Positions 1 through 64,000 of a stretch of DNA of 64,000 nt are shown here, in pieces (positions within the stretch are counted from its first letter, which is position 1; each line of letters opens with the position of its first letter). Origin of the DNA: Verrucomicrobium sp. GAS474 (lineage in GTDB: Bacteria; Verrucomicrobiota; Verrucomicrobiia; Methylacidiphilales; GAS474). Position numbers and translations under genes: made by a program. The notes under the pieces were generated by a model. The model was not told where the DNA came from, did not search any database, and saw nothing but the letters and a program-made list of their open reading frames with translations. The stretch lies in assembly GCF_900105685.1 (NCBI RefSeq), contig NZ_LT629781.1, forward strand, positions 2,976,001-3,040,000, given 5' to 3'.

Positions 1-849
1 GACGTACTTGTCGGGCTCAGCCAGGACCTTGTCGTAGGGAAGCGGCTTGGGCTTTTTCGCCTCGCCGTCCTGCGGGGTCTCCTCGGCGGTCTTCGGGGGT
101 TCGGGGAAGGAGACCGATTGGGCGTCGAGCATGAAGCGGTTCGGCTTCGCCGGGTCGGTGCGGACAATCCCGGTGACCTTCATCGACTGGCCGGAGAACT
201 GGGGCTCGTTGAGGAAACGCTTGCGAAGGTCGTCGGAGAGGTGGCTGAAGTTGACCAGGATCGAGTCGAGGCCCCGCCAGAGGGTGAATTGCTCCCGGTT
301 CGGCTCGCGGAAGTCGAAGCGGCCCTCCATCGTCACGATGCTGTTCAGGTAGCGTTGGGAAAAATGGCCGATCTGGGCGTAGGAGGCGATGCCGACCTCG
401 ACGGGATCGATCCGGTAGCGGGTGGCGGCCCCCTCGATATCGATCTTCGAGGCGACGATGAGGATCGGGTTATCGTGCCGATCCCCTTCCTTCACCGTCC
501 CGGTGACGGCGAGGGCGACCTCGGAGAAATTGCGGAGCCCCTGGACGATCCGCTTCCCCTCGGGGGAAACCAGGGTGATGAGGACGTTGACCGACTGGCT
601 CGGCCCCATCCGCATCTCGAAGATCGGCCGCTTCGACTCCATGTAATAGAACTTCCCGTGGACGCGGACCTCCTTGCCGAGGTACTTCTCCTGATTGAGG
701 CTGAGGGCCACGTAACCGACCTCGGGCAATCCGCCGCCCTTCGCGTCCGCCGCCGCCGGAGCCGCCGGTGCCGTCGCGGCCAGGGACGAGAGGGGAAGGA
801 CGAAGCCCAGGAGCGGGAGAAGGGCCAGGCTGAAGGAACGCAAAGACAT
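1..849 (-). CDS. Secreted protein with repeated OB-like units, partial (C-terminus beyond window)
   Basis: The frame is open from an ATG at 849 down to base 1 (283 codons) and continues off the left edge. Residues 1-25 form a signal peptide (basic start, Leu-rich core, SLAA cleavage-like end) followed by an Ala/Pro linker, so export is expected. Residues about 44-138 and 157-247 share a pattern: an entry like YLGKEVRVHGKF or YLNSIVTMEGRF, and later a V-x-G-x-V strand (VTGTV, VTGIV). A third unit starts at about 270 (LPYDKVLAEPDKYV). This resembles tandem small beta-barrel (OB-like) modules. No enzyme motif is visible and I do not recognise a family. The leader holds AAGGTAAGG, a possible ribosome binding site. 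Gene call confident, function unknown. Confidence 0.8.
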   Translation of the reverse strand, partial: MSLRSFSLALLPLLGFVLPLSSLAATAPAAPAAADAKGGGLPEVGYVALSLNQEKYLGKEVRVHGKFYYMESKRPIFEMRMGPSQSVNVLITLVSPEGKRIVQGLRNFSEVALAVTGTVKEGDRHDNPILIVASKIDIEGAATRYRIDPVEVGIASYAQIGHFSQRYLNSIVTMEGRFDFREPNREQFTLWRGLDSILVNFSHLSDDLRKRFLNEPQFSGQSMKVTGIVRTDPAKPNRFMLDAQSVSFPEPPKTAEETPQDGEAKKPKPLPYDKVLAEPDKYV

Positions 850-922
850 CGTGAGCCCGGACCTTACCTTCCCGGGCCCCAAGGGGCAATCGCGGAAAAG
901 AAGCGCCCGCGGCCTCCATCCC

Positions 923-2494
923 TTATTTCTGCGGCGGGAGCGAGCCGGGGCCGAGGATCTCCCGGATCTTCCGGGCAAGGCAGAGCGGGGTGAAGGGCTT
1001 CGAGAGGAAGGCCTCCTCCCGCTCTCCCTCCTCGACCTTCGGGATTTGGGAATAGCCCGAGATATAGAGGACGGCCCCGTGCTCGTGGGTTTTCCGATAT
1101 TGGGCGGCGACGTCCCTGCCGCTCCCCGAGGGGAGGACCATGTCGGCGACGAGGAGATCGATCGGGCTGCTGCCCCGGATCACCGAGACGGCGGCATCCC
1201 GATCGCCGACCTCGATGACCCGATAGCCGAGGGTGCGGAGCGAGGCGGCCAGGAGGCGGCGCATCGGCGCGTTGTCGTCGACGATCAGGATCGTCTCCGT
1301 TCCCTTCGGCCACGCTCCCCCTTCCTGGGATTGGGGCGTTCCGGCACTCCCCTTGCCGCCGCTGCCCGGGGCCGGGGCGCTCCACTCGGGGAAAAAGGGA
1401 ACCCGCCCGCCGGGAGTCCCGGCATCGCGGGAGGACGATTCGGAAGGGCCCTGGGATTCCGGATCGGCTTCGGGCGCGGTTTCCGAGTCGAGGCACGAAA
1501 CCGCGCCCTCCTTGCCGATCATCATCAGATGGCGGGCAAGGGCCGCCGCGCGATGGATCGACGATTCGATGTGCTTGAAGCGCGAGGGCTTCACCCCCGC
1601 CGACGCCATCGTCGCCTCGGCGCTCTCGCCCATCATGAAAAGGAGGTTGTTGAATTCGTTCGCGATGCTGTCGGCCACCTCGGCAACTTCGGATAACGGA
1701 GTCGATTTCCCCCCCTCCTCCGGCCGGGAGGGAAGGAGGGAAAGCTGCATCACCATCCGCGTCGTCGGCTTCGTTCCGGCATCGAGGGGGACGATGCGGC
1801 AGAAGACCGAGACCTGGCCGCCGTCCTTCCGCCGGATGCGGCCCTTCCCCTCCCCGCTGAGGCCTCCCAACACCGCCCCGACGAGGATCGCCCTCGTTTC
1901 CCCTTCCAGGCCGTTCCGCCCGAGGTCGGCGGCGGCGGGATCATTCGAGCCGTCGGCGTCAGTGAAGAGAAAATCCCATTCCTTGCCGATCAGCTCGGAG
2001 ACGGGCCAGCCGGTGATCCAGGGGACATCGCACCCGGCCAGGGTGATCCGGGGGAAACGCTCCTTCGGCTTCCGCTCGAGCAGGAGGAGGGCCTCCCCGG
2101 CGCACGCGATGGCCGCCGGTTCCGAGCCCGTCTCCGGCTGGGGCTGGAGGCATTCCAGGTAGGAGCCGACCGTCCCCTCTCCGTCGCGCAGGGCCTCCAT
2201 GCGGGAATGGAGCGGGACGAGGTTTTCCCCCTTCTGCTGCCGCCAGACGGGGCCGACATGGCACCCTTCCTTGTTCGCGAGGAAAAAGGCGATTTCCGGC
2301 GCGCGGCTCTCGATCTGCATCGGGGTGAAGAGGCGGGTGTACCGCTTCCCGACGATCTCCCCCTCGTCGTAACGGAGGAGGGAGGAGAATCCCGAATCGG
2401 CCCCCGCGATCCGCCCCTTGGCGTCGATCAGCAGGATGCCCTTCCGCTGGGGGTCGGGCCGGGAAACGGAGTCGAGCTTGGAAAAATAAGGCAC
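923..2494 (-). CDS. PAS / degenerate histidine-kinase (no ATPase domain) / REC protein
   Basis: The 523-residue protein starts at GTG 2494 behind AAAAGGAA. Residues 15-115 look like a PAS sensor, and 140-250 may be a second one. Residues 265-325 resemble a kinase dimerisation helix pair, but the H-box reads IANEFNNLL (277-285), with Asn279 where the phospho-accepting His normally sits. No HATPase motifs (N, G1, G2 boxes) follow. A Pro/Gly/Ser-rich linker leads to a receiver domain at about 400-515 with Asp406/Asp407, phospho-acceptor Asp451 and Lys499. It therefore looks like a signalling scaffold or phospho-sink that cannot autophosphorylate. Its kinase partner is unknown; the NarL-type pair just upstream is the nearest candidate. 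Confidence 0.82.
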   Translation of the reverse strand: MPYFSKLDSVSRPDPQRKGILLIDAKGRIAGADSGFSSLLRYDEGEIVGKRYTRLFTPMQIESRAPEIAFFLANKEGCHVGPVWRQQKGENLVPLHSRMEALRDGEGTVGSYLECLQPQPETGSEPAAIACAGEALLLLERKPKERFPRITLAGCDVPWITGWPVSELIGKEWDFLFTDADGSNDPAAADLGRNGLEGETRAILVGAVLGGLSGEGKGRIRRKDGGQVSVFCRIVPLDAGTKPTTRMVMQLSLLPSRPEEGGKSTPLSEVAEVADSIANEFNNLLFMMGESAEATMASAGVKPSRFKHIESSIHRAAALARHLMMIGKEGAVSCLDSETAPEADPESQGPSESSSRDAGTPGGRVPFFPEWSAPAPGSGGKGSAGTPQSQEGGAWPKGTETILIVDDNAPMRRLLAASLRTLGYRVIEVGDRDAAVSVIRGSSPIDLLVADMVLPSGSGRDVAAQYRKTHEHGAVLYISGYSQIPKVEEGEREEAFLSKPFTPLCLARKIREILGPGSLPPQK

Positions 2495-2681
2495 GGGAGG
2501 TTCCTTTTTATTTTCGGGGAAAAAGAGCGCGGGGTCTTCTCCCGGGGTGTTCTTGTCTTGCGATTGAATCTATAGGAAAGCGGGCCCGGTCGGTATCAGC
2601 CGCGCGGAGAAACGATTGTCCGTCTTTGTCCGACACTCGCGCCGAAGCGAGCCCAATGAGCCCCATGCACGGCCGATCCGG

Positions 2682-3311
2682 TTATTCGATCAAGCCGTGC
2701 TTGATCGTGTAGTGGGTCAGCTGGGCGTTGCTCTCCATTCCCATTTTTTCGAGGATGCGGGTCCGGTAGGTGCTGATCGTCTTCACGCTGAGGGAGAGGT
2801 GGGAGCCGATCTCCTTCACCCGCTTCCCCGAGGCGATGAGCCGCATGACCTCGAACTCCCGGTCGGAAAGCGCCTCGTGCGGCAGCGTCCCCTCCTCCGT
2901 GTCGAGGCCGAGGGCGAGCTTCTCCGCGAGGGTCGAGCTGACGTACTTCCGGCCCGAGAGGATCTTCCGCAGCGCCTTGCCGATTTCGTCGGGGGCGGTC
3001 TCCTTCGTGAGGTACCCGGCGGCGCCGCTTTTCAGGGCGCGGACGGCGAACTGGTCCTCCGGGTGCATGCTCATGATGAGGATCGGGAGCGTCGGGGCGA
3101 TGCGCCGGATATCCTTGATGACGTCGAGGCCGCCGCGCCCGCCCATGCTGACGTCGAGGATCGCCACGTCCCATTTCTTCTGCACCACCTGGGTATAGGC
3201 CTGGTTCCCGTCGGAGGCCTCCCCGAACTGGGCTCCCGGAAACTCTTCGGAAAGGAGGCCGCGGAGTCCTTTGCGGACCACGGCGTGATCGTCGGCGATG
3301 AGAATCTTCAT
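2682..3311 (-). CDS. NarL/FixJ-type response regulator
   Basis: The 209-residue protein has an N-terminal receiver domain (acidic pair Asp7/Asp8, phospho-acceptor Asp53, Lys at about 103) and a C-terminal LuxR-type helix-turn-helix at about 147-195 (LSDREFEVMRLIASGK, then VKTISTYRTRILEKMG). It should bind DNA when phosphorylated. The ATG at 3311 is chosen because the receiver fold begins directly there (MKILIADDH) and because it overlaps the stop of the upstream sensor gene by four bases (ATGA), a typical translationally coupled sensor-regulator pair. Reading further upstream in this frame only reads the sensor gene out of frame. Confidence 0.93.
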   Translation of the reverse strand: MKILIADDHAVVRKGLRGLLSEEFPGAQFGEASDGNQAYTQVVQKKWDVAILDVSMGGRGGLDVIKDIRRIAPTLPILIMSMHPEDQFAVRALKSGAAGYLTKETAPDEIGKALRKILSGRKYVSSTLAEKLALGLDTEEGTLPHEALSDREFEVMRLIASGKRVKEIGSHLSLSVKTISTYRTRILEKMGMESNAQLTHYTIKHGLIE

Positions 3312-4876
3312 GAGGCGGAGGGGAGGGGTTGTTCGGAGTTGTCGAGGAAGTCGTCGGGAGCCGTCACCGTTATCGGCTCGACGATCTCGAAGGGAATGGT
3401 GAGGATCGCCATCGTGCCGGCGCCGGGCGTCCCCTTCAGGTGGAGGGAGCCGTTGCAATCGACCACCCGCTCCTGCATCCCGAGGATGCCGAGGGCGTGG
3501 GAGGCGTTGATCTCCTCCTTCGTGATGCCCCGCCCGTCGTCGCGGACGATCAGGACGACCTTCCCGTTCGGGTTGGCGATCTCGATCTCGACCCGGGTCG
3601 CCTTCGCATGCCGGACGATGTTCGTCATGAGTTCCTGGAAGATGCGGAAGACCACCGTCCCTTCCCGCATCCCGACGACGCCTTCCACCCGGTTCTTCAC
3701 CGCGACGACCAGCCCGCTGCGGCGGGCGAATTCCTCCGCCTGCCACTCGATGGCGGGGCCGATGCCGAGATGGTCGAGGACGCCGGGACGGAGTTCGGCC
3801 GCGATCTGCCGGACGGTGTCGATGATCTCGTCGATCAGCTTCCCGATGTCCTGCCCCCGCTGCTGCAACCGTTTTCGCTCCTTCGCCGGAGTCAGGGCGA
3901 TGAAGGAGGTCGCGAAGGAGGCGAGGTCCATCTTCAGCCCGGTCAGGTTCTGGCCGAGGTTGTCGTGGATCTCCCGCGCGATCCGGGTCTGTTCCTCCTC
4001 CCGCACCCGCTGGAGGCGGATCGAAAGGTCGCGGAGCTGCTGGCGGGAATGGCGGACCAGCTTCTCCCCCTCGATCCGTTCGGTGATGTCCCGGCTGAAG
4101 CTGTGGTGGCCGGCGAACTTCTCGTCGGCGTCGCGGGCGACGATCATCACGTTCTCCCGGTGGAAGACGGAGCCGTCCTTGCGGATCGCGCGGCTCTCGA
4201 TCACCGCCCGTCCCTCGCTCATCATCTGGATGTAGGCGTCGATGAGGCGGTCCCGGTCGTCGGGATGGACGACCGATTCCCAGTTGATCCCGATCATCTC
4301 CGCCGGGGTGTAGCCGAAGAGGCGGGCGTAGGCGTCGTTCACGTGGATGTGGTTCCCCTGGCAATCGTAGCGGGCCATCCCCTGGAGGGCGTTCTCGAAG
4401 ACCGCGCTCATCATCCGCCAGGTCTGCTCCGCCTGCTTCCGCTCCGTGATGTCCTCCAGGGCCAGGATGCGGATATCGCTGTCGGCGTCGATCGGATGGG
4501 CCATCGTCCGGACCGAGAGCCGGACGTGCCGCCAGATCTGGCTATGATGAAGGAAGCGCCCCTCCGCGGTTGGATCGATCCCCTTCCGTTTCCGGGCCTG
4601 GAGGGGCTTTTTCCGCAGGAGGACGCCGATGGTCTTCCGGTCGGAGGGATGGATGAAATCGATGAGGAAGCGGCCGGTCAATTCGGCGGTGCTGTAGCCG
4701 AACTCCTCGAAGAACGAGAGGGTGCCGCCCAGAACCTGCAGATCCCGCGAGAGGATGAGGGTGGGGACGGGGGTGAATTGAAGTGCCTCCGCGAGGAGAT
4801 CGAAATCCGATGAGGGACGCTGTTTTTTTAAGGACGAGGAACCTTTGGAAACCCTTTTTGGAGCGGTCTGGTGCAT
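3308..4876 (-). CDS. PAS-PAS sensor histidine kinase, HisKA_3 (NarX/DegS-like) class
   Basis: The 522-residue protein has no membrane segments. PAS domains lie at about 25-145 and 150-268 (second with a PAC-like end, SRDITERIE). The HisKA_3 dimerisation domain follows with REIHDNLGQNL, phospho-accepting His304. The ATPase domain shows the N box ELMTNIVRHA (415-424), G1 DDGRG (446-450) and the NarL-partner G2 variant ALGILGMQER (461-470). This kinase class pairs with LuxR-type regulators, and just such a gene follows with ATGA overlap. The missing membrane segments suggest a cytoplasmic signal, possibly redox or a small ligand; no haem or flavin motif is clear. The 145-base leader contains a 10-base inverted repeat. 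Confidence 0.93.
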   Translation of the reverse strand: MHQTAPKRVSKGSSSLKKQRPSSDFDLLAEALQFTPVPTLILSRDLQVLGGTLSFFEEFGYSTAELTGRFLIDFIHPSDRKTIGVLLRKKPLQARKRKGIDPTAEGRFLHHSQIWRHVRLSVRTMAHPIDADSDIRILALEDITERKQAEQTWRMMSAVFENALQGMARYDCQGNHIHVNDAYARLFGYTPAEMIGINWESVVHPDDRDRLIDAYIQMMSEGRAVIESRAIRKDGSVFHRENVMIVARDADEKFAGHHSFSRDITERIEGEKLVRHSRQQLRDLSIRLQRVREEEQTRIAREIHDNLGQNLTGLKMDLASFATSFIALTPAKERKRLQQRGQDIGKLIDEIIDTVRQIAAELRPGVLDHLGIGPAIEWQAEEFARRSGLVVAVKNRVEGVVGMREGTVVFRIFQELMTNIVRHAKATRVEIEIANPNGKVVLIVRDDGRGITKEEINASHALGILGMQERVVDCNGSLHLKGTPGAGTMAILTIPFEIVEPITVTAPDDFLDNSEQPLPSAS

Positions 4877-4904
4877 GGAAATAGCGTAAACATCTCTTTC
4901 CCCC

Positions 4905-4955
4905 TACCGCTGAACCTACAAGATTTCCCGGGGAAGCCCACTAAATTCAGCGGTA
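4905..4955. repeat. 10-base perfect inverted repeat upstream of the sensor gene
   Basis: TACCGCTGAA (4905-4914) and TTCAGCGGTA (4946-4955) are exact reverse complements, 31 bases apart, centred on TTTCCCGGGGAA, which is itself nearly palindromic. The element lies 29 bases upstream of the start codon of the sensor kinase, in the leader or promoter of the kinase-regulator operon. It could be a binding site for the NarL-type regulator (autoregulation) or an mRNA hairpin. No poly-T tract follows on either strand, so a terminator is unlikely. Confidence 0.5.
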
Positions 4956-5021
4956 CCCGTACAATTTCCACTTAAGATTTCGTTCAACCAAATCCGTGTC
5001 GCCCAAGGATTTAAGAGGACG

Positions 5022-5378
5022 CTACTCGACCGGGCGGCGGCGGTCCTGCTTCACCACGGAGCGGAGCTTCTTCGTCTTCAGGATCTTTTCCTTCAACCCC
5101 CGGGGACGGGGCGACCGGCGGCGGCGGCGCAGGGAGGCCTCGCTCTTGATGAGGGCGCGGCGCTCGGCGGCGATCTTGTCGAGCCGCTCGGCGAGGCGCT
5201 GGCGGGCCAGCTCGCGGTTCTGCTCCCGGTGACGCGTGTCCTCGACGCGGACGGTGATCCCCGTGGGCTTGTGCTTCAGGATGACGGCGGTATTGACCTT
5301 GTTCACGTTCTGCCCGCCGGGCCCCGAGGAACGGCAGAACGACTCGACGAGGTCGTCCTCGTGGAAGGGAAGCCTCAT
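5022..5378 (-). CDS. Short release-factor-like protein with GGQ motif (ribosome rescue type)
   Basis: The 118-residue protein consists of the peptidyl-tRNA hydrolysing RF domain: SSGPGGQNVNKVNTAV with GGQ at 21-23, then KHKPTGITVRVEDTRHREQN, and a strongly basic tail (SLRRRRRSPRPRG...KKLRSVVKQDRRRP). It lacks the codon-recognition domains of RF1/RF2. ArfB (YaeJ) has a comparable plan with a basic tail that enters the empty mRNA channel; the stretch after GGQ looks closer to the mitochondrial rescue factor mtRF-R (C12orf65) and RF domain 3 than to ArfB. The likely role is freeing peptides on stalled ribosomes or split large subunits. It follows the FlgC-like gene by 28 bases on the same strand. 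Confidence 0.85.
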   Translation of the reverse strand: MRLPFHEDDLVESFCRSSGPGGQNVNKVNTAVILKHKPTGITVRVEDTRHREQNRELARQRLAERLDKIAAERRALIKSEASLRRRRRSPRPRGLKEKILKTKKLRSVVKQDRRRPVE

Positions 5379-5406
5379 GATCCCGGCGTTTGCGATAAGC
5401 CGGGGG

Positions 5407-5742
5407 CTAGGAAAGGAGCTGGATCGCCCGCTGCTGCATCCGGTCGGAGACCTGGAGCGCCTTCACGTTCGCCTCGAAACCCCGCTGGGCGACGAGCGTA
5501 CCGACGAGCTCGGTCGCCGCGTCGACGTTGGAGAACTCGGAAGCCGCCTCGGGATTGAGCGGCGAGCCCGCCCGGCTGATCGAGACCGTCACGCCGGTCC
5601 CGGCGGGCGTCGCCTCGGTGTCGACGGTCCGCGAGGCCTCGAAGCCGGGGGTCGAGATGTTGGCGATGTTGTTCGCCGCGATGTCGGCCCGGGTCTGATT
5701 GGCCTGAAGACCGGTGAGGGAGGTATTGATGCCGGAGCTCAT
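5407..5742 (-). CDS. Short FlgC-like flagellar basal-body rod protein
   Basis: The 111-residue protein has the N-terminal rod motif (SLTGLQANQTRADIAANNIA, then NISTPGF, residues 8-34) and the C-terminal rod domain (NVDAATELVGTLVAQRGFEA, about 72-91, running to the end). These are the coiled-coil ends that stack in the rod; the middle is reduced to about 35 residues, so the protein is slightly shorter than typical FlgC (about 135). No other flagellar structural gene lies in this window. It may be the rod protein of a flagellum encoded elsewhere or a stand-alone paralogue. The ATG at 5742 is the only start that keeps the full N-terminal motif. Confidence 0.85.
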   Translation of the reverse strand: MSSGINTSLTGLQANQTRADIAANNIANISTPGFEASRTVDTEATPAGTGVTVSISRAGSPLNPEAASEFSNVDAATELVGTLVAQRGFEANVKALQVSDRMQQRAIQLLS

Positions 5743-5808
5743 ACAGCAACCTTACTCCCATTCGCATCTTAAATCCAACTACCAAATGTATCTAACCCTA
5801 GACAATTA

Positions 5809-7176
5809 TTACTCTATTTTTAATGCAGTACTTTGAGCTAATAAGATTGGTCTTGCCCAATCCGAGAACGCTTTGCCTTTTGAATAAGCAAAATCTTGCA
5901 GCATCTCTTTTTCTACGGTGGTTACCCTTATGGCAATAAGATGCTTGCGAACATGCTCGTTAGATGTTGAAACCTCGTATTTTCTGAAGGCCGATATCGA
6001 TGACGTTAAATGCTCCTCATATCCACTTAAACCTTGAAGACGCAGCTTGATTAACTGGCTTTCCTCTTTAAATGCTTCAATTAAGACTGGACGTGCCCAA
6101 TCTGAAAATGACTTAGCAGCAGCATCAGAAAAACTTCTCATTAGATGCTTTTCCTTTGTAGTCACTCGGATAGCCAAAAGATGACGCCGAATATGAACAC
6201 TAGGCTCTGCACGTTGCTGTATTAAGAGAGTGGAAGCCACTGACTTTATACTTTCCTCACTTCCACGCATCTCCGTAGCTCGTCGCCGAGCCGCCGCGAC
6301 GGCTTTCTGAAGGGAGTCTTCCCAGCCGGCTTCGGCGAGGACATTGCATCCGGCGACCGTCGTCCCGCCCGGGCTCTTCACCTGGTCGGCGAGGGCGATG
6401 GGGGAGAGGTCGGAGGCTCCCACCATCTTCGCCGCGCCGATGGCGGTCTGGACGGCGAGCTGCTTCGCCACGGCGGGGCTCAGCCCCTCGGCGATCCCGC
6501 CCGCGATCAGGGCGTTGAGGAAGTGGTAGACGTAGGCGGGACCGCTCCCGCTGACGGCGGTGACGGCGTCGAGGAGCGGCTCCTCGACCCGGACGGCGGT
6601 GCCGACGGCGGCGAGCAGGGCCTGGGCGACGGCAAGGTCGCCTTCCGTCGCGTGCCGTCCGGGAGCATAACCGGTGATCCCCTCGCCGATCAGGGCCGGG
6701 GTGTTCGGCATCGCCCGGACGATCCGCGTCCCCTCCCCCAGCAGGACTTCGATCCGGTCGGTCGTGATTCCCGCCATGAGGGAGAGGAAGAGGGGCTTCT
6801 CCTCGCGTCCCGCCAACGTCTCCCGCAGCGTCGGCAGGATCTCGGCGGCCTGCGCCGGCTTGATGCCGAGGATGACGACGTCGGACTGGGAGACCAACTC
6901 GAGGTTCGTCTCGCTCGGCGTGACCGAGACGGGACCGGCCGAGCCGAGCGCGTCGAAGAACTGGGTGAGCGTGTTCGCGGTCCGGGCCGTCGCGGTGAGG
7001 GTGCGGAGGAAGGAGGGGTTCGCCTTGGCGATGCCGATCGCCATCGCCCGGGCCATCTTTCCGGCGCCGAGGAAGCCGACGGTCTTGCGTTCATCGCGCG
7101 GATCGAAGCCGTCGAAGGGATCGAATGGATTCAGGTCGTTCACGTCGGCAGGGGATTCGGACGATTCAGGATTCAT
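5809..7176 (-). CDS. proC: Pyrroline-5-carboxylate reductase with C-terminal tandem ribbon-helix-helix-like extension
   Basis: The 455-residue protein is far longer than usual ProC (about 265-280). Residues 32-303 are ProC: Rossmann motif [10 protein letters not shown] (33-42), [16 protein letters not shown] (155-170), [11 protein letters not shown] (209-219), and the family signature [13 protein letters not shown] (264-276). It reduces pyrroline-5-carboxylate to proline with NAD(P)H. Residues 304-455 are foreign to the family. They hold two repeats exactly 80 residues apart, [10 protein letters not shown]...FSDWARPVL (331-365) and [10 protein letters not shown]...FSDWARPIL (411-445), each shaped like a ribbon-helix-helix unit. 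The DNA of this tail is clearly AT-rich against its neighbours, with different codon use, so it was probably acquired. An acidic 31-residue N-terminal extension overlaps the aroK stop by 11 bases. A separate gene starting inside (for example ATG 6270) is possible, but the frame is open throughout. Confidence 0.88.
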
Positions 7177-7711
7177 GGAAGGTGCTTTGGTAAAGGGCGA
7201 GGATCTCGGCCCCGATCGCGTCGGGCTTCCGCTGCTCGGCGTCGATGACGTGATGGGCCTTGCGGTAATCTTCCTCCCGTTTCGCCAGGAGGCAGCGGAG
7301 GGTCGCGATGCGGTCCTCGGCGGCGGCCGTGACGTTGGAAGCCGCCCCCAGCAGGGGCCGGTTCGTCGCCGTCGCGGTGCGGAGGGCGAGCATCTCCGCG
7401 GAGGCGTGGAGATAGAAGACAATGCCCCGGTCGAGGAGGAGGCGGCGGTTCTCCGCGTCGACGAAGAGGCCTCCCCCCGTCGAGAGGACGCCGGGGACCC
7501 GGGCCACCGTCTCCGCGAGGATCGCCCGCTCCAGCTCCCGGAAACCGGCCTCGCCCGATTCCTCGAAGATCGCCGGGATCGTCTTCCCGGCGCGGCGCTC
7601 GATGAGGGCGTCGGTGTCGTAGAACGGCAGCCCCCCGGCGCGGTGGAGCCATTCGGCCACGGTCGATTTGCCGGAGCCCATCATGCCGACGAGGACAAGG
7701 TGCTTGTTCAC
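7166..7711 (-). CDS. aroK: Shikimate kinase
   Basis: The 181-residue protein phosphorylates shikimate at the 3-hydroxyl with ATP. Walker A is GMMGSGKST (9-17). The shikimate-binding Asp lies in [16 protein letters not shown] (30-45), followed by [13 protein letters not shown] and the substrate loop STGGGLF; the lid Arg is in ATNRPLL. It starts with GTG at 7711, which puts the Walker motif at the standard distance. It is divergent from aroC (54 bases between starts), grouping two chorismate-pathway enzymes at one promoter region, and its 3' end overlaps proC by 11 bases, suggesting co-transcription. Confidence 0.95.
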
Positions 7712-7765
7712 TGGGACGGGTTGCTGTTAGTTTTGTCCCCTATCTCTTACGGAAAGACGCGGATC

Positions 7766-8854
7766 ATGCCAAACACCTTCGGCCACCTTTTTCGAATCAC
7801 AACCTGGGGCGAGTCCCACGGCGGGGGCGTCGGCGTCGTCGTCGACGGCTGCCCTCCCCTCCTCCCGCTCGATGAGGCGGCGATCCAGGTCGACCTCGAC
7901 CGCCGCCGTCCCGGCCAGAGCAAGATCGTCACCCCCCGCAAGGAGGCCGACACCTGCCGCATCCTCTCCGGCGTCTTCGAGGGCAAGACGACCGGCACGC
8001 CGATCTCGATCCTCGTCCCCAACGAGGACCAGCGTCCCGATGCCTACCGGGAAATGGAGACCCTCTACCGCCCCTCCCACGCCGACTACACCTACCAGGC
8101 GAAGTACGGCATCCGGGACTGGCGCGGCGGCGGGCGGACCTCGGCGCGGGAGACGATCGGCCGCGTCGCGGGCGGCGTCGTGGCGAACCAGCTCCTGAAG
8201 CGGGTCGCCCCCGGCATCGGGATCGTCGCCTACGTCTCCCGCATCCACGACCTCGACGCCGGGGTCGATCCCCTCGCCGTCCGGTACGACGACGTCGAGG
8301 GCAATATCGTCCGCTGGCCGACGGCCGAAGGGGCGGAACGGGCCATCTCCAAGATCGAGGAGGCGCGCAAGGACGGCGACTCCCTCGGCGGCATCGTCAC
8401 CTGCGTCGTCCGTGGTCTTCCTCCCGGCCTCGGCGAGCCGGTCTTCGACCGCCTGGAGGCCGAGCTGGCCCGGGCGATGATGAGCCTCCCGGCAACGAAA
8501 GGCTTCGAGATCGGCTCCGGCTTCGGCGCGGCCCTGATGAAGGGCTCCGAGCACAACGACCCCTTCTACACCGAGGCGGGCCGCGTCCGCACGCGGACCA
8601 ACCACAGCGGCGGCATCCAGGGCGGGATCAGCAACGGCGAGGAAATCGTCATGCGGATCGCCTTCAAGCCGACCGCGACGCTCAGCCGCGCCCAGGAAAC
8701 GGTCTCGACGACCGGCGAAGCCGCAACGCTGAAGGCCCGGGGACGGCATGACCCGTGCGTCCTCCCCCGCGCCGTGCCGATCGTCGAGGCGATGACGCGG
8801 CTGGTGCTGGCCGATCACTGGCTGCGCCAGCGGGCGATTACGTTGCCGGAGTAG
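7766..8854 (+). CDS. aroC: Chorismate synthase
   Basis: The 362-residue protein converts EPSP to chorismate using reduced FMN. Family motifs are in order: N-terminal [51 protein letters not shown], the Ser/Arg-rich [17 protein letters not shown], and near the C-terminus [18 protein letters not shown]. The ATG at 7766 is chosen because the conserved N-terminus (MPNTFGH) begins there; upstream sequence in frame is the antisense of aroK. Length matches the family (about 360). The stop lies 21 bases before the convergent GAF kinase gene. Confidence 0.97.
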
Positions 8855-8875
8855 GGCCGCCCTAGGGGCGCTCCC

Positions 8876-10579
8876 CTACGCCGTCGGCGAGGGCGGCGGC
8901 GGCGGGGCCGCGTTATTGAAGAAGGAGAAGATCAACTCCTTCAGCTTCCCGATCTTGAACGGCTTCTCGAGGATGTGGCAGCCGGTCTTCTGGTGGAATT
9001 CGTGGATCGTGGCGGAGATGAAGTCGCCGCTCATGAACAGGAACCGTCCCTTGTAGGAAGGGAAATCGACGCAGGCCTGGCTGTAGAAATCGATCCCGTT
9101 GCAACGGGGCATCTTGATGTCGGAGAGGACGACGTCGAAGTCGCCGTCGGCCGCCAGCCGTTCCAGTCCTTCAATCCCGTTCCCCCCGGTCACGACCTCG
9201 ACCTTCTGCATCGTGAGGAACCGCTCGAGGAATTCGAGGATCGCGGGCTCGTCGTCGACGACGAGGACGCGCCCGACCGAGCCGGGCTTCAGATTGCGGG
9301 CCGTTTTCGAGGGAGTCGGCGCGGGGATCGAGGCGGCGCTGCCCGCGCCGATCTCGCCGTCGCCGTCGACATCGCCCTCGGGGATCGCCGGGAGGGCGGC
9401 GGGGAATTCGAGGACGAAGCACGATCCGGCGGCGCTCGACGTGCTGAGATAGAGCTTCCCGCCATGGGCTTCCATGAGGGTCTGGGCGACGGGCAGGCCG
9501 AGGCCGACGCTCCCCGCCTTTTCCTTCGTCGTGAAGAAGGGACGGAAGACCTTCTCGGAGTTCTCCTCGGGAATCCCCTCCCCGTTGTCGGCGACGCGGA
9601 TGAGGAGGAACCGTCCGGCACGCTCCGCGAGGATCGCGATCTTGCCGTCCTTCCGTTCGGGCGGGATCGCCCGCTCGGCGTTGTTGACGAGGTTCATCAA
9701 CACCTGGAGGACCTGGTCGGGATTGGCCTCGACGGCGGCGGGCGGCTGGGCGTCCCGGAAGGTCAGCTCGATATTGTGGACGCGAAGCTGGTATTCCCGG
9801 AGGCTGAAGAGCTCCCGGACGATCGAGGCGACGTTGACCACCTGCTTCGCCGAGACCTCGCGGCGGGCGAAGTGGAGGAGGGAGCGGAGGATGCGGGCGG
9901 CGCGGCGGGTTTCCGACGAGATCGCCCGGAGGGAGGAGGCAGCCGGGGGCTGGTCGGGCGTCATCTCGAGGATCGAGGCCTGGCCGAGGACGGTCGTCAG
10001 CGGGTTGTTGATCTCATGGGCGATGCCCGCGATCACCTTCACGACGGCCTCGAGCTTCTGCCCTTCCATCGCTTCCTCGAGGAGGCGCTTCCGCTCGTCG
10101 TACTCCTCCTCCAGCGAGAAGGCGAAGGCGACTAGGTCGGCGAAAAGGGAGACGGTGGTGAGGTCGGACTCGCTGAAGGCGTTCGGCTCGAAGCCGTCCA
10201 TGTTGATCACGCCCCAGACTTCCCCCCGCACCTTCACGGGGACGGCCATCTCCGACTTCACATAGGAAAAAAGGGAGACGTAGGTCGGGTCCTGCGTCGT
10301 GTCGGCGCAGAAGTAGGGTTTCCCCGTCGCGGCGACGGTCCCGGTGATGCCGTAGCCGATTCCGAGGTGGCAGTTCTTCTTGTCCTCGGTCCAGTCTTCG
10401 CCGTAGGTCGAGGTGATGTCGAGGAAGCCGTTGCGATGGTCGACCTGGATGAAGGAGCCGTGGACCGCCCCGACGAGCTGGCACGCCTGTTCCAGAGTAA
10501 TTTCGATCACCCTCTGGGTCTCCTCCCGGCGTTGCACGGCTGCAAGTACCGCCTGAAGTGCCTTGGCTGCCCGATCCAT
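8876..10579 (-). CDS. GAF-domain hybrid histidine kinase with C-terminal REC
   Basis: The 567-residue soluble protein has a GAF domain at about 15-160, then a kinase core with H-box [18 protein letters not shown] (His188), N box NLVNNAERA (about 296-304), G1 DNGEGIP (331-337), F box FRPFFTTKE and G2 VGLGLPVAQ (358-366). After a Pro/Ala linker a receiver domain follows (VLVVDDEP, phospho-acceptor Asp487, Lys539), ending in a poly-Pro tail. The GAF should bind a small molecule or chromophore; no chromophore-binding Cys can be assigned. No response regulator sits beside it, so its output partner is elsewhere or it acts through its own receiver. The start codon follows a 147-base AT-rich spacer after thrC. 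Confidence 0.92.
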   Translation of the reverse strand: MDRAAKALQAVLAAVQRREETQRVIEITLEQACQLVGAVHGSFIQVDHRNGFLDITSTYGEDWTEDKKNCHLGIGYGITGTVAATGKPYFCADTTQDPTYVSLFSYVKSEMAVPVKVRGEVWGVINMDGFEPNAFSESDLTTVSLFADLVAFAFSLEEEYDERKRLLEEAMEGQKLEAVVKVIAGIAHEINNPLTTVLGQASILEMTPDQPPAASSLRAISSETRRAARILRSLLHFARREVSAKQVVNVASIVRELFSLREYQLRVHNIELTFRDAQPPAAVEANPDQVLQVLMNLVNNAERAIPPERKDGKIAILAERAGRFLLIRVADNGEGIPEENSEKVFRPFFTTKEKAGSVGLGLPVAQTLMEAHGGKLYLSTSSAAGSCFVLEFPAALPAIPEGDVDGDGEIGAGSAASIPAPTPSKTARNLKPGSVGRVLVVDDEPAILEFLERFLTMQKVEVVTGGNGIEGLERLAADGDFDVVLSDIKMPRCNGIDFYSQACVDFPSYKGRFLFMSGDFISATIHEFHQKTGCHILEKPFKIGKLKELIFSFFNNAAPPPPPSPTA

Positions 10580-10695
10580 GTTAGTTGTACTAGAAAGCAG
10601 TATTTAGACCAATTGCAATTCAAAGATAAAGATTTAAGTAATCTTTACTATCTATCGTGCAACAGGCCTAAAAAGAGGGCTAAACAAGGAAACAG

Positions 10696-10726
10696 GGGTT
10701 CCGATTCAGAGAGCGACTCCGAACCC
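10696..10726 (-). terminator. Weak hairpin just after thrC
   Basis: GGGTTC (10696-10701) pairs with GAACCC (10721-10726), one mismatch inward extends the stem, and it directly abuts the thrC stop. On the minus strand no convincing U-tract follows (CTGTTTCC), so intrinsic termination is uncertain. The surrounding 10580-10726 spacer is AT-rich and otherwise shows nothing I can name. Confidence 0.3.
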
Positions 10727-11812
10727 TTAAAGCCCCAACAGCCGGAGAACGGCCTCGGTCGACGACGGGACGACGACCGGACGGGCGATGCCCGAGTTGA
10801 CGGCGGTATCGGGGTCCTTCAAGCCGTGGCCGGTCGTCGTCGCCACGATCCGGCTGCCGGCAGGGATCAGACCGGCCTTGTGGGCCTTGATCAACCCGGC
10901 GATCGGCGCGGCGCTGGCGGGCTCGACGAAGAGGCCCTCCAGGCGGGCGAGCATCCGGTAGGCGTCGAGGATCTCCTCGTCGGTGACGATGTCGATCCGG
11001 CCGTTCGACTGGGCCACGGCCTCCTTCGCCCCGATCCAGCTGGCGGGATTGCCGATGCGGATCGCGGTGGCGACGGTGTTCGGGTTCTCGATGATCCGGT
11101 CCTCGACGATCGGGGCCGATCCGGCGGCCTGCCAGCCGAACATCCGGGGAAGCTTCTTCGAGAGGCCGTCCCGGTGGTATTCCCGGTAGCCCTTCCAATA
11201 GGCGGTGATGTTCCCGGCGTTGCCGACGGGGAGGAAGTGGAAATCGGGGGCCTCGCCGAGGATGTCGCAGACCTCGAAGGCGGCGGTCTTCTGCCCCTCG
11301 ATGCGGACGGGGTTGATCGAGTTGACGACGGCGAACTCCGGGCGCGCGCCGAGTTCCCGGACGATCCGCAGGGCGTCGTCGAAGTTCCCCTCGATGGCCA
11401 CGACGGTGGCCCCGTACATCATCGCCTGGGCCAGCTTCCCGAGGGCGATCTTCCCGTTCGGCAGGATGACGACCGACTTCAGCTTCGCCCGCGAGGCGTA
11501 GGCCGCCGCCGCCGCCGAGGTGTTCCCCGTGCTGGCGCAGATGACGGCCTCGACGCCGCCCCGGTTCGCCGCCTCGGTCATCGCCATCGTCATCCCCCGG
11601 TCCTTGAAGGAGGAGGTCGGATTCATCGCCTCGTACTTGATGTAGAGCTCGATGTCGGCCCCGATCTCGCCGGGGATCCGTTCCGCCTTGATGAGGGGGG
11701 TATTCCCCTCCAGGAGGGTCACGACGCGGGTTTCGGGCGTGACGGGAAGGCGGCTGCGGTAGGCTTCGATGATGCCCGGCCAGCGGGGATGTTTGGCGGA
11801 ATGGCTGCTCAT
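10727..11812 (-). CDS. thrC: Threonine synthase
   Basis: The 361-residue PLP enzyme converts O-phospho-homoserine to threonine. The PLP lysine is Lys70 in [12 protein letters not shown], and [16 protein letters not shown] gives the Asn-containing phosphate-binding loop. [16 protein letters not shown] is the Gly-rich cofactor phosphate cradle, and [11 protein letters not shown] near the end fits the short (class II-like, about 350 residue) threonine synthases. It begins 13 bases after the homoserine dehydrogenase stop, forming a hom-thrC operon. Homoserine kinase is not in the operon, so it must be elsewhere in the genome. Confidence 0.95.
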
Positions 11813-11825
11813 GACAAAAAGGGGA

Positions 11826-13148
11826 TTAGGTGAAATCTTCGACGCGGAAACTGACCGCGGGAGCCTGGACGATGTCGAGGCCCTCCAGCTCGGCGCGGGC
11901 CGCCTCGAAGTTCCCGACGTTCGCGTCGTGGATCATCAGGATGAGGGGGACATGGCCGCTGGCGCCCTGGTCGGAGGACGACTCGGGCTGGATGACGGAG
12001 GAGATGCCGATGTTCCGCTTCCCGAGGACGGTGGCGATCCGGGCGAGGACGCCGGGGCTGTCCTTCACGGCCAGGCGGAGGTAATAGCGGGCGGTGATTT
12101 CCTCCGCCGTGGCGATGCCGGGAGGGGTCGCTTCGTTCCAGAGGCCGCACGAGCCGAAGGCGAGGTTGTCCGCCGCGTTCCCGCCCTCGCGGGCCAGGGC
12201 AGCGAGGTCGCTGAGGACGGCGCTGGCCGTCGGGTCGCCGCCCGCGCCGCGTCCGTAGTAGAGGGTGTCGCCGACCACGTCGCCGCGGACGAGGACCGCG
12301 TTGAAGACCCCCTTCACCGAGGCGAGGACGTGGGAGGAAGGGACCATCGTCGGCTGGACCGAGATCTCGATCCGGCCCGAGGGGACGGTCTTCACGATGG
12401 CGAGGAGTTTGATCCCGTAGCCGAGGGTCCGGGCGAAGGCGATGTCCTGCCGGTCGAGGCCCGCGATGCCCCGCACCGTGAGGGAGGCCATCTTCGGCCA
12501 GAAGCCGTAGGCGATCGCGGCGAGGACGAGGGTCTTGTGGGCCGCGTCCCAGCCTTCGACGTCGAGGCTCTCGTCGGCCTCGGCGTAGCCGAGCTTCTTC
12601 GCCTCGGCGAGGATCTCCGCGTACTCCTTCCCCTCCGCTTCCATCCGGGTGAGGATGTAATTGCAGGTGCCGTTCACAATGCCGTGGAGCGAAAGGATGC
12701 GGTTCGCGGCGAGCCCTTCCCGGAGGGCCTGGAGAAGGGGGATCCCGCCGGCGACGCTCGCCTCGTAGAGGAGGCAACGTTTCTTTTCCTGCGCGAGGCG
12801 GAAAAGCTCCCCGCCCCGCGCGGCGAGGAGGGCCTTGTTCGCCGTGACGACGTGCTTCCCCGCCTCCAACGCGCCCTTCACGAGGCGGAAGGCATCGTCG
12901 GTCCCGCCGATCAGCTCGACGATCACGTCGATCTCGGGGGCGGCGATCAGGTCTTCCCAGCGCGAGGTGACGAGGGAGGCGGGAATGCCGACGCTTTCGG
13001 CCTTCGCCGCGTTGCGCGAGGAAACGCGGACAATCTCCAGCGGCCGCCCACAGCGGCTCGCCAGGAGATCGGCCTGCCCGCGCAGATGGCGCCAGACCCC
13101 CTGCCCGACTGTTCCGACCCCGGCCAAACCGATCTTGAGAGACTTCAT
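11826..13148 (-). CDS. hom: Homoserine dehydrogenase with C-terminal ACT domain
   Basis: The 440-residue protein reduces aspartate semialdehyde to homoserine. The Rossmann motif is [12 protein letters not shown] (8-19), VTANKALLA is a conserved catalytic-domain segment, and [14 protein letters not shown] plus [17 protein letters not shown] are family signatures. Residues about 360-440 form an ACT domain ([20 protein letters not shown]), the usual site for threonine feedback inhibition. The ATG at 13148 begins the Rossmann strand directly ([10 protein letters not shown]); a 16-codon extension upstream has no homology pattern and is rejected. It is first in the hom-thrC operon. Confidence 0.96.
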
Positions 13149-13229
13149 GATTAAAAACTGAGGGGTTAGTGAACCGCGAAACGACCTCGGTTTCAACGAG
13201 ATTCCTTCCCCAAGCCTCCATAAAGGCCC

Positions 13230-13253
13230 AAAAAAACGGCCCTCACGGGCGGC
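13230..13253 (-). terminator. Probable intrinsic terminator of the PNPOx-like gene
   Basis: On the minus strand, a GC-rich hairpin (GCCC-GTGA-GGGC core with an imperfect lower stem) is followed by seven T residues (A7 at 13230-13236 on plus). It lies about 50 bases beyond the stop of the flavoprotein gene and before hom. Confidence 0.5.
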
Positions 13254-13302
13254 ACTGCCTCAAAACCGAAATGACGGAAGCGGAGGCCGGGTTTTCCTCC
13301 CT

Positions 13303-13911
13303 TCAACTCGGATTTGCCCGAGCTTTTTCCAATTCGCGCTCCAGTTCGGCAATCCGCCGTTGAAGCGGAAGAAGAGCCTCTTTTACCTCCTCCGCCGTGA
13401 AGCGGGGGGTGATATGCTGGGGGCAATTCCAATCGAAGGCGACAACCTCGATGATGAAGAGGCGTTCCACCGTCCCCGCCGTCTCCCCTTCGGCCAGCCG
13501 CGAGGCGAGCTCGGGAAACGCCTCGATCTTCTCCACCTTGGCATGGCCCAGGATCTTCAAGCGAGTCCGGCGCGGGTAATCGATGAGAAAGAGTGCCACC
13601 CTGTCCCCGGTCGCCAGATTGCCCGTCGAAACCATCTGTCGATTGCCCCGGAAGTCGGCGAAGACCAGGAGATTCGGCCCCACGACCTGGAGGAAGCCGA
13701 CCTTCCCGCCCCGGTGCTGGATGTAGGGCCACCCCGTTTCGCCCACCGTCGCCATGTAGAAACTGTCCCGCGATTCGATGAAGCTTTTTTCGTCGTCGGT
13801 CAGCTCGTCCCGTTCGAGGGCTCCGAGGGCGTTTTGTTCCACCCCGTAATACTCCCGTTGCTTCCGGTGAACGGAGTCGGTGAAGACCAATTCTTTGAAT
13901 TTGGCGGCCAT
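13303..13911 (-). CDS. Pyridoxamine 5'-phosphate oxidase-like FMN-binding protein
   Basis: The 202-residue protein has the split-barrel flavin-binding pattern: FYMATVGETGWPYIQHRGG (about 52-70), LLVFADFRGNRQMVSTGNLA, then RVALFLIDYPRRTRLKILGHA. This group (PNPOx-like, sometimes fused to ferredoxin modules) reduces or oxidises unknown substrates and is not the vitamin B6 enzyme itself. The C-terminus ends in a short coiled coil (LLPLQRRIAELERELEKA). The ATG at 13911 is preferred because AAAGGAG precedes it at 11 bases, one of the few good Shine-Dalgarno sequences here; an in-frame start 66 bases earlier has none. Substrate unknown. Confidence 0.85.
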   Translation of the reverse strand: MAAKFKELVFTDSVHRKQREYYGVEQNALGALERDELTDDEKSFIESRDSFYMATVGETGWPYIQHRGGKVGFLQVVGPNLLVFADFRGNRQMVSTGNLATGDRVALFLIDYPRRTRLKILGHAKVEKIEAFPELASRLAEGETAGTVERLFIIEVVAFDWNCPQHITPRFTAEEVKEALLPLQRRIAELERELEKARANPS

Positions 13912-14029
13912 GGAATATTCTACTCCTTTCGCCCGAAATGCGAAAGGGGGGGCATCGCCAGGGAAAGAGAGAAACACTCGGCCTCTTGAAAACGGGGCGC
14001 CGAAGAAAGCCGAGGAAAGCCGAAAAAAG

Positions 14030-14101
14030 TGACCCCAACGGGTTTCGAACCCGTGCCGCCACCGTGAAAGGGTGGAGTGCTAACCGTTACACTATGGGGT
14101 C
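14030..14101 (-). tRNA. tRNA-Glu (anticodon TTC)
   Basis: On the minus strand a 72-base cloverleaf begins with GACCCCA and closes with TGGGGTC plus discriminator A. The anticodon arm is CCACC-CTTTCAC-GGTGG, giving TTC. The T arm is ACGGG-TTCGAAA-CCCGT. CCA is not encoded. The flavoprotein gene lies downstream and glgA upstream. Confidence 0.97.
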
Positions 14102-14130
14102 ATAGCCCTCCTTCGGGAGGAGGGAGGGAA

Positions 14131-14158
14131 ATTATGCTGATTTCGAGTTTCTGTGCAA
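14131..14158 (-). promoter_or_regulatory. Sigma-70-like promoter for tRNA-Glu
   Basis: Reading minus, TTGCAC (14158-14153) and CATAAT (14136-14131) are separated by 16 bases and lie 30 bases before the tRNA 5' end. The intervening leader contains a CCTCC-CGAA-GGAGG hairpin (about 14105-14119), which could guide 5' processing. Confidence 0.5.
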
Positions 14159-14176
14159 TAGGGAAAATGGGGAAAT

Positions 14177-14192
14177 GCGCGTAAAAAACGCG
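14177..14192 (-). terminator. Hairpin after glgA
   Basis: GCGCGT-AAAA-ACGCGC forms a six-base-pair stem just beyond the glgA stop. The following minus-strand sequence is only mildly T-rich (ATTTCCCCATTTT), so it is a weak intrinsic terminator at best. Confidence 0.4.
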
Positions 14193-14211
14193 CCCCGATT
14201 CCGTCCCATCC

Positions 14212-15651
14212 CTAACTCGCCAAAGCGCGGCGGTAGACCGTCTCGTAGCCCTTCGCGCTCTGCGTCCAGCTGAAGTCTTCCTTCATGCCGAGCTTGCGGA
14301 CGCGGTTCAGCTCGACCTTGTTCCGGTAGAGCGCCATGGCCCGTTGGCAGGCATCCCAGAAGGGCTGGCCGCTGCACGGGGAGAAGCGGAAGCCGGTGCC
14401 GTCCTTCGTCGCCGCGCTGAGGTCGGGCCGGTAATCCTTCACCGAGTCGGCGAGGCCGCCCGTCTCGTGGACGATCGGGAGGGTGCCGTAGCGGAGGCTG
14501 TACATCTGGGTGAGGCCGCACGGCTCGTAAAGCGAGGGCATGAGGAAGAAGTCGGCCCCGGCGGTGACGCGGTGGGAGAGCTCCTCGTTGAAGCCGATCC
14601 AGACGCCGACTTTCCCCGGATAGCGGGCGGCGAGGCTGGAGAAATAGCTTTCGGCCGCCGGATCGCCGGAGCCGAGGAGGACGAGGCGGATGTCCTGCCA
14701 GAGGAGTCCCTCGATGATCTCCTGGATGAGGTGGATCCCTTTCTGGTGGGCCAGCCGGGTGATGGCGGCGAAGATCGGGGCGCCGTCGTCCTTCAGGTGG
14801 AAGCTTTCCAGGAGGGCCTTGCGGCAGGCCCCCTTGCCGCCGAGCGCGGCGGGGCCGTAGTTCGCGGGGAGGAGCGGATCGGTCTTCGGATTCCACGTGG
14901 CGTAGTCGACGCCGTTGAGGATGCCGGTGAGCTTGTGCTTCTGCTCCTGGAGGACGCGGTCGAGCCAGCACCCGTAGATCTCGGTCTGGATCTCGAGCGC
15001 GTAGCGGGGACTGACGGTGGTGACCTGGTCGGCGAGGACGATGCCCGCCTTCATGCAATTCACATAGCCGTAGAACTCGACCCCCTCGGCGGTGAAGAAG
15101 GAATCGGGAAGATTCGTGAGCGGGAAGTCGATCCCCCAGAAGCTCCCCTGGTAGGCGAGGTTGTGGATGGTGAAGACGGTCTTGAAGGGGAGCCCCCGCG
15201 CCTTCACGACGGCGGGGACGAGGCCGGTCTGCCAGTCGTGGACGTGGATGATCTCGGGCGCGGGATCGAGGTAGCGGGCCATCTCGACGACGGCCTTGCT
15301 GAAGAAGAAGAAGCGGGCGGCGTTGTCGACGTAGTCGGCGTTGTTCTCCCCGTAATATTGGGCGCGGTTGAAGTATTCCTCCTGCTCGATGAGGAAGAGG
15401 CGGACGCCGCCCGGGGCCTCGGCCTCCCAGACGCGACCTTCCTTCACCGTGGTCCCCATCGGGATCTGGAGAAAGAGATCGGTGGCGCGGATGCCGGGGA
15501 TTCTCTCCCGCAGGCCCCGGTAGAGGGGGAGGACCGCGGAGACCGAATGCCCCTCCCCCTTCAGGACCGGGGGCAACGCGCCGAGGACGTCGCCGAGGCC
15601 GCCGCTTTTCGCAAAGGGGGAGAGCTCGCTGGCGGCAAAAAGGATGTTCAT
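14212..15651 (-). CDS. glgA: Glycogen synthase (ADP-glucose, GT5)
   Basis: The 479-residue protein extends alpha-1,4-glucan from ADP-glucose. The N-terminal KSGGLGDVLGALP (15-27) is the sugar-nucleotide binding motif, with VHDWQTGLVP, TIHNLAYQG and TVSPRYALEIQT in the GT-B N-domain. The C-domain holds the donor site LMPSLYEPCGLTQMYSLRYG with the conserved Glu, followed by ETGGLADSVKD. Length matches bacterial GlgA (about 475-480). It is divergent from phoH with a 133-base spacer and has no other glycogen gene beside it. Confidence 0.97.
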   Translation of the reverse strand: MNILFAASELSPFAKSGGLGDVLGALPPVLKGEGHSVSAVLPLYRGLRERIPGIRATDLFLQIPMGTTVKEGRVWEAEAPGGVRLFLIEQEEYFNRAQYYGENNADYVDNAARFFFFSKAVVEMARYLDPAPEIIHVHDWQTGLVPAVVKARGLPFKTVFTIHNLAYQGSFWGIDFPLTNLPDSFFTAEGVEFYGYVNCMKAGIVLADQVTTVSPRYALEIQTEIYGCWLDRVLQEQKHKLTGILNGVDYATWNPKTDPLLPANYGPAALGGKGACRKALLESFHLKDDGAPIFAAITRLAHQKGIHLIQEIIEGLLWQDIRLVLLGSGDPAAESYFSSLAARYPGKVGVWIGFNEELSHRVTAGADFFLMPSLYEPCGLTQMYSLRYGTLPIVHETGGLADSVKDYRPDLSAATKDGTGFRFSPCSGQPFWDACQRAMALYRNKVELNRVRKLGMKEDFSWTQSAKGYETVYRRALAS

Positions 15652-15784
15652 GAAAAAAGCGACCGGGGCCCCCGGCGGGAGACCGGCTCATTTAGCAATT
15701 TAACAAATCAACAAGTCTCCTGAAGCTGATAGGTTTTCCTTTTCCCTGTTGCGAGATTTTTTTACTCATTTAACCTCTTTTGCA

Positions 15785-16786
15785 ATGGCCACCCCTCGCG
15801 GCAGCAATGCCCCCGTTTCGGAAACCCTTGAGTTTGACAATGCCCGCGCCGTCCTTTCCCTGATCGGGGGAAGCGAAAGCCACCTCGACCTCCTCGCCGA
15901 ACGCTACCACCTGAAGGCGACGACCCGCGACGGCTGGATCCGCCTGGAGGGGCCGAAGGAAGGGGTCGCCCGGGCGAAGAAGGTCCTCGCCCAATTGCAG
16001 AAGGCCCAGGAAGGAGGCCTCGTGATCCGCAAGAAGGAGTTCCTCTTCGCCCTCGAGGCGACCGAGGAGAAACGTTCCGTCGCCCTCGCCGATCTCCACG
16101 CAGCCCGCGTCGAGGTCTCCCCGAAGAAGCCCGCCGTCATCCCGAAGACCCCTTCCCAGAAGGCCTACCTCGACGCCATCCGGACGAAGGACCTCGTCTT
16201 CGGCATCGGTCCCGCCGGGACCGGGAAGACCTACCTCGCCATCGCCTGCGCCGTCGCCGCCCTCCGTCGCGAGGAGGTGAAGCGGATCGTCCTCACCCGC
16301 CCCGCCGTCGAGGCCGGGGAAGCCCTCGGCTTCCTCCCGGGCGACCTCAACGAGAAGATCCTCCCCTTCCTCCGTCCCCTCTACGACGCGCTGAACGAGA
16401 TGCTGGAGCCGGTCGAGATCCAGCGTTACACGGAGAAGGGAAGCATCGAGATCGCCCCCCTCGCCTACATGCGCGGGCGGACGCTGAGCCAGAGCTTCAT
16501 CATCCTCGACGAATCCCAGAACACGAGCACCGAGCAGATGTTCATGTTCCTCACCCGCCTCGGGCCTGGCTCGAAGTGCATCGTCACCGGCGATCCGACC
16601 CAGATCGATCTTCCGAAGACCCGCAAGTCGGGCCTCATCGAGGCGCGGCAGGCGCTGCGGAACACCCCCGGCGTCGACTTCTGCGAGTTCGACGAGAGCG
16701 ACGTCGTGCGGCACGACCTCGTCCAGCGGATCATCACCGCCTACCGCCACCACCGCGGGCACCAGATGACGAGCATGGGCCTGTAA
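15785..16786 (+). CDS. PhoH-family ATPase
   Basis: The 333-residue protein has an N-terminal KH-like region (residues 14-75), then the PhoH P-loop domain: Walker A GPAGTGKT (142-149), RPAVEAGEALGFLPGDL, Walker B FIILDESQNTS (about 238-248), and TGDPTQIDLP. PhoH proteins bind ATP and RNA and typically sit next to ybeY, as here, pointing to rRNA or RNA quality control. The ATG at 15785 is chosen; a TTG 36 bases upstream is possible, and neither has a Shine-Dalgarno. The 7TM-HD gene follows 25 bases later, so an operon through recO is likely. Confidence 0.94.
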   Translation: MATPRGSNAPVSETLEFDNARAVLSLIGGSESHLDLLAERYHLKATTRDGWIRLEGPKEGVARAKKVLAQLQKAQEGGLVIRKKEFLFALEATEEKRSVALADLHAARVEVSPKKPAVIPKTPSQKAYLDAIRTKDLVFGIGPAGTGKTYLAIACAVAALRREEVKRIVLTRPAVEAGEALGFLPGDLNEKILPFLRPLYDALNEMLEPVEIQRYTEKGSIEIAPLAYMRGRTLSQSFIILDESQNTSTEQMFMFLTRLGPGSKCIVTGDPTQIDLPKTRKSGLIEARQALRNTPGVDFCEFDESDVVRHDLVQRIITAYRHHRGHQMTSMGL

Positions 16787-16811
16787 GGCCGTCAGACAAC
16801 GGACGAAACAT

Positions 16812-18452
16812 ATGATCGGCTGGTTCCAACGAAAGCGACTGGTGAGCAAGGGCATGGCGATCGACCGCCAACGCAAGACCCACGGCGGCGAATGGCGCAC
16901 CTTCCTCGAGGCGAATCCCTTCGTCCGCGTCGCCATCTGCATCGGCTACGCCGGGTTCACCTTCCTGTGCGGGACCTACCGGGCCGATCCCCTCCCCCCG
17001 CCGATCTACCTCCTCGTCGGGATCTTCTTCGTCAGCTCGATCATGCTCCTCTACCTCAGCCTCTACGAGGTGTGGCGGAGCAACTCGAAGCTGATCCTCC
17101 TCTTCGGCTCGATCGGGGCGAACCTGGTGCTGAACCGCCTCTTCCTCTTCACCTCCCTCCAGCTGGAGCAGGTCGCCCTCCCCGACCTCGTCTTCTGGGT
17201 GCCGACGGCCTTCGCCCCCCTCCTCATCACCGTCCTCCTCGGCTCGAACGCGGGGCTCTACACCGTCATCATCTCCGGCGTCATGGAGTCCCTCCTCGTC
17301 ATGGCCAGCTCCCCGGTCGCGGCGTTCCCCCACCTCATCATCAGCCTCATCATCGGCTTCACCGCCGTCTTCTTCTCCCGGAACGTCCGGCGGCGGAACG
17401 ACCTCATCCGCGCGGGCATCGCCGTCGGCGTCGCGGGGCTCGTCTGCGCCATCGCCTTCGGCCTCCTGAGCCGGAGCGTCCCCGGCCTCTTCCTGATGGA
17501 GGCGATCGCCGGCATCTGCATCGGCGTCGGGACGGCGCTCTTCGTCAGCTCGATCCTCCCGATCCTCGAGACCGTCTTCGAGATCAACACCAGCATCTCC
17601 CTCATCGAGCTCGCCGACCTGAACCACCCCCTCCTGCGGCAGCTCACGATGGAGGCCCCCGGGACCTACCATCACAGCCTCATGGTCGCGAACCTCGCCG
17701 AGGCCGCCGCCCAATCGATCGGGGCCAACGGCACCCTCTGCCGCGTCATGGCCTACTTCCACGACATCGGAAAGCTGAAGAAACCCGAATACTTCGTCGA
17801 GAACGCCGGGGCCGGGGAGAACCCCCACGACAACCTCTCCCCGACGATGAGTTCCCTCATCATCATCTCCCACGTGAAGGAGGGGGTCGACCTCGCCGTG
17901 AAGAACCGGCTGAAGAAGCCGATCATCCACGCCATCCAGGAGCACCACGGCACCTCGCAGATCTATTACTTCTACCGCCGCGCCCTCCAGATGGCCCAGG
18001 ACGCCAAGACCGGGAGCGAGATCATGAACCTCCGCGAGGAGGACGTCCCCGACGTCCCCGAGGAGAACTTCCTCTATCCCGGCCCGATCCCGCAGAGCAA
18101 GGAGACCGGCATCCTCATGATGGCCGACGTCATCGAGGGAGCCTCCCGCTCGCTCGAGAAGCCGACCCCCCAGCGGATCGAGGACATGGTCCAGGACCTC
18201 GTCGCCCGCCGCGTCGCCGAGGGGCAGCTCGACGACTCGGGCCTCAGCCTGAAGGAAATCCGGCAGGCCTCGGAATCGTTCGTCTTCACCTTGAAAACCA
18301 TGATGCACAGCCGCATCAGCTATCCCAAACATGAGCCGCTCCAGCAACAGCACCCGCCGCAGTCCCAAGGTGGAACTCTTCAATCTTCAAAAAGAGCGCA
18401 CGGTGGCGGGGGGAACGAAGGCCCTCGCACGTCGGATTCAAACCTCCATTGA
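16812..18452 (+). CDS. 7TM-HD (PgpH-type) phosphodiesterase lacking the extracytoplasmic domain
   Basis: The 546-residue protein has about seven to eight membrane helices between residues 38 and 250, then an HD domain: LIELADLNHPLLRQL, APGTYHHSLMVANLAEAAA (282-300), catalytic HDIGK (317-321), HxxxxP region with DNLSPTMSS, and EHHG (377-380). Family members such as Listeria PgpH hydrolyse c-di-AMP; that activity is inferred here. PgpH is about 700 residues because an external HDED domain sits after the first helix. Here only about 37 residues precede the membrane core, so that domain is missing. The last ~45 residues are low-complexity and are the ybeY coding sequence read in another frame (122-base overlap). 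Confidence 0.92.
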   Translation: MIGWFQRKRLVSKGMAIDRQRKTHGGEWRTFLEANPFVRVAICIGYAGFTFLCGTYRADPLPPPIYLLVGIFFVSSIMLLYLSLYEVWRSNSKLILLFGSIGANLVLNRLFLFTSLQLEQVALPDLVFWVPTAFAPLLITVLLGSNAGLYTVIISGVMESLLVMASSPVAAFPHLIISLIIGFTAVFFSRNVRRRNDLIRAGIAVGVAGLVCAIAFGLLSRSVPGLFLMEAIAGICIGVGTALFVSSILPILETVFEINTSISLIELADLNHPLLRQLTMEAPGTYHHSLMVANLAEAAAQSIGANGTLCRVMAYFHDIGKLKKPEYFVENAGAGENPHDNLSPTMSSLIIISHVKEGVDLAVKNRLKKPIIHAIQEHHGTSQIYYFYRRALQMAQDAKTGSEIMNLREEDVPDVPEENFLYPGPIPQSKETGILMMADVIEGASRSLEKPTPQRIEDMVQDLVARRVAEGQLDDSGLSLKEIRQASESFVFTLKTMMHSRISYPKHEPLQQQHPPQSQGGTLQSSKRAHGGGGNEGPRTSDSNLH

Positions 18453-18801
18453 GTTCCTCCCCTCCGGCCCGAAGCTGACGCCCCTCCCCCCGCGCATCGA
18501 GATCAGCCTCGTCTCCGCCGCCGAGATCGGCCGCATCCACGGGGAATTCCTCGACGACCCGACGCCGACCGACGTCATCACCTTCGACCACGGCGAGATC
18601 CTCATCTGCCCCCTCGTCGCCGAGGCGCAGGGAAAAGACCACGGCCGGACGATGGAGGAGGAACTCCTCCTCTACGGCATCCACGGCCTCCTCCACATCC
18701 AGGGCTGGAGCGACCTCACGCCGAAAAAGCGGACCCTCATGCACGCCGAGCAGGAGCGGGTCTTCGCCGCGACGGTGAAGCGGGAAAAGAAAGCCCGATG
18801 A
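18331..18801 (+). CDS. ybeY: Endoribonuclease YbeY (rRNA maturation factor)
   Basis: The 156-residue protein matches YbeY: the first strand VELFNLQ, TPTDVITFDHGEILICP (substrate cleft), EEELLLYGIHGLLHIQGWSD with zinc ligands His at the first two positions of H-x3-H-x5-X. The third ligand is Asp (HGLLHIQGWSD) rather than the usual His; Bacteroidetes YbeY proteins have a similar substitution. It acts in 16S rRNA 3' maturation and ribosome quality control. The ATG at 18331 lies inside the preceding 7TM-HD gene; a later GTG near the first strand is an alternative, but both overlap. Its stop overlaps the recO start (ATGA). Confidence 0.93.
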   Translation: MSRSSNSTRRSPKVELFNLQKERTVAGGTKALARRIQTSIEFLPSGPKLTPLPPRIEISLVSAAEIGRIHGEFLDDPTPTDVITFDHGEILICPLVAEAQGKDHGRTMEEELLLYGIHGLLHIQGWSDLTPKKRTLMHAEQERVFAATVKREKKAR

Positions 18802-19352
18802 AACCGGAGAGGACGGTCCACGGCATCGTCGTCGGGAAGATGCCGTTTTCCAACACCAGCCTCCTGGTGACCTGGGCGACCGTCGAGATGGGGGTCATCA
18901 AGACGATGGCGAAGGGCGTCTCCGGGCCGAAACCCTCGGGCGGCCTCCTGCCCGATCTCTTCTACCTCTGCGAGATCCGCTACCGCCCCTCGGAAAAGGG
19001 GGAGATCGGCGCGCTGCGGGAGGCCCGGCTCCTCCATCCCTTCCTGGCATTGCGGCGCGATTGGAACGTCCTCCTCTGCGCCACCTACTTCGCCGACCTG
19101 CTGGCCGCCCTTTCCGAGCCGGGAACCGAGATCGCCCCCCTCTTCGACATCTTCGAGCAGGCCCTCCGGTATCTCGAAACCCATCTCCCCTCGGCGAGGT
19201 TGGTGACCCGCTACGAGGCGAAGCTGCTGGAGCTGAGCGGGCTCCCTTCGGAGGCTGACATTCCCAGCGCATTGCGACGGGCGGTGGAGTTGCACGGCCA
19301 CCGCGTCCCGGCCAGCCGGGCGAAGGTGCTCTTGGCCCTCGGCGTTTCCTGA
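18798..19352 (+). CDS. recO: DNA repair protein RecO, short form without zinc finger
   Basis: The 184-residue protein begins with the RecO OB-fold pattern (TVHGIVVGKMPFSNTSLLVT, then MGVIKTMAKGVSGPKP), followed by a helical region (LLHPFLALRRDWNVLLCATYFADLLAAL...LFDIFEQALRYLE). RecO loads RecA with RecR at gaps. Typical RecO is about 240 residues with a C-terminal Cys4 zinc site; only two scattered Cys occur here and the C-terminal part is cut, so it is a short variant. It overlaps ybeY by four bases. Confidence 0.85.
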   Translation: MKPERTVHGIVVGKMPFSNTSLLVTWATVEMGVIKTMAKGVSGPKPSGGLLPDLFYLCEIRYRPSEKGEIGALREARLLHPFLALRRDWNVLLCATYFADLLAALSEPGTEIAPLFDIFEQALRYLETHLPSARLVTRYEAKLLELSGLPSEADIPSALRRAVELHGHRVPASRAKVLLALGVS

Positions 19353-19425
19353 AATTTCAACGCTATTTTGGCGTCTTTGGATCTCCTTTGGCTGCCTTTC
19401 AGTATTTCTACCTATTCATAGGTGA

Positions 19426-19450
19426 TTGACTTTTAATGAATTTAATTCAT
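19426..19450 (+). promoter_or_regulatory. TTGACT plus 15-base palindrome ahead of the chemoreceptor gene
   Basis: TTGACT (19426-19431) resembles a -35 element, and the perfect palindrome ATGAATT-T-AATTCAT spans 19436-19450, where a regulator could bind. The spacer 19353-19509 is AT-rich relative to the flanks. No clear -10 hexamer can be fixed. Confidence 0.35.
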
Positions 19451-19509
19451 CGATCTGCCAGCCTTCATTTCATCAACCACGCATCAATAATCGTGATTAC
19501 AATTAATAC

Positions 19510-21231
19510 ATGATCACGCGAACTTCGCCGACAAAAACCTGGCCCCTCGCCACAAAGCTTATCTCTGCCTTTGCCGTTGCCTCGCTCATCACCCTCAGCG
19601 TCGGCGGGCTGGGCCTTTTCGGAATCTTCCGGATCAACAGCCATCTAACCGAAGTAGGCGTCGTGCGATTGCCCAGCCTTCAGGGACTCGACATGATGTA
19701 CGAGGGACTGCTCGACGTCCGCTTCGGCAATCGGGCCATGCTCGACTCCCATATGGAGGCCGACAAGGTCGACAAGATGTTCGCCACCATCGAAAAGGCG
19801 AGAGTTCGCGGCCAGCAGGGGAAAGACATCTACGAACCGTTACCCCAAACTGCGGACGAAGAAAAATTGTGGAACATCTTCGTACCCCAGTGGGCCGCTT
19901 TCCTTCAGAACGAGAGCGAGTTGAACACCCTTCAGCACCTGTATTGGAAGGAGCCGACTCCGGAACACTATGACGCGATGCAGAAGTACACCGTCGGCAA
20001 GATGTACCTCAGTACAGCGCCCGTGATCGATAACCTCGAAAAGCTCTGCCAGATCCAGATGGATGTGGCTTCGCAGGAAAAGGAGGACGCCGGACGGGAC
20101 AGCCGCCTCGTCACCGCTCTGGCCCTGGCAATGAGCCTCGGCGGCACCGGCCTCTGCCTCGCTCTCGGGATTCTCATCACCCGTTCGATCACCGTCCCCA
20201 TCCGCCGCGTCACCGAAGATCTCGAGGCCGGATCAGCCCAGATCGCCTCCGCATCCGGCCAGGTCGCCTCGGCGGGGCAGACCCTCGCGATGGGGGCGAG
20301 CGAGCAGGCGGCGAGCCTCGAGGAAACCAGCTCCAGCCTGGAGGAAATCGGGAGCATGACGCGGAAGAACACCGAGAACGCCGAACAGGCAAAACGCGTC
20401 TCTTCCGATGCCCGCGCCGCCGCCGAGACCGGTGCCGGAAGGACCGACGAGATGGCCGCCGCCACCGCATCGATCTCCCAGGCCGTCCAGGAGATGAGCG
20501 ACGCCATCGCCGGGATCAAGGATTCGAGCAACGATGTCGCCAAGATCCTGAAGACGATTGACGAGATCGCCTTCCAGACGAACATCCTCGCCTTGAACGC
20601 AGCCGTCGAGGCCGCCCGGGCCGGAGCCTCGGGCGCCGGCTTCGCCGTCGTCGCCGAGGAAGTCCGCTCCCTCGCCCAGCGGAGCGCCAAGGCCGCCAAA
20701 GAGACCGCCCGGCTCATCGAGACCTCCACCACCCAAAGCAATCGGGGCGTCGAGGCAAGCCGGAAGGTCGAGAATCAGATCGAGGAGATCGGACGGAAAT
20801 CGGACGCCGTCCGGGAAACCCTCTCGGCCATCGTCGAAAAAACCGCGCGGGTCGATTCCCTCGTTGCCGAAATCACCATGGCCTCGCGGGAGCAGAACAA
20901 CGGGATCGGGCAGATCAATCAGGCCGTCGGGCAGATGGACAAGGTGACGCAGGAAAACGCCGCCGCCGCCGAGGAATCGGCGAGTGCGGCGGAGGAACTC
21001 AGCGGCCAATCGGGAGAGATGCGGCAGATCGTCGTCCGGCTGAATCAATTGGTGGAGGGAACCGACGCCCGGAACGCTTCCGCCCCGGCGGCCACCTCCC
21101 GCACCATCCACAGCCGCCCGCTTCCGCCCGACGCCCCGGCGGCAAAACGCCATCTGAACGGCCGCCCGCCCGGAACAATCCAGGCGACGCGCGCCACCAA
21201 GACGGCGATCCCTTTCACGGGCGAGGAATAA
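19510..21231 (+). CDS. Methyl-accepting chemotaxis protein (4-helix-bundle sensor)
   Basis: The 573-residue protein has TM helices at about 17-40 and 197-217, enclosing a periplasmic four-helix-bundle region of the 4HB_MCP kind ([16 protein letters not shown]... as first helix). A HAMP-like stretch follows ([15 protein letters not shown]), then the signalling hairpin with the tip [20 protein letters not shown] and AARAG, the CheA/CheW contact. Heptads with Glu/Gln pairs such as [14 protein letters not shown] provide methylation sites. No NWETF-type CheR-docking tail is present; the C-terminus is a Pro/Ala-rich 55-residue tail. It is monocistronic, converging on the acyl-activating enzyme gene. 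Confidence 0.95.
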
Positions 21232-21251
21232 ACCCCGTCAGCAGACCCGCG

Positions 21252-23315
21252 TCACGACGCGGCTTGGGTGAACTCGAGGCACCCCTTCAGATCGACCTTG
21301 CCGGTACCGAGGCGGGGAATCTCGGCCACCGTCACGATCCGGCGCGGAATCCACAAATTCGGCAGCCCGGCGCCGCTGAGGCGGGATTGGAGGAGGCTCC
21401 GCTCGATGGGGAGCGGCGTGAGGAGGACCAGCTCCTCGCGGTGTTCCTTGTCCTCGACACCGAGGATGACGGGGACTTTCCCGGCTTCGACCGCCTCTTC
21501 GGAGAAGAGTTCGGGGAAGAGGACGACGATCTTCTCCTCGATGGTCCCGTGGGGGACCATCTCCCCGCCGAGCTTCGAGAAGCGGGAGAGCCGCCCCTCG
21601 ATGAAGAGGAAGCCGTCGGCGTCGAGGCGGCCGAGGTCGCCCGTCTGGTACCAGCCCCGGCGCAGGACCTGGGCGGTCCGGTGGGGATCGTTGAGGTAGC
21701 CGGGGAAGATGTTCACGCCGCGCAGCCAGATCATCCCGGTCTCGCCGAGGGGCTGGTCGACGCCGGTCTCGGGATGGCGGATGCGGATGCTCATCCCGGG
21801 GATGAGGCGGCCGACGCTGCCGTGGCGGCGCGGCTCCTCGTAGCCGTCGTCGGTCGGCTGCTTGCGGAAATCGACGAGGTTCACGGCGACGACGGGGGTC
21901 GCCTCGGTCATGCCGTAGCCTTCGCAGACCGGGACGCCGAACTTCGCCTCGAACTCGGCGCGGAGCTCGGGCGGGAGCTTCTCGGCCCCGGTGACGACCA
22001 TCTTCAGCGAGGCGAGGGCCTGGGGCGTCGCCTTGCGGAGGAAGGCGCGGAGGAAGGTCGGCGTGTTCAGGAGGAGGCCGATCTCGTACTTCTCGATCAG
22101 CTCGACGAGCTTCGCCGTCTCCGTCGGGCTGACGTTCGTGACGCCCTGCGGGCCGCCGAGGATCGGCCACCAGAAGGTGACGGTGCAGCCGAAGCTGTGG
22201 AAGATCGGGAGACACGCCAGGAGATTCCGGATCGGAACGCGGTCGAGGACGGCGTCGGTCTGCGCCGTGTTCCCGAGGATGTTCCGGTGGGTCAGGATGA
22301 CGCCCTTCGGCTCCCCGGAGGAGCCGCTGGTGAAGAGGAGGGCCGCCTCGGCGTCGCCGCCCTCGCCCGGGATCCCGGCGATGAGGCGGAGGAGCGGCGC
22401 GGGCACGATCGTGCCGATGAGCTGCCGCAGGCCGATCCGCCATTTCGGCAGGCCGCCGAGGAGGTCGCGGATGTCGATCGTTCCGCCATCCCCGCCCTGG
22501 CGCGGGGCCTCGGGCCAGGGGAAGTCCTTCGCCTTGGAGCGCATGACGTCGACGCTGAGGATCGTCCCGATCCCCGCCTTGGAGAGGGCCGCCTCGTTGG
22601 CCGCCCGTCCGGCCGTGAAATTGAGGTTCACCGGCGTCTTGTCGGCGATCAGGCAGGCAACGTTGGTGACGGCCGAGCCGAGGCCGGGAGGGAGGACGAC
22701 GCCGACCCGCTTTTCAGGGACATGCTTCCGGATCCACCGGGAGAACTCCCAGGCGACGGCGAAGAGGGTGCCGCCGTTCAGGACGCGTCCGTCCTGGAAG
22801 CCGTCGATGAAGACCGGCTTGAACCACTGCTTCTTCAGGCCGAGGAGCGTGGCATACCCCATGTGGTGGGCGAGCGAGGGACGGCGGCGGAAGACCTCGA
22901 CGCCGAGGTCGTAGAGCGCGAGGCGGAGGAGATCGGGATCGAGGCCCCACGAATCGAAGACCGGCCCCAGGTGGAGGCTCCGCGTCTCGGGATCGGCGAC
23001 GGCGGGGAAGATCGGGAACGCCTTCCCCTTCCGCCCCGCCACGAGGGCGACGACGAGGGGGTTCAGCGCGCCGAGACCGGGGCCGAACTCGGCGCGGCTG
23101 TCGGCGCGGATCGCGAGGAGATGGCCCGCCTGGAGCAACTCCTGCGCCTCCTCGAGCGTGGGCGTGCCGAGGCCGGGCCAGACCCGGACGACCCGCCCGC
23201 CGACGACGGGGAAGCTCTTCGGATCGATCTCGGACCAGCTGTGGACGAGGAGCAGCGCCGGCCCCGTGGCGGCGATGCGGCTCTCCCCATCGATGTTGGA
23301 AACGGAAAAAGGCAT
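21252..23315 (-). CDS. AMP-forming acyl-ACP/acyl-CoA synthetase, Aas-like, with non-canonical N-domain
   Basis: The 687-residue protein carries an AMP-binding domain in residues about 165-687: P-loop LLFTSGSSGEPKGVILTHRN (326-345), CLPIFHSFG, GYGMTEATPVVAVN (about 464-477), TGDLGRLDADGF, and the C-terminal catalytic Lys in PRLGTGKVDLKG. These motifs are closest in feel to 2-acyl-GPE acyltransferase/acyl-ACP synthetase (Aas). In Aas the N-domain is a PlsC acyltransferase with H-x4-D; residues 1-165 here are of matching size and hydrophobicity but I cannot find H-x4-D, so the acyltransferase part is probably inactive or unrelated. The likely role is fatty acid activation for phospholipid repair. 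It follows rph by 6 bases. Confidence 0.85.
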   Translation of the reverse strand: MPFSVSNIDGESRIAATGPALLLVHSWSEIDPKSFPVVGGRVVRVWPGLGTPTLEEAQELLQAGHLLAIRADSRAEFGPGLGALNPLVVALVAGRKGKAFPIFPAVADPETRSLHLGPVFDSWGLDPDLLRLALYDLGVEVFRRRPSLAHHMGYATLLGLKKQWFKPVFIDGFQDGRVLNGGTLFAVAWEFSRWIRKHVPEKRVGVVLPPGLGSAVTNVACLIADKTPVNLNFTAGRAANEAALSKAGIGTILSVDVMRSKAKDFPWPEAPRQGGDGGTIDIRDLLGGLPKWRIGLRQLIGTIVPAPLLRLIAGIPGEGGDAEAALLFTSGSSGEPKGVILTHRNILGNTAQTDAVLDRVPIRNLLACLPIFHSFGCTVTFWWPILGGPQGVTNVSPTETAKLVELIEKYEIGLLLNTPTFLRAFLRKATPQALASLKMVVTGAEKLPPELRAEFEAKFGVPVCEGYGMTEATPVVAVNLVDFRKQPTDDGYEEPRRHGSVGRLIPGMSIRIRHPETGVDQPLGETGMIWLRGVNIFPGYLNDPHRTAQVLRRGWYQTGDLGRLDADGFLFIEGRLSRFSKLGGEMVPHGTIEEKIVVLFPELFSEEAVEAGKVPVILGVEDKEHREELVLLTPLPIERSLLQSRLSGAGLPNLWIPRRIVTVAEIPRLGTGKVDLKGCLEFTQAAS

Positions 23316-23321
23316 GCGAGT

Positions 23322-24056
23322 TTAGTAAAGAACGGCTTCCCGCTGGAGTTCAAAGAGCTTCGCCAGGGCCTCCTTGGCCCCGCCGAGCAGCCCCTGCAAT
23401 TCGTCCTGGGAGAAGACGTTCTCCTCCCCGGCGGCCTGGACCTCGACGAACTTCCCCTCGGAGGTCATCACGATGTTGGCGTCGACGGCGGCGGTCCGAT
23501 CCTCCTCATAATCGAGGTCGACGAGGATCTTGTCGAAGACGACGCCCGCGCTGACGGCGGCGACCTGGGTCTTGATCGGCGTCGCCTTCGCCGGGAGCGT
23601 CCCCTCGGCCTGGAGGCGGCGGATCGCCCGCGCGACGGCGACGTAGGCCCCGGTGATCGCCGTCGTCCGGGTGCCGCCGTCGGCGCGGAGGACGTCGCAA
23701 TCGATCGTCAGCGTCCGGGCGCCGAGCTGGTCGAGGTCGATGATCGCCCGCATGGAGCGGCCGATCAGGCGCTGGATCTCGACGCTCCGCCCGTCGAGGC
23801 GGCCCTTCGAGATGTCGCGGGCCTTCCGGTCGAGGGTCGAATAGGGGAGCATCGAGTATTCCGCCGTGATCCATCCGCCGGTGACCCCCTGGACCTTCAT
23901 CCAGCGGGGGACCTCCTCCTGGATCGTCGCGGCGCAGATGACCTGCGTCCGCCCGCAGGTGGCGAGGACGGAGCCGGTGGCGTTCCGGGCGAAGTCGGGA
24001 GTGAAGCTGTAGGGCCGGAGCTCCCCGGGAGCGCGGCCGTCGGTACGGGTGGACAT
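23322..24056 (-). CDS. rph: Ribonuclease PH
   Basis: The 244-residue protein trims tRNA 3' ends phosphorolytically. It starts with the family pattern (RTDGRAPGELRPYSFTPDF), has GGWITAEYSMLPYSTLDRKA (active-site loop), RLIGRSMRAIIDLDQLG, TIDCDVLRADGGTRTTAITG, and DKILVDLDYEEDRTAAVDAN with the catalytic Asp residues. The length fits (about 240). The ATG at 24056 is chosen because the family begins directly there. The aas-like gene follows 6 bases later, so the two are probably co-transcribed. The 230-base spacer to the divergent regulator is ordinary. Confidence 0.96.
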   Translation of the reverse strand: MSTRTDGRAPGELRPYSFTPDFARNATGSVLATCGRTQVICAATIQEEVPRWMKVQGVTGGWITAEYSMLPYSTLDRKARDISKGRLDGRSVEIQRLIGRSMRAIIDLDQLGARTLTIDCDVLRADGGTRTTAITGAYVAVARAIRRLQAEGTLPAKATPIKTQVAAVSAGVVFDKILVDLDYEEDRTAAVDANIVMTSEGKFVEVQAAGEENVFSQDELQGLLGGAKEALAKLFELQREAVLY

Positions 24057-24286
24057 GAGGGGTTCTATGTAAGAGCGACTCCGGCAATTATACAAGGGGT
24101 CGTTTCCACCCCCTTCCATCTCCTTTTTATCCTCCTCCCCCTCTTTCTCAAGCCGATGCGGCACACCAGGCAAACCTTTGTTTCCTGCAAAGAGCCTTGA
24201 CCATCAGGGCAATCGTTGGTTTCTTTTTCCCGGTCGGCGGGCCGGTCAGCCCTGGTCTCGGCTCCTTCCTTTTACTCTCCTTTCCC

Positions 24287-24643
24287 ATGAAAATCTTTGT
24301 CATCGACGATTCCTCCTTTTCCCGGAAGGCGATCATGAGCGTCCTGAAGGAAATCGTTCCCGACGCCCTCCTCCTCCCCTTCGGCGACGGCGAGGAAGCC
24401 CTCGCCCGGTTCCCCGAGGAGCAGCCCGACGCCATGACCGTCGACATCGTCATGCCGAAGATCCAGGGCCTCGAGGTCATCGAGCGGGTCCGGGCCATGA
24501 GCGCCACGACGAAGATCATCGCCATCACCTCCGACGTCCAGTCCTCGACCCGGGAGCGGTGCGCCGCCCTCAACGCCTCCTTCATCGAAAAGCCCTTCAC
24601 CAAGGACAAGTCGGCCCCGCTCGCCCAGGCGCTGAAAGCCTAG
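24287..24643 (+). CDS. CheY-like single-domain response regulator
   Basis: The 118-residue protein is a receiver domain alone: acidic pair Asp7/Asp8, phospho-acceptor Asp53 in MTVDIVMPKIQG, Thr in IAITSD (about 86), and Lys in FIEKPFTKDK. No output domain is present, so it must act by protein contact, as CheY does. It is the first gene of a three-gene cassette with a CheC-family phosphatase (36 bases downstream) and a histidine kinase, which suggests a closed phosphorylation / dephosphorylation module. The ATG at 24287 begins the first beta strand. Confidence 0.92.
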   Translation: MKIFVIDDSSFSRKAIMSVLKEIVPDALLLPFGDGEEALARFPEEQPDAMTVDIVMPKIQGLEVIERVRAMSATTKIIAITSDVQSSTRERCAALNASFIEKPFTKDKSAPLAQALKA

Positions 24644-24678
24644 CCCTCTCCCGAGGGTCCAACCCCGCCCCATCCCCC

Positions 24679-25305
24679 ATGGCCGAATTGAACCTCAACG
24701 CCGACCTCAACGACCTCTTCATCGAGCTCGCCACCATGGGCCTCGGCCGGGCCGCCGCCGCGATGTCAGCCCTGGCCAGCCGGGAGGTGAAGATCTCGGC
24801 CCCCTCGATGGAGGTCTTCTCGGTCCAGAACCGCGAGGTCCGCCTCGCCCTCGAGACCGGGACCACCCTCCGCGTCAGCCAGGCGATCAAGGGGGGCCTC
24901 CACGGCCAGGCCGTCGTCGTCCTGAGCAAGGCCGGGGCGGGCCGGATCGCCCAGCTCCTCCTGGAGAAGACCGACGAGAGCGGCGACGCCTTCGACGAGA
25001 CCGACCAGGCCGCCATCATCGAGCTCGGCAACATCATGATCGGAAGCATCGTCGGCACCCTGGCGAACCACTTCAAGGCGACGATCTCCTACGACATCCC
25101 GAAGCTCGACCTCTGCGGCGGCAACGCCGTCGGCGAGCTCATCACCGACCTCGTCTCCCCGACCTGCACGGAGCTCCTCGTCCTCCGCTCCACCCTCTCG
25201 ATCAACGATTCCAACATCCAGAGCTACTTCCTCCTCCTCCTGGAAGACAACTGCGTGAACGCCCTCTCCGGCCAGCTCGAAGTCATCCTCCGGGGAGCGG
25301 CGTGA
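24679..25305 (+). CDS. cheC: CheC-family phosphatase with one intact active site
   Basis: The 208-residue protein has the CheC/CheX fold signature. Two helices normally carry E-x2-N. The second is intact, QAAIIELGNIMIGSIVGTLA (Glu115, Asn118). The first reads DLFIELATMGLGRAAAAMS (Glu16, but Thr19 in place of Asn), so only one site should act. CheC proteins dephosphorylate CheY-P; the neighbouring single-domain regulator is the obvious substrate. Its stop overlaps the GTG start of the kinase that follows. Confidence 0.85.
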   Translation: MAELNLNADLNDLFIELATMGLGRAAAAMSALASREVKISAPSMEVFSVQNREVRLALETGTTLRVSQAIKGGLHGQAVVVLSKAGAGRIAQLLLEKTDESGDAFDETDQAAIIELGNIMIGSIVGTLANHFKATISYDIPKLDLCGGNAVGELITDLVSPTCTELLVLRSTLSINDSNIQSYFLLLLEDNCVNALSGQLEVILRGAA

Positions 25306-26447
25306 ACCTCGCCTCGATCCCCTTTCCGTCGGTCTTCCCGTGGGGCTTCCTCCACGTCGACGAGGAAAACCGGATCCAGTATTGGAACGCCTGGCTCGAG
25401 ACCTCGACCGGCCACTCCTCCTCCTCGGTCCTCGGCCGCACCCTGACCGAGGTCTATCCCGACCGCCCCCAGATCGGCGAGGCGCTCGAAAAGGCCCGGT
25501 CGACCCACCAGCCCCAGGTCCTCTCCCAGGTCTTCCACCACTACTTCCTCCCGATCCCCCTCCCCTCCGTCCACGTCAGCGGCTTCCCCTACATGCAGCA
25601 GGAGACCCTGATCATGCCGCTCGAGAACCAGAGCGGCTGCCTTTCCATTCTCATCCGCGACGTCACCTCCACCATCGTCGGCCAGCAGCGGATCCGCGCC
25701 CTCCAGGCCCAGCTCAGCGAGGCCCGGGACGCGGCCCTCGAGTCGGCCCGGTTCAAGAGCCAGTTCCTCGCCGTGATGAGCCACGAGATCCGCACCCCCC
25801 TCAACGCCATCATCGGCTTCAGCAACCTCCTCTCGAAGACCGCCTTCGAGCCCGGCGTCCAGGAATACGTCGGCCTCATCCAGCTCTCCTCGAACCAGCT
25901 CCTCTCCCTGGCGAACGAGCTTCTCGACTTCGCCCGGATCGAGGCGAACGGCATCGTCCTGGAGGCGATCCCCATCGACCTCGCCACCCTCGCCCAGGAG
26001 AGCCTCGACCTCCACCGGAAGCAGATCGCCAGCAAGGGGTTGACCGGGACCATCCGCATCGAAGGCACTCTCCCTTCCCCCCTCCTCGGCGATCCGACCC
26101 GGATCCGGCAGATCTTCCTCAACCTCATCTCGAACGCCGTTAAGTTCACCGACCAGGGCGGCATCGAAATCGTCCTCTCCGCCGCCCCGCCCGCCGAGGA
26201 CGGCGCCCTCACCGTCCGCTTCGCCGTGAAGGACACCGGCCTCGGCCTCACCCCGGAGCAGCAGGAACGGATCTTCAAGCCCTACACCCAGGCCGAGGCC
26301 TCGACCCCCCGCCGCTACGGCGGCGTCGGCCTCGGCCTCAGCATCTGCCAGAAATTAACGGCACTGATGGGCGGAACGTTAACGGTTGAGAGTGAAGAAG
26401 GGAATGGATCGGCCTTCCTCGGCGAATTCCATCTCCGGGTAGCCTAG
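25302..26447 (+). CDS. PAS-type histidine kinase
   Basis: The 381-residue soluble protein begins at GTG 25302, overlapping the CheC stop. Residues 10-125 form a PAS-like sensor (FLHVDEENRIQYWNAWLE), followed by a short coiled coil. The kinase core has H-box FLAVMSHEIRTPLNAIIGFS (His161), N box NLISNAVKF, G1 DTGLGL, F box FKPYTQAE and G2 GGVGLGLSICQKL. There is no own receiver domain, so it likely phosphorylates the single-domain regulator two genes upstream. The cassette order is regulator, phosphatase, kinase. Confidence 0.93.
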   Translation: MNLASIPFPSVFPWGFLHVDEENRIQYWNAWLETSTGHSSSSVLGRTLTEVYPDRPQIGEALEKARSTHQPQVLSQVFHHYFLPIPLPSVHVSGFPYMQQETLIMPLENQSGCLSILIRDVTSTIVGQQRIRALQAQLSEARDAALESARFKSQFLAVMSHEIRTPLNAIIGFSNLLSKTAFEPGVQEYVGLIQLSSNQLLSLANELLDFARIEANGIVLEAIPIDLATLAQESLDLHRKQIASKGLTGTIRIEGTLPSPLLGDPTRIRQIFLNLISNAVKFTDQGGIEIVLSAAPPAEDGALTVRFAVKDTGLGLTPEQQERIFKPYTQAEASTPRRYGGVGLGLSICQKLTALMGGTLTVESEEGNGSAFLGEFHLRVA

Positions 26448-26549
26448 CCCCTTCGGCTCTTTCCCCTGCCTCCGAGGCGGGACTTGACCCCCCCCGCTCC
26501 TAGGCTAGGCTCTCCTAGTCCCTTCCACCCCTGTTCTTATCGCTATCTC

Positions 26550-29500
26550 ATGAAGGTTGATCCCCGTTTTCTCAAAGAAGAAGGCACCGAAGTCTACACC
26601 GGCAACGAATTGCTCGTGAAAGGGTGCCTGGAGACCGATGGCGGCACCCATCTCTGGACCGGCTACCCCGGCTCCCCCGTCGCCGGATTCTTCGACTGCA
26701 TCGAGTCGATCCAGGAAATCCCCCGGAAATACGGCATCGCGGCGATGATCGCCAACAACGAGGCCCTTTCCGCCGCCATGCTCAACGGCTCCCAGATGCT
26801 CGGCCTCCGGGGCATCATCGCCATGAAGAGCGTCGGCGTCCACGTCGCCTCGGACGCCCTCGCCCTCGGCAACCTCGCCGGGGCCCATCCCGAGGGCGGC
26901 GCCGTCGTCATCTGCGGGGAGGACCCCTGGAGCGACTCGACCCAGGTCCCCGCCGACTCCCGCTACCTCGCGAAGCACATGCACATGCCGGTCCTCGAAC
27001 CGGCTACGACCCAGGAGCTCAAGGACTGGATCGACCTCGCCTTCAAGCTCTCCCGCGAGTCCGAGCTCTACATCGCCTACATCGTCACCACGAACCAGGC
27101 CGACGGCGGCGGCTCCGTCACCGTACGGCGGAATCACTTTCCGAAGGTCAACACGCAGAACCAGGTCGAGCTCGACACCGCCGCGATCGACCTCGAGAAG
27201 ATGGTCCTCCTCCCCCCCCGCACCTGGCGCCGGGAGCAGAACTTCCCCGACCGCTACGCCCGCCTCTGGGAAAGCGCCGCCCGCCACCGGGTGAACCGGA
27301 CCTTCCTCCCGCCCCGCGCGAAGGAATCGGGCAAATTCCCCCTCGGCTTCGTCACCTCGGCGATGGCCGCGAACTACCTCGACCACGCCCTGCGCGAGCT
27401 CGGCCTCACCGACGCCGTCCCGGTCCTGAAGCTCGGCGTCACCTACCCCCTCGATCCCGCCCTCATCACCGGCTTCGCCGAGAAGGTCGAGCGCCTCGTC
27501 GTCGTCGAGGAACGGCGGGGCTTCATCGAGGAGCAGATCGCCCTCATCCTTTCCCAGGCTTCCATCACGAAGGGGGTCCCCGCCCTCCCCCTCTACGGGA
27601 AAAAGTTCCCCCAGGGCCTTCCCGGCTTCCCCGAGGCGCGCGGCCTCAACCCCTCGATCGTCATCGAGACGCTCGCCCCCCTGCTGCTGAAGATCGGCGG
27701 CCTCCCCGTCGACGAGGAGCGGATCGCCGCCGAGGTCGCCCTCATCAACCTCACCGCCAGCTACCAGATCGACCTCGTCCCCCGGACGCCCACCTTCTGC
27801 GCCGGCTGCCCCCACCGCGATTCGGCCACCGTCCTGATGGAGGTGAAGAAAGATTTCCGCGACCCCGCCTACATGCAGAAGCAGCACCGGCGGGAATCGG
27901 TCGACCTCCTCTTCCACGGGGACACCGGCTGCTACACGATGCTGATGTTCGAGCCGACGAAGGACCTCATGCACAACTACAGCGGCATGGGCCTCGGCGG
28001 CGCCACCGGCATGGGGATCGACCCGTTCATCAAGAACAAGCAGGTCGTCTTCATGGGGGACTCGACGTTCTTCCACAGCGGCCAGCTCGCGATCTCGAAC
28101 TCGATCAAGAACAACCAGGACATCACCTACATCATCCTCGACAACCGGACGACGGCGATGACCGGCCACCAGCCGACCCCGGGGATGGACAACGACATCA
28201 TGGGGAACGAGACGTTCACCCAGAACATCGACAAGATCGTCAACGCGATCACCGACTCCCCGAAGGTCGACGTCCTCCGCGTCAACCCCGCCTACCGGAA
28301 CCAGTACCGCGCCCTCCTGGAGGAGACGATCCTCAAGGACGGCGTGAAGGTCCTCATCGCCGACAAGGAATGCGGCATCACCTTCCACCGCCGGAAGAAC
28401 CGCGAGGAACGGGCCGAGGCTAAGAAGCGCGGCTACGTGAAGGAGAAGACCTTCATCAACGTCAGCGCCGACGTCTGCGAGTCATGCCTCGAGTGCACGA
28501 TGGCGACGGGCTGCCCCGGCCTCGGCTTCACCGAGACCGACTTCGGCCGCAAGATCCAGACCGACCTCTCCTGGTGCGTCGGCGACATGGCCTGCACGAA
28601 GATCCACGCCTGCCCCTCCTTCGAGGAGATCACGATCTACCGCAGCCAGAAGCCCCCCTCCCGCCTCCCCCAGATCCGCGACGAGGACCTCCCCGAGCCC
28701 CTCGTCCCCGCCTTCGACAGCCAGTGGCACGTCTACCTCGCCGGCGTCGGCGGCATGGGCATCGCCAGCGCCACCGCCACCCTCGTCCGCGCCGCCCACC
28801 GGGAAGGCTACCAGACCCTTTTCTGCGACAAGAACGGCCTCGCCATCCGCAACGGCGGCGTCTACTCCCAGGTCACCTTCCTCCGCCCGGGGACGAACCA
28901 CACCTCCTCCGTCATCCCCTACGGCAAGGCCGACCTCATCCTCGGCATCGACCCCCTCGAGGCCGCCCGGAGCCTCGACCCGAAGGGGAACCAGCGGATC
29001 GGCAGCGTCTCCCACACCGCCGCCGTCATCAACACCGCGAAGACGCCGACCATCACCGGCCTCCTCGGCAAGGACGACTACTGCGTCGAGACCCTGGAGA
29101 CCTCGATACGCCGCCACACGCGCGGGGACGACTACTTCAGCTGCGACATCTCCGACCATTCCCAGCGGATCTTCGGCACGAAGATCTACGCGAACATCAT
29201 GATGCTCGGCGTCGCCTTCCAGCGCGGCCTCCTCCCCCTCTCCCTCGCCAGCGTCGAGTGGGGCATCCGGGAGACCGTCGGCTCCGCCGCCGCCGACAAC
29301 TACCTCGCCTTCAAGGTCGGCCGGAAGCTCGTCCTCGACGCGGAGAAATCGGGCGGGGCGACCGCCACCGCCGCCACCCTCACCCCGGTCCAGACCGTCG
29401 AGGCGAAAGCCGGGATCATCCTCCGGGCCGAGGGGAAGAAGCAGGCCGACGCCTACCGGCAGCTCGTCCGCCGGGGCTTCGACGCCATCGCGCTCGACAC

Positions 29501-30167
29501 GCCGAACCAGTCCCGCCTGGCCACCCGCCTCGCCGACCTCATCCTCTTCGAGGACGCCGACTTCGCCTCCGACTACCTCGACCGCCTCCTCGCCCTCCAC
29601 CGCAAGGACAAGGGCGGCCCCGGCTACGGCTACGCCGCGACCCACGCCGCCCTCTGGAACCTTCACCGGGCCATGGTCATCAAGGACGAGGTCTTCGTCG
29701 CCCAGCTCCTCTCCGGCGAGGAGAAGAAGCAGCGGGACCTCGAGCGTTACAACGTCCATCCGGAGCTCGGGGACCACGTCGTCTACGGCCACCTGAACCG
29801 GCCCGAGTTCCTCGTCTTCGGGAAGAAGATCCGCTTCCACCTGAAGTCCCGCCAGTGGATGCTCCAGCTCATGCGCCGGGGCAAGTTCCTCCGCCGCCTC
29901 CTCCCCTCGTGGCATTCGGAGGAAAAGGCCTTCCGCGCCTGGTTCCTCGACCTCGTCACCCGGTTCGACGCCTCCGACGAGGTCTCCTACCGCCGCTGGC
30001 TCGCCGTCCTCCGCCTCCCGGAGCAGGCGACCGGCTACCGCGAGGTCCGCTACCCGAAGCTCCGCGCCGCCCGCCGCCGCGCCGAGGGCATCCTCTCCGG
30101 GGCCGAGGAGATCCCCGCCCGCTCGGCCCACGCCCAATCGCTCTCCCCGAAGGCCGCCACGAGGTAA
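26550..30167 (+). CDS. Indolepyruvate ferredoxin oxidoreductase, fused alpha/ferredoxin/gamma subunits with C-terminal domain
   Basis: The 1205-residue protein joins what archaea split into IorA and IorB. Residues 15-400 are the pyrimidine-binding and core domains. About 416-600 is the thiamine-diphosphate domain (FCAGCPHRDS, HGDTGCYTM, GDSTFFHSGQLA, ILDNRTTAMTGHQPTPG). Residues 640-700 are ferredoxin-like with CESCLECTMATGCPG and CVGDMACTKIHACP. About 725-925 is the gamma domain (LAGVGGMGIASATATLVRAA). Residues 930-1205 match the extra domain of long bacterial forms (I recall DUF6537). It oxidises aryl-pyruvates from aromatic amino acids, reducing ferredoxin. The ATG at 26550 is chosen because homology starts soon after; an earlier in-frame ATG adds a Pro-rich stretch. 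Confidence 0.93.
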   Translation: MKVDPRFLKEEGTEVYTGNELLVKGCLETDGGTHLWTGYPGSPVAGFFDCIESIQEIPRKYGIAAMIANNEALSAAMLNGSQMLGLRGIIAMKSVGVHVASDALALGNLAGAHPEGGAVVICGEDPWSDSTQVPADSRYLAKHMHMPVLEPATTQELKDWIDLAFKLSRESELYIAYIVTTNQADGGGSVTVRRNHFPKVNTQNQVELDTAAIDLEKMVLLPPRTWRREQNFPDRYARLWESAARHRVNRTFLPPRAKESGKFPLGFVTSAMAANYLDHALRELGLTDAVPVLKLGVTYPLDPALITGFAEKVERLVVVEERRGFIEEQIALILSQASITKGVPALPLYGKKFPQGLPGFPEARGLNPSIVIETLAPLLLKIGGLPVDEERIAAEVALINLTASYQIDLVPRTPTFCAGCPHRDSATVLMEVKKDFRDPAYMQKQHRRESVDLLFHGDTGCYTMLMFEPTKDLMHNYSGMGLGGATGMGIDPFIKNKQVVFMGDSTFFHSGQLAISNSIKNNQDITYIILDNRTTAMTGHQPTPGMDNDIMGNETFTQNIDKIVNAITDSPKVDVLRVNPAYRNQYRALLEETILKDGVKVLIADKECGITFHRRKNREERAEAKKRGYVKEKTFINVSADVCESCLECTMATGCPGLGFTETDFGRKIQTDLSWCVGDMACTKIHACPSFEEITIYRSQKPPSRLPQIRDEDLPEPLVPAFDSQWHVYLAGVGGMGIASATATLVRAAHREGYQTLFCDKNGLAIRNGGVYSQVTFLRPGTNHTSSVIPYGKADLILGIDPLEAARSLDPKGNQRIGSVSHTAAVINTAKTPTITGLLGKDDYCVETLETSIRRHTRGDDYFSCDISDHSQRIFGTKIYANIMMLGVAFQRGLLPLSLASVEWGIRETVGSAAADNYLAFKVGRKLVLDAEKSGGATATAATLTPVQTVEAKAGIILRAEGKKQADAYRQLVRRGFDAIALDTPNQSRLATRLADLILFEDADFASDYLDRLLALHRKDKGGPGYGYAATHAALWNLHRAMVIKDEVFVAQLLSGEEKKQRDLERYNVHPELGDHVVYGHLNRPEFLVFGKKIRFHLKSRQWMLQLMRRGKFLRRLLPSWHSEEKAFRAWFLDLVTRFDASDEVSYRRWLAVLRLPEQATGYREVRYPKLRAARRRAEGILSGAEEIPARSAHAQSLSPKAATR

Positions 30168-30251
30168 GACTCAGGGCGGCGTAAGTAGAACTTGGGACTA
30201 AAATAGAATTGAGTTCGGAGCGATTTCCTAAGAGCCTTTCCGATACCAGCC

Positions 30252-32105
30252 ATGGCGTTCCGCATCGATCCCCTCATCCGTAAGAACGCCAGGATTTTCC
30301 TAGAGGCCTCCCAATCCCAGTCGGTCATCCCGGTCACCGATTCGCCCCTGATGGCGGAGACCCTGGAGAAGACCTGGGCCGACCTGGCCAAGAGCACCGA
30401 GGGAACGCCCCTCCACGGCTTCTTCACCACCCCGGGCCGGAGACCCCTCGACCTCTACCGGAAGTGGATCGCCACCGTCGATCCCGACATCGTCCCCGTC
30501 GCCACCCGCTTCGCCGAGCTCCCCTCCGACGGCACCGCCCCCGTCGACGGCCTCGTCTCCTCGAACGCTCCCGCCGGGGACAACCCCTCGGCCCGCCTCG
30601 CCGCCCTCGTCCACGACCTCGTCGCCCCCCTCCAGGCCGTCGACGCGACGAACGATCCCGACGAACGCTGCACCATCATCCTCGGCCTCAGCCTGATGAT
30701 CCTCGAGCAGCGTTGGGACCAGCTCAACGACGCCTTCGTCATCAACGTCGCCCACGAGATCCACTCGACCTACGACCGGGTCCTCGGGAAGATGTCGGCG
30801 AAGAAGAAGGACACGTACGACCCGATCGTCGTCGCCCGGAAATTCGTCTGCGACCTCAACGCCGCCCTCTTCTCCATCGGCGCCCTCCGCGAGGCCTTCA
30901 TGACCGTGACGGCCGAGAACGCCCTCTTCCTCATCGAGGAAAAGCGGATCTACCCGAAGCTCGAGTTCGCCAGCCCCACCTCGCCCGGGAAGCTCGACGC
31001 CCGCTGCTACGAGGACGCCTTCGTCGCCGAGCAGATCGACAAGCTCCGCGCCATGGAGGAGATCTTCGGCAGGCAGATGACCGAGCTCCAGCCCCTCTTC
31101 CCCGAGGCCGACTGGGACGGCGAGACCAAGCCCCGCCAGTTCGCCCTCCTCCTCGTCAGCCTCTGGGACAACGAGGGCCTCCTCAGCCGCATCAACGCCA
31201 CCGAGCTGGTGAAGATGGCCTCGAAGCACGGCCCCGCCTGGGAGCGGACCCTCACCCCCCTGCGGATGGCCCTCTCCTGGGTCGAGGCGATCCGGAAGAT
31301 CCACCGCCTCGCCGAGCTCCTCCCCACCATCGAGAAGCTGAAGCCCCTCGACACCACCATCGCCTGGGACGAGATCCCCGCCCAGGCCGACGGCACCCCC
31401 GGCCGCCTCGATCGCTACATGGCGAAGATCCGCGAGCGGGAGACCGAGCTCAACGCCGTCGTCTTCGGCATCCGCGAGAAGCTCGTCGCCCTCGGCATCG
31501 ACTACAACGGCGTCCTCGACCCGATCCTCGTCGAGGTGCTGGAGTGCCTCCCGGAGCGCCTCGTCTTCCCCCTGGAGACCGCCCAGAACTTCCTCCACCT
31601 CGCCCACCGCATGGGCCCCCTCTACGAGCCCCTCCTCTTCCACATCGAGGAAGCCCGGCGCGAGCATTCCCACCTGAAGAAGGCCTACGCCTTCCACCGG
31701 GAACGGATCAACGAGGCGATCCACCTCATCGAGACCAAGCAGTTCGAGTCGGTCCGCGTCACCTTCAACGAGGCGATGACGAACTACAAGGAACGCTTCG
31801 AGGACCTCGACTACGGCAAGATCGAGGCCTGCCTCGCCGAGTGGGACCAGCTCCTCGAAACCCACAAGACCTACCAGACGATGTTCTCCGACTTCGAGAA
31901 AGAAGTCCGCGACGAGCGCCCCGTCGGGGACCGCCGCCTCGTCCTCCGGGAACACCTGGAGAAATGGGAGGCCTACATGGCGAGCCAGAAGGACCTCATC
32001 GCCACCGAGCCCGACAACGACTACCGCCGGGACATCGAGGCCTTCATCGACGAGATCTCGCCGAAGCTCACCGAGCTCCACAAGATGCTCCTGATCCCCT
32101 CCTAG
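30252..32105 (+). CDS. Uncharacterised 617-residue alpha-helical protein
   Basis: I do not recognise this family. The protein is predicted mostly helical and soluble, without signal peptide, membrane helix, P-loop or obvious metal site. Residues 1-110 contain a charged region and a Pro/Ala linker (LVSSNAPAGDNPSARLAAL), then a long helical body; residues about 475-560 (AYAFHRERINEAIHLIETKQ...FEKEVRDER) look like coiled coil. Codon use and GC match the neighbours, so it is a native gene. It lies 25 bases before a UvrD/AddA-type helicase-nuclease on the same strand and 84 bases after the ferredoxin oxidoreductase. The close spacing suggests it works with the helicase. Confidence 0.85.
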   Translation: MAFRIDPLIRKNARIFLEASQSQSVIPVTDSPLMAETLEKTWADLAKSTEGTPLHGFFTTPGRRPLDLYRKWIATVDPDIVPVATRFAELPSDGTAPVDGLVSSNAPAGDNPSARLAALVHDLVAPLQAVDATNDPDERCTIILGLSLMILEQRWDQLNDAFVINVAHEIHSTYDRVLGKMSAKKKDTYDPIVVARKFVCDLNAALFSIGALREAFMTVTAENALFLIEEKRIYPKLEFASPTSPGKLDARCYEDAFVAEQIDKLRAMEEIFGRQMTELQPLFPEADWDGETKPRQFALLLVSLWDNEGLLSRINATELVKMASKHGPAWERTLTPLRMALSWVEAIRKIHRLAELLPTIEKLKPLDTTIAWDEIPAQADGTPGRLDRYMAKIRERETELNAVVFGIREKLVALGIDYNGVLDPILVEVLECLPERLVFPLETAQNFLHLAHRMGPLYEPLLFHIEEARREHSHLKKAYAFHRERINEAIHLIETKQFESVRVTFNEAMTNYKERFEDLDYGKIEACLAEWDQLLETHKTYQTMFSDFEKEVRDERPVGDRRLVLREHLEKWEAYMASQKDLIATEPDNDYRRDIEAFIDEISPKLTELHKMLLIPS

Positions 32106-32130
32106 GGAGATCGGAAGCCTCTCCCCCTTC

Positions 32131-35100
32131 ATGAACGACCGGGACCGGTTCCTGGAAGAACTCGACGCGAACTTCTCCGTCCGCGCCGCCGCGGGGACCG
32201 GCAAGACCACCTCCCTCGTCGCCCGGATCGCCCGCATCGCCGAGCGGCACCCGGAGCGGCTGGCGAAGCTCGTCGTCGTCACCTACACCCACCGCGCCGC
32301 CGACGAGATGCGCGTCCGCCTCCGGGGCGATCTCCTGAAGCAGGGCGGGGCCGCCGCCCATTCCCCCCTCGTCCGCCACGGCCTCTCCCAGCTCTTCATC
32401 GGCACCATCCACGCCTTCTGCCTGAAGCTCGTCCGCGAATACGGCCTCTGGATCGGCTACGGTGCCGAGATCACCGCCGAGGCCCACGACGATCCCCGGC
32501 TCCTCCGGGATTTCGAGAAGAGCCGCCAGGGCCAGGACGGGGAGACCGCTCCCGCTTGGCGCGAGACCGTCCACCGCCTCGTCCCCGCCCGGCAGGTCAC
32601 CGCCCTCGCGAAACACCTCGGGGAAAAGAGCGTCGACTGGGGGCGCTTCATCGCCGCCCCGGCATTCCTCGAACGGGAAGCCGCCACCGCCGCCCGCCTC
32701 GCCCGCCTCCGCCTCGATCCCGCCGCCCTCGACGACCTCACCCACAAGCGGGCCGACACCCAGGCGAACATCGAGCGGTGGCAGCGCCACTGGCGGGCCC
32801 TCGCCGCGTCGTGGGAGAAGGGAAACGGCTTCGTCGCCGTCCCGAAGTACGACAACAAGGGCGGCACCGAGCTCAAGGACCGGTGGCCCGAGGCTCTCGC
32901 CCCCTGGCTCGACGCCCTCCTCGACGGCGCCCTCCTCGCCGCCGTCCGCGAGGCCGCCGCCTTCCAGGAATTCCGCCTCCGCACGGGCCGCCTCTTCTTC
33001 AGCGACCAGATCGTCCTCGCCCGCCGCCTCTTCGAGGAACCTTCCCTCCGCACCCTCCTCCTCGGCGAGGGCTACCACCTCCTCCTCGACGAGGCCCAGG
33101 ACACCGACCCCCTCCAGTTCGAGATCCTCGTCGAACTCAGCCGCCCCCCCGGCAGCGCCCCCTTCGCGTGGCCGGGCAAACCCGATAGCCATAGCGATCG
33201 CGATGCCGCCGCCGCGCCGATCCCGGGCCGCTTCATCATGGTCGGCGACGCCCAGCAGGCCATCTACCGCGATCGCGCCACCCACGCCCTCTACCTCCGT
33301 TACCACGAGGCCCTCGTCGCCTCCCCCGGCGGCGCGGAACTGACCTTCGCCGAAACCTACCGCTGCCGTCCCGGCGTCACCGCCTTCGTCAACGACCGCT
33401 TCCCCCACGTCCTCGACGGGCGGGACGGCCAGACCCACTTCGTCCCCCTCGTCCCGGCCCGGAACGATCTTCCCGGCGCCACCCTCCGCTGGCGCGTCCC
33501 CCTGCCTGATTCCGACTCCTCCATCCCGCTCGGCAATGCCGACGAGAAAACCGAATGGGAAGCCCGCTGGCTCGCCCGCCGCCTGAAGGAATGCGGCCCC
33601 CGGGCCCTCGGCGCGCCCCACTGGGGCGAGGTCGCCCTCCTCTGTCCCGCCCGGAAATGGCTCGCCCAATGCCGCCAGGCCCTCCTCGAAGAAGGGCTCC
33701 CCGTCCGCCTCCACACCGACCGCCCCCGCGCCGAGCGGCCCGAATACCTCTGGCTCACCGCCCTCCTCACGATCCACCTGGAACCGACCAACGCCTTCGA
33801 GATCGTCGGCGTCCTCCGGGAGCTCTACGGCATCGACGACGACCTCCTCTTCGCCTACCGCCACGACACTCCCGGCGAGAAGGAGAAAAAGAAAAATCCC
33901 TTCACCCTCCGAGGCCGGGAAAACGGGACCCCTTCCCTCTTCGACTCCATCGATCCCATCGGCCCCCTCCTCGATTCCCTCTCCCGCTGCCGCGAGGCCG
34001 CCGTCGACCTTCCCCTCGCCGAGGCCGTCGCCCTGTGGGTCGAGCGGACCGAGCTCCGCCAGCGCCTCCTCCGCCTCCCCGGCGGCGAGGAAGAAAAGGC
34101 GAACCGCCTCCGGGGCCTCGATTCCCTCCTCCTCGCCGCCCACGCCGCGCAGGGCGAAGAACGCGACCTCCGCGACTTCCACCGGGAACTCCTCCGCGGC
34201 CTCGACCGGAACGCCCCCGTCTGGGAAGGGGCCGCCGCCTCCGAACCGCGCATCGAGCTCATGACGATGAAGAAGGCCAAGGGCCTCCAGTGGAACGCCG
34301 TCATCATCCCCTTCATGGGCCGCGGCACCGTCGAGGGCGGCCAGACCGATTATCCGAAGCTCCTCTGCCCCCCCGGCGTCGAATCGCCCGACGACATGGG
34401 GATCGCCTACTCCCCGACGATGAAGATGACTCGCGCCCGGGAGCTCGACGCCCGGGACGACGCCGAGGAGACCCTCGAACGGGAGCGCCTCCTTTACGTC
34501 GCCGCCACCCGCGCCCGCTACACCCTCCTCTGGATCGATGACGAGGCCCTCTGGAAGGAAGGGAAGACAAGGAAGCAGCCCCGCTCCGGCTACGAGGCCA
34601 TCCGGGGCCGGAGCTATCCCGATCCCGAGGCCAATCCCCTCGATCTCAGCGCCGAGGCCCTGGCCGAAACGTTCACCTCCCCCTTCCCGACCGAAGCCGA
34701 AGCCGCCCTCCCCGCGCCGCGGATCGATCCGTGGCCCGCCGCCCCTGCCGCGCCGCTCCGCCTCCCCGCCCTGCGCGGCAAGAAAACGCCAAGCCAGCAC
34801 GACGAGGTCCCCCTCCCTCCCGATCCCGACGGGGAAACACCCGACCTCCCCCTCCCGATCCCCACGATGAAGTCGTCCCTCCTCCCCCGCCGCCCCTGGG
34901 CGGGGCAGGACGAGGAGGGAAGCGAGGCCATCCGTTACGGCCTCTGGTGGCACGACATCGTCCACCGCTGGCCGTGGATCGCTAACGCCGATACCCGGAA
35001 AATCGACGCCTATTGTCAGGCCATCCTGGCCGAACTACCCGAGCTCCCGTCCACCTCGCCCCTCCGCGAGCGGGGCGAGCGGGAATTGGCCCTCTTCCGC

Positions 35101-35466
35101 GCCTCCCCCCTCCCCGCCCGCCTCGCCGCCGTCGCCGCCGCCGGCGGGCTCCTCCAGGAGACACCCTACTCCCGCCTCGTCCCGGGCGAAGGAGGAAGCG
35201 TGGCCACGGTCGAGGACGGCATCCTCGACCTCGCCTGGCGGGACGAGGCTGGGCTCTGGCACATTCTCGATTGGAAGACCGACCAAGCCGGTCCCGCCCT
35301 CCCCGGGAACGAAAGCCATGAAAAGGGCGTTCGCGGTCCCGACCACTTCCGCCAACGCTATGCCGACCAGCTCCAGGCCTACCGCCTCACCCTCGCCGAC
35401 CTCGGCCTCCCCGTCGGCACCTGCTCCATCTACAGCACCGCCCTCGGCATCGAGATCGCCGTTTGA
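32131..35466 (+). CDS. UvrD/AddA-type helicase with C-terminal PD-(D/E)XK nuclease
   Basis: The 1111-residue protein is an SF1 helicase plus nuclease. Walker A AAAGTGKT (19-26), motif Ia VVVTYTHRAADEM, motif II HLLLDEAQDTDPLQFE (about 314-329), motif III GDAQQAIYRDR, motif IV TYRCRPGV, motif V KKAKGLQWNAV and motif VI YVAATRARYTLLW are all visible. The RecB-like nuclease lies in the last ~110 residues: GILDLAWRDEAGLWHILDWK (about 1030-1049) supplying Asp and DWK, then YADQLQAYRL. This is AddA architecture, but no AddB gene is adjacent; the upstream neighbour is unrelated to AddB in size and motifs. Likely role: double-strand break end processing or defence. Confidence 0.92.
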   Translation: MNDRDRFLEELDANFSVRAAAGTGKTTSLVARIARIAERHPERLAKLVVVTYTHRAADEMRVRLRGDLLKQGGAAAHSPLVRHGLSQLFIGTIHAFCLKLVREYGLWIGYGAEITAEAHDDPRLLRDFEKSRQGQDGETAPAWRETVHRLVPARQVTALAKHLGEKSVDWGRFIAAPAFLEREAATAARLARLRLDPAALDDLTHKRADTQANIERWQRHWRALAASWEKGNGFVAVPKYDNKGGTELKDRWPEALAPWLDALLDGALLAAVREAAAFQEFRLRTGRLFFSDQIVLARRLFEEPSLRTLLLGEGYHLLLDEAQDTDPLQFEILVELSRPPGSAPFAWPGKPDSHSDRDAAAAPIPGRFIMVGDAQQAIYRDRATHALYLRYHEALVASPGGAELTFAETYRCRPGVTAFVNDRFPHVLDGRDGQTHFVPLVPARNDLPGATLRWRVPLPDSDSSIPLGNADEKTEWEARWLARRLKECGPRALGAPHWGEVALLCPARKWLAQCRQALLEEGLPVRLHTDRPRAERPEYLWLTALLTIHLEPTNAFEIVGVLRELYGIDDDLLFAYRHDTPGEKEKKKNPFTLRGRENGTPSLFDSIDPIGPLLDSLSRCREAAVDLPLAEAVALWVERTELRQRLLRLPGGEEEKANRLRGLDSLLLAAHAAQGEERDLRDFHRELLRGLDRNAPVWEGAAASEPRIELMTMKKAKGLQWNAVIIPFMGRGTVEGGQTDYPKLLCPPGVESPDDMGIAYSPTMKMTRARELDARDDAEETLERERLLYVAATRARYTLLWIDDEALWKEGKTRKQPRSGYEAIRGRSYPDPEANPLDLSAEALAETFTSPFPTEAEAALPAPRIDPWPAAPAAPLRLPALRGKKTPSQHDEVPLPPDPDGETPDLPLPIPTMKSSLLPRRPWAGQDEEGSEAIRYGLWWHDIVHRWPWIANADTRKIDAYCQAILAELPELPSTSPLRERGERELALFRASPLPARLAAVAAAGGLLQETPYSRLVPGEGGSVATVEDGILDLAWRDEAGLWHILDWKTDQAGPALPGNESHEKGVRGPDHFRQRYADQLQAYRLTLADLGLPVGTCSIYSTALGIEIAV

Positions 35467-35487
35467 TTCCGCCGAAGCAGGGTTGCT

Positions 35488-36297
35488 CTAGCGAGAGAGC
35501 GGCCCGATCTGCTGCCGCCGGTACGCCGTCGGCGTCATCCCCTGGCTCCCCCGGAACGCGTGGATCAGCGCCGAGGCGTCGGCGAAGCCGCATTCCACTG
35601 CCACCCGCTTGATCGGATGCCGCGTCGAGGCCAGCTGCTCCTGCGCCGCCCGGATCCGCCGCGCCATCAGGGCCTTGTGCGGGCTCTGCCCCAGGTGGAG
35701 GCGGAAGGCATGATGGAGATGGGCCGCCGACCAGCCGACCCGCTTCGCCAGCGCCTCGACCGAACACGGCTCGGCATAATTCCGGTCGATCCATTTCAAC
35801 GCCTCCCGGATCGGCTCCGGCAGCTTCGCCTGCTCCTGCTGGCGGCTGAAGCGGTAGACCGAGAACAAAAGGCGGCTCACCGCATAATGGAGGAGCAAGT
35901 GGCGGTCGAACGCCGGATTGTAGAACGCCTTCACCGTCTCGGAGACAAAGGCATTCCGCTCCTCCACCTCGGGCCAGCGGGAGAACCGGGGAATCCCGAG
36001 CCCCTCGGGCCGGTCACTCTGCAGCGCGATCGCGAGGCAGCGGTAGGGATTCTCCCACTCGCTCCGGCCGATGCTGTCGTCCCCCGGCTTGTGCCAGATC
36101 AGATCGCCCGGCACGACCTCGCGCCACTCCTCCCCCTCCCGCACCCACCCCTTGCCCCCGGTCATCAACTCGATCAATTCATGTCCGGGCGGGATCATCT
36201 TCGGCACCGGATGGACGCCCGGCGATTGATGGTAATGGGAAAGGCCGAGCAGTTTCAGCCGGTCGAACTGAATGGGGCGGGGGTCCGACGTTTTCAC
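35488..36297 (-). CDS. AraC-family transcription regulator
   Basis: The 269-residue protein has an N-terminal cupin-like effector domain (PPGHELIELMTGGKGWVREG, VVPGDLIWHKPG) and a C-terminal pair of helix-turn-helix motifs (residues about 170-265: CSVEALAKRVGWSAAHLHHA, and IKRVAVECGFADASALIHAF). It is divergent from a four-gene sugar operon with 113 bases between starts, the standard arrangement for a ligand-controlled activator of that operon. The ligand is probably the sugar or polyol degraded by the operon. Convergent with the helicase gene, 21 bases apart. Confidence 0.94.
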   Translation of the reverse strand: MKTSDPRPIQFDRLKLLGLSHYHQSPGVHPVPKMIPPGHELIELMTGGKGWVREGEEWREVVPGDLIWHKPGDDSIGRSEWENPYRCLAIALQSDRPEGLGIPRFSRWPEVEERNAFVSETVKAFYNPAFDRHLLLHYAVSRLLFSVYRFSRQQEQAKLPEPIREALKWIDRNYAEPCSVEALAKRVGWSAAHLHHAFRLHLGQSPHKALMARRIRAAQEQLASTRHPIKRVAVECGFADASALIHAFRGSQGMTPTAYRRQQIGPLSR

Positions 36298-36316
36298 AAC
36301 AGATCATAGTTTTAGA

Positions 36317-36332
36317 CAATTCTATTGAATTG
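36317..36332. promoter_or_regulatory. Inverted repeat in the AraC / sugar operon spacer
   Basis: CAATTC-TATT-GAATTG forms a perfect six-base inverted repeat between the divergent starts, 20 bases upstream of the AraC gene start. AraC-type proteins usually bind direct repeats, so another regulator or an AT-rich promoter element is also possible. Confidence 0.3.
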
Positions 36333-36410
36333 GAAATCGAATTCATCTGCTTAAGACTTCATTCGATCCAAGTTTAAAACAACTTCCCAACCTTTCCTCT
36401 CCCCCCTCCC

Positions 36411-37160
36411 ATGAGCCAATCGATTCCCTTCGGCGTCCAAAGCTGGTGCTTCCGTCACTTCAAGACCAATGCCGAGGTGGCGCAGAAAGTCCGCGAGATC
36501 GGCGTCGACAGCATCGAGCTCTGCGGCGTCTATGCCGACTTCGCCAAGCCCGAGACCATGGACGAGGCCCTCCAGCCCTACCGCGCCGCCGGCATCTCGA
36601 TCCTCTCCATCGGCGTCCAGACCTTCGAGGGGAACGACATCGAGCGCGCCTGGTTCGAGTCGGCCGCGAAGCTCGGCGCGAAGCACATCTCCGCCCACTT
36701 CAAGATCGATTCCTACCTGAAGGCGATCCCGAAGGTCCGCGCCTGGTCCCGCGAGTTCGGCATCCGCGTCGGCATCCACTGCCACGGCGGATACATGTTC
36801 GGCGGCTCGCCCGACGTCCTCGAATACCTCCTCTCCATCGGCGGCCCCGAGATCGGCCTCTGCATCGACACCGCCTGGGCCATGCAGATCGGGCCGTGGC
36901 TCGGCCAGCCCGTTGAATGGGTGAAGAAATTCTCCGGCCGCATCTACGGTATCCACTTCAAGGACTTCGTCTTCGAGAAGAACGGCCAGTGGAGGGACGT
37001 CGTCGTCGGCGAAGGCACCCTCGACCTCCCCGCCTTCACCGCCGCCCTGAAGGAAAGCGGCTTCGACGGCATGGCCGTCGTCGAATACGAGGCCGACGTC
37101 GAGAACCCCGTCCCCGCCCTCACCCGCTGCGTCGCCTCGATGCGGGCCAAGGCCGTCTAA
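36411..37160 (+). CDS. Sugar phosphate isomerase/epimerase family (TIM barrel)
   Basis: The 249-residue protein belongs to the xylose-isomerase-like / AP-endonuclease-2 superfamily. Visible barrel elements are FGVQSWCFRHF, GVDSIELCGVYADFAKPET, VGIHCHGGYMFG (metal His), IGLCIDTAWAMQIG (metal Asp), IYGIHFKDFVF (His/Asp) and MAVVEYEADVENP (metal Glu). Family members isomerise or epimerise keto sugars and inosose. It is first of four genes; no Shine-Dalgarno precedes it (pyrimidine-rich CTCTCCCCCCTCCC). The exact substrate cannot be read from the sequence. Confidence 0.92.
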   Translation: MSQSIPFGVQSWCFRHFKTNAEVAQKVREIGVDSIELCGVYADFAKPETMDEALQPYRAAGISILSIGVQTFEGNDIERAWFESAAKLGAKHISAHFKIDSYLKAIPKVRAWSREFGIRVGIHCHGGYMFGGSPDVLEYLLSIGGPEIGLCIDTAWAMQIGPWLGQPVEWVKKFSGRIYGIHFKDFVFEKNGQWRDVVVGEGTLDLPAFTAALKESGFDGMAVVEYEADVENPVPALTRCVASMRAKAV

Positions 37161-37191
37161 TCCATCCTTCCCTCCAATCACCCCAAGCAAC

Positions 37192-38292
37192 ATGAGCACC
37201 CCCTTCAAAGTCGGCATCATCGGCTGCGGCAACATCAGCAACGCCTATCTCAAGGGCGCCCAGGTCTTCCCAATCCTCCAGGTCGTCGGCGTCGCCGACC
37301 TCGACCCCGCCCGCGCCAAGGCGAAGGCCGACGAATTCGGCGTCACCGCCCACACCGTCGAGAGCCTCCTCGCCGATCCCTCCATCGAGCTCGTCGTCAA
37401 CCTCACCGTCCCGAAGGTCCACGCCTCGGTCAACAAGGCGATCCTCGAGGCTGGCAAGCACGCCTACACCGAGAAGCCCTTCGCCCTCGACCTCGCCGAG
37501 GGGATCGAAGTCATCGAACTCGCCAAAAAGAAAGGCCTCCGCGTCGGCTGCGCCCCCGACACCTTCCTCGGCGGCGGCGTCCAGACCGCCCGGAAGATCA
37601 TCGACGACGGCACCATCGGCGAGCCCGTCGCCGCCGTCGCGAACATGCTCGGGCACGGCCCCGAGTCGTGGCATCCCGATCCCGAGTTCTTCTACCAGTA
37701 CGGCGGCGGCCCCATGCTCGACATGGGTCCCTATTACCTCACCGCCCTCGTCAACCTTCTCGGCCCCATCAGGCGCGCCACCGGCTCCTCCCGCAGCTCC
37801 TTCGCGGAACGGACCATCGGGAGCGGCGCCAAGGCCGGGCAGAAGATCAAGGTCGAGGTCCCGACCCACTACGCCGGGGCCTTCGACTTCGTCTCCGGTC
37901 CCATCGCCAACCTGAACATCTCCTTCGACGTCTGGGGCCACCAGAACCCGATCATCGAGGTCTACGGCACCAAGGGGACCGTCCGCATCCCCGATCCCAA
38001 CACCTTCGGCGGCATCGTCGAGGTGAAGCTCGAGGGCGAGAAGGAGTGGACCCAGATCCCCCTCACCCACAGCGACCAGGTCTGCCGCAGCATCGGCCTC
38101 GCCGACATGGCGACGGCGATCCGGAACAATCGCCCCCACCGCGCCAGCGGGGAACTCGCCCTCCACGTCCTCGAGGCGATGCTCGCCGTCCCGATCGCCT
38201 CGGAACAGGGGAAGCATTACACCTTCCAGACCACCGTCCCGAAGCCGAAGGCCCTCCCCGTCGGTCTTGCCCTCGGCGAACTCGACGCTTAA
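37192..38292 (+). CDS. Gfo/Idh/MocA-family NAD(P)-dependent oxidoreductase
   Basis: The 366-residue protein has an N-terminal Rossmann domain (KVGIIGCGNISNAYLKGA, VGVADLDPARA) and the family hallmark EKPFALDLAEG with the catalytic Lys. The C-terminal domain contains GGGPMLDMGPYYLTALVNLL with the conserved Asp/Tyr. It would oxidise a hydroxyl of a sugar or polyol. It is the second gene, 31 bases after the isomerase and 10 bases before another member of the same superfamily, which differ enough in sequence to be specialised for different steps. Confidence 0.94.
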   Translation: MSTPFKVGIIGCGNISNAYLKGAQVFPILQVVGVADLDPARAKAKADEFGVTAHTVESLLADPSIELVVNLTVPKVHASVNKAILEAGKHAYTEKPFALDLAEGIEVIELAKKKGLRVGCAPDTFLGGGVQTARKIIDDGTIGEPVAAVANMLGHGPESWHPDPEFFYQYGGGPMLDMGPYYLTALVNLLGPIRRATGSSRSSFAERTIGSGAKAGQKIKVEVPTHYAGAFDFVSGPIANLNISFDVWGHQNPIIEVYGTKGTVRIPDPNTFGGIVEVKLEGEKEWTQIPLTHSDQVCRSIGLADMATAIRNNRPHRASGELALHVLEAMLAVPIASEQGKHYTFQTTVPKPKALPVGLALGELDA

Positions 38293-38302
38293 TTTTCCAG
38301 GC

Positions 38303-39466
38303 ATGAAGATCCGGATGGGTATGGTGGGCGGCGGACAGGGTGCCTTCATCGGCGCGGTCCACCGCATGGCGGCGAACCTCGACGGCCAGATCGAGCTGGT
38401 GGCCGGGGCCTTCAGCTCCGACAGCGCCCGCTCGAAGGCGAGCGGGAAGGAACTCTTCCTCCCCGAGGACCGCTGCTACGGCTCCTACGCGGAGATGTTC
38501 GCCGCCGAGGCGAAGCTTCCCGCCGAGAAGCGGATCGAGTTCGTCGCCATCGTCACGCCGAACTTCCTCCATTTCCCCATCGCGAAGGCCGCCCTCGAAA
38601 GCGGCTTCCACGTCCTCTCCGACAAGCCCGCCACCCTCGACCTCGCCGAGGCGAAGGAACTGGCCAGGATCGTCGAGAAGACCGGCCTCCTCTACGGCCT
38701 CACCCACAACTACACCGGCTACCCGCTGGTGAAGGAAGCGCGGGACCTCGTCCGCTCCGGGAAGCTCGGCGCGATCCGCAAGGTCGTCGTCGAATACCCC
38801 CAGGGCTGGCTCGCCCAGCGGCTCGAGGACTCGGGCCAGAAGCAGGCCGACTGGCGGACCGACCCGAAGCGCGCCGGGATCAGCTGCTGCGTCGGCGACA
38901 TCGGCACCCATGCGGAGAACCTCGCCGAATACGTCACCGGCCTCCGGATCGAATCGCTCTGCGCCGACCTCTCGACCTTCGTCGAAGGCCGCGCCCTCGA
39001 CGACGACGCCAACGTCCTCCTCCGCTTCGAGGAGAAGAACGGCGTCCGGGCGAAGGGCCTCCTCCATTGCAGCCAGATCTCGATCGGCGAGGAAAACGGC
39101 CTCAACATCCGCGTCTACGGCACGAAGGGGAGCCTTGCCTGGCGCCAGGAGGAGCCGAACACCCTCGTCCTCCGCCGGCCCGACCAACCCCGCGCACTCG
39201 TCCGCGCGGGGGACGGCTGCCTCGGGGCCGCCGCCAAGGCCGCCACCCGCCTCCCCATGGGCCATCCCGAGGCCTTCCTCGAGGCCTTCGCCAACCTCTA
39301 CCGGAATTTCGCCGCCCTCGTCCGCGCCCGCAAGGAAGGGACCACCCCCTCCGAGCACGCCCTCGACGTCCCCGGCATCGCCGACGCCGTCCGAGGCATG
39401 GCCTTCATCGAAACCGTCGTCGCCAGCTCCCGCAGCGCCGACAAATGGGTCTCCCTCCCCCGCTAA
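38303..39466 (+). CDS. Gfo/Idh/MocA-family oxidoreductase (second paralogue)
   Basis: The 387-residue protein starts at ATG 38303 with a Rossmann motif [18 protein letters not shown] (6-23). [15 protein letters not shown] carries the catalytic Lys, and [20 protein letters not shown] the C-terminal active-site Asp/His. [18 protein letters not shown] is typical of the long subgroup. This subgroup often pairs with xylose-isomerase-like enzymes in catabolism of inositol, glucosides or 3-keto sugars. The start is set by the glycine motif; in-frame sequence upstream overlaps the previous gene. It follows the second gene by 10 bases. Confidence 0.94.
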
Positions 39467-39485
39467 CATCGACCTTCCCTTACTT

Positions 39486-40487
<1,002 letters not shown>

Positions 40488-40566
40488 AGGCGGGAAGGGT
40501 TCGTCCGCTAGTTCCCCTATCCGCTTGGGAGGAGCGACGCTTCCAAAGAGCGCAGAGCTCCTTCGC

Positions 40567-41382
40567 CTAGATCAAGTGCCGTAACCCCTGCCAGAAGAAG
40601 AACAGGCCGAGGCACGAGACCAGGATAAACGAGACCCACGGCGCTCTCTCGGCCCACACGCCGAAGCCGCTCCACCGCGTCGAGAGGTGGCGGAGGCTCA
40701 ATGCCGCGACCACGCCGGAGAGAACCATCGTCAGCGCCAATCCCGCGCTGAAACAGAGCACCAGCCAGACGCCGAGGGCCACCTTCTTCAGCTGCAGGCA
40801 GACCATCAGCACCGTGATCGAGGCCGGGCAGGGAACCAACCCGCCGGTCAGGCCGAAGAGGATGATCTGCCCCGTCGTGGCACTCCCGCTGCCGAATTTT
40901 CTCTTGATCTCCTCGGCATGGGCCCGGGCATGGTCGTCGAGGCCCGCTTCCTCGGCGGGGGAATGACCGTGGCTGTGGCTATGGCTGTGCCCGTGGTGGT
41001 CATGATGGTCGTGATCGTCCGCCGAAGGCCGGGCCCGGCGCAGGGAGCGGAACATCCAGAAGGCGAGGGCGAGGACGGTCAGTCCCGAGAACATTTGAAA
41101 CCACGGTTCGGTCCCCTCCGCGCTCCAGCGGCTCCCGAACGACAGCCCCGCCATCGCCACGATCCAGACGACGAGGGAATGGGAGAAAGCCGTCGAGACA
41201 CCCAGCAGGACGGCCTGGCCCACGGTTCCCCGGACGGCGACGATGAACGCCGCCATCATCGTCTTCGAGTGGCCCGGCTCTAGCCCGTGAAGGAACCCGA
41301 GGGCAATCGCCGTGAGGGCGAAGATTGCCGCGTGGCTTTGGCCTTGTTGGAGGAGGGAGACGATGTCGGGCATGAGGGCCAA
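40567..41382 (-). CDS. Nickel/cobalt efflux protein, RcnA/NicO family
   Basis: The 271-residue membrane protein has about six helices. The first carries the family motif LGFLHGLEPGHSKTMMAAFI with metal-binding His and Glu. A cytoplasmic loop at about 122-141 is His-rich (DDHDHHDHHGHSHSHSHGH), typical of metal sensing or delivery. A later helix has GLTGGLVPCPASITVLMVCL, the second family motif. It should export Ni2+ or Co2+. Its 5' end overlaps the 3' end of the chemoreceptor gene by 103 bases in another frame; the start could also be the in-frame ATG nine bases further in. Convergent with the sugar operon. Confidence 0.9.
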   Translation of the reverse strand: MALMPDIVSLLQQGQSHAAIFALTAIALGFLHGLEPGHSKTMMAAFIVAVRGTVGQAVLLGVSTAFSHSLVVWIVAMAGLSFGSRWSAEGTEPWFQMFSGLTVLALAFWMFRSLRRARPSADDHDHHDHHGHSHSHSHGHSPAEEAGLDDHARAHAEEIKRKFGSGSATTGQIILFGLTGGLVPCPASITVLMVCLQLKKVALGVWLVLCFSAGLALTMVLSGVVAALSLRHLSTRWSGFGVWAERAPWVSFILVSCLGLFFFWQGLRHLI

Positions 41383-42938
41383 TCTCGGCCCTCCCCCGCC
41401 CCCCCGTCAACCTTCTTCGCCATCTCGCCGCCCGTCAGGAGGACGATGGAGCCGATCTCCTGGCGCAGGCCGTCGGCCTCGCGGTAAAGCTCCTGCGTCG
41501 CGGCGGCCGTCTCCTCGGCCCCGGCGGCGTTCCCCTGCGTGATCTGGTCGAGTTGGGAAACGGCGCGGGTGATCTGCTCCAATCCCTCGCTCTGCTCCTT
41601 CGAGGCGACGGCGATGGCGCTGACCAGGACGTCGACCTCCCGGGTCTTCCCCGCAATGGCATCGAGGCTCGAACGGACACCGTCGGACTGGGTCGCCAAG
41701 GTCTCGATCTGGGCGGTGACCCGCTCGTTGATCGCGACGGCCTGAAGGCTCTGCTCCACCGAGGCGTCGATCATCGCCGAGGTTTCCCGGGCCGCCTGCG
41801 TCGCCCGCTGCGCGAGGTTCCGCACCTCGTCGGCGACGATGGAGAACCCCGCCCCCGCCTCGCCGGCCCGGGCCGCCTCGACGGCGGCGTTCAGCGCCAG
41901 GATATTGGTCTGGAAGGCGATCTCGTCGATCGTCTTGATGATCTTGCTGACGTCGCCGCTGGAGCTCTTCACCCCTTCCATCGCCCGGCGCATCTCCTGG
42001 CTCGCCTCGCGCATGGAGGCCATCTCGACGCTCATCGTCTGGGTCCGCCGGACCCCTCCCTCGGCCGCCCCGCAGGCCTCGCTCGAAAGGGCCTTCGCCT
42101 GGACGGCGCTCTCGGTGTTGCGCTTCGTCATGCTGTTGAGTTCCTCGACCGAGGCGCTCGTCTCCTCCAGCGAGGCGGCGGCGCCGCTCGCGCTCTCGGC
42201 GACCGATTGGCTCGCCGACGAGATCTCCTGGGAAATCGCCGAAACCTGGTCGGAACTCCGCGTCAGCCCCCGCACGATCGTCCCCAGGTGGTGGCCCGTC
42301 GTGCGGATGAAGTAGGACGTCCCCCAGATCAGGATGAGGAAGACGGGGGCCATCCAGGCGGCAAACCAAAGCATCGTCGCGCGGAACTGCACGTCGATGT
42401 CGTCGATGTAGACCCCGGTGCCAACGACCCAGTTCCATGGCTCATAGAGCGCCGTGAGGCTGATCTTCCGAACCGGCGCTTGGCCATCGCCCCGGGGATT
42501 GCGATAGAAGCTGGTCCCGCCCGTCTTCGCGTTCGCGAGCAGTTCCCGGAAGATGTAGACGCCGTCGGGATCCTTGACATCGACCCGGTTCGTCCCTTCC
42601 AGCTTGGGGTTCATCGCATTCAGGAGGGAGACACCCTCGGTGCTAAAAACGAAGAAATAATCGTTCGTATTATAACGGAGCGTCCGCAGCGTCGCGATCG
42701 TTGTCTTCTGGGCCGTCGCCACGTCGCACTCCCCGCGTGCCGCGCGATCCCCTTGCTCCTTCACGATCCCCATCGCCATCTCGACGAGGTTCTTTTCCTT
42801 CATCACCCGTTCCTCGAGCAGCGTCTTGCGCAGGAAGGAAAGGGCCAGCCCGGCCATCAATACGTAACCGAGGATGCTGATGACGGCCAAAATCAAAAAG
42901 CGGCGCGACAGAGTGAGGGGCTTCTTGTGTGAGCTCAT
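41280..42938 (-). CDS. Methyl-accepting chemotaxis protein with single Cache sensor
   Basis: The 552-residue protein has a TM helix at about 12-34, a periplasmic sCache_2-like sensor (NDYFFVFSTEGVSLLNAMNP, YEPWNWVVGTGVYIDDID) and a second TM at about 187-210. The signalling domain has [20 protein letters not shown] and AARAG. There is no CheR-docking pentapeptide. Residues about 510-552 are a Ser/Pro/Arg-rich tail produced by reading the rcnA 5' coding sequence in another frame. sCache_2 receptors often sense organic acids; the ligand is not determinable here. Confidence 0.93.
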   Translation of the reverse strand: MSSHKKPLTLSRRFLILAVISILGYVLMAGLALSFLRKTLLEERVMKEKNLVEMAMGIVKEQGDRAARGECDVATAQKTTIATLRTLRYNTNDYFFVFSTEGVSLLNAMNPKLEGTNRVDVKDPDGVYIFRELLANAKTGGTSFYRNPRGDGQAPVRKISLTALYEPWNWVVGTGVYIDDIDVQFRATMLWFAAWMAPVFLILIWGTSYFIRTTGHHLGTIVRGLTRSSDQVSAISQEISSASQSVAESASGAAASLEETSASVEELNSMTKRNTESAVQAKALSSEACGAAEGGVRRTQTMSVEMASMREASQEMRRAMEGVKSSSGDVSKIIKTIDEIAFQTNILALNAAVEAARAGEAGAGFSIVADEVRNLAQRATQAARETSAMIDASVEQSLQAVAINERVTAQIETLATQSDGVRSSLDAIAGKTREVDVLVSAIAVASKEQSEGLEQITRAVSQLDQITQGNAAGAEETAAATQELYREADGLRQEIGSIVLLTGGEMAKKVDGGAGEGRDWPSCPTSSPSSNKAKATRQSSPSRRLPSGSFTG

Positions 42939-43028
42939 GGAGAGAAAGAGAACAAAATGTTCATGTTATTATCATTACCCCCCAAGCAGACATCGAAAGC
43001 CTAAAGCCCGTTCTCCGGCGACCGAAAG

Positions 43029-43068
43029 AAAAAAGCGGCGCGTGGGTTGAAATACCTACGCGCCGCTT
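43029..43068 (-). terminator. Strong intrinsic terminator after pfkA
   Basis: The plus-strand arms AAGCGGCGCGT (43033-43043) and ACGCGCCGCTT (43058-43068) are exact complements, eleven base pairs, with further pairing inside. On minus, the stem is followed by TTTTTTCTTT. This is the clearest terminator in the window. The remaining spacer (42939-43028) shows nothing else. Confidence 0.88.
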
Positions 43069-43110
43069 GGCGAAACCGACTGAAAAAAGGCCTTAGATCG
43101 TGTTAATGAC

Positions 43111-44217
43111 CTAGTCCCCGAAGGTGATCCCGATCGAGCGGGCCGCGTCGACCATCTGGCCGCCGGGGGGGACCGTCTTCAGCTGGCCGACGGCCTCGGG
43201 AATCGAGACCGAGCCGATCTGGTCGTTGATGTAGCTGACCATGTGTCCGAATTTCTTCTCCTCGATCAGCTTCACAGCGCCGACGCCGAAGCGGGTGCCG
43301 AGGATCCGGTCGAGGGTCGTCGGGGCGCCGCCGCGCTGGAGGTGGCCGAGGACCATCGTCCGCGTCTCGCGACCGGTCCGCCGCTCGATCTCGTCGCAGA
43401 CCTGCTGGCCGATGCCGCCGAGCCGGACCTCGCCCTTGTGGCCGCCCTTCGCGGAGACCGTCCCCTCCTTCGGCATCGCCCCTTCGGCGACGACGATCAT
43501 CGTCGTCTCATGGCCGTTGCCGACCCGGTGGACGATCTCCCGGCAGATCTTCTCGTAGGAGAAGGGAATCTCCGGGATGAGGATCATGTCGGCCCCGCCC
43601 GCGATGCCGCCGTGGAGGGCGATCCACCCGGCGTGCCGCCCCATCACCTCGAGGATCATCACCCGCTTGTGGCTGCGGGCCGTGGTGTGGAGCCGGTCGA
43701 GGGCCTCGGTGACGCACTCGACCGCCGAGTCGAAGCCGAAAGTCATCGCCGTCGCCGAGATGTCGTTGTCGATCGTCTTCGGCACGCCGATCGTCGGGAT
43801 GCCGTTCTCGAAAAGCTGTTCCGCCGTCGTCAGGGAGCCGTCGCCGCCGAGGCAGACGAGGGCGCTGATGCCGAGGCCCTCGATCGTCTCCCGCGCCTCG
43901 CTGATGATCTCCTTCGGGATCAACGCCTTGTCCCCGAGGCCGACCTTCGCGACGAAGCGGCCCTTGTTCGTCGTCCCCAGGATCGTCCCGCCGAGCGCGG
44001 TGATGCCGTGCGTGTTGTCGACCGTCAGGGGACGGTAACGGACCGGGGAAAGGAGCCCTTCGTACCCGTCGCTGAAGCCGAGGACTTCCCAGCCCCGCGT
44101 CTCCGCCGCGCAGACGGTGCCGCGGATCACGGCGTTCAATCCGGGGCAATCCCCTCCGCTCGTCAAGATGCCGATCCGATAGGGGGTGGAAAGGGAAGCG
44201 GAAGCAGGAGCCGTCAT
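43111..44217 (-). CDS. pfkA: 6-phosphofructokinase
   Basis: The 368-residue protein phosphorylates fructose 6-phosphate. Motifs: LTSGGDCPGLNAVIRG (18-33), LVCLGGDGSLTTA with Gly127 in the position that distinguishes ATP (Gly) from PPi (Asp) enzymes, GVPKTIDNDI with Lys147, FGFDSAVECVTEALDRL, VMGRHAGWIALHGGIAGGAD, and LGHLQRGGAPTTLDR. The Gly/Lys pair occurs in the mixed group that includes Streptomyces ATP-PFKs, so an ATP enzyme is expected, with weaker certainty. The ATG at 44217 is the first in frame near the domain. It follows the glutaminase gene by 76 bases and ends at a strong terminator. Confidence 0.95.
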   Translation of the reverse strand: MTAPASASLSTPYRIGILTSGGDCPGLNAVIRGTVCAAETRGWEVLGFSDGYEGLLSPVRYRPLTVDNTHGITALGGTILGTTNKGRFVAKVGLGDKALIPKEIISEARETIEGLGISALVCLGGDGSLTTAEQLFENGIPTIGVPKTIDNDISATAMTFGFDSAVECVTEALDRLHTTARSHKRVMILEVMGRHAGWIALHGGIAGGADMILIPEIPFSYEKICREIVHRVGNGHETTMIVVAEGAMPKEGTVSAKGGHKGEVRLGGIGQQVCDEIERRTGRETRTMVLGHLQRGGAPTTLDRILGTRFGVGAVKLIEEKKFGHMVSYINDQIGSVSIPEAVGQLKTVPPGGQMVDAARSIGITFGD

Positions 44218-44293
44218 GCCATCGTGGTAGCAGGATCGGTGCCGCGAGGGCAGCACTAATTCGCCAAGGAGACGAGTCCGGCGCGGGAGTGGA

Positions 44294-46153
44294 TCAAGCC
44301 GACAATTCCTCGAGCGCCTCCAGCTGCCGGTTCGTGTGGCGGACCTTGGCGGCGAGCTGAAGGGAGAGGTTGTGGAGGAGCTTGATGCGGATCGAGGGGG
44401 AGGTCCGGGTGAGCTCGTCGAGCTTCCGCAGCGAGAGGATGTCGAAGACACATTCGGTGTCGGCGACGACCGTGGCCGAACGGACGGCGCTCCCCGTCAT
44501 CGCCATTTCGCCGAAGGCCGAGCCCGGGCTGACCGTCGCGATCCGGCGGGGCGTCGCGTCGGGCGTTCCCGAGAGGGGGAGGAGAATGCTGAGGCTTCCC
44601 CGGGAGAGGAAATAGATCTCCCGCGAAAGATCGCCCGCCCGGATCAGGACCTCGCCCGCCGAAGCCGTCCGCTGTTCGAGGAGGCTCTCCATCGTCCCCA
44701 GCTCCTCCTCGGTCAGGCCGAGGAAGAGGGAATAGTACCGGCGCGGGGCCGAGGGGTCCGAGGCGCGGGAGGCCTCCTTCTGGCGGAAGTCCCGCAGGAG
44801 ATGATTCTCGCACCACTCCAGCGCGGCATCGGTATCGGCGACGATGTCGAAGCATTCCCCCGGGGAGCCGTCGGGATGATCGACGAACGACTCGATCAGC
44901 AACGGCACCGACTTCGCATGGGAGAGGACGACGCCGACGCCCGCCGCGAGGGAGGCCTTGATCGTCTCCCGCAGGATGCCGCAGGCGCTCCGGTTGACCC
45001 CCGTCACCCGGCGGCAGTCGAGGATGAAGAAGCGCTTCTCCCCCTTGTCGAGATGGGTGTGCAGCGTCCGCGCGACGACCTCGGCCGAGGTGAAGGTGAG
45101 GTTGCCCTGGAGCTGGAAGAGCTTGATCCGGCCCCCTTCCTTGTCGAGGAGGCGGACCTCCTGCGCCAGGCCGATCCGGGTCGAGTGGAAGTCGGCCCCG
45201 CTGAGGATCGAGCGGACGACCGAGGCGTCGTTGATCGGCGGGGAAAAGAGGTGGAGCTGCAGCTCCCGGGAAAGCTCCTCGCAGAGGCGGACGCCCCGGA
45301 CGCTGTTCCCGTGGGGATCGAGGCGGGGGGAAAAGACGCCGACGCCGAGCTGCCCCGGCAGTACCGCGATGATGCCGCCGCCGACGCCGCTCTTCGCCGG
45401 GAGGCCGACGCGGTAGATCCACTCGCCCGCCGAGTTGTACATCCCGCACGAGGCCATCACGCTGAGGACGTTCGGCACGTATTCCGCCGCCAAGGCCCGC
45501 TCCCCGGTCAGCGGATTGACGCCGTTGTTCGCGAGCGTCGCCGCCATCACGCCGAGGTCGCGGCAGGTCACCGAGGTGGAGCAGATCTGGAAATAGAGTT
45601 CGAGGACCGATTCGAGGTCATCGCCGAGGCGGTCGAAGCCGCGCAACATGTGGGCGATGGCCCGGTTGCGATGGCCGGTCATGCTCTCGGAACGATAGAC
45701 CGCCTCGTTGTAGAGGAGGGGCCGTCCGGCATAATGGGAGAAGGTGGCGAGAAGGCGTTCGAGTTTCGCCTCGCCGGGAATGAGCCCGCACGTGGCGATC
45801 GCCCCGGCGTTGATCATCGGATTGCGCGGGCGGCCCGTCGTCGGCTCGAGGCTGATCGAGTTGAAGGCATCGCCCGTCGCCTCGACGCCGACCTTCGCGA
45901 GGACCCCCTCGATGCCGCATTCCTCCAGCGCCTTCCCGTAGAGGAACGGTTTCACGATCGATTGGATCGTGAACGCCTGCCCCGTGTCCCCGACCTCGTA
46001 GACCGCGCCCGTCGCCGTCACCAGGCAGATACCGAACCACTCCGGATTGGCCTTGCCCAACTCGGGAATATAGGTGGCGACTTCCCCCTCGAACAGCGGC
46101 GCATATTTGGCGTGGAGCGAGCGCAGATAGCCGAGGATCGAATCAGGGGCCAT
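44294..46153 (-). CDS. glsA: Glutaminase fused to STAS and cyclic-nucleotide-binding domains
   Basis: The 619-residue protein is about twice normal glutaminase. Residues 1-305 are a GlsA-type serine-dependent glutaminase: SIVK (Ser65, Lys68, the S-x2-K dyad), GRPRNPMINAGAIA, CGMYNSAGEWIYRVGLPAKS and SGVGGGIIAVLPGQLGVGVF. Residues about 335-450 look like a STAS domain (LFQLQGNLTFTS, FFILDCRRVTGVNRSACGIL). Residues about 475-600 form a cNMP-binding domain with phosphate cassette FGEMAMTGSAVRSATV containing the key Glu and Arg. It hydrolyses glutamine to glutamate and ammonia, with likely control by a cyclic nucleotide. The start at 46153 is favoured over an upstream in-frame ATG that adds unrelated residues. 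Confidence 0.9.
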   Translation of the reverse strand: MAPDSILGYLRSLHAKYAPLFEGEVATYIPELGKANPEWFGICLVTATGAVYEVGDTGQAFTIQSIVKPFLYGKALEECGIEGVLAKVGVEATGDAFNSISLEPTTGRPRNPMINAGAIATCGLIPGEAKLERLLATFSHYAGRPLLYNEAVYRSESMTGHRNRAIAHMLRGFDRLGDDLESVLELYFQICSTSVTCRDLGVMAATLANNGVNPLTGERALAAEYVPNVLSVMASCGMYNSAGEWIYRVGLPAKSGVGGGIIAVLPGQLGVGVFSPRLDPHGNSVRGVRLCEELSRELQLHLFSPPINDASVVRSILSGADFHSTRIGLAQEVRLLDKEGGRIKLFQLQGNLTFTSAEVVARTLHTHLDKGEKRFFILDCRRVTGVNRSACGILRETIKASLAAGVGVVLSHAKSVPLLIESFVDHPDGSPGECFDIVADTDAALEWCENHLLRDFRQKEASRASDPSAPRRYYSLFLGLTEEELGTMESLLEQRTASAGEVLIRAGDLSREIYFLSRGSLSILLPLSGTPDATPRRIATVSPGSAFGEMAMTGSAVRSATVVADTECVFDILSLRKLDELTRTSPSIRIKLLHNLSLQLAAKVRHTNRQLEALEELSA

Positions 46154-46504
46154 AGATAGGGAAAAGACTTGAGGAAAAACGGAAGAAAAACAATGCCTTT
46201 CATGCAACTGATATTTCCTCACGTTCGACATTGTAGCCCAATAAAGAATCCCTCTCCCAGTAGGAGCCTGAGCGTCTTGGTCCCGTCTCGCCCCGCAACC
46301 CATACCCTCGGGCGCACCGGAACCATCCGATCTTAATCCAGTGAGGAGACGAGGCGCCGTCCAAGCGCGTCCGCCTAGTTCAGGCCCTCAGAAGGGGAGG
46401 TGCGAGGAGGGGCAAAGCCCCTCTTGGGCTATAAAGCGGATCGCATCCAGCTGTACAGGGTCGACCCCGCCAGCCCCGAAGGGCCCCCCCGCAGGACAAC
46501 GCCC
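46154..46504. other. 351-base intergenic region between asd and glsA
   Basis: No gene is supported here; short frames are shadows. A GC-rich hairpin GAGGGGC-AAA-GCCCCTC lies at 46407-46423, 82 bases beyond the asd stop, without a U-tract. It may be a Rho-independent-like or stabilising structure at the end of the asd transcript. The end nearer glsA (46154-46250) is AT-richer and presumably holds the glsA promoter. Confidence 0.6.
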
Positions 46505-47512
46505 CTACCCGATCAAACACTCCGCAATCTGCACCGCATTCCACGCCGCGCCCTTCAGCAGCTGGTCGCCGCTCACGAAGAGGGCGAGGCCGTGGCCGCC
46601 GGGGTTCGACTGGTCTTCGCGGATGCGGCCGACAAGGATGTCGAGCTTGCCGCTCGCCTCGAGGGGCATCGGGAAGTAATTCGCCTCGCGGTCGTCGACG
46701 ACGGTGACGCCGGGAGCCTGGGAAAGGATCTCCCGCGCCTCCTCGGGCGAGAGCGGCTTCTCCGTCTCGATCACGACGGCTTCCGAGTGGGCCCGGAGGA
46801 CGGGGACGCGGACGCAGGTGATGACGAGGGGAAGCGCAGGGAGATGAAACATCTTCCGCAGCTCCTCGCGGACCTTGGTCTCCTCCTCGTTCGAGCCGTC
46901 GGCGCCGATGGCCGTGTTGTGCGAGAAAACGTTGAAGGCGATCTGGTGGGGGAAGACGCTCTTCGTGATCGGTTCCCTGGCCACGTACTGCTTCACCTGG
47001 GCTTCGAGCTCGGCCATCGCCTGCGCCCCGGCTCCGCTCGCCGACTGGTAGGTGGAGACGATGATCCGCTTGATCCCGGCCTTCCGGTGAAGGGGCCAGA
47101 GCGCCGTGCCGAGGATGGCGGCCGTGCAGTTCGGGTTGGCGATGATGCCCTGGTGGACCTTGAGGTCGCCGGGATTGATCTCCGGGACGACGAGGGGGAC
47201 GTCGGCGGCCATGCGGTAGGCCGACGAGTTGTCGATCACGATGGCCCCGGCCTTCACCGCGGCGGGGGCGAATTCCTTCGACCGGGAGGCCCCGGCGCTG
47301 AAGATGACGTAATCGAGCCCGGCGAAGGCTTCCTGGGAAAGGGCCAGCAGCGGCACTTCCTTCCCCTGGAACGTCATCGTCTTGCCGACCGAACGCGCCG
47401 AGGCGAAGAGGCGGAGTTCCCCGACGGGAAACTTCCGGCTCTCCAACAGCTTGACCACTTCATGACCGACGGCACCCGTGGCACCGACCACACCGACCTT
47501 GTATTGCTTCAT
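46505..47512 (-). CDS. asd: Aspartate-semialdehyde dehydrogenase
   Basis: The 335-residue protein makes aspartate semialdehyde from aspartyl phosphate, supplying lysine, threonine and methionine pathways. The NADP motif is VGVVGATGAVGHEVV (6-20), FSAGASRSKEFAP, the active-site Cys129 in ANPNCTAAILGTAL, TYQSASGAGAQAM (substrate loop) and CVRVPVLRAHSEAV. The length is typical (about 335-345). Its products feed the hom-thrC operon elsewhere in the window. It is followed by a 351-base spacer and preceded by mutT 25 bases away on the same strand. Confidence 0.96.
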   Translation of the reverse strand: MKQYKVGVVGATGAVGHEVVKLLESRKFPVGELRLFASARSVGKTMTFQGKEVPLLALSQEAFAGLDYVIFSAGASRSKEFAPAAVKAGAIVIDNSSAYRMAADVPLVVPEINPGDLKVHQGIIANPNCTAAILGTALWPLHRKAGIKRIIVSTYQSASGAGAQAMAELEAQVKQYVAREPITKSVFPHQIAFNVFSHNTAIGADGSNEEETKVREELRKMFHLPALPLVITCVRVPVLRAHSEAVVIETEKPLSPEEAREILSQAPGVTVVDDREANYFPMPLEASGKLDILVGRIREDQSNPGGHGLALFVSGDQLLKGAAWNAVQIAECLIG

Positions 47513-47537
47513 CTCAATCTCTCTTCTCTATCTTACT

Positions 47538-48101
47538 TCAAATGGGACCAGTCTGCTGCGACTTCGGAGGCGCCGACTGGAGTTTCTTTATTAGCGGCTC
47601 GTCGGCGGGAGGAAAGCGAAAGTTCCCCAGTTCGGAGGGGAGGACCCATTTCCAGGCCGCGACGTCGATGGCCTGGACCTCGCCCCGGACGATCCGGGCC
47701 TCGAGGAAACAGAGCTTCACTTCGCCGCCGGGATACTTGTGCCGGATCGTCGCAAAGAGGCCGCCGACGACGACCTCGACGCCGATCTCCTCCATCAGTT
47801 CCCGCTTCAGCGCGGCGGGATAGCCCTCGCCCTGCTCCAGCTTCCCGCCGGGGAACTCCCAGAAGCCGCCGAGGCTGTCCTCGGCCTTGCGCTGGGTGAT
47901 GAGGATCCGGTCCCGGTCCCGGATGATGCCGGCGGCGACCCGCAGCGGCCCGCGATGGCGGCGTCCGCCCTTTCCCTTGCCGCCGGGATGAGGCCCGCGC
48001 CGACGCTCCGGGGGCTTCCCCTCCCCGGCAGCAGAAGGGGGAACCCCCCGACGCCGCCGTCCCGAGGGAGCGGCGGACGATGGAGGATTCCCCCTGTTCA
48101 T
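47538..48101 (-). CDS. mutT: MutT-type Nudix hydrolase with basic N-terminal extension
   Basis: The 187-residue protein contains a Nudix domain at about 52-180: the Nudix box GGKLEQGEGYPAALKRELME followed by EIGVEV has Gly, Glu, Arg-Glu and the Glu-Glu metal ligands. RVAAGIIRDRDRILITQRK and WEFPGG match MutT, which removes 8-oxo-dGTP. Residues 1-50 form an Arg/Gly/Pro-rich low-complexity extension (RGPHPGGKGKGGRRHRG) not usual in MutT; it might aid nucleic acid contact or be wrongly included. The start at ATG 48101 follows the transaldolase stop by 23 bases. Confidence 0.88.
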   Translation of the reverse strand: MNRGNPPSSAAPSGRRRRGVPPSAAGEGKPPERRRGPHPGGKGKGGRRHRGPLRVAAGIIRDRDRILITQRKAEDSLGGFWEFPGGKLEQGEGYPAALKRELMEEIGVEVVVGGLFATIRHKYPGGEVKLCFLEARIVRGEVQAIDVAAWKWVLPSELGNFRFPPADEPLIKKLQSAPPKSQQTGPI

Positions 48102-48124
48102 TTCGAGGCGGAGAAGCCGAACCC

Positions 48125-48772
48125 TTAGAGGTTCGCGACCTTCTTCCAATCTTCGAGGAACTGCTTCAGGCCGCTGTCGGTGAGCGGGTGCTTGATCACC
48201 TGCTTGATGACGGAGAAGGGCGCCGTGATGACATCGCTGCCGATCTTGGCCGCTTCCATGAAGTGATACGGCCCGCGGGCCGAGGCCGTCAGGATCTCGG
48301 TGTCGAAGCCGTAGTTGTCATAGATGAGGCGGATGTCGCGGATCAGCTGGAGGCCGTCCTGGCTGATGTCGTCGAGGCGGCCGACGAAGGGGCTGATGTA
48401 GCTCGCCCCGGCCTTGGCGGCGAGGAGGGCCTGGTTCGCGTTGAAGCAGAGGGTGACGTTCGTCTTGATGCCCTCGGCGGTGAAGCGTTTCACGGCCTTG
48501 AGGCCCTCGGGGATGAGGGGGACCTTGACGACGATGTTCTTGTGCCAGGAGGCGAGTTCCTTGCCTTCCTTGTACATCTCGTCGGCGGTGAGGCTGACGA
48601 CTTCGGCGCTGATCGGGCCGTCGACGATCTGGGTGATCTCGGTGATGAGCTGTTTGAAGTTCTTCCCGGCCTTCGCGGCGAGGGACGGATTGGTGGTCAC
48701 ACCATCAATGAGGCCCCAGTCATTGGCCTCCTTGATTTCGGTGGTGTCGCCGGTATCGATGAAAATCTTCAT
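48125..48772 (-). CDS. tal: Transaldolase, short (TalC/fructose-6-phosphate aldolase-like) type
   Basis: The 215-residue TIM-barrel protein has [16 protein letters not shown] at the N-terminus, [17 protein letters not shown], the Schiff-base Lys83 in [35 protein letters not shown] and [14 protein letters not shown]. This compact form either transfers dihydroxyacetone units (transaldolase) or acts as fructose 6-phosphate aldolase; sequence does not separate these safely. GACACCC with AAGGA is a fair Shine-Dalgarno upstream. mutT follows 23 bases later on the same strand. Confidence 0.94.
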
Positions 48773-48852
48773 AGGGTGTCCTTCTTAATCCCGACGACGG
48801 CGATTGACAAACCTCAATTACGGAATAATTACGCATTACCGTCATAACGATC

Positions 48853-50454
48853 ATGAGCGCTCCCCTCCCCTCCTCTCCCTTTCTCTGGGGAGTCGCCACT
48901 TCCTCCGACCAGCACGAGGGGGGCATCAACGGGGAAAGCGAGCCCCAGAACAACTGGGCCTGGGCCGAGCGGGACGGGAAAGTCGAGACCATCGGCCCCG
49001 CCGCCCGCTTCTGGGAAAAAGCCGAGGGAGATTTCGCCCTCTGCAAGGATCTGGGGCTGAACGCCTTCCGACTCAGCCTTTCGTGGCCCCGCATCCAGCC
49101 CCTGAAGGAGCTTCCCGAGACGCCCGTCCCCTTCCGCAAGCTCGGGAAGGTCACCCCCCCGCCGTTCGACACCGCCGCCCTCGACCGCTACGCCGAGATC
49201 CTCGCCTCGGCCCGGAAGAACGGCCTGGAGCCCGTCGTCACCCTCCACCACTTCACCCATCCGGCCTGGCTCGGCGAAGACGCCTGGCTCAACCGCCGCA
49301 CCGTCGACTTCTACCTCGCCTACGTCGAGACCGTCGTCCGGCACCTCCTCCCCGTCCTGATCGATCGGCACCAGGTCGCCCCGCCCCGCTACCTCATCAC
49401 GATCAACGAGCCGAACATGCTCTCGGTCTGCCACTACCTCTTCGGCCTCTTCCCCAGCGGCCCGAGCTGGGGCCTCCATCCCGCCTACAGCGCCCTGGCC
49501 CACATGCTGGAGGCCCACATCAAGGCCCGACGGCTGATCAAGCGGCTCTATGCCGAGCTCGCCCCCCGGGCCGCCGCCCCGCTCGTCACCTTCAACAACT
49601 ACTGCACCGATCTCTTCTGGACCGACCAGGCGTGGGTCCACCTCATGTTCGCCCCCTCCCGCGGGGTCCCGAAGAACGAGATCTTCCCCCACCTCTGGAA
49701 GGAAGCCCGGGCCTTCGACCGCTCCTTCTCCGAAGCCCGCCTTCCGATCCAGCCCCCGCTGCGGAACTTCATCGGCCAGGGTCTCAAGAAATTCCACCAC
49801 TTCCTCGCCTGGGCCGGCTCGATCCACAGCGTCTGGGAACCCCTCATCGAGACCCTCTACGACGATGCCGCCGCCTTCCCCGGCGACCCGCCGATCGATT
49901 ACCTCGCCATCGACTACTACGATCCCTTCATCGCCCACTTCCTCCGCACCCCCCATTGGGCCGACGACGTCTCCCTCCAGCACCGCCGCCCCCACGAGCA
50001 CCTCCTCAACAGCATCACCAGCAAGTGGTGGGACTGGCACCTCCTCCCCGAGGGCCTCGCCTTCTACGTGAAGACCCTCCGCCCCTTCAACCTCCCCATC
50101 ATGATCGCCGAGAACGGGATGGCGACCCGCCAGGCCCCGCCTATCGAAGGCCATCCCCAGCCGAAGGTCGGCCGCCGGGACAACCTCCTGCGGAGCGACT
50201 ACATCCGCCGCCACGTCGGCATGGTGAACCAGCTGCGCCGGGAGGGGCATCCCCTGATCGGCTACCTCCACTGGTCCCTCGTCGACAACTACGAGTGGGG
50301 GACCTACGCCCCCCGTTTCGGCCTCTTCAACGCGGAGCGGACCCCCGCCGGGGTCGAATACGACGACAACGCGGCCAGCACCTACGCGGAGATGATCGCC
50401 ATCAGCCGCCTCCCCTCGAACCTCGCCAAGATCCCGCCCACCTCCCTTTCATGA
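48853..50454 (+). CDS. Glycoside hydrolase family 1 (beta-glycosidase)
   Basis: The 533-residue protein has the GH1 barrel: FLWGVATSSDQHEGG at the N-terminus (sugar-binding Gln/His), RLSLSWPRIQP, VVTLHHFTHPAWL, the acid/base Glu186 in LITINEPNML, and the nucleophile Glu420 in IMIAENGMA, followed by LHWSLVDNYEWG. It likely cleaves beta-glucosides or -galactosides; no signal peptide is present, so it acts in the cytoplasm. It lies 80 bases from the divergent transaldolase gene and overlaps the MBL hydrolase start by four bases (ATGA). Confidence 0.94.
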   Translation: MSAPLPSSPFLWGVATSSDQHEGGINGESEPQNNWAWAERDGKVETIGPAARFWEKAEGDFALCKDLGLNAFRLSLSWPRIQPLKELPETPVPFRKLGKVTPPPFDTAALDRYAEILASARKNGLEPVVTLHHFTHPAWLGEDAWLNRRTVDFYLAYVETVVRHLLPVLIDRHQVAPPRYLITINEPNMLSVCHYLFGLFPSGPSWGLHPAYSALAHMLEAHIKARRLIKRLYAELAPRAAAPLVTFNNYCTDLFWTDQAWVHLMFAPSRGVPKNEIFPHLWKEARAFDRSFSEARLPIQPPLRNFIGQGLKKFHHFLAWAGSIHSVWEPLIETLYDDAAAFPGDPPIDYLAIDYYDPFIAHFLRTPHWADDVSLQHRRPHEHLLNSITSKWWDWHLLPEGLAFYVKTLRPFNLPIMIAENGMATRQAPPIEGHPQPKVGRRDNLLRSDYIRRHVGMVNQLRREGHPLIGYLHWSLVDNYEWGTYAPRFGLFNAERTPAGVEYDDNAASTYAEMIAISRLPSNLAKIPPTSLS

Positions 50455-51092
50455 GCCAGACCCCTTCGCTGATCCCCTACACCGGGGGAGCCCTCTCGAC
50501 CAACGCCTTCCTTATTCCGGGCGCGGAAAAGGGTTCCTGGATCGCCTTCGACGCCCCCGAGGGCCTCGCCGCCGAGGCGAAGCGGCAGGGATGGAAGATC
50601 GAAGCCCTCGTCCTCACCCACGGCCACTTCGACCACGTCTGGGACGCGGGCCGGATCGAGGCCGATCACGGCTGCCCCGTCTACCTCCACCCCGCCGACC
50701 GACCCCTGGTCGAGAACATCGATTACCTCACCCGCTTCGGCATCCGGGAGCGCTTTCCCCTCGTGAAGACCTTGACCGACCTGGAACTCCCCCCGCAGGG
50801 GACCGTTCCGTGGAAGGTCGGCGGACGGGATTTCACCCTCTTCCACATCCCCGGCCACTCTCCCGGCAGCATTGCGTTCTACGAACCGACCGAGGCGCGG
50901 ATCTTCGGCGGCGACATCCTCTTCGCGGGAGCGGTCGGCCGGTGGGATTTCCCGGGAGGCTCTCAAAGCGATCTGCTGAACGGCATCAAGAACCACCTCC
51001 TCCCCCTCCCCGACGCGGTCGTCGTCTATCCCGGCCACGGCCCCGAGACGACGATCGGTGACGAGCGCCGGGACAATCCATATCTGGCATAA
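50451..51092 (+). CDS. Metallo-beta-lactamase-fold hydrolase (glyoxalase II-like)
   Basis: The 213-residue protein has the H-x-H-x-D-H site (LTHGHFDHVWDAG), a later zinc His in HIPGHSPGSIAFYE, Asp in IFGGDILFAGAVGRWDFPGG and a final His in VYPGHGPETTIG. These residues match the binuclear zinc site of the glyoxalase II-like small MBL proteins, probable thioester hydrolases. The substrate is unknown. It is translationally coupled to the GH1 gene by the ATGA overlap and ends 35 bases before the convergent kinase gene. Confidence 0.93.
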   Translation: MSQTPSLIPYTGGALSTNAFLIPGAEKGSWIAFDAPEGLAAEAKRQGWKIEALVLTHGHFDHVWDAGRIEADHGCPVYLHPADRPLVENIDYLTRFGIRERFPLVKTLTDLELPPQGTVPWKVGGRDFTLFHIPGHSPGSIAFYEPTEARIFGGDILFAGAVGRWDFPGGSQSDLLNGIKNHLLPLPDAVVVYPGHGPETTIGDERRDNPYLA

Positions 51093-51127
51093 CCGCTTGC
51101 CTTAAGCGCGGGCTGGAAGGCTCGCGG

Positions 51128-53653
51128 TCATTTTGGGCGGCTCGACTCGGACCGCTCCCAGTGCAAGGGGAGGCGAATCAAGAACGTGGTCCCCTTCCCG
51201 ATTTCGCTCTCGAAGGCGATGGTGCCGCCATGCTTGTCGACGATAACGGAGTGGGCGATGGCAAGGCCCTGACCCGTTCCCTTTCCGACCTGTTTGGTCG
51301 TAAAGAAAGGGTCGAAGATTTTCCCCCGGATCGCTTCGGGGATGCCGCCCCCGGTGTCGGAGATGCGGACTTCGGCCCATTCCCTGTCGGCCGATGTTTT
51401 GGTGGAGACCGTGATCATCCCCTTGCCGCCGGAGAGTTCGTCGAGGATGTCCCCAATGGCGTGGGCCGCGTTGACGAGAAGGTTGAGGACGACTTGGTTG
51501 ATTTCCCCGATACGGCAGGGAACGGGAGGCAGATCGGGATCGAGTTCGGTCGCAAGATCGGCGACGTATTTCCATTCGTTCCGCGCGACGGTGACGGTGC
51601 TTTCGATGGCCTGGTTGAGATTGACGGGGACCCGGTCTTCGGAACCCGGATGGGAAAAGTCTTTCATGGCCCGAACGATTTTCGTCACCCGCTCCAAGCC
51701 GTCGAGTGACTGGAGGATCGCCTTGGGGACTTCCTCCTCGAGGTAGGCGATGTCGGCGGCTTCCGCCGTCTCTTCGGCATCGTGGACGAGGCGGGAAAGC
51801 TCCTCCGTGCCGCACCCTGCCTTCACGCCGGTCAAGAGGAGGTCGTAACGATGCAGGAGTCCGGCGATGTCGGAAAAGGCTCCCTGGAGGAAGCGGTTAT
51901 TGTCGCCGACGAATTGCGTGGGCGTGTTGATTTCGTGGGCGATGCCTGCGGCAAGCTGCCCGATCGATTCCATTTTTTGCGCGTGACGGAGCTGGATCTC
52001 CATGTCGCCCTTCTCTTTTTCCGCCTGGCTGCGGGCCAGGAACTGGCCGAGGGTGTCCGCCCATCCGCAAAGGTCTTCGATCAGGCTGCTGTCGGAAAGG
52101 ATGGGATCGCGGAAACGGACCTCGACGACACCGGCAACGGCTTCGTCGAAAAAGATGGGAAGGGCCAAGGCGGTGCGCAAGGGCGGGGAAAAGGCGAGGC
52201 GCGGATCGGAAAGATCCTTGTCGGCATCTCCGATCCAGAGGGGCTGACCTTCTTTCCAGACGCGCCCGGGAAGGCCCTGCCCCTTTTCGAGGCCCTTTTC
52301 CGCCCCGGCCTGGATCAACCCGCCGAGGTCGAGCGTCTTGCGTTGCGCCGCGCCAACCTGCTTGAGCCTGTTCTCCGCCAGGTCAACGACCCAGAACGTG
52401 GCCAAGTCCCACTCGGTGGCGTCGGCGAGGGCCTGGGCGATGGCCGGCGCGGCTTCCTCCAGGTGACTGGAACTGGCGAGGGTGTCCATCATCTGGTTGC
52501 GGGCCAAAAGGCGGTGTTCCAGGAGTTTTTGCTCGGAGATATCCTCGACGGTACCGACATAGCCGGTGAATTGATCTCCCGCACCCAAAGGAGCCAGCCG
52601 CATGCGCAGCCAGAGAATGCGCTTGCGGCGGCGGAGGCGGTGGATGCTCTTGAGGGGCTGGCCGTTTTCATGGCCGCTTTTAAAGAGGGCGAGGACCCGC
52701 GCCTTGTCTTCCTCGTGGATCGGCTCGAACAGGCCCGAGCCGAAGAGCTGGGGCGTCCCGTAGATATCCTGGAGGACCTGATTGGAGTAGAGACAGAGCC
52801 CGTCGCGCCCGGTGACGAAGATGCCGAGGGGTGAGGCGTCGTTCATCGCCTGCAGTTCCTCCTGCTTGGCCCGCAGCGATCGCTCGGCCAGGCGCCGTTC
52901 GGCGTTCTCCTGCACGAGCTGTTCCGTCCTCTTGGCCACCTCCTCCTCGATCCGGACGTATTGGTTGCCGAGTTGTTCGGCCATTTGATTGAAGGAATGG
53001 GCGAGGGCGGCGAGCTCCGCTCCTTTTTCCGCTTGGACCCGGATGCTCCAGTCCCCTTTGCGCAGGGCTTCAGCGGCCTCCTGAAGCTGTTTGATCGGGC
53101 GAAGGACCGAACTGAGGAAAAGCGACGCGAAGGGCAAAGTCAGCCCCGCGGCCAAGCAGAGCATGAGAATGGTGTTCTTGCGGAAAATATGGACCGCGGC
53201 GTCTTCCTCCTCCTCGTCTTGCAGCGCCAGAATACGGAGCCCGCTTTTCAGGACGGTTCCGTAAGTCAGCCATTCCTGCCCGTTGTGATCGACGACATGG
53301 CCGATGCCCTGGGGCGTTGTGCGTGCCAACCAGCTGAATTGGGCATCATTTTTGAGGACAGCCTCGGGAGCCGAAACGATATGCCCGTCGGGAGCGAGAA
53401 CGCAAAGGAAGCCCCTCTGGCCGAGCTGAAAGGACTCGACCTCGACGTTGGGTCCCTCGTTCCACGATTCGATCTGGGAAGCGATGCTTTTGGCCGCCGT
53501 TTCGAGGACGATGCTCACGGCCTTTTCCTGGGAGGCGTCGATGTCCCAATACAGCCACGTGCCCAGGGCGAAAAGAGGGGTCACGATGGCGACCGCGATG
53601 AGAAGCAGAATGCGAACCTTCAGTGAACCGATCTGGAGCCAACGCGAGATCAT
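51128..53653 (-). CDS. Membrane-bound sensor histidine kinase (extracytoplasmic sensor, HAMP, PAS, GAF)
   Basis: The 841-residue protein has TM helices at about 12-34 and 165-187 with an external sensor between, a HAMP domain ([20 protein letters not shown]), a PAS domain at about 285-390 ([20 protein letters not shown]), a GAF-like domain at about 400-535, and the kinase core: H-box [20 protein letters not shown] with His573, N box [12 protein letters not shown]1 DTGGGIP, F box FDPFFTTK and G2 [11 protein letters not shown]. No receiver domain is attached. It follows two REC-output genes by 21 bases, so it probably phosphorylates them. Confidence 0.93.
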
Positions 53654-53674
53654 GGGGAGGCGTGGAGTGCGGCC

Positions 53675-54847
53675 TTATTCTTCGACGGTCACCGGCTCGA
53701 TCAGGCGTTGGATGCGGGAAAAATTCCCGATGCGTTCCAGGAGAACGGGGGTGACCTCGCTACCGGCAGACACAACGATCAGACCGTCGGGCGTCATGAT
53801 GTTGGAGACGAGCTTCTGGCCTACCTGAAGCTGGGCGAGGCGCATCTCGCGCCGCGTGACGCCGCCGGTCGGAGCAGCACTGCCCGGGAGGGGGCCGCCG
53901 AACCCCTCCCCCAGCGCCTCCTGGACCGCGAGGACGATGCGGGGGTCGAATTTGTCGGGTTCCTTGCGCAAGGCCATGAAGGCCTCAAGGCGGCTGATCC
54001 CGCGCGCTTCGCTGGCGACGACCTCGGAGAGGACGCGAAGCAGCCGCGAGCCGTAGGGGATGGCTTCCCCCGCCAGGGAATCGGCGGGGATGCCGGTGCC
54101 GTCGTAGTTCTTGCGTTGATAGCGGACGATTTCAGCAACCCCTTCAAGGCGGGGCACATTGGTCAGGAGATCGTGGCCGATGCCGGGAACACGGGAAAGC
54201 ATGTCCTTCTCGGCCTGATTCAGCGCGCCGCCCTTGCGGGCCTTTTCGGAAACGGAGGCCGGGACGGTCACGCAGCCGAGGTGGCTGAGGAGGGCGGCGA
54301 TTTCGAGCGCCCACCCATCGACGACACGATGGGTTTTGAGGAAGATGCGGACATAGTCGCGCAGGCGCTGGGCGACACCGAAGGATTGCGGCTCGACGAG
54401 GGAGAGGATATCGACGAGGACCTTGATGCTTCCGGCCAGGGTGCGCTCCAGGAGCTGCTTCTCGGCCGTGATCAGCGCATATTGGCGGAGGGCGTCCTCG
54501 ATGGAAAGCTCGAGGGTTTCAGGCAGACAGGGCTTCGTCAGGAATCGGTAGACGCTGCCGCGATTGATGGCGTCGGTCGCCGTGTTTTGGTCGATGTTTC
54601 CCGTCAGCATCATGCGGACGGTTTCCGGCGCCGTTTCCCTCGCCTTTTCGAGGAATTCGACGCCCGACATGCCGGGCATCCGCATGTCCGAGACAATCAC
54701 GGCATAGGGCTCCTCCCCGGTCAGCATCGGGAGGGCTTCCTGCGGCCCGAGCGCGATGCCGATTTCGAATTTCTTCCGGTAGTTGCGACGATGGGCGTCG
54801 AGGATTCCAGGATCGTCGTCGACGAATAGAACGCGGCGGTTGCTCAT
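53675..54847 (-). CDS. Response regulator with degenerate HD-GYP-like domain
   Basis: The 390-residue protein has an N-terminal receiver (Asp54 acceptor in IVSDMRMPGMSG, Lys in FLTKPCLP) resembling RpfG-type regulators. The rest follows the HD-GYP layout but has lost the metal ligands: LLSHLGCVTVP (186-196) stands where LLHDIGKI-x-VP is expected, so the key Asp is Leu; the HHE-x2-DG-x-GYP motif reads YQRKNYDGTGIP (about 243-254); and the HP-x-x-G motif reads VPGIGH. It is therefore unlikely to hydrolyse c-di-GMP and may bind it or act as an adaptor. It is the middle gene of a three-gene operon. Confidence 0.88.
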   Translation of the reverse strand: MSNRRVLFVDDDPGILDAHRRNYRKKFEIGIALGPQEALPMLTGEEPYAVIVSDMRMPGMSGVEFLEKARETAPETVRMMLTGNIDQNTATDAINRGSVYRFLTKPCLPETLELSIEDALRQYALITAEKQLLERTLAGSIKVLVDILSLVEPQSFGVAQRLRDYVRIFLKTHRVVDGWALEIAALLSHLGCVTVPASVSEKARKGGALNQAEKDMLSRVPGIGHDLLTNVPRLEGVAEIVRYQRKNYDGTGIPADSLAGEAIPYGSRLLRVLSEVVASEARGISRLEAFMALRKEPDKFDPRIVLAVQEALGEGFGGPLPGSAAPTGGVTRREMRLAQLQVGQKLVSNIMTPDGLIVVSAGSEVTPVLLERIGNFSRIQRLIEPVTVEE

Positions 54848-54863
54848 AAAGGGAGATAAGGCG

Positions 54864-56075
54864 TCAAATCACGGCTTCCCAGGCCGGGAGACGCTCGGAA
54901 AGTCCCAGCCGGGCCAGGTAAGCCCCGTTGGGATGAAGGAAAAAAGGGGCGACCGCATCATGTTGCTTCCGATGAAGGAGGGCGTCGGCCGCATGAACTG
55001 CGGTTAGGGCGGTGAAGCCGGGATCCTTCTCGGAAGCGGGAAGGCCCCGTTCGGGCTCGTGATGGAAGGCAACGGCCTCGACGACGCCCGAGGGGAGCCC
55101 CCAGAGGGCGAAGAGATAGCCGCCGGCCTCGCCGTGGGTTCCCCCGTAGATCCGCCTCTCGGCGTCGACGGGAGTCTCTCCGGGCTGAAGGGAAAGCGGG
55201 GGCAACGTCGGTGAGCCGACGAAGAGCTTTCCGACATCATGGAGTAGCCCCCCGATGAACGACTCCTCGACGATGCTCTTCTCGGCCCCCTCGGCCACGG
55301 CAATGCTCCGGGCGGCGGCGGCAACATCGAAGGAGTGGCTCCACAGCGCCTCCATGGAAGAGAGGGTCAACGCACCAAAGCCCCCCTTGAGCTCTTCAAA
55401 CAGGCCGAGGGTCAGGGCGAGCGAGCGGAGCACATCGAGGCCGACATAGGAAATCGCCTCGTTCAGATTATGTGCGGTGCCGCGATTGCCGAAGAAGGCG
55501 GAATTGACGAGCTTCAATACCTTCCCCGCCATCGCCGGATCGTGGGAGACGATTTCCTCGACGTCGTCGATCGAGGATTCGGCCTGCTGGATGACAGAAA
55601 GGAGGCGCACGTAAAGATCGGGACGGCTGGGGAGTGAGATCGTCCCCGAAACGGAACGGCGCAGTTCCTCGTCCCGTAACATGGCCCGGAGACCGAGAGC
55701 CTGTTCGAGGGTGGCCGTCAATTTCCGCCCGTCGCACGGCTTCGAGAGATAGCGATGGGCAATGCCGACCGACTGCATGATCATCTGGCGATCGGCGTGG
55801 CCGGAAAGAATGAGGCGGATGGTGCCGGGATGAAGGGCGGCGATGCGGGAGAGAACCTCGGCCCCGTTCATGATGGGCATCCGCATGTCGCTGATGACGA
55901 CATCGTACGCGCTCTTTTCCGCGGTTACTTTTTCGAGGGCCTGGGGGCCGCTCTCGCAAAAATCGATGTACCACTTCTCCCTCATGGGATGAAGCATCCG
56001 GCGGATGCCCTGCAGGAGCATGGGCTCGTCGTCGACGAAGAGGAGGCGCGGCTTTTCGGAATAGGCGGGAGGCAT
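54864..56075 (-). CDS. Response regulator with HDOD output domain
   Basis: The 403-residue protein has a receiver domain (VDDEP, acceptor Asp63 in VVISDMRMPIMNG, Lys in YLSKPCDG) and an HDOD domain from about 140 to 345: LPSRPDLYVRLLSVIQ, DPAMAGKVLKLVNSAFFG, LNEAISYVGLDVLRSLALTL and GLLHDVGKLFVG with His-Asp retained. HDOD proteins are usually non-enzymatic signal adaptors linked to c-di-GMP or chemotaxis control. It is the first gene of the operon containing the degenerate HD-GYP regulator and the membrane kinase (gaps 16 and 21 bases). Confidence 0.92.
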   Translation of the reverse strand: MPPAYSEKPRLLFVDDEPMLLQGIRRMLHPMREKWYIDFCESGPQALEKVTAEKSAYDVVISDMRMPIMNGAEVLSRIAALHPGTIRLILSGHADRQMIMQSVGIAHRYLSKPCDGRKLTATLEQALGLRAMLRDEELRRSVSGTISLPSRPDLYVRLLSVIQQAESSIDDVEEIVSHDPAMAGKVLKLVNSAFFGNRGTAHNLNEAISYVGLDVLRSLALTLGLFEELKGGFGALTLSSMEALWSHSFDVAAAARSIAVAEGAEKSIVEESFIGGLLHDVGKLFVGSPTLPPLSLQPGETPVDAERRIYGGTHGEAGGYLFALWGLPSGVVEAVAFHHEPERGLPASEKDPGFTALTAVHAADALLHRKQHDAVAPFFLHPNGAYLARLGLSERLPAWEAVI

Positions 56076-56188
56076 GGAGACTTTGCCGGGTGGGGAAAGA
56101 GTCTCTGATTCAAATGTAGCCAGTTTTTACCCCAGTGTCACCGCCTGAAACTACTTACTACTGAGGAAACGGAGGCGGCCTTTTTATG

Positions 56189-56202
56189 TCATGAGTCATG
56201 AG
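56189..56202. repeat. Tandem TCATGAG heptamer in a divergent promoter region
   Basis: TCATGAG occurs twice head to tail (56189-56202), between the divergent REC-HDOD gene and the hybrid kinase gene. The rest of the 241-base spacer is AT-rich near 56200-56230 and has a G8-like run at about 56257-56264. The heptamers could be a regulator binding site; function unproven. Confidence 0.35.
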
Positions 56203-56316
56203 TAGATGAATTCATGGACAGAAAAGGAGAAAAAATGTGACCATTCGTCATCAGTAGGGGGGGGCGTCCGCTCATCATCAGGGGGAGGATGGGGGCACAC
56301 TGCCGCATAAGTTACA

Positions 56317-58242
56317 ATGAAACTCCCACCTTCCTCATCCTCTTCGGACGCGTGGCTGGAGAGCCAAAGCCGGCTTAAGGCCATCATTGAATCAACGGAC
56401 GACGCGATCATCGGCAAGACGCTCGATGGAATCATCACCGATTGGAACCCGGGCGCCGAACGGATGTTCGGTTACAAGGCAGCGGAGATCGTCGGCCGCC
56501 ATGTGGGAATTCTCTTTCCGCTGGAATGCATCGAGGAGGAAAAGGAGATCATCGCCCGGCTGGCGAAAGGAGAGCGGATCCCCCACTTCGAGACCCTCCG
56601 CCTCCGGAAGAACGGCGAACGCTTTCAGGTTTCGGCGACGATCTCCCCGATCATAAGCGACCAGGGAAAGGTCATCGGAGCCTCCAAAATCCTGCGCGAC
56701 GTAACGGAGCAAAACCGCGCAATCGAAGATCTCAAGCGGGCGGGGGAGCAGATCGCCGACCAGGCCGCCCTGATCGACAAGGCCCGGGACGCCATTTTGG
56801 TCCGCAGTCTGGAGGGAGAGGTTCTTTTCTGGAATCACGGGGCGGAACGGATGTATGGATGGTCCCGGCAGGAGGCGATGGGGAAAAAAATCACCGAGCT
56901 GCTCTACAGGGATTCCGCCGCGTTCGAGGACGCCACGGCCCTTGTTATCGGGCGGGGCGAGTGGTCCGGTGAAATGACGCAGTACACGAAGGAAGGCAAA
57001 TGCCTGACGATCGAGGCGAGCTGGTCCCTATTGCGGGACAAGGAGGGGAATCCCAAGTCGGTGTTGGCGATCAATACCGATGTCACCGAGCGGAAGAAGA
57101 TCGAAGATCAGTTCATGCGCGCGCAGCGGATGGAAAGCATCGGCACCTTGGCGGGCGGGATCGCGCACGACCTCAACAACGTCCTCTCTCCGATCATGAT
57201 GTCGATCGGAGTCCTGAAGATGACGGTCGACAACCCCAAGGCGCTGCAAATGCTCGAGACGATCGGCGCCAGCGCGCGGCGGGGTGCGGAGATGGTGCGG
57301 CAGGTCCTCTCCTTTGCCCGGGGCGTCGAGGGCCGCCAGATCAAAGTGCAGATCGGGCATATCCTGCGGGATATCGAGTACATCGTCAAAGACACCTTCC
57401 CGAAGAACGTGAAGCTCCGGCTGTTCGTCCCCGCCGATGTCTGGCTGATCGTGGGCGACCCCACCCAGCTGCACCAGGTGCTGCTGAATTTCTCCGTGAA
57501 TGCCCGCGATGCGATGCCCAACGGAGGGGTTTTGTCGATCGCGGTGGAGAATCACCATCTGGACTCCCAATACCTGGCGCTCCACCCCCTGGCCAAGCCC
57601 GGACCCTATGTCGTCATCGGCGTGAGTGACACGGGCACCGGCATCCCGCAGGAGATCATCGACAAGATCTTCGACCCTTTCTTCACCACGAAGGAGATCG
57701 GGAAGGGAACCGGCCTCGGCCTCTCGACCGTCATGGCCATCGTCAAGGGCCATCGGGGATTCCTCAATGTCTACAGCGAGCCGGGAAAGGGAACCACGTT
57801 CAAAGTCTACCTGCCCGCGGAAGCGGTCTCCGTCGAGGCAGCCAACGCCATTGCCGAGGTCGAGTTGCCGCGCGGCGAGGGGGAGACCATCCTCGTCGTC
57901 GACGACGAAGCCTCGATCCGCGAAATCACGGCGGAGACGCTGACCGCCTTCGGATACCATGTTTTGACGGCGGAGGACGGAGCCGCCGCGATCGCGCTCT
58001 ATGCCCAGCATTCCAAACAAATCGCGGTCGTCCTCACCGACATGATGATGCCCGTGATGGACGGACCTGCCCTCATCCACGCGATGATGAAGATCAATCC
58101 CGCCGTCAAGATCATCGCCGCTAGCGGCCTGAATGCCAACGGCAACACGGCGAAGGCCGCCGGAGCGGGAGTGGAACACTTCCTCTCCAAACCTTACACC
58201 GCGGAAACCCTGCTGGCGACGCTTCGGGACCTTCTAGAATAG
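56317..58242 (+). CDS. PAS-PAS hybrid histidine kinase with C-terminal REC
   Basis: The 641-residue soluble protein has a Ser-rich N-terminus, PAS domains at about 18-135 (DDAIIGKTLDGIITDWNPGA) and 150-268 (RDAILVRSLEGEVLFWNHGA), kinase core with H-box TLAGGIAHDLNNVLSPIMMS (His284), N box NFSVNARDAMPNGG, G1 DTGTGIPQE, F box FDPFFTTKE and G2 GTGLGLSTVMAIV, then a receiver with acceptor Asp575 (VVLTDMMMPVMDG) and Lys in FLSKPYT. The LNNVLSP-type H-box resembles kinases that feed a self-attached receiver. It is divergent from the signalling operon on the other strand, probably one functional cluster. Confidence 0.93.
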   Translation: MKLPPSSSSSDAWLESQSRLKAIIESTDDAIIGKTLDGIITDWNPGAERMFGYKAAEIVGRHVGILFPLECIEEEKEIIARLAKGERIPHFETLRLRKNGERFQVSATISPIISDQGKVIGASKILRDVTEQNRAIEDLKRAGEQIADQAALIDKARDAILVRSLEGEVLFWNHGAERMYGWSRQEAMGKKITELLYRDSAAFEDATALVIGRGEWSGEMTQYTKEGKCLTIEASWSLLRDKEGNPKSVLAINTDVTERKKIEDQFMRAQRMESIGTLAGGIAHDLNNVLSPIMMSIGVLKMTVDNPKALQMLETIGASARRGAEMVRQVLSFARGVEGRQIKVQIGHILRDIEYIVKDTFPKNVKLRLFVPADVWLIVGDPTQLHQVLLNFSVNARDAMPNGGVLSIAVENHHLDSQYLALHPLAKPGPYVVIGVSDTGTGIPQEIIDKIFDPFFTTKEIGKGTGLGLSTVMAIVKGHRGFLNVYSEPGKGTTFKVYLPAEAVSVEAANAIAEVELPRGEGETILVVDDEASIREITAETLTAFGYHVLTAEDGAAAIALYAQHSKQIAVVLTDMMMPVMDGPALIHAMMKINPAVKIIAASGLNANGNTAKAAGAGVEHFLSKPYTAETLLATLRDLLE

Positions 58243-58288
58243 TTCGTGTCCCCCCCAGGTAAGGGATGGCCGTTGGCCCCCACTTATA

Positions 58289-58304
58289 TTTACCCTGGTA
58301 AATC
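58289..58304. promoter_or_regulatory. 16-base palindrome upstream of the desaturase
   Basis: ATTTACC-CT-GGTAAAT is a perfect palindrome 187 bases upstream of the desaturase start and 47 bases beyond the kinase stop. It is a good size for a TetR- or FadR-like operator. The spacer 58243-58490 otherwise shows AT-rich sequence without a clear hexamer pair. Confidence 0.4.
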
Positions 58305-58490
58305 GTACCACAATCCCACCCGTTCAGGGCGCTCCTCGGTGCGTGTCATAACTCGATCGCCCTCATCGTGGTTACGATAAATGAGTAAATAAGCCCAGAT
58401 GACAAGAGACCCTGAATGAGCTAAAGTGTCGTCTCATCATAAACCTTGTCTTTCCAACGGACAAACTTAGCCTTCTTCCTTCATCCTACT

Positions 58491-59657
58491 ATGTTCGGAC
58501 TTAAAAAACCCCACGTCGTCAACTGGACCACGACCCTTTTCCTCAGCATCACCTTCCTCAGTGCCGCCATCGGCACCCCCTACTACCTCTACACCTACGG
58601 GTGGAGCACCCCCCTCTTCCTCGCCTTCCTGTTCATGTTCTCGGCCTGCTGCATGAGCATCACCTTCGGCTACCACCGTCTCTTCTCCCACACCGCCTTC
58701 AAGGCTTCCTGGCCCGTCCGCCTCCTCGTCCTCATCTTCGGGGCCGCCTCCTTCGAGAACTCGGCCCTCCTCTGGTCCTCCGAGCACCGCCGCCACCACA
58801 AGCATACCGACCACGAGGACGAGGACCCCTACTCGATCTCCCGCGGCTTCTTCTTCGCCCACATGGGCTGGCTCTTCCTCCGGTACACCCCGGAGCGCCC
58901 CCTCGACAACGTCGCCGACCTCCGCAAGGACAAGCTCGTCATGTGGCAGCACCGCTACGTCCAGCTCATCGCCGCCGTCGTCACCTTCGTCATCCCCTGC
59001 ACCGTCGGCTGGTTCGTCAGCCGGTGGGACGGCTTCCTCGGCTGCCTCTTCATCGTCGGCTTCCTCCGCATCGTCTGCGTCCACCACGTCACCTTCTTCA
59101 TCAACTCCCTCTGCCACGTCCTCGGGAAGCAGCCCTATTCCAGCCGCACCAGCGCCCGGGACAGCTGGATCATGGCGATCCTCACCTTCGGCGAGGGCTA
59201 CCATAACTATCACCACGAGTTCCAGCACGACTACCGCAACGGCATCCGCAAGTGGCAGTGGGACCCGACCAAGTGGTCGATCTGGCTCCTCAACAAGGTC
59301 GGCCTGACCTGGGACCTCCGCCGCGTGCCGAAGGAAAAGATCCTCCTCGCCCAGATCGCCCAGAAGGAGCGCGCCCTCGAAGCCCGCCTCGGCAAGCAGG
59401 AGATCACCCTCTCCGGTGCCGCCGCCCAGCTCCTCGAGACCGCCCGCCAGCACCTCGCCCACGCCGCCGAGGCCTGGGAAACCCATCGCGAGGCCCGCAA
59501 CAACGCCCTGAAGGCCGCCGCGAAGACCGCCGTCGCCCACGAGAGCGAAGGCCTCCTTGCCACCCTCCGCCGCGAGGAGGAAGCCGCCGCCAAGAACCTC
59601 CGCCTCTGCATCCGGGCCTGGCGCAACGCCTATCGCGTCGCCTGCGCCACGATCTAA
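58491..59657 (+). CDS. Membrane acyl-CoA/acyl-lipid fatty acid desaturase with helical C-terminal tail
   Basis: The 388-residue protein has the three His boxes of delta-9-type desaturases: HRLFSH (62-67), HRRHH (99-103) and HNYHH (about 237-241), which bind the di-iron centre, between about four TM helices. It should insert a cis double bond in a saturated acyl chain and adjust membrane fluidity. Residues about 285-388 form a Glu/Ala-rich helical extension (LEARLGKQEITLSGAAAQLL...) not usual in bacterial desaturases, and of unknown role. The ATG at 58491 begins the conserved N-terminus. A strong terminator follows the stop. Confidence 0.92.
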   Translation: MFGLKKPHVVNWTTTLFLSITFLSAAIGTPYYLYTYGWSTPLFLAFLFMFSACCMSITFGYHRLFSHTAFKASWPVRLLVLIFGAASFENSALLWSSEHRRHHKHTDHEDEDPYSISRGFFFAHMGWLFLRYTPERPLDNVADLRKDKLVMWQHRYVQLIAAVVTFVIPCTVGWFVSRWDGFLGCLFIVGFLRIVCVHHVTFFINSLCHVLGKQPYSSRTSARDSWIMAILTFGEGYHNYHHEFQHDYRNGIRKWQWDPTKWSIWLLNKVGLTWDLRRVPKEKILLAQIAQKERALEARLGKQEITLSGAAAQLLETARQHLAHAAEAWETHREARNNALKAAAKTAVAHESEGLLATLRREEEAAAKNLRLCIRAWRNAYRVACATI

Positions 59658-59680
59658 GCTCGGGGGACGACTCCTTCCAA

Positions 59681-59710
59681 GGCGGCCGGATCTCGATCCG
59701 GCCGCCTTTT
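59681..59710 (+). terminator. Intrinsic terminator after the desaturase
   Basis: GGCGGCCGGAT-CTCG-ATCCGGCCGCC (59681-59706) is a perfect eleven-base-pair stem, followed by TTTT and then CGTTT. It lies 23 bases beyond the stop and separates the desaturase from the transporter gene. Confidence 0.9.
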
Positions 59711-59737
59711 CGTTTGATCCCTTTCCGTCCTCTCCCC

Positions 59738-60676
59738 ATGTCCTCACCTGCCCGCTACCGCATCGGGGTCTTTCACGCCCTCTTCGCCGCCTTCCTCTTC
59801 GGCTGCGGCGCGCCCCTCTCGAAGCCCCTCCTCGACCGGCCCGACAGCGATCCCCTCGTCCTCGCCGGCCTTCTCTACCTCGGAGCGGGCCTCGGCCTCG
59901 GACTTTTCCTTATTCTCCGCCGCTCCCCTCCCTCCACCCCTGCCGCGCCCCCTTCTCCTTCCCTGCGGGGCCGGGAATGGCTCTGGTTCTTCTTCGGCAG
60001 CCTCTGCGGCGGGATCGCCGCCCCGGCCTGCCTCATGTGGGGCCTCGCCCACAGCACGGCCTCGGAAAGCTCCCTCCTCCTGAGCCTCGAAAGCGCCTTC
60101 ACCGCCCTCCTCGCCTGGATCTTCTTCCGCGAGGCCTGGAACGGGCGGGTCCTCCTCGGCATCGTCTTCGTCGTCGCCGGGGCCGCCGCCCTTTCCTTCC
60201 AGGGAGGGCACGGAACCTCGGGCTTCCACCTCTCGCTCGGATGCCTCGCCGTCGCCCTCTCGACCCTCGGCTGGGGGATCGACAACAACTGCACCCGGAA
60301 GATCGCCCATTGCGGGGCCGTCCGCCTCGCCGCCTGGAAGGGCTTTCTCTCCGGGGGACTCCTCCTGGCCGTTCTCCTCCCGCTCGGGCATCGGCTCCCG
60401 CCCCTGCCGATCACCCTGCTCGCCCTCCTCCTCGGGAACATCAGCTTCGGCCTCTGCCTCGCCCAGATGATCCTTTCCATGCAGATCCTCGGGGCCGCCC
60501 GGATGGCCGCCTGGTTCAGCGTCGCCCCTTTCTTCGGCGCCCTCGGCGCCTTCCTCTTCCTTCACGACCCCGTCACCTCCCACTTCCTCGCCGCCGCCGC
60601 CCTCACCGCCGTCGGCCTCTGGCTCCACGCCACCGAGGGGGCCGGAGCGCATCCCTCCGTTGACAAGCAGGAATAA
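59738..60676 (+). CDS. DMT/EamA-family transporter
   Basis: The 312-residue protein has about ten predicted TM helices arranged as two EamA halves (first FHALFAAFLFGCGAPLSKPL, second CLAVALSTLGWGIDNN). A Pro/Ala/Ser linker (PSTPAAPPSPSLRG) joins helices 2 and 3. Such proteins export metabolites such as amino acids or nucleotide sugars; the substrate cannot be told. ATG 59738 is chosen; no Shine-Dalgarno is present. It precedes the carbonic anhydrase by 24 bases, so the two may be co-transcribed. Confidence 0.9.
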   Translation: MSSPARYRIGVFHALFAAFLFGCGAPLSKPLLDRPDSDPLVLAGLLYLGAGLGLGLFLILRRSPPSTPAAPPSPSLRGREWLWFFFGSLCGGIAAPACLMWGLAHSTASESSLLLSLESAFTALLAWIFFREAWNGRVLLGIVFVVAGAAALSFQGGHGTSGFHLSLGCLAVALSTLGWGIDNNCTRKIAHCGAVRLAAWKGFLSGGLLLAVLLPLGHRLPPLPITLLALLLGNISFGLCLAQMILSMQILGAARMAAWFSVAPFFGALGAFLFLHDPVTSHFLAAAALTAVGLWLHATEGAGAHPSVDKQE

Positions 60677-60700
60677 GCGCATATAAAACTGGCCATTCCC

Positions 60701-61354
60701 ATGGGCCCCCTCTCCAACCTCCTCCAGAATAACCGCGACTGGTCCGACCGCATCCGGAGTGGAGACCCCGAGTTCTTCACGAAGCTCTCCAAGCAACAGA
60801 ATCCCGAGTACCTCTGGATCGGCTGCGCCGACAGCCGCGTCCCGGCAAACGAGATCGTCGGCCTGCTGCCCGGGGAAATCTTCGTCCACCGCAACGTGGC
60901 GAACATCGTCGTCCATACCGACCTGAACTGCCTCTCCGTCATCCAGTTCGCCGTCGAAATCCTGAAGGTGAAGCACATCATCGTCGTCGGCCACTACGGC
61001 TGCGGCGGCATCCGCTTCGCCCTCCAGAAGACCCGCCTCGGCCTGAGCGACAACTGGCTGCGCCACGTCCACGACGTCGAGGAAAAGCACGCCTCCTTCC
61101 TCCAAAAACGGGACGACCTCGACTGGCAGCAGGACCGCCTCTGCGAGCTCAACGTCATCGAGCAGGTCCGCAACGTCTGCCAGACCACCATCGTCCAGGA
61201 AGCCTGGGAGCGGCGGGCCGACCTCTCCGTCCACGGCTGGGTCTACAGCCTCCGCAACGGCTTGGTCAACGACCTCTCCCTCTGCGCCACCTCCTCCCAA
61301 CACGCGGGCCTCGTCTACGAGCAGGCGTGCGAGCAGGTCCATCGCCTGCCCTAG
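60701..61354 (+). CDS. can: Beta-class carbonic anhydrase
   Basis: The 217-residue protein hydrates CO2 to bicarbonate. The zinc ligands are Cys42, His98 and Cys101: WIGCADSRVPANEI (with the Asp44/Arg46 dyad) and VVGHYGCGGIRFA. FVHRNVANIVVHTDLN is the family-conserved segment. The length and motif order match bacterial beta-CA. It ends 136 bases before the next kinase gene, in an AT-rich spacer without a clear terminator. Confidence 0.96.
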   Translation: MGPLSNLLQNNRDWSDRIRSGDPEFFTKLSKQQNPEYLWIGCADSRVPANEIVGLLPGEIFVHRNVANIVVHTDLNCLSVIQFAVEILKVKHIIVVGHYGCGGIRFALQKTRLGLSDNWLRHVHDVEEKHASFLQKRDDLDWQQDRLCELNVIEQVRNVCQTTIVQEAWERRADLSVHGWVYSLRNGLVNDLSLCATSSQHAGLVYEQACEQVHRLP

Positions 61355-61490
61355 GGCGTTTTTCCGCCGTCCCCTTTCCAATCGGTAAAAGCGTGTAGCC
61401 AATCGAAAAATTGTGCGCCAACGCGCTTAAAGTGGATCGAAAAGTGCTTTTCCGTATAACCAATAAGGTCAACTGTTTTCCACTCGTTCC

Positions 61491-63179
61491 GTGACCTCTT
61501 TTCTCGACCGCCTCATCCCTCCCCGCCTGCGGCAGAACCCCGAACTGTACATCCAGGCCCGAACCCTCGTCGTCTTCAGCTTCAGCAACACGCTCTTCGC
61601 CCTTCCCTTCGTCTTCTTCTCCCTTCATTACGGGTACCCCGTCCAGGCCGTCCAAAGCATCGTCTTCGTCCTCTTCGCCTCGATCGGCACCCTGAGCCTC
61701 CAATGGTGGAGCGGCAACCTGCGCGTCCCCGTCCACTTCCTGTGCGGCCTCCAGGTCGCCGTCTCCGTCCTCACCGCCCTCCACATGGGCGGCATCCACA
61801 GCGCCTCGATCGCCTGGCTCGTCACCACTCCGGCCTTCGCCTCCCTGCTCCTCGGAAAATGGGCGGCCCGCCTTTGGGCCCTCATCGTCCTCACCCTGAT
61901 CCTCGGCCTCACCCTGCTCGACCTCCCGCATCCCTCCGATCTCCCCTCCCCGACCCACACCCTCCAAAGCCTCAACGCCAACAGCCTCCTCCATCTCGCC
62001 GTCTCCCTCAGCGTCGCCCTCTCCCTCCCCTTCATGCTCCGCCTCGGGGGTTCGAGGGAACGTCCCTCCCAGCTTCTCTCCGGGCAGCTTACCGCCGCCT
62101 GCCTCTTTGCCGTCTCGCTGAACGGCGGCACCCACAGCACCGCCCTCGTCCCCTGCCTCGCCAGCATCCCCCTCTATCTCCTCCTCCTCTGCCCCGACTG
62201 GGTCGCCGATCTCTGGAGCGCCTGCTGCGGCCTCGGCCTCCTCCTCTTCGGCCTCTTCGCCCTCCTCCATCCCCAGCTCCCGCCCCTCCAGCTCGCCTGG
62301 ATCGAAAGGGCCAGCGGTTCCCTCTACCTCAGCGGGATCCTTCTCTTCTCCCTCGTCGGCATCCTCTTCGAGATGCGCCGCCGGAAGGCCGTCGCCGAGA
62401 TGCAGCAGGCTCTCGCCGCCCTCCATGCCGCCCACAGCCAGCTCATCCGCCTCAACAGGGAAAAGGACGAATTCCTCAGCATCGTCACCCACGACCTGAA
62501 GAGTCCCCTCACCACCATCACCGGCTACACCGAGATCATCCTGGAAGAGATCGAGACCCACCCCGAGATCGCCCGGGAATGGTGCGGCCAGATCCTCGTT
62601 TCCTCGAAGCAGATGATGAACCTCATCACCAACCTGCTGAACACCCACTCGATCGAGTCGGGCCATGCCGACTTCCGCCTGGAGGAGGCCGACCTCCGCG
62701 AGATCGCGAACCGCGCCGTCGATTGCCACGCCCTGAGCGCACGGAGAAAGAACCTCGAACTGATCCGGGAAATCCCCCTCCTGCCCGCCCGCGTCCACAC
62801 CGACCCGCAGGCCGCCCATCACATCCTCGACAACCTCATCTCCAACGCCGTGAAGTACTCCCCGAAGGAGGCGTCGCCGATCCGCATCCGCGTCCGGGAG
62901 GAAGACGAGTGGTGCCTGACCGAAGTCTGCGATTCCGGCCCCGGCATCAGCCGGGAAGACCAGGCGCGGCTCTTCCAGAAATACACCCGCCTCTCCGCCC
63001 GGCCGACCAGCGGCGAATCGTCGACCGGGCTCGGCCTCTCCATCGCGAAGCGGATGACCGAAAAAATGGGGGGCACCCTCACCTTCGTGAGCACCCCCGG
63101 AGGCGGCTCGACCTTCACCCTCCGGCTCCCGAAAAAGGGATCCGAAGCCGCACGGAACGGAAACGGAATCGCCGTCTGA
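61491..63179 (+). CDS. Membrane sensor histidine kinase with multi-TM N-terminal region
   Basis: The 562-residue protein starts with GTG 61491. Residues about 25-295 hold roughly eight hydrophobic helices with short loops, a membrane-embedded sensor like those of 7TM- or MASE-type kinases. After a coiled coil (AVAEMQQALAALHAAHSQLI) the kinase core has the H-box LSIVTHDLKSPLTTITGY (His334), N box NLISNAVKYS, G1 DSGPGI, F box FQKYTRLS and G2 STGLGLSIAKRM. The C-terminus lacks a receiver domain. No regulator gene lies beside it; it is single, ending close to the tRNA-Leu gene. Confidence 0.93.
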   Translation: MTSFLDRLIPPRLRQNPELYIQARTLVVFSFSNTLFALPFVFFSLHYGYPVQAVQSIVFVLFASIGTLSLQWWSGNLRVPVHFLCGLQVAVSVLTALHMGGIHSASIAWLVTTPAFASLLLGKWAARLWALIVLTLILGLTLLDLPHPSDLPSPTHTLQSLNANSLLHLAVSLSVALSLPFMLRLGGSRERPSQLLSGQLTAACLFAVSLNGGTHSTALVPCLASIPLYLLLLCPDWVADLWSACCGLGLLLFGLFALLHPQLPPLQLAWIERASGSLYLSGILLFSLVGILFEMRRRKAVAEMQQALAALHAAHSQLIRLNREKDEFLSIVTHDLKSPLTTITGYTEIILEEIETHPEIAREWCGQILVSSKQMMNLITNLLNTHSIESGHADFRLEEADLREIANRAVDCHALSARRKNLELIREIPLLPARVHTDPQAAHHILDNLISNAVKYSPKEASPIRIRVREEDEWCLTEVCDSGPGISREDQARLFQKYTRLSARPTSGESSTGLGLSIAKRMTEKMGGTLTFVSTPGGGSTFTLRLPKKGSEAARNGNGIAV

Positions 63180-63259
63180 CGGATTAAAAAAGGGGGGGAA
63201 GCAGGGCCGGAAACGGGAAGGAAGGCTCGGGGGAACAGGGAAAAATCCCCCGAAAATGG

Positions 63260-63342
63260 TGCCGGCGGTCGGACTCGAACCGACACTTACTTGCGTAAAA
63301 CAGATTTTGAGTCTGTCGCGTCTGCCATTTCGCCACGCCGGC
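63260..63342 (-). tRNA. tRNA-Leu (anticodon CAA)
   Basis: On the minus strand the 83-base sequence starts GCCGGCG and ends CGCCGGC plus discriminator A. The anticodon arm is ACAGA-CTCAAAA-TCTGT, giving CAA, and the long variable arm (TTACGCAAGTAA) and T arm (TGTCGG-TTCGAGT-CCGAC) match a class II tRNA. CCA is not encoded. Confidence 0.96.
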
Positions 63343-63448
63343 AAAGGAGAGGGAAGGGCGACTGTATCGGTATGCTTCCCTCTTTCGAGGAAAAAATTGC
63401 TTTTATGAGAAACTAGACTATTAGTTAAACAAAGAGTCGATCCAATAC

Positions 63449-63470
63449 AATCCATGTGGATTCATATTAT
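63449..63470 (+). promoter_or_regulatory. Palindrome and -10-like element ahead of the RHH gene
   Basis: AATCCA-TG-TGGATT (63449-63462) is a perfect palindrome followed at once by TATTAT (63465-63470), one base off the -10 consensus. The surrounding 63343-63514 is AT-rich. Ribbon-helix-helix proteins commonly repress their own promoters through such palindromes. Confidence 0.45.
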
Positions 63471-63514
63471 TTGACTTTTAAAACCTCCCACGTGAACCTT
63501 TAGTTCCTTAACTG

Positions 63515-63844
63515 ATGAAGAAAGAAAAAGCAGGATTCTGGTGTCCCGGAGATGTCGATGACGGCATCCGCACGCTGGTCGAACAGGGCTCCTATCAAGA
63601 TCGTTCCAAGGCGATTGTCGGACTGCTCCGCAAATCGCTCGACGAAAAGAAGAACCTCCCCCGCGACCTTCAAAAGCGGGTCGACGCCCTCGCCTCCTAC
63701 CTTCAGCGTGATGCTGATGTGATTGTTCGTCAATGTGTTGAGGGCATTCTCGAAATGATCGACTCCGGCGAGCCGATGACCCCGCTCATCGTCGAGGAAG
63801 TCCGCCTCCGTCAGGAACGGACCCAAAAACCCGCCAATCGGTAG
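63515..63844 (+). CDS. Orphan ribbon-helix-helix (CopG/ParD-like) protein
   Basis: The 109-residue protein has an N-terminal ParD/CopG-like pattern, AGFWCPGDVDDGIRTLVEQG followed by SYQDRSKAIVGLLRKSL, with the typical G-x-Y-x-x-R-S-x-x-I turn and amphipathic helix. The remaining ~60 residues (DLQKRVDALASYLQRDADVI...) are helical and lie outside the RHH core; their role is unknown. No toxin gene lies next to it, as an antitoxin would require: after the stop there is a terminator and then the start of another gene. It is probably a DNA-binding repressor of itself. Confidence 0.8.
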   Translation: MKKEKAGFWCPGDVDDGIRTLVEQGSYQDRSKAIVGLLRKSLDEKKNLPRDLQKRVDALASYLQRDADVIVRQCVEGILEMIDSGEPMTPLIVEEVRLRQERTQKPANR

Positions 63845-63892
63845 AATAAATCACACGGGTAACTTTCGCTCCGATTTTTCCCCGATTTCAAG

Positions 63893-63930
63893 AAGGCCGT
63901 CTTGGGCATCCGACCAAGTCGGCCTTTTTG
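63893..63930 (+). terminator. Intrinsic terminator after the RHH gene
   Basis: The arms AAGGCCGTCTTGG (63893-63905) and CCAAGTCGGCCTT (63914-63926) pair over thirteen positions with one mismatch, followed by TTTG and then a T-rich stretch. It isolates the RHH gene as a single unit. Confidence 0.88.
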
Positions 63931-63979
63931 TTTATTTTCTTCCTTTTGTTTCGATCCGCTTTGCTAACGTTTGTTCCCT

Positions 63980-64000
63980 ATGCCGCTCCCCTCGCTTGAC
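63980..64000 (+). CDS. Possible gene start running off the right edge
   Basis: An ATG at 63980 follows the terminator by 50 bases and opens a frame (MPLPSLD) that continues beyond the window. It has the pyrimidine-rich leader common to genes here (TTTGTTCCCT). Seven codons are too few to name a product. Confidence 0.4.

Follow-up and report, generated by a model that had tools for sequence, protein, structure and literature searches.

The gene for the proline-synthesis enzyme ProC (pyrroline-5-carboxylate reductase) in Verrucomicrobium sp. GAS474, as found in the 64,000-nucleotide stretch of DNA analysed here ('the window'), continues beyond the point at which the corresponding genes of its relatives end, into an AT-rich extension that encodes two units of probable ribbon-helix-helix (RHH) type. 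A recent, species-level gene fusion, in which a lateral insertion took away the stop codon of proC and supplied at its 3' end an RHH tail that could contact DNA, is the likely explanation of this arrangement. Enzymes that double as DNA-binding regulators (for example, PutA) must come from domain fusion, and the first step of that process is rarely seen. In the present case the distinct composition of the tail, a tail-less genome of the same genus and a stand-alone paralogue of the RHH units all survive, so that the origin of an enzyme-RHH chimera becomes testable. If the tail binds DNA, no earlier ProC would be known to carry a domain for DNA binding, as far as our searches reach; if it does not, the locus offers a clean case of a core enzyme that tolerates a chance fusion at its C-terminus.

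The open reading frame (7176..5809, minus strand) runs uninterrupted for 455 residues and is made up of a ProC body (residues 1-303; 6268..7176, minus) followed by a 152-residue tail (residues 304-455; 5812..6267, minus), a division delimited by profile matches, the AlphaFold model and base composition. The body matches TIGR00112 over the full length of the model (238 bits against a curated cut-off of 196.75; residues 33-303, model positions 1-263 of 263), its P5CR_dimer match in Pfam (115 bits) reaches residue 303, the SGSGPAYVY and SPGGTT motifs are both present, and residues 31-300 are modelled with a pLDDT that is mostly about 90 or more. An intact ProC body carrying about 150 extra residues had been proposed by a previous, sequence-only reading of the locus, and that description, including its coordinates, is borne out. 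Because this is the sole ProC found in the host genome, and all of the columns that are invariant among relatives are retained in it, the fused enzyme probably keeps its function and still makes proline.

On its upstream side, proC overlaps by 11 nucleotides at its start with an aroK-like shikimate kinase gene (7166..7711, minus); downstream lies a flagellar rod/hook-type gene (5407..5742, minus), both of them taken from the open reading frame lists and named by motif recognition. In another genome of the genus (G001:C9; L006:1483-2811, minus), aroK and proC form one fused open reading frame of 442 residues, so that proC has been fused in two distinct ways inside a single genus.

Within the tail, unit 1 (residues 327-371; 6064..6198, minus) and unit 2 (residues 407-451; 5824..5958, minus) begin exactly 80 residues apart and have the AIRVTT and FSDWARP cores in common, just as the sequence-only reading had described. 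Local alignment of the two halves of the tail against each other gives a score of 144, as compared with 24.8 +/- 4.7 for shuffled sequences (n=5000; z = 25.6). With both units taken together, the tail matches the Pfam families NikA-like (PF21983; 32.8 bits) and DUF6290 (31.7 bits) above their shared cut-off of 27 bits in hmmscan, while each unit alone reaches 15.7-18.5 bits against NikA-like, under that cut-off. Profile A2 scores unit 1 at 104 bits (the profile having been partly built from that unit). The AlphaFold model of the tail is of low confidence (pLDDT 56 overall, about 70-83 in the two helices of unit 2) and contains no strand, and a Foldseek search with it returns NikA and TacA2 as the best PDB matches, with MatP, CopASO, ParG and AtaR2 below them; RHH proteins predominate among these matches, none of which is significant (E > 1 throughout). 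Given so poor a model and such insignificant structural matches, it is the sequence profiles that carry the assignment, and the two units are probably RHH-type. The earlier suggestion of RHH units is thus upheld by the profiles, with weak support from the predicted fold. The further ideas of that reading, a complete RHH dimer in one chain and a proline enzyme that binds DNA or is tethered, are conjectural possibilities.

The two units are only 58% identical at the DNA level, which points to an old duplication at the protein level rather than to an assembly duplication or a duplicated read. They share 22 of 44 amino acids, 12 of these 22 being specified by different codons, and have diverged with a dN of 0.46 and a dS of 2.0.

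A stand-alone, single-unit RHH protein is encoded elsewhere in the host genome (G000:C1:372182-372310, GC 66%) and also in a second genome of the genus (G002:C299). Unit 2 is 77% identical to this protein over 44 amino acid residues, and yet identity at third codon positions is only 23% for unit 2 and 18% for unit 1, whereas the two stand-alone genes agree at 68% of such positions. The combination of high protein identity with saturated third positions indicates that the tail was not recently copied from the host gene, and that it evolved for a long time as a selected protein in an AT-rich background; the dN and dS between the two units, taken with this third-position divergence, likewise speak for prolonged purifying selection at the protein level. 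The same third-position identities (18-23%) and the differing GC3 lead us to reject a recent duplication of the stand-alone gene of the host. The stand-alone protein resembles unit 2 but differs from the tail in having a single unit, an N-terminus bearing GRPPKP, a host-like GC content and no fusion partner. Its 44-residue core is identical in two species of the genus (L002:1465-1812, minus, and L034:1375-1656, plus), with a dN of 0.02 and a dS of 0.62, and its gene adjoins that of a LytTR-type response regulator; judged by its sequence, it is a solitary DNA-binding protein, strongly conserved and as yet uncharacterised. Other NikA-like matches in the host genome (L048, L049/L050) are weak, lie in unrelated contexts and were set aside.

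The tail differs sharply in composition from the gene to which it is joined (GC 41% and GC3 33%, versus GC 70% and GC3 89% for the ProC body) and forms the strongest AT-rich patch of the window, which has a GC content of 65%. This foreign-looking composition, like the stand-alone paralogue, had been overlooked by the sequence-only reading, which was otherwise right about the reading frame and its repeats. A second AT-rich patch lies at 63201-63700, where a small CopG/RHH-like open reading frame of 109 amino acids is found (63515-63844, plus). Homology to ProC of the same genus ends at a junction placed at 6255..6270 (minus) by DNA alignment and by the C-termini of 29 relatives. In the G002 genome, ProC is 84% identical and stops at the homologous site, with the flagellar gene following about 95 nucleotides after the stop codon, so that this gene adjoins proC there too; DNA homology to the G002 gene is lost exactly at the junction, where GAG-TTG-AGC-CGG-TAA in G002 is replaced by GAG-ATG-CGT-GGA-AGT in the window and the frame stays open. 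When the tail was sought in related ProCs it proved to be absent, all 29 of those checked ending at the homologous site, within five residues of the junction, and the fusion is seen in a single genome among those scanned. What follows proC varies within the genus: G001 carries a thioredoxin-like gene (L006:1025-1486, minus) between proC and the flagellar gene, G002 has its spacer of about 95 nucleotides, and in the window genome the AT-rich tail takes up this position.

From these observations, the simplest account of the tail's origin, as read from sequence, is a lateral insertion. In the host lineage, proC would have received at its 3' end a piece of AT-rich DNA encoding a protein with two RHH units in tandem, of the NikA/RelB-antitoxin type. 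The inserted sequence would be related to, rather than copied from, the stand-alone RHH protein of the genus, and the insertion would have removed the native stop codon to leave an in-frame fusion. Since no donor was found, the argument for lateral origin is one of composition and distribution: a search of plasmids, phages, IMG/VR and GTDB contigs returned nothing beyond the stand-alone gene of G002 and a single weak match, on a plasmid, to the stand-alone protein, and no close relative of the tail outside the genus was present in 388 genomes of the phylum, 286 of the class and 62 of the order (overlapping samples). A mobile element was considered and rejected, as there is no second DNA-level copy of the tail in the host genome and a lone 10-nucleotide inverted repeat (5741-5750/6213-6222) is, by a rough estimate, within what chance would give in a region of such size. 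No separate promoter for the tail was found, nor any RNA element at the locus in Rfam.

The same junction might instead have been created by an assembly artefact, in which a single-base indel near 6200-6267 links a proC that ends a few codons past its normal site to an AT-rich, tandem-RHH gene lying just downstream. Each of the two other frames reaches a stop codon no more than about 15 codons from the junction (..RCVEVRKV* and ..GDAWK*) and would give a normal-looking ProC, so a single indel at that point would yield two ordinary genes. The assembly, moreover, is a single contig of what appears to be the long-read type, with residual indels: its ends (G000:C1:1-12536 and 3744596-3757135; L060, L061) share a 12.5-kb overlap in which the two copies differ by 16 indels and no mismatch. 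However, all 16 of those indels fall in the first 3.1 kb, the remaining 9.4 kb being free of differences, which suggests that errors are gathered at a poorly supported end and that the interior is seemingly accurate; in addition, the junction contains no run of more than three identical bases, the long open reading frames of the window look intact, and the native stop codon of the relatives is itself absent at the window junction. An artefact, though a main rival to a genuine fusion, seems unlikely. (Past the 12.5-kb overlap the contig ends diverge, as would be the case for a terminal duplication, or for a circular overlap that was left untrimmed and has many errors at one end.)

If the fusion is real, it might nevertheless be accidental and functionally silent, with a tail that is tolerated, has neither an RHH fold nor DNA binding, and is heading for decay. 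Its occurrence in a single genome (as a consequence of which no conservation demonstrates usefulness), its unameliorated and hence recent composition and the low-confidence fold prediction are all compatible with such an outcome, but neither unit has lost residues of its RHH core, and the tail has as yet acquired no stop or frameshift; we regard a silent fusion as a minor possibility. At the opposite extreme, the protein might be a dedicated regulator-enzyme, the biosynthetic counterpart of PutA, in which the proline or P5C state would govern repression of proC, or of the aroC/aroK-proC region, by the RHH tail. The PutA-like architecture (PMC5293562) and a host genome without PutA or proline dehydrogenase would suit that role; against it, the fusion is not conserved, the tail arrived recently, and no operator was found between aroK and aroC (a search there and beside the stand-alone genes for an operator-like inverted repeat gave nothing convincing). 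So established a regulatory role is very improbable.

A lateral insertion that furnished an RHH tail able to contact DNA remains our preferred reading. DNA binding by RHH domains takes place in pairs. The two units of the tail most likely adopt the RHH fold and could pair either within one chain or between the chains of a ProC oligomer; so paired, they could contact DNA, and the result would be an enzyme-RHH chimera, PutA-like in outline. DNA binding by the fused ProC is plausible on these grounds. That the laterally gained module acts as a single-chain RHH unit and already binds DNA in response to the proline or P5C state, which would make this ProC an independently evolved mirror image of PutA on the biosynthetic side, observed just as it arises, is a good deal more doubtful, and we hold it to be improbable.

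Two known proteins offer precedents for such a chimera. PutA demonstrates that an RHH domain on a proline enzyme can make a DNA-binding autorepressor, and grafting an RHH domain onto an enzyme transfers both dimerisation and DNA binding (PMC5293562); F TraY is a monomer in which a whole RHH dimer fold is contained in one polypeptide (PMC12117103). No description of a ProC-RHH fusion was found in the literature searched, in agreement with the sequence-only reading, which knew of no ProC with such a tail but had missed PutA as a close functional analogue.

Each unit of the tail shows sequence similarity to NikA-like proteins (PF21983), RelB-type antitoxins (NF046040) and MbpA. The tail nevertheless misses the NCBIfam cut-offs for a type II RelB-type antitoxin (36.4 bits versus 50) and for the mobilization protein MbpA (17.2 bits versus 90), and its neighbours are proC and the flagellar gene, with no toxin or relaxase gene adjoining; neither identification was retained. 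With trifunctional PutA (type C proline utilization A; PMC5293562) the fused protein has in common a proline-metabolism enzyme and an RHH domain on the same chain, but PutA degrades proline by means of PRODH and P5CDH domains and bears one N-terminal RHH domain, whereas in the present protein a ProC reductase is followed by two units at the C-terminus; this placement, together with the lack of any proline dehydrogenase/PutA domain (PF01619) in the host genome, excludes its classification as a trifunctional PutA. With F plasmid TraY (PMC12117103) it shares the presence of two RHH-type motifs in a single polypeptide, but TraY is a free relaxosome protein, while the tail is fused to an enzyme, has no relaxosome genes visible beside it and has a single-chain fold that is putative. 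A proline enzyme with an RHH domain is already known from PutA, and a chain with two such motifs from F TraY; the ProC-RHH chimera, seen in one genome, is a further form of the enzyme-plus-RHH arrangement.

Follow-up and report, generated by a model that had tools for sequence, protein, structure and literature searches.

A likely in-frame fusion of proC with an AT-rich tandem RHH gene fragment of probable foreign origin in Verrucomicrobium sp. GAS474

In the genome of Verrucomicrobium sp. GAS474, an open reading frame of 455 residues runs on the reverse strand from position 7176 to position 5809 of the window, i.e., the whole stretch of 64,000 nucleotides that was analyzed. Residues 1-303 form a complete ProC and the remaining 152 constitute a C-terminal tail. 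The features of the locus, in the coordinates of the window, are as follows.

7166..7711, minus strand: aroK-like shikimate kinase gene, overlapping the start of proC (NF010552, 136 bits, below the cut-off of 186)
6268..7176, minus strand: proC core, pyrroline-5-carboxylate reductase, residues 1-303 (TIGR00112, P5CR_dimer)
6255..6272, minus strand: direct repeat, proC-side copy, aligned to 5750-5769
5809..6267, minus strand: in-frame AT-rich tail, 152 codons and TAA, an open frame absent in 19 relatives (GC3 0.325)
6073..6195, minus strand: predicted RHH domain copy 1, best stretch for DUF6290 (PF19807), 56% identical to copy 2 over 39 aa
5839..5961, minus strand: predicted RHH domain copy 2, best stretch for NikA-like (PF21983), 79% identical to a stand-alone paralog
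5750..5769, minus strand: direct repeat, far-side copy, at the lower change-point interval
5743..5808, no strand: AT-rich non-coding end of the putative insert, to the next gene (GC 0.379; change-point support 5692-5767)
5407..5742, minus strand: gene for a short flagellar rod/hook-like protein of 111 aa, right flank of the putative insert (profile scan)

The assignment of the core to ProC is firm, the profile TIGR00112 being covered over its full length (1-263 of 263) with 238 bits for a cut-off of 196.75, and P5CR_dimer being likewise complete (1-105 of 105). In a profile search of the genome, the fusion gene is the sole ProC match above the cut-off. Past the core, the base composition changes abruptly. 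Indeed, GC falls to 0.409 over positions 5809-6270, compared with a mean of 0.653 (sd 0.046) for 462-bp stretches across the window, of which this is the lowest. A two-boundary likelihood fit, which gains 68.6 log-likelihood units over uniform GC, delimits the low-GC segment to 5724-6262; the 3-unit support intervals are 6249-6285 for the upper edge and 5692-5767 for the lower one. The sharp drop that the sequence-only reading had located at the end of ProC homology is thus borne out, the more so as the DNA identity with a congener stops at 6268. The same reading had confined the island to the gene; on this side it has to be amended, since GC stays low past the gene end, to about 5724-5767, the island extending some 40-85 bp beyond the stop codon at 5809. 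The putative insert would hence consist of ~0.5 kb of DNA, both coding and non-coding. The codon usage of the tail, also said to be unlike that of the flanks, is clearly so: GC3 is 0.887 in the ProC part but 0.325 in the tail, and the mean relative codon log-probability goes from 0.435 to -0.826, a value outside the whole comparison set of 650 sliding pieces of 154 codons from the other ORFs of the window (minimum -0.211). Elsewhere in the genome, 20 stretches of 20 kb (400 kb in total) contained four further islands below 0.45 GC, in three of the stretches, which makes AT-rich islands uncommon in this genome, though not unique. These four have ORFs of their own according to the ORF lists, and an informal look at these lists revealed no fusion resembling the present one.

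Two RHH domains are predicted in the tail by Pfam and NCBIfam profiles. The whole tail scores 32.4 bits with the NikA-like family and 31.2 bits with DUF6290, the cut-off being 27 in both cases, and it thereby belongs to the RHH superfamily as judged by a profile above its gathering score; taken singly, each copy falls below the Pfam cut-off in a six-frame search of the genome. With the RelB antitoxin profile NF046040, the tail reaches 35.9 bits, below the equivalog cut-off of 50. Structure models of the tail contain helices without strand, at low confidence (pLDDT 45.3 for the tail by itself, 54.7 when four relatives were added), and a comparison of the tail with solved structures found no match. 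A frame of this length was kept open in none of 20,000 composition shuffles, and the added 152 codons are non-random and encode an evolved protein. The DNA of the putative insert is single-copy in its own genome, where the other NikA-like matches fall either in frames of unrelated genes or in one short RHH-like ORF close to the ends of the contig (ORFs judged by eye).

Among the relatives examined, the tail is a singular feature. The fusion protein was searched against 60 genomes, its own included, of which 48 gave a match. Outside its own genome, the ProC alignments end mostly at query positions 302-318, the exceptions being one that ends at 293, one that reaches 331 through two stops and one that ends at 221 near a contig end. 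Among the 47 other genomes with a match, 19 loci were examined for the tail and none carries it: their ProC frame stops 2-18 residues past the last aligned residue (query 289-303), i.e., at about positions 303-311. In the congener G002, the DNA can be aligned to that of GAS474 (G000) as far as the ATG at 6268 and a stop follows after two more codons, the gene after proC being the same flagellar-like gene as in the window. The comparison of orthologous proC 3' ends, which had been suggested as a check, therefore confirms the discontinuity. Across 62 genomes of the order, a search with the tail matched only two, its own and G002, in the latter case a stand-alone paralog and not a ProC tail; in a phylum sample, it matched one genome out of 387, its own. 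With the RHH domain as query, weak matches were obtained in 10 of 286 genomes of the class at E 0.01 (its own and the congener included) and in 2 of 387 genomes of the phylum at E 0.001 (its own included), those in G468, G446 and G486 sitting in short ORFs.

On these data, a fragment of a foreign tandem-RHH gene was most likely acquired recently and joined in frame to proC, a reading to which we assign a probability of roughly 0.7. An AT-rich foreign piece of ~0.5 kb with a tandem RHH pair would have been inserted between proC and the next gene, probably in one event, at most 9 bases from the old proC stop as seen in G002. With this stop lost and the frame continuing, the single ProC of the organism would terminate in two RHH domains, and the fused protein is presumably made. 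Its recent horizontal origin is suggested by the codon use of the tail, which is unameliorated. In-frame capture of a foreign coding piece at the old stop, as proposed at the outset, is supported by a ProC complete to residue 303, a stop two codons further on in the congener and an evolved RHH tail that none of the relatives examined has; the captured piece would also include an AT-rich non-coding end past the new stop. As a rule, foreign genes that are captured remain separate genes. Horizontal acquisition is a common event with, here, an unusual outcome, in which a core enzyme captures a tandem RHH gene in frame. A foreign DNA-binding gene apparently now extends the C-terminus of a housekeeping enzyme that is left almost intact, and the composition still marks the junction.

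Flanking duplications, which the sequence-only reading had named as a possible mark of insertion, have tentative counterparts here. An imperfect direct repeat of 18-20 bp lies at both composition edges, its shuffle p of 0.01 under strict and 0.0475 under loose scoring being suggestive, and a 10-base inverted match near the insert ends has a shuffle p of 0.011. These tests were simple mononucleotide shuffles with several looks and, as the inverted match scores about as well as the direct repeat, the repeats may be due to chance. Moreover, the proC frame read from the far repeat copy meets no stop for ~400 bases, until about 5375 (ORF 5375-5785), which argues against a simple target-site duplication that restored a normal proC end. 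The signals for a target-site duplication or a terminal inverted repeat are hence suggestive at most. Regarding the donor, searches found no relative in IMG/VR viral contigs or phage records; a search of genome contigs with the tail gave no match, and with the domain alignment only the paralog of the congener. A plasmid search returned one weak match, an Acidisarcina plasmid gene located two genes away from one for a MobF relaxase. Neither relaxase, oriT nor toxin was identified in the putative insert, whose ~0.5 kb are taken up by one ORF and a short flank.

A stand-alone, single-domain and GC-rich RHH gene, whose domain is identical to copy 2 at 79% over 43 aa, is present in GAS474 and in the congener G002.

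G000:C1:372161-372334: stand-alone RHH domain, own genome (copy 2 match at G000:C1:372182-372310)
G002:C299, about 5800-6075: stand-alone RHH gene, congener

Both genes adjoin a LytTR-type response regulator gene (that of the congener was profile-scanned). Their proteins are identical over 41 codons, with 0.022 non-synonymous and 0.55 synonymous differences by a simple count, and the stand-alone domain is under purifying selection. Over 41 codons, copy 2 differs from the G000 paralog at 11, 3 and 31 first, second and third codon positions, and from the G002 paralog at 12, 3 and 28. The predominance of third-position differences indicates that the domain was maintained by selection across its history, not specifically since the fusion. 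In both species, the short RHH gene has a GRPPKP stretch before the domain (L002 1465-1812; L023 5665-6075) and is preceded by a shared upstream sequence, TTTCATCGTAATACGCTTAACAAATTGT, found once in the genome, at the stand-alone paralog; the 18-base core of this motif has no copy in the 64-kb window with up to three mismatches. Despite its closeness to copy 2, the stand-alone gene is thus set apart from the tail by its single domain, its GC-rich composition, its GRPPKP stretch and its position beside a LytTR-type regulator.

The main rival to the fusion, though considerably less probable, is that the RHH pair was acquired as a gene in its own right that lies immediately 3' of proC, coupled to it and with its own ATG or GTG start, ProC itself ending within a few codons; the continuous frame would then result from an assembly indel or from a recent real frameshift near 6255-6268. 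Indeed, a single indel near 6260 would split the fusion, which therefore depends on one reading frame of the assembly. Single-base indels do occur in this assembly: the two ends of its single contig (L081 1-12536 and L082 1152-13691) overlap over 12.5 kb, where they are 99.87% identical and differ by 16 such indels without any substitution; these are probably the ends of an untrimmed circular, long-read assembly with edge errors. However, all 16 indels fall within C1:348-3065, in the initial 3.1 kb, and no difference affects the remaining 9.4 kb that the ends share; in the window, 54.6 of the 64 kb are spanned by 36 ORFs with a length of 150 aa or more, and frequent frame breaks are not apparent there. 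In-frame start candidates are available for a separate gene (ATG at 6268-6270, GTG at 6238-6240), and a TGA lies 9 bases past the junction in one other frame and a TAA 20 bases past it in the third, but stops in other frames are expected by chance, and a scan of 5600-6500 revealed neither promoter-like nor terminator-like sites. Of note, the contig end L081 also contains a tandem array with a 27-bp period, at about 6952-7481.

Considering again the fusion of the RHH pair to proC, its most likely present state is that of a tolerated tail, in which the RHH pair may fold independently into a one-chain RHH dimer, next to a reductase that remains functional. A more ambitious and, in our opinion, improbable possibility is that the fused pair has turned ProC into a DNA-binding, self-regulating enzyme, the biosynthetic counterpart of trifunctional PutA. 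In PutA, the RHH domain carried by the proline-catabolic enzymes is an autorepressor, a precedent for an RHH domain acting as a repressor on a proline enzyme (PMC5293562). Moreover, the RHH core residues are kept in the tail and purifying selection has acted across the history of the domain. Against self-regulation, the tail occurs in one species only, the core of the paralog upstream motif is absent from the window with its one genome copy at the paralog, and both structure models are of low confidence and without strand (pLDDT 45 and 55). The likeness to PutA lies in an RHH DNA-binding domain on a proline-metabolism enzyme; whereas in PutA a single RHH domain precedes the catabolic enzymes at the N-terminus, the fusion has two predicted RHH domains at the C-terminus of a biosynthetic reductase, and a Pfam scan showed that the proline dehydrogenase and P5C dehydrogenase domains are absent from the fusion. 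NikA-like and DUF6290 proteins, the families matched by both tail copies, are relaxosome accessory factors and RelB-type antitoxins; unlike them, the tail has two domains per chain and is fused to an enzyme. Among the titles of the matches listed in a literature search, no ProC-RHH fusion was found. That ProC with its C-terminal one-chain RHH dimer might be a newborn moonlighting regulator linking proline synthesis to transcription, of an origin independent of PutA and derived from a plasmid-type RHH gene captured at a stop codon, is a speculation of equally low likelihood. The proC-RHH gene is in any case a testable case for the origin of proteins that combine an enzyme with a DNA-binding domain, such as PutA. 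Finally, it is extremely improbable that no transfer took place and that the low GC is native to the region or due to drift of proC: AT-rich islands do exist elsewhere in the genome (four in the 400 kb sampled), but the break is preceded by a complete ProC and followed by a different domain family, and none of the 19 relatives examined has the tail, grounds on which this explanation was rejected.

Regarding the neighboring genes, the flagellar-like protein encoded at 5407-5742 matches both ends of FlgE, FlgG and FlgC, is far shorter than most of them and adjoins proC in the congener too. Further downstream, positions 5022-5378 encode a release-factor-like protein of 118 aa (PrfH/ArfB type, all matches below the cut-off) that is conserved in the congener. 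On the other side, aroK and proC of the congener G001 constitute one open frame of 442 aa (contig C9; L025 2929-4257); as they are separate overlapping genes in the window, this represents a second fusion in the same gene cluster.
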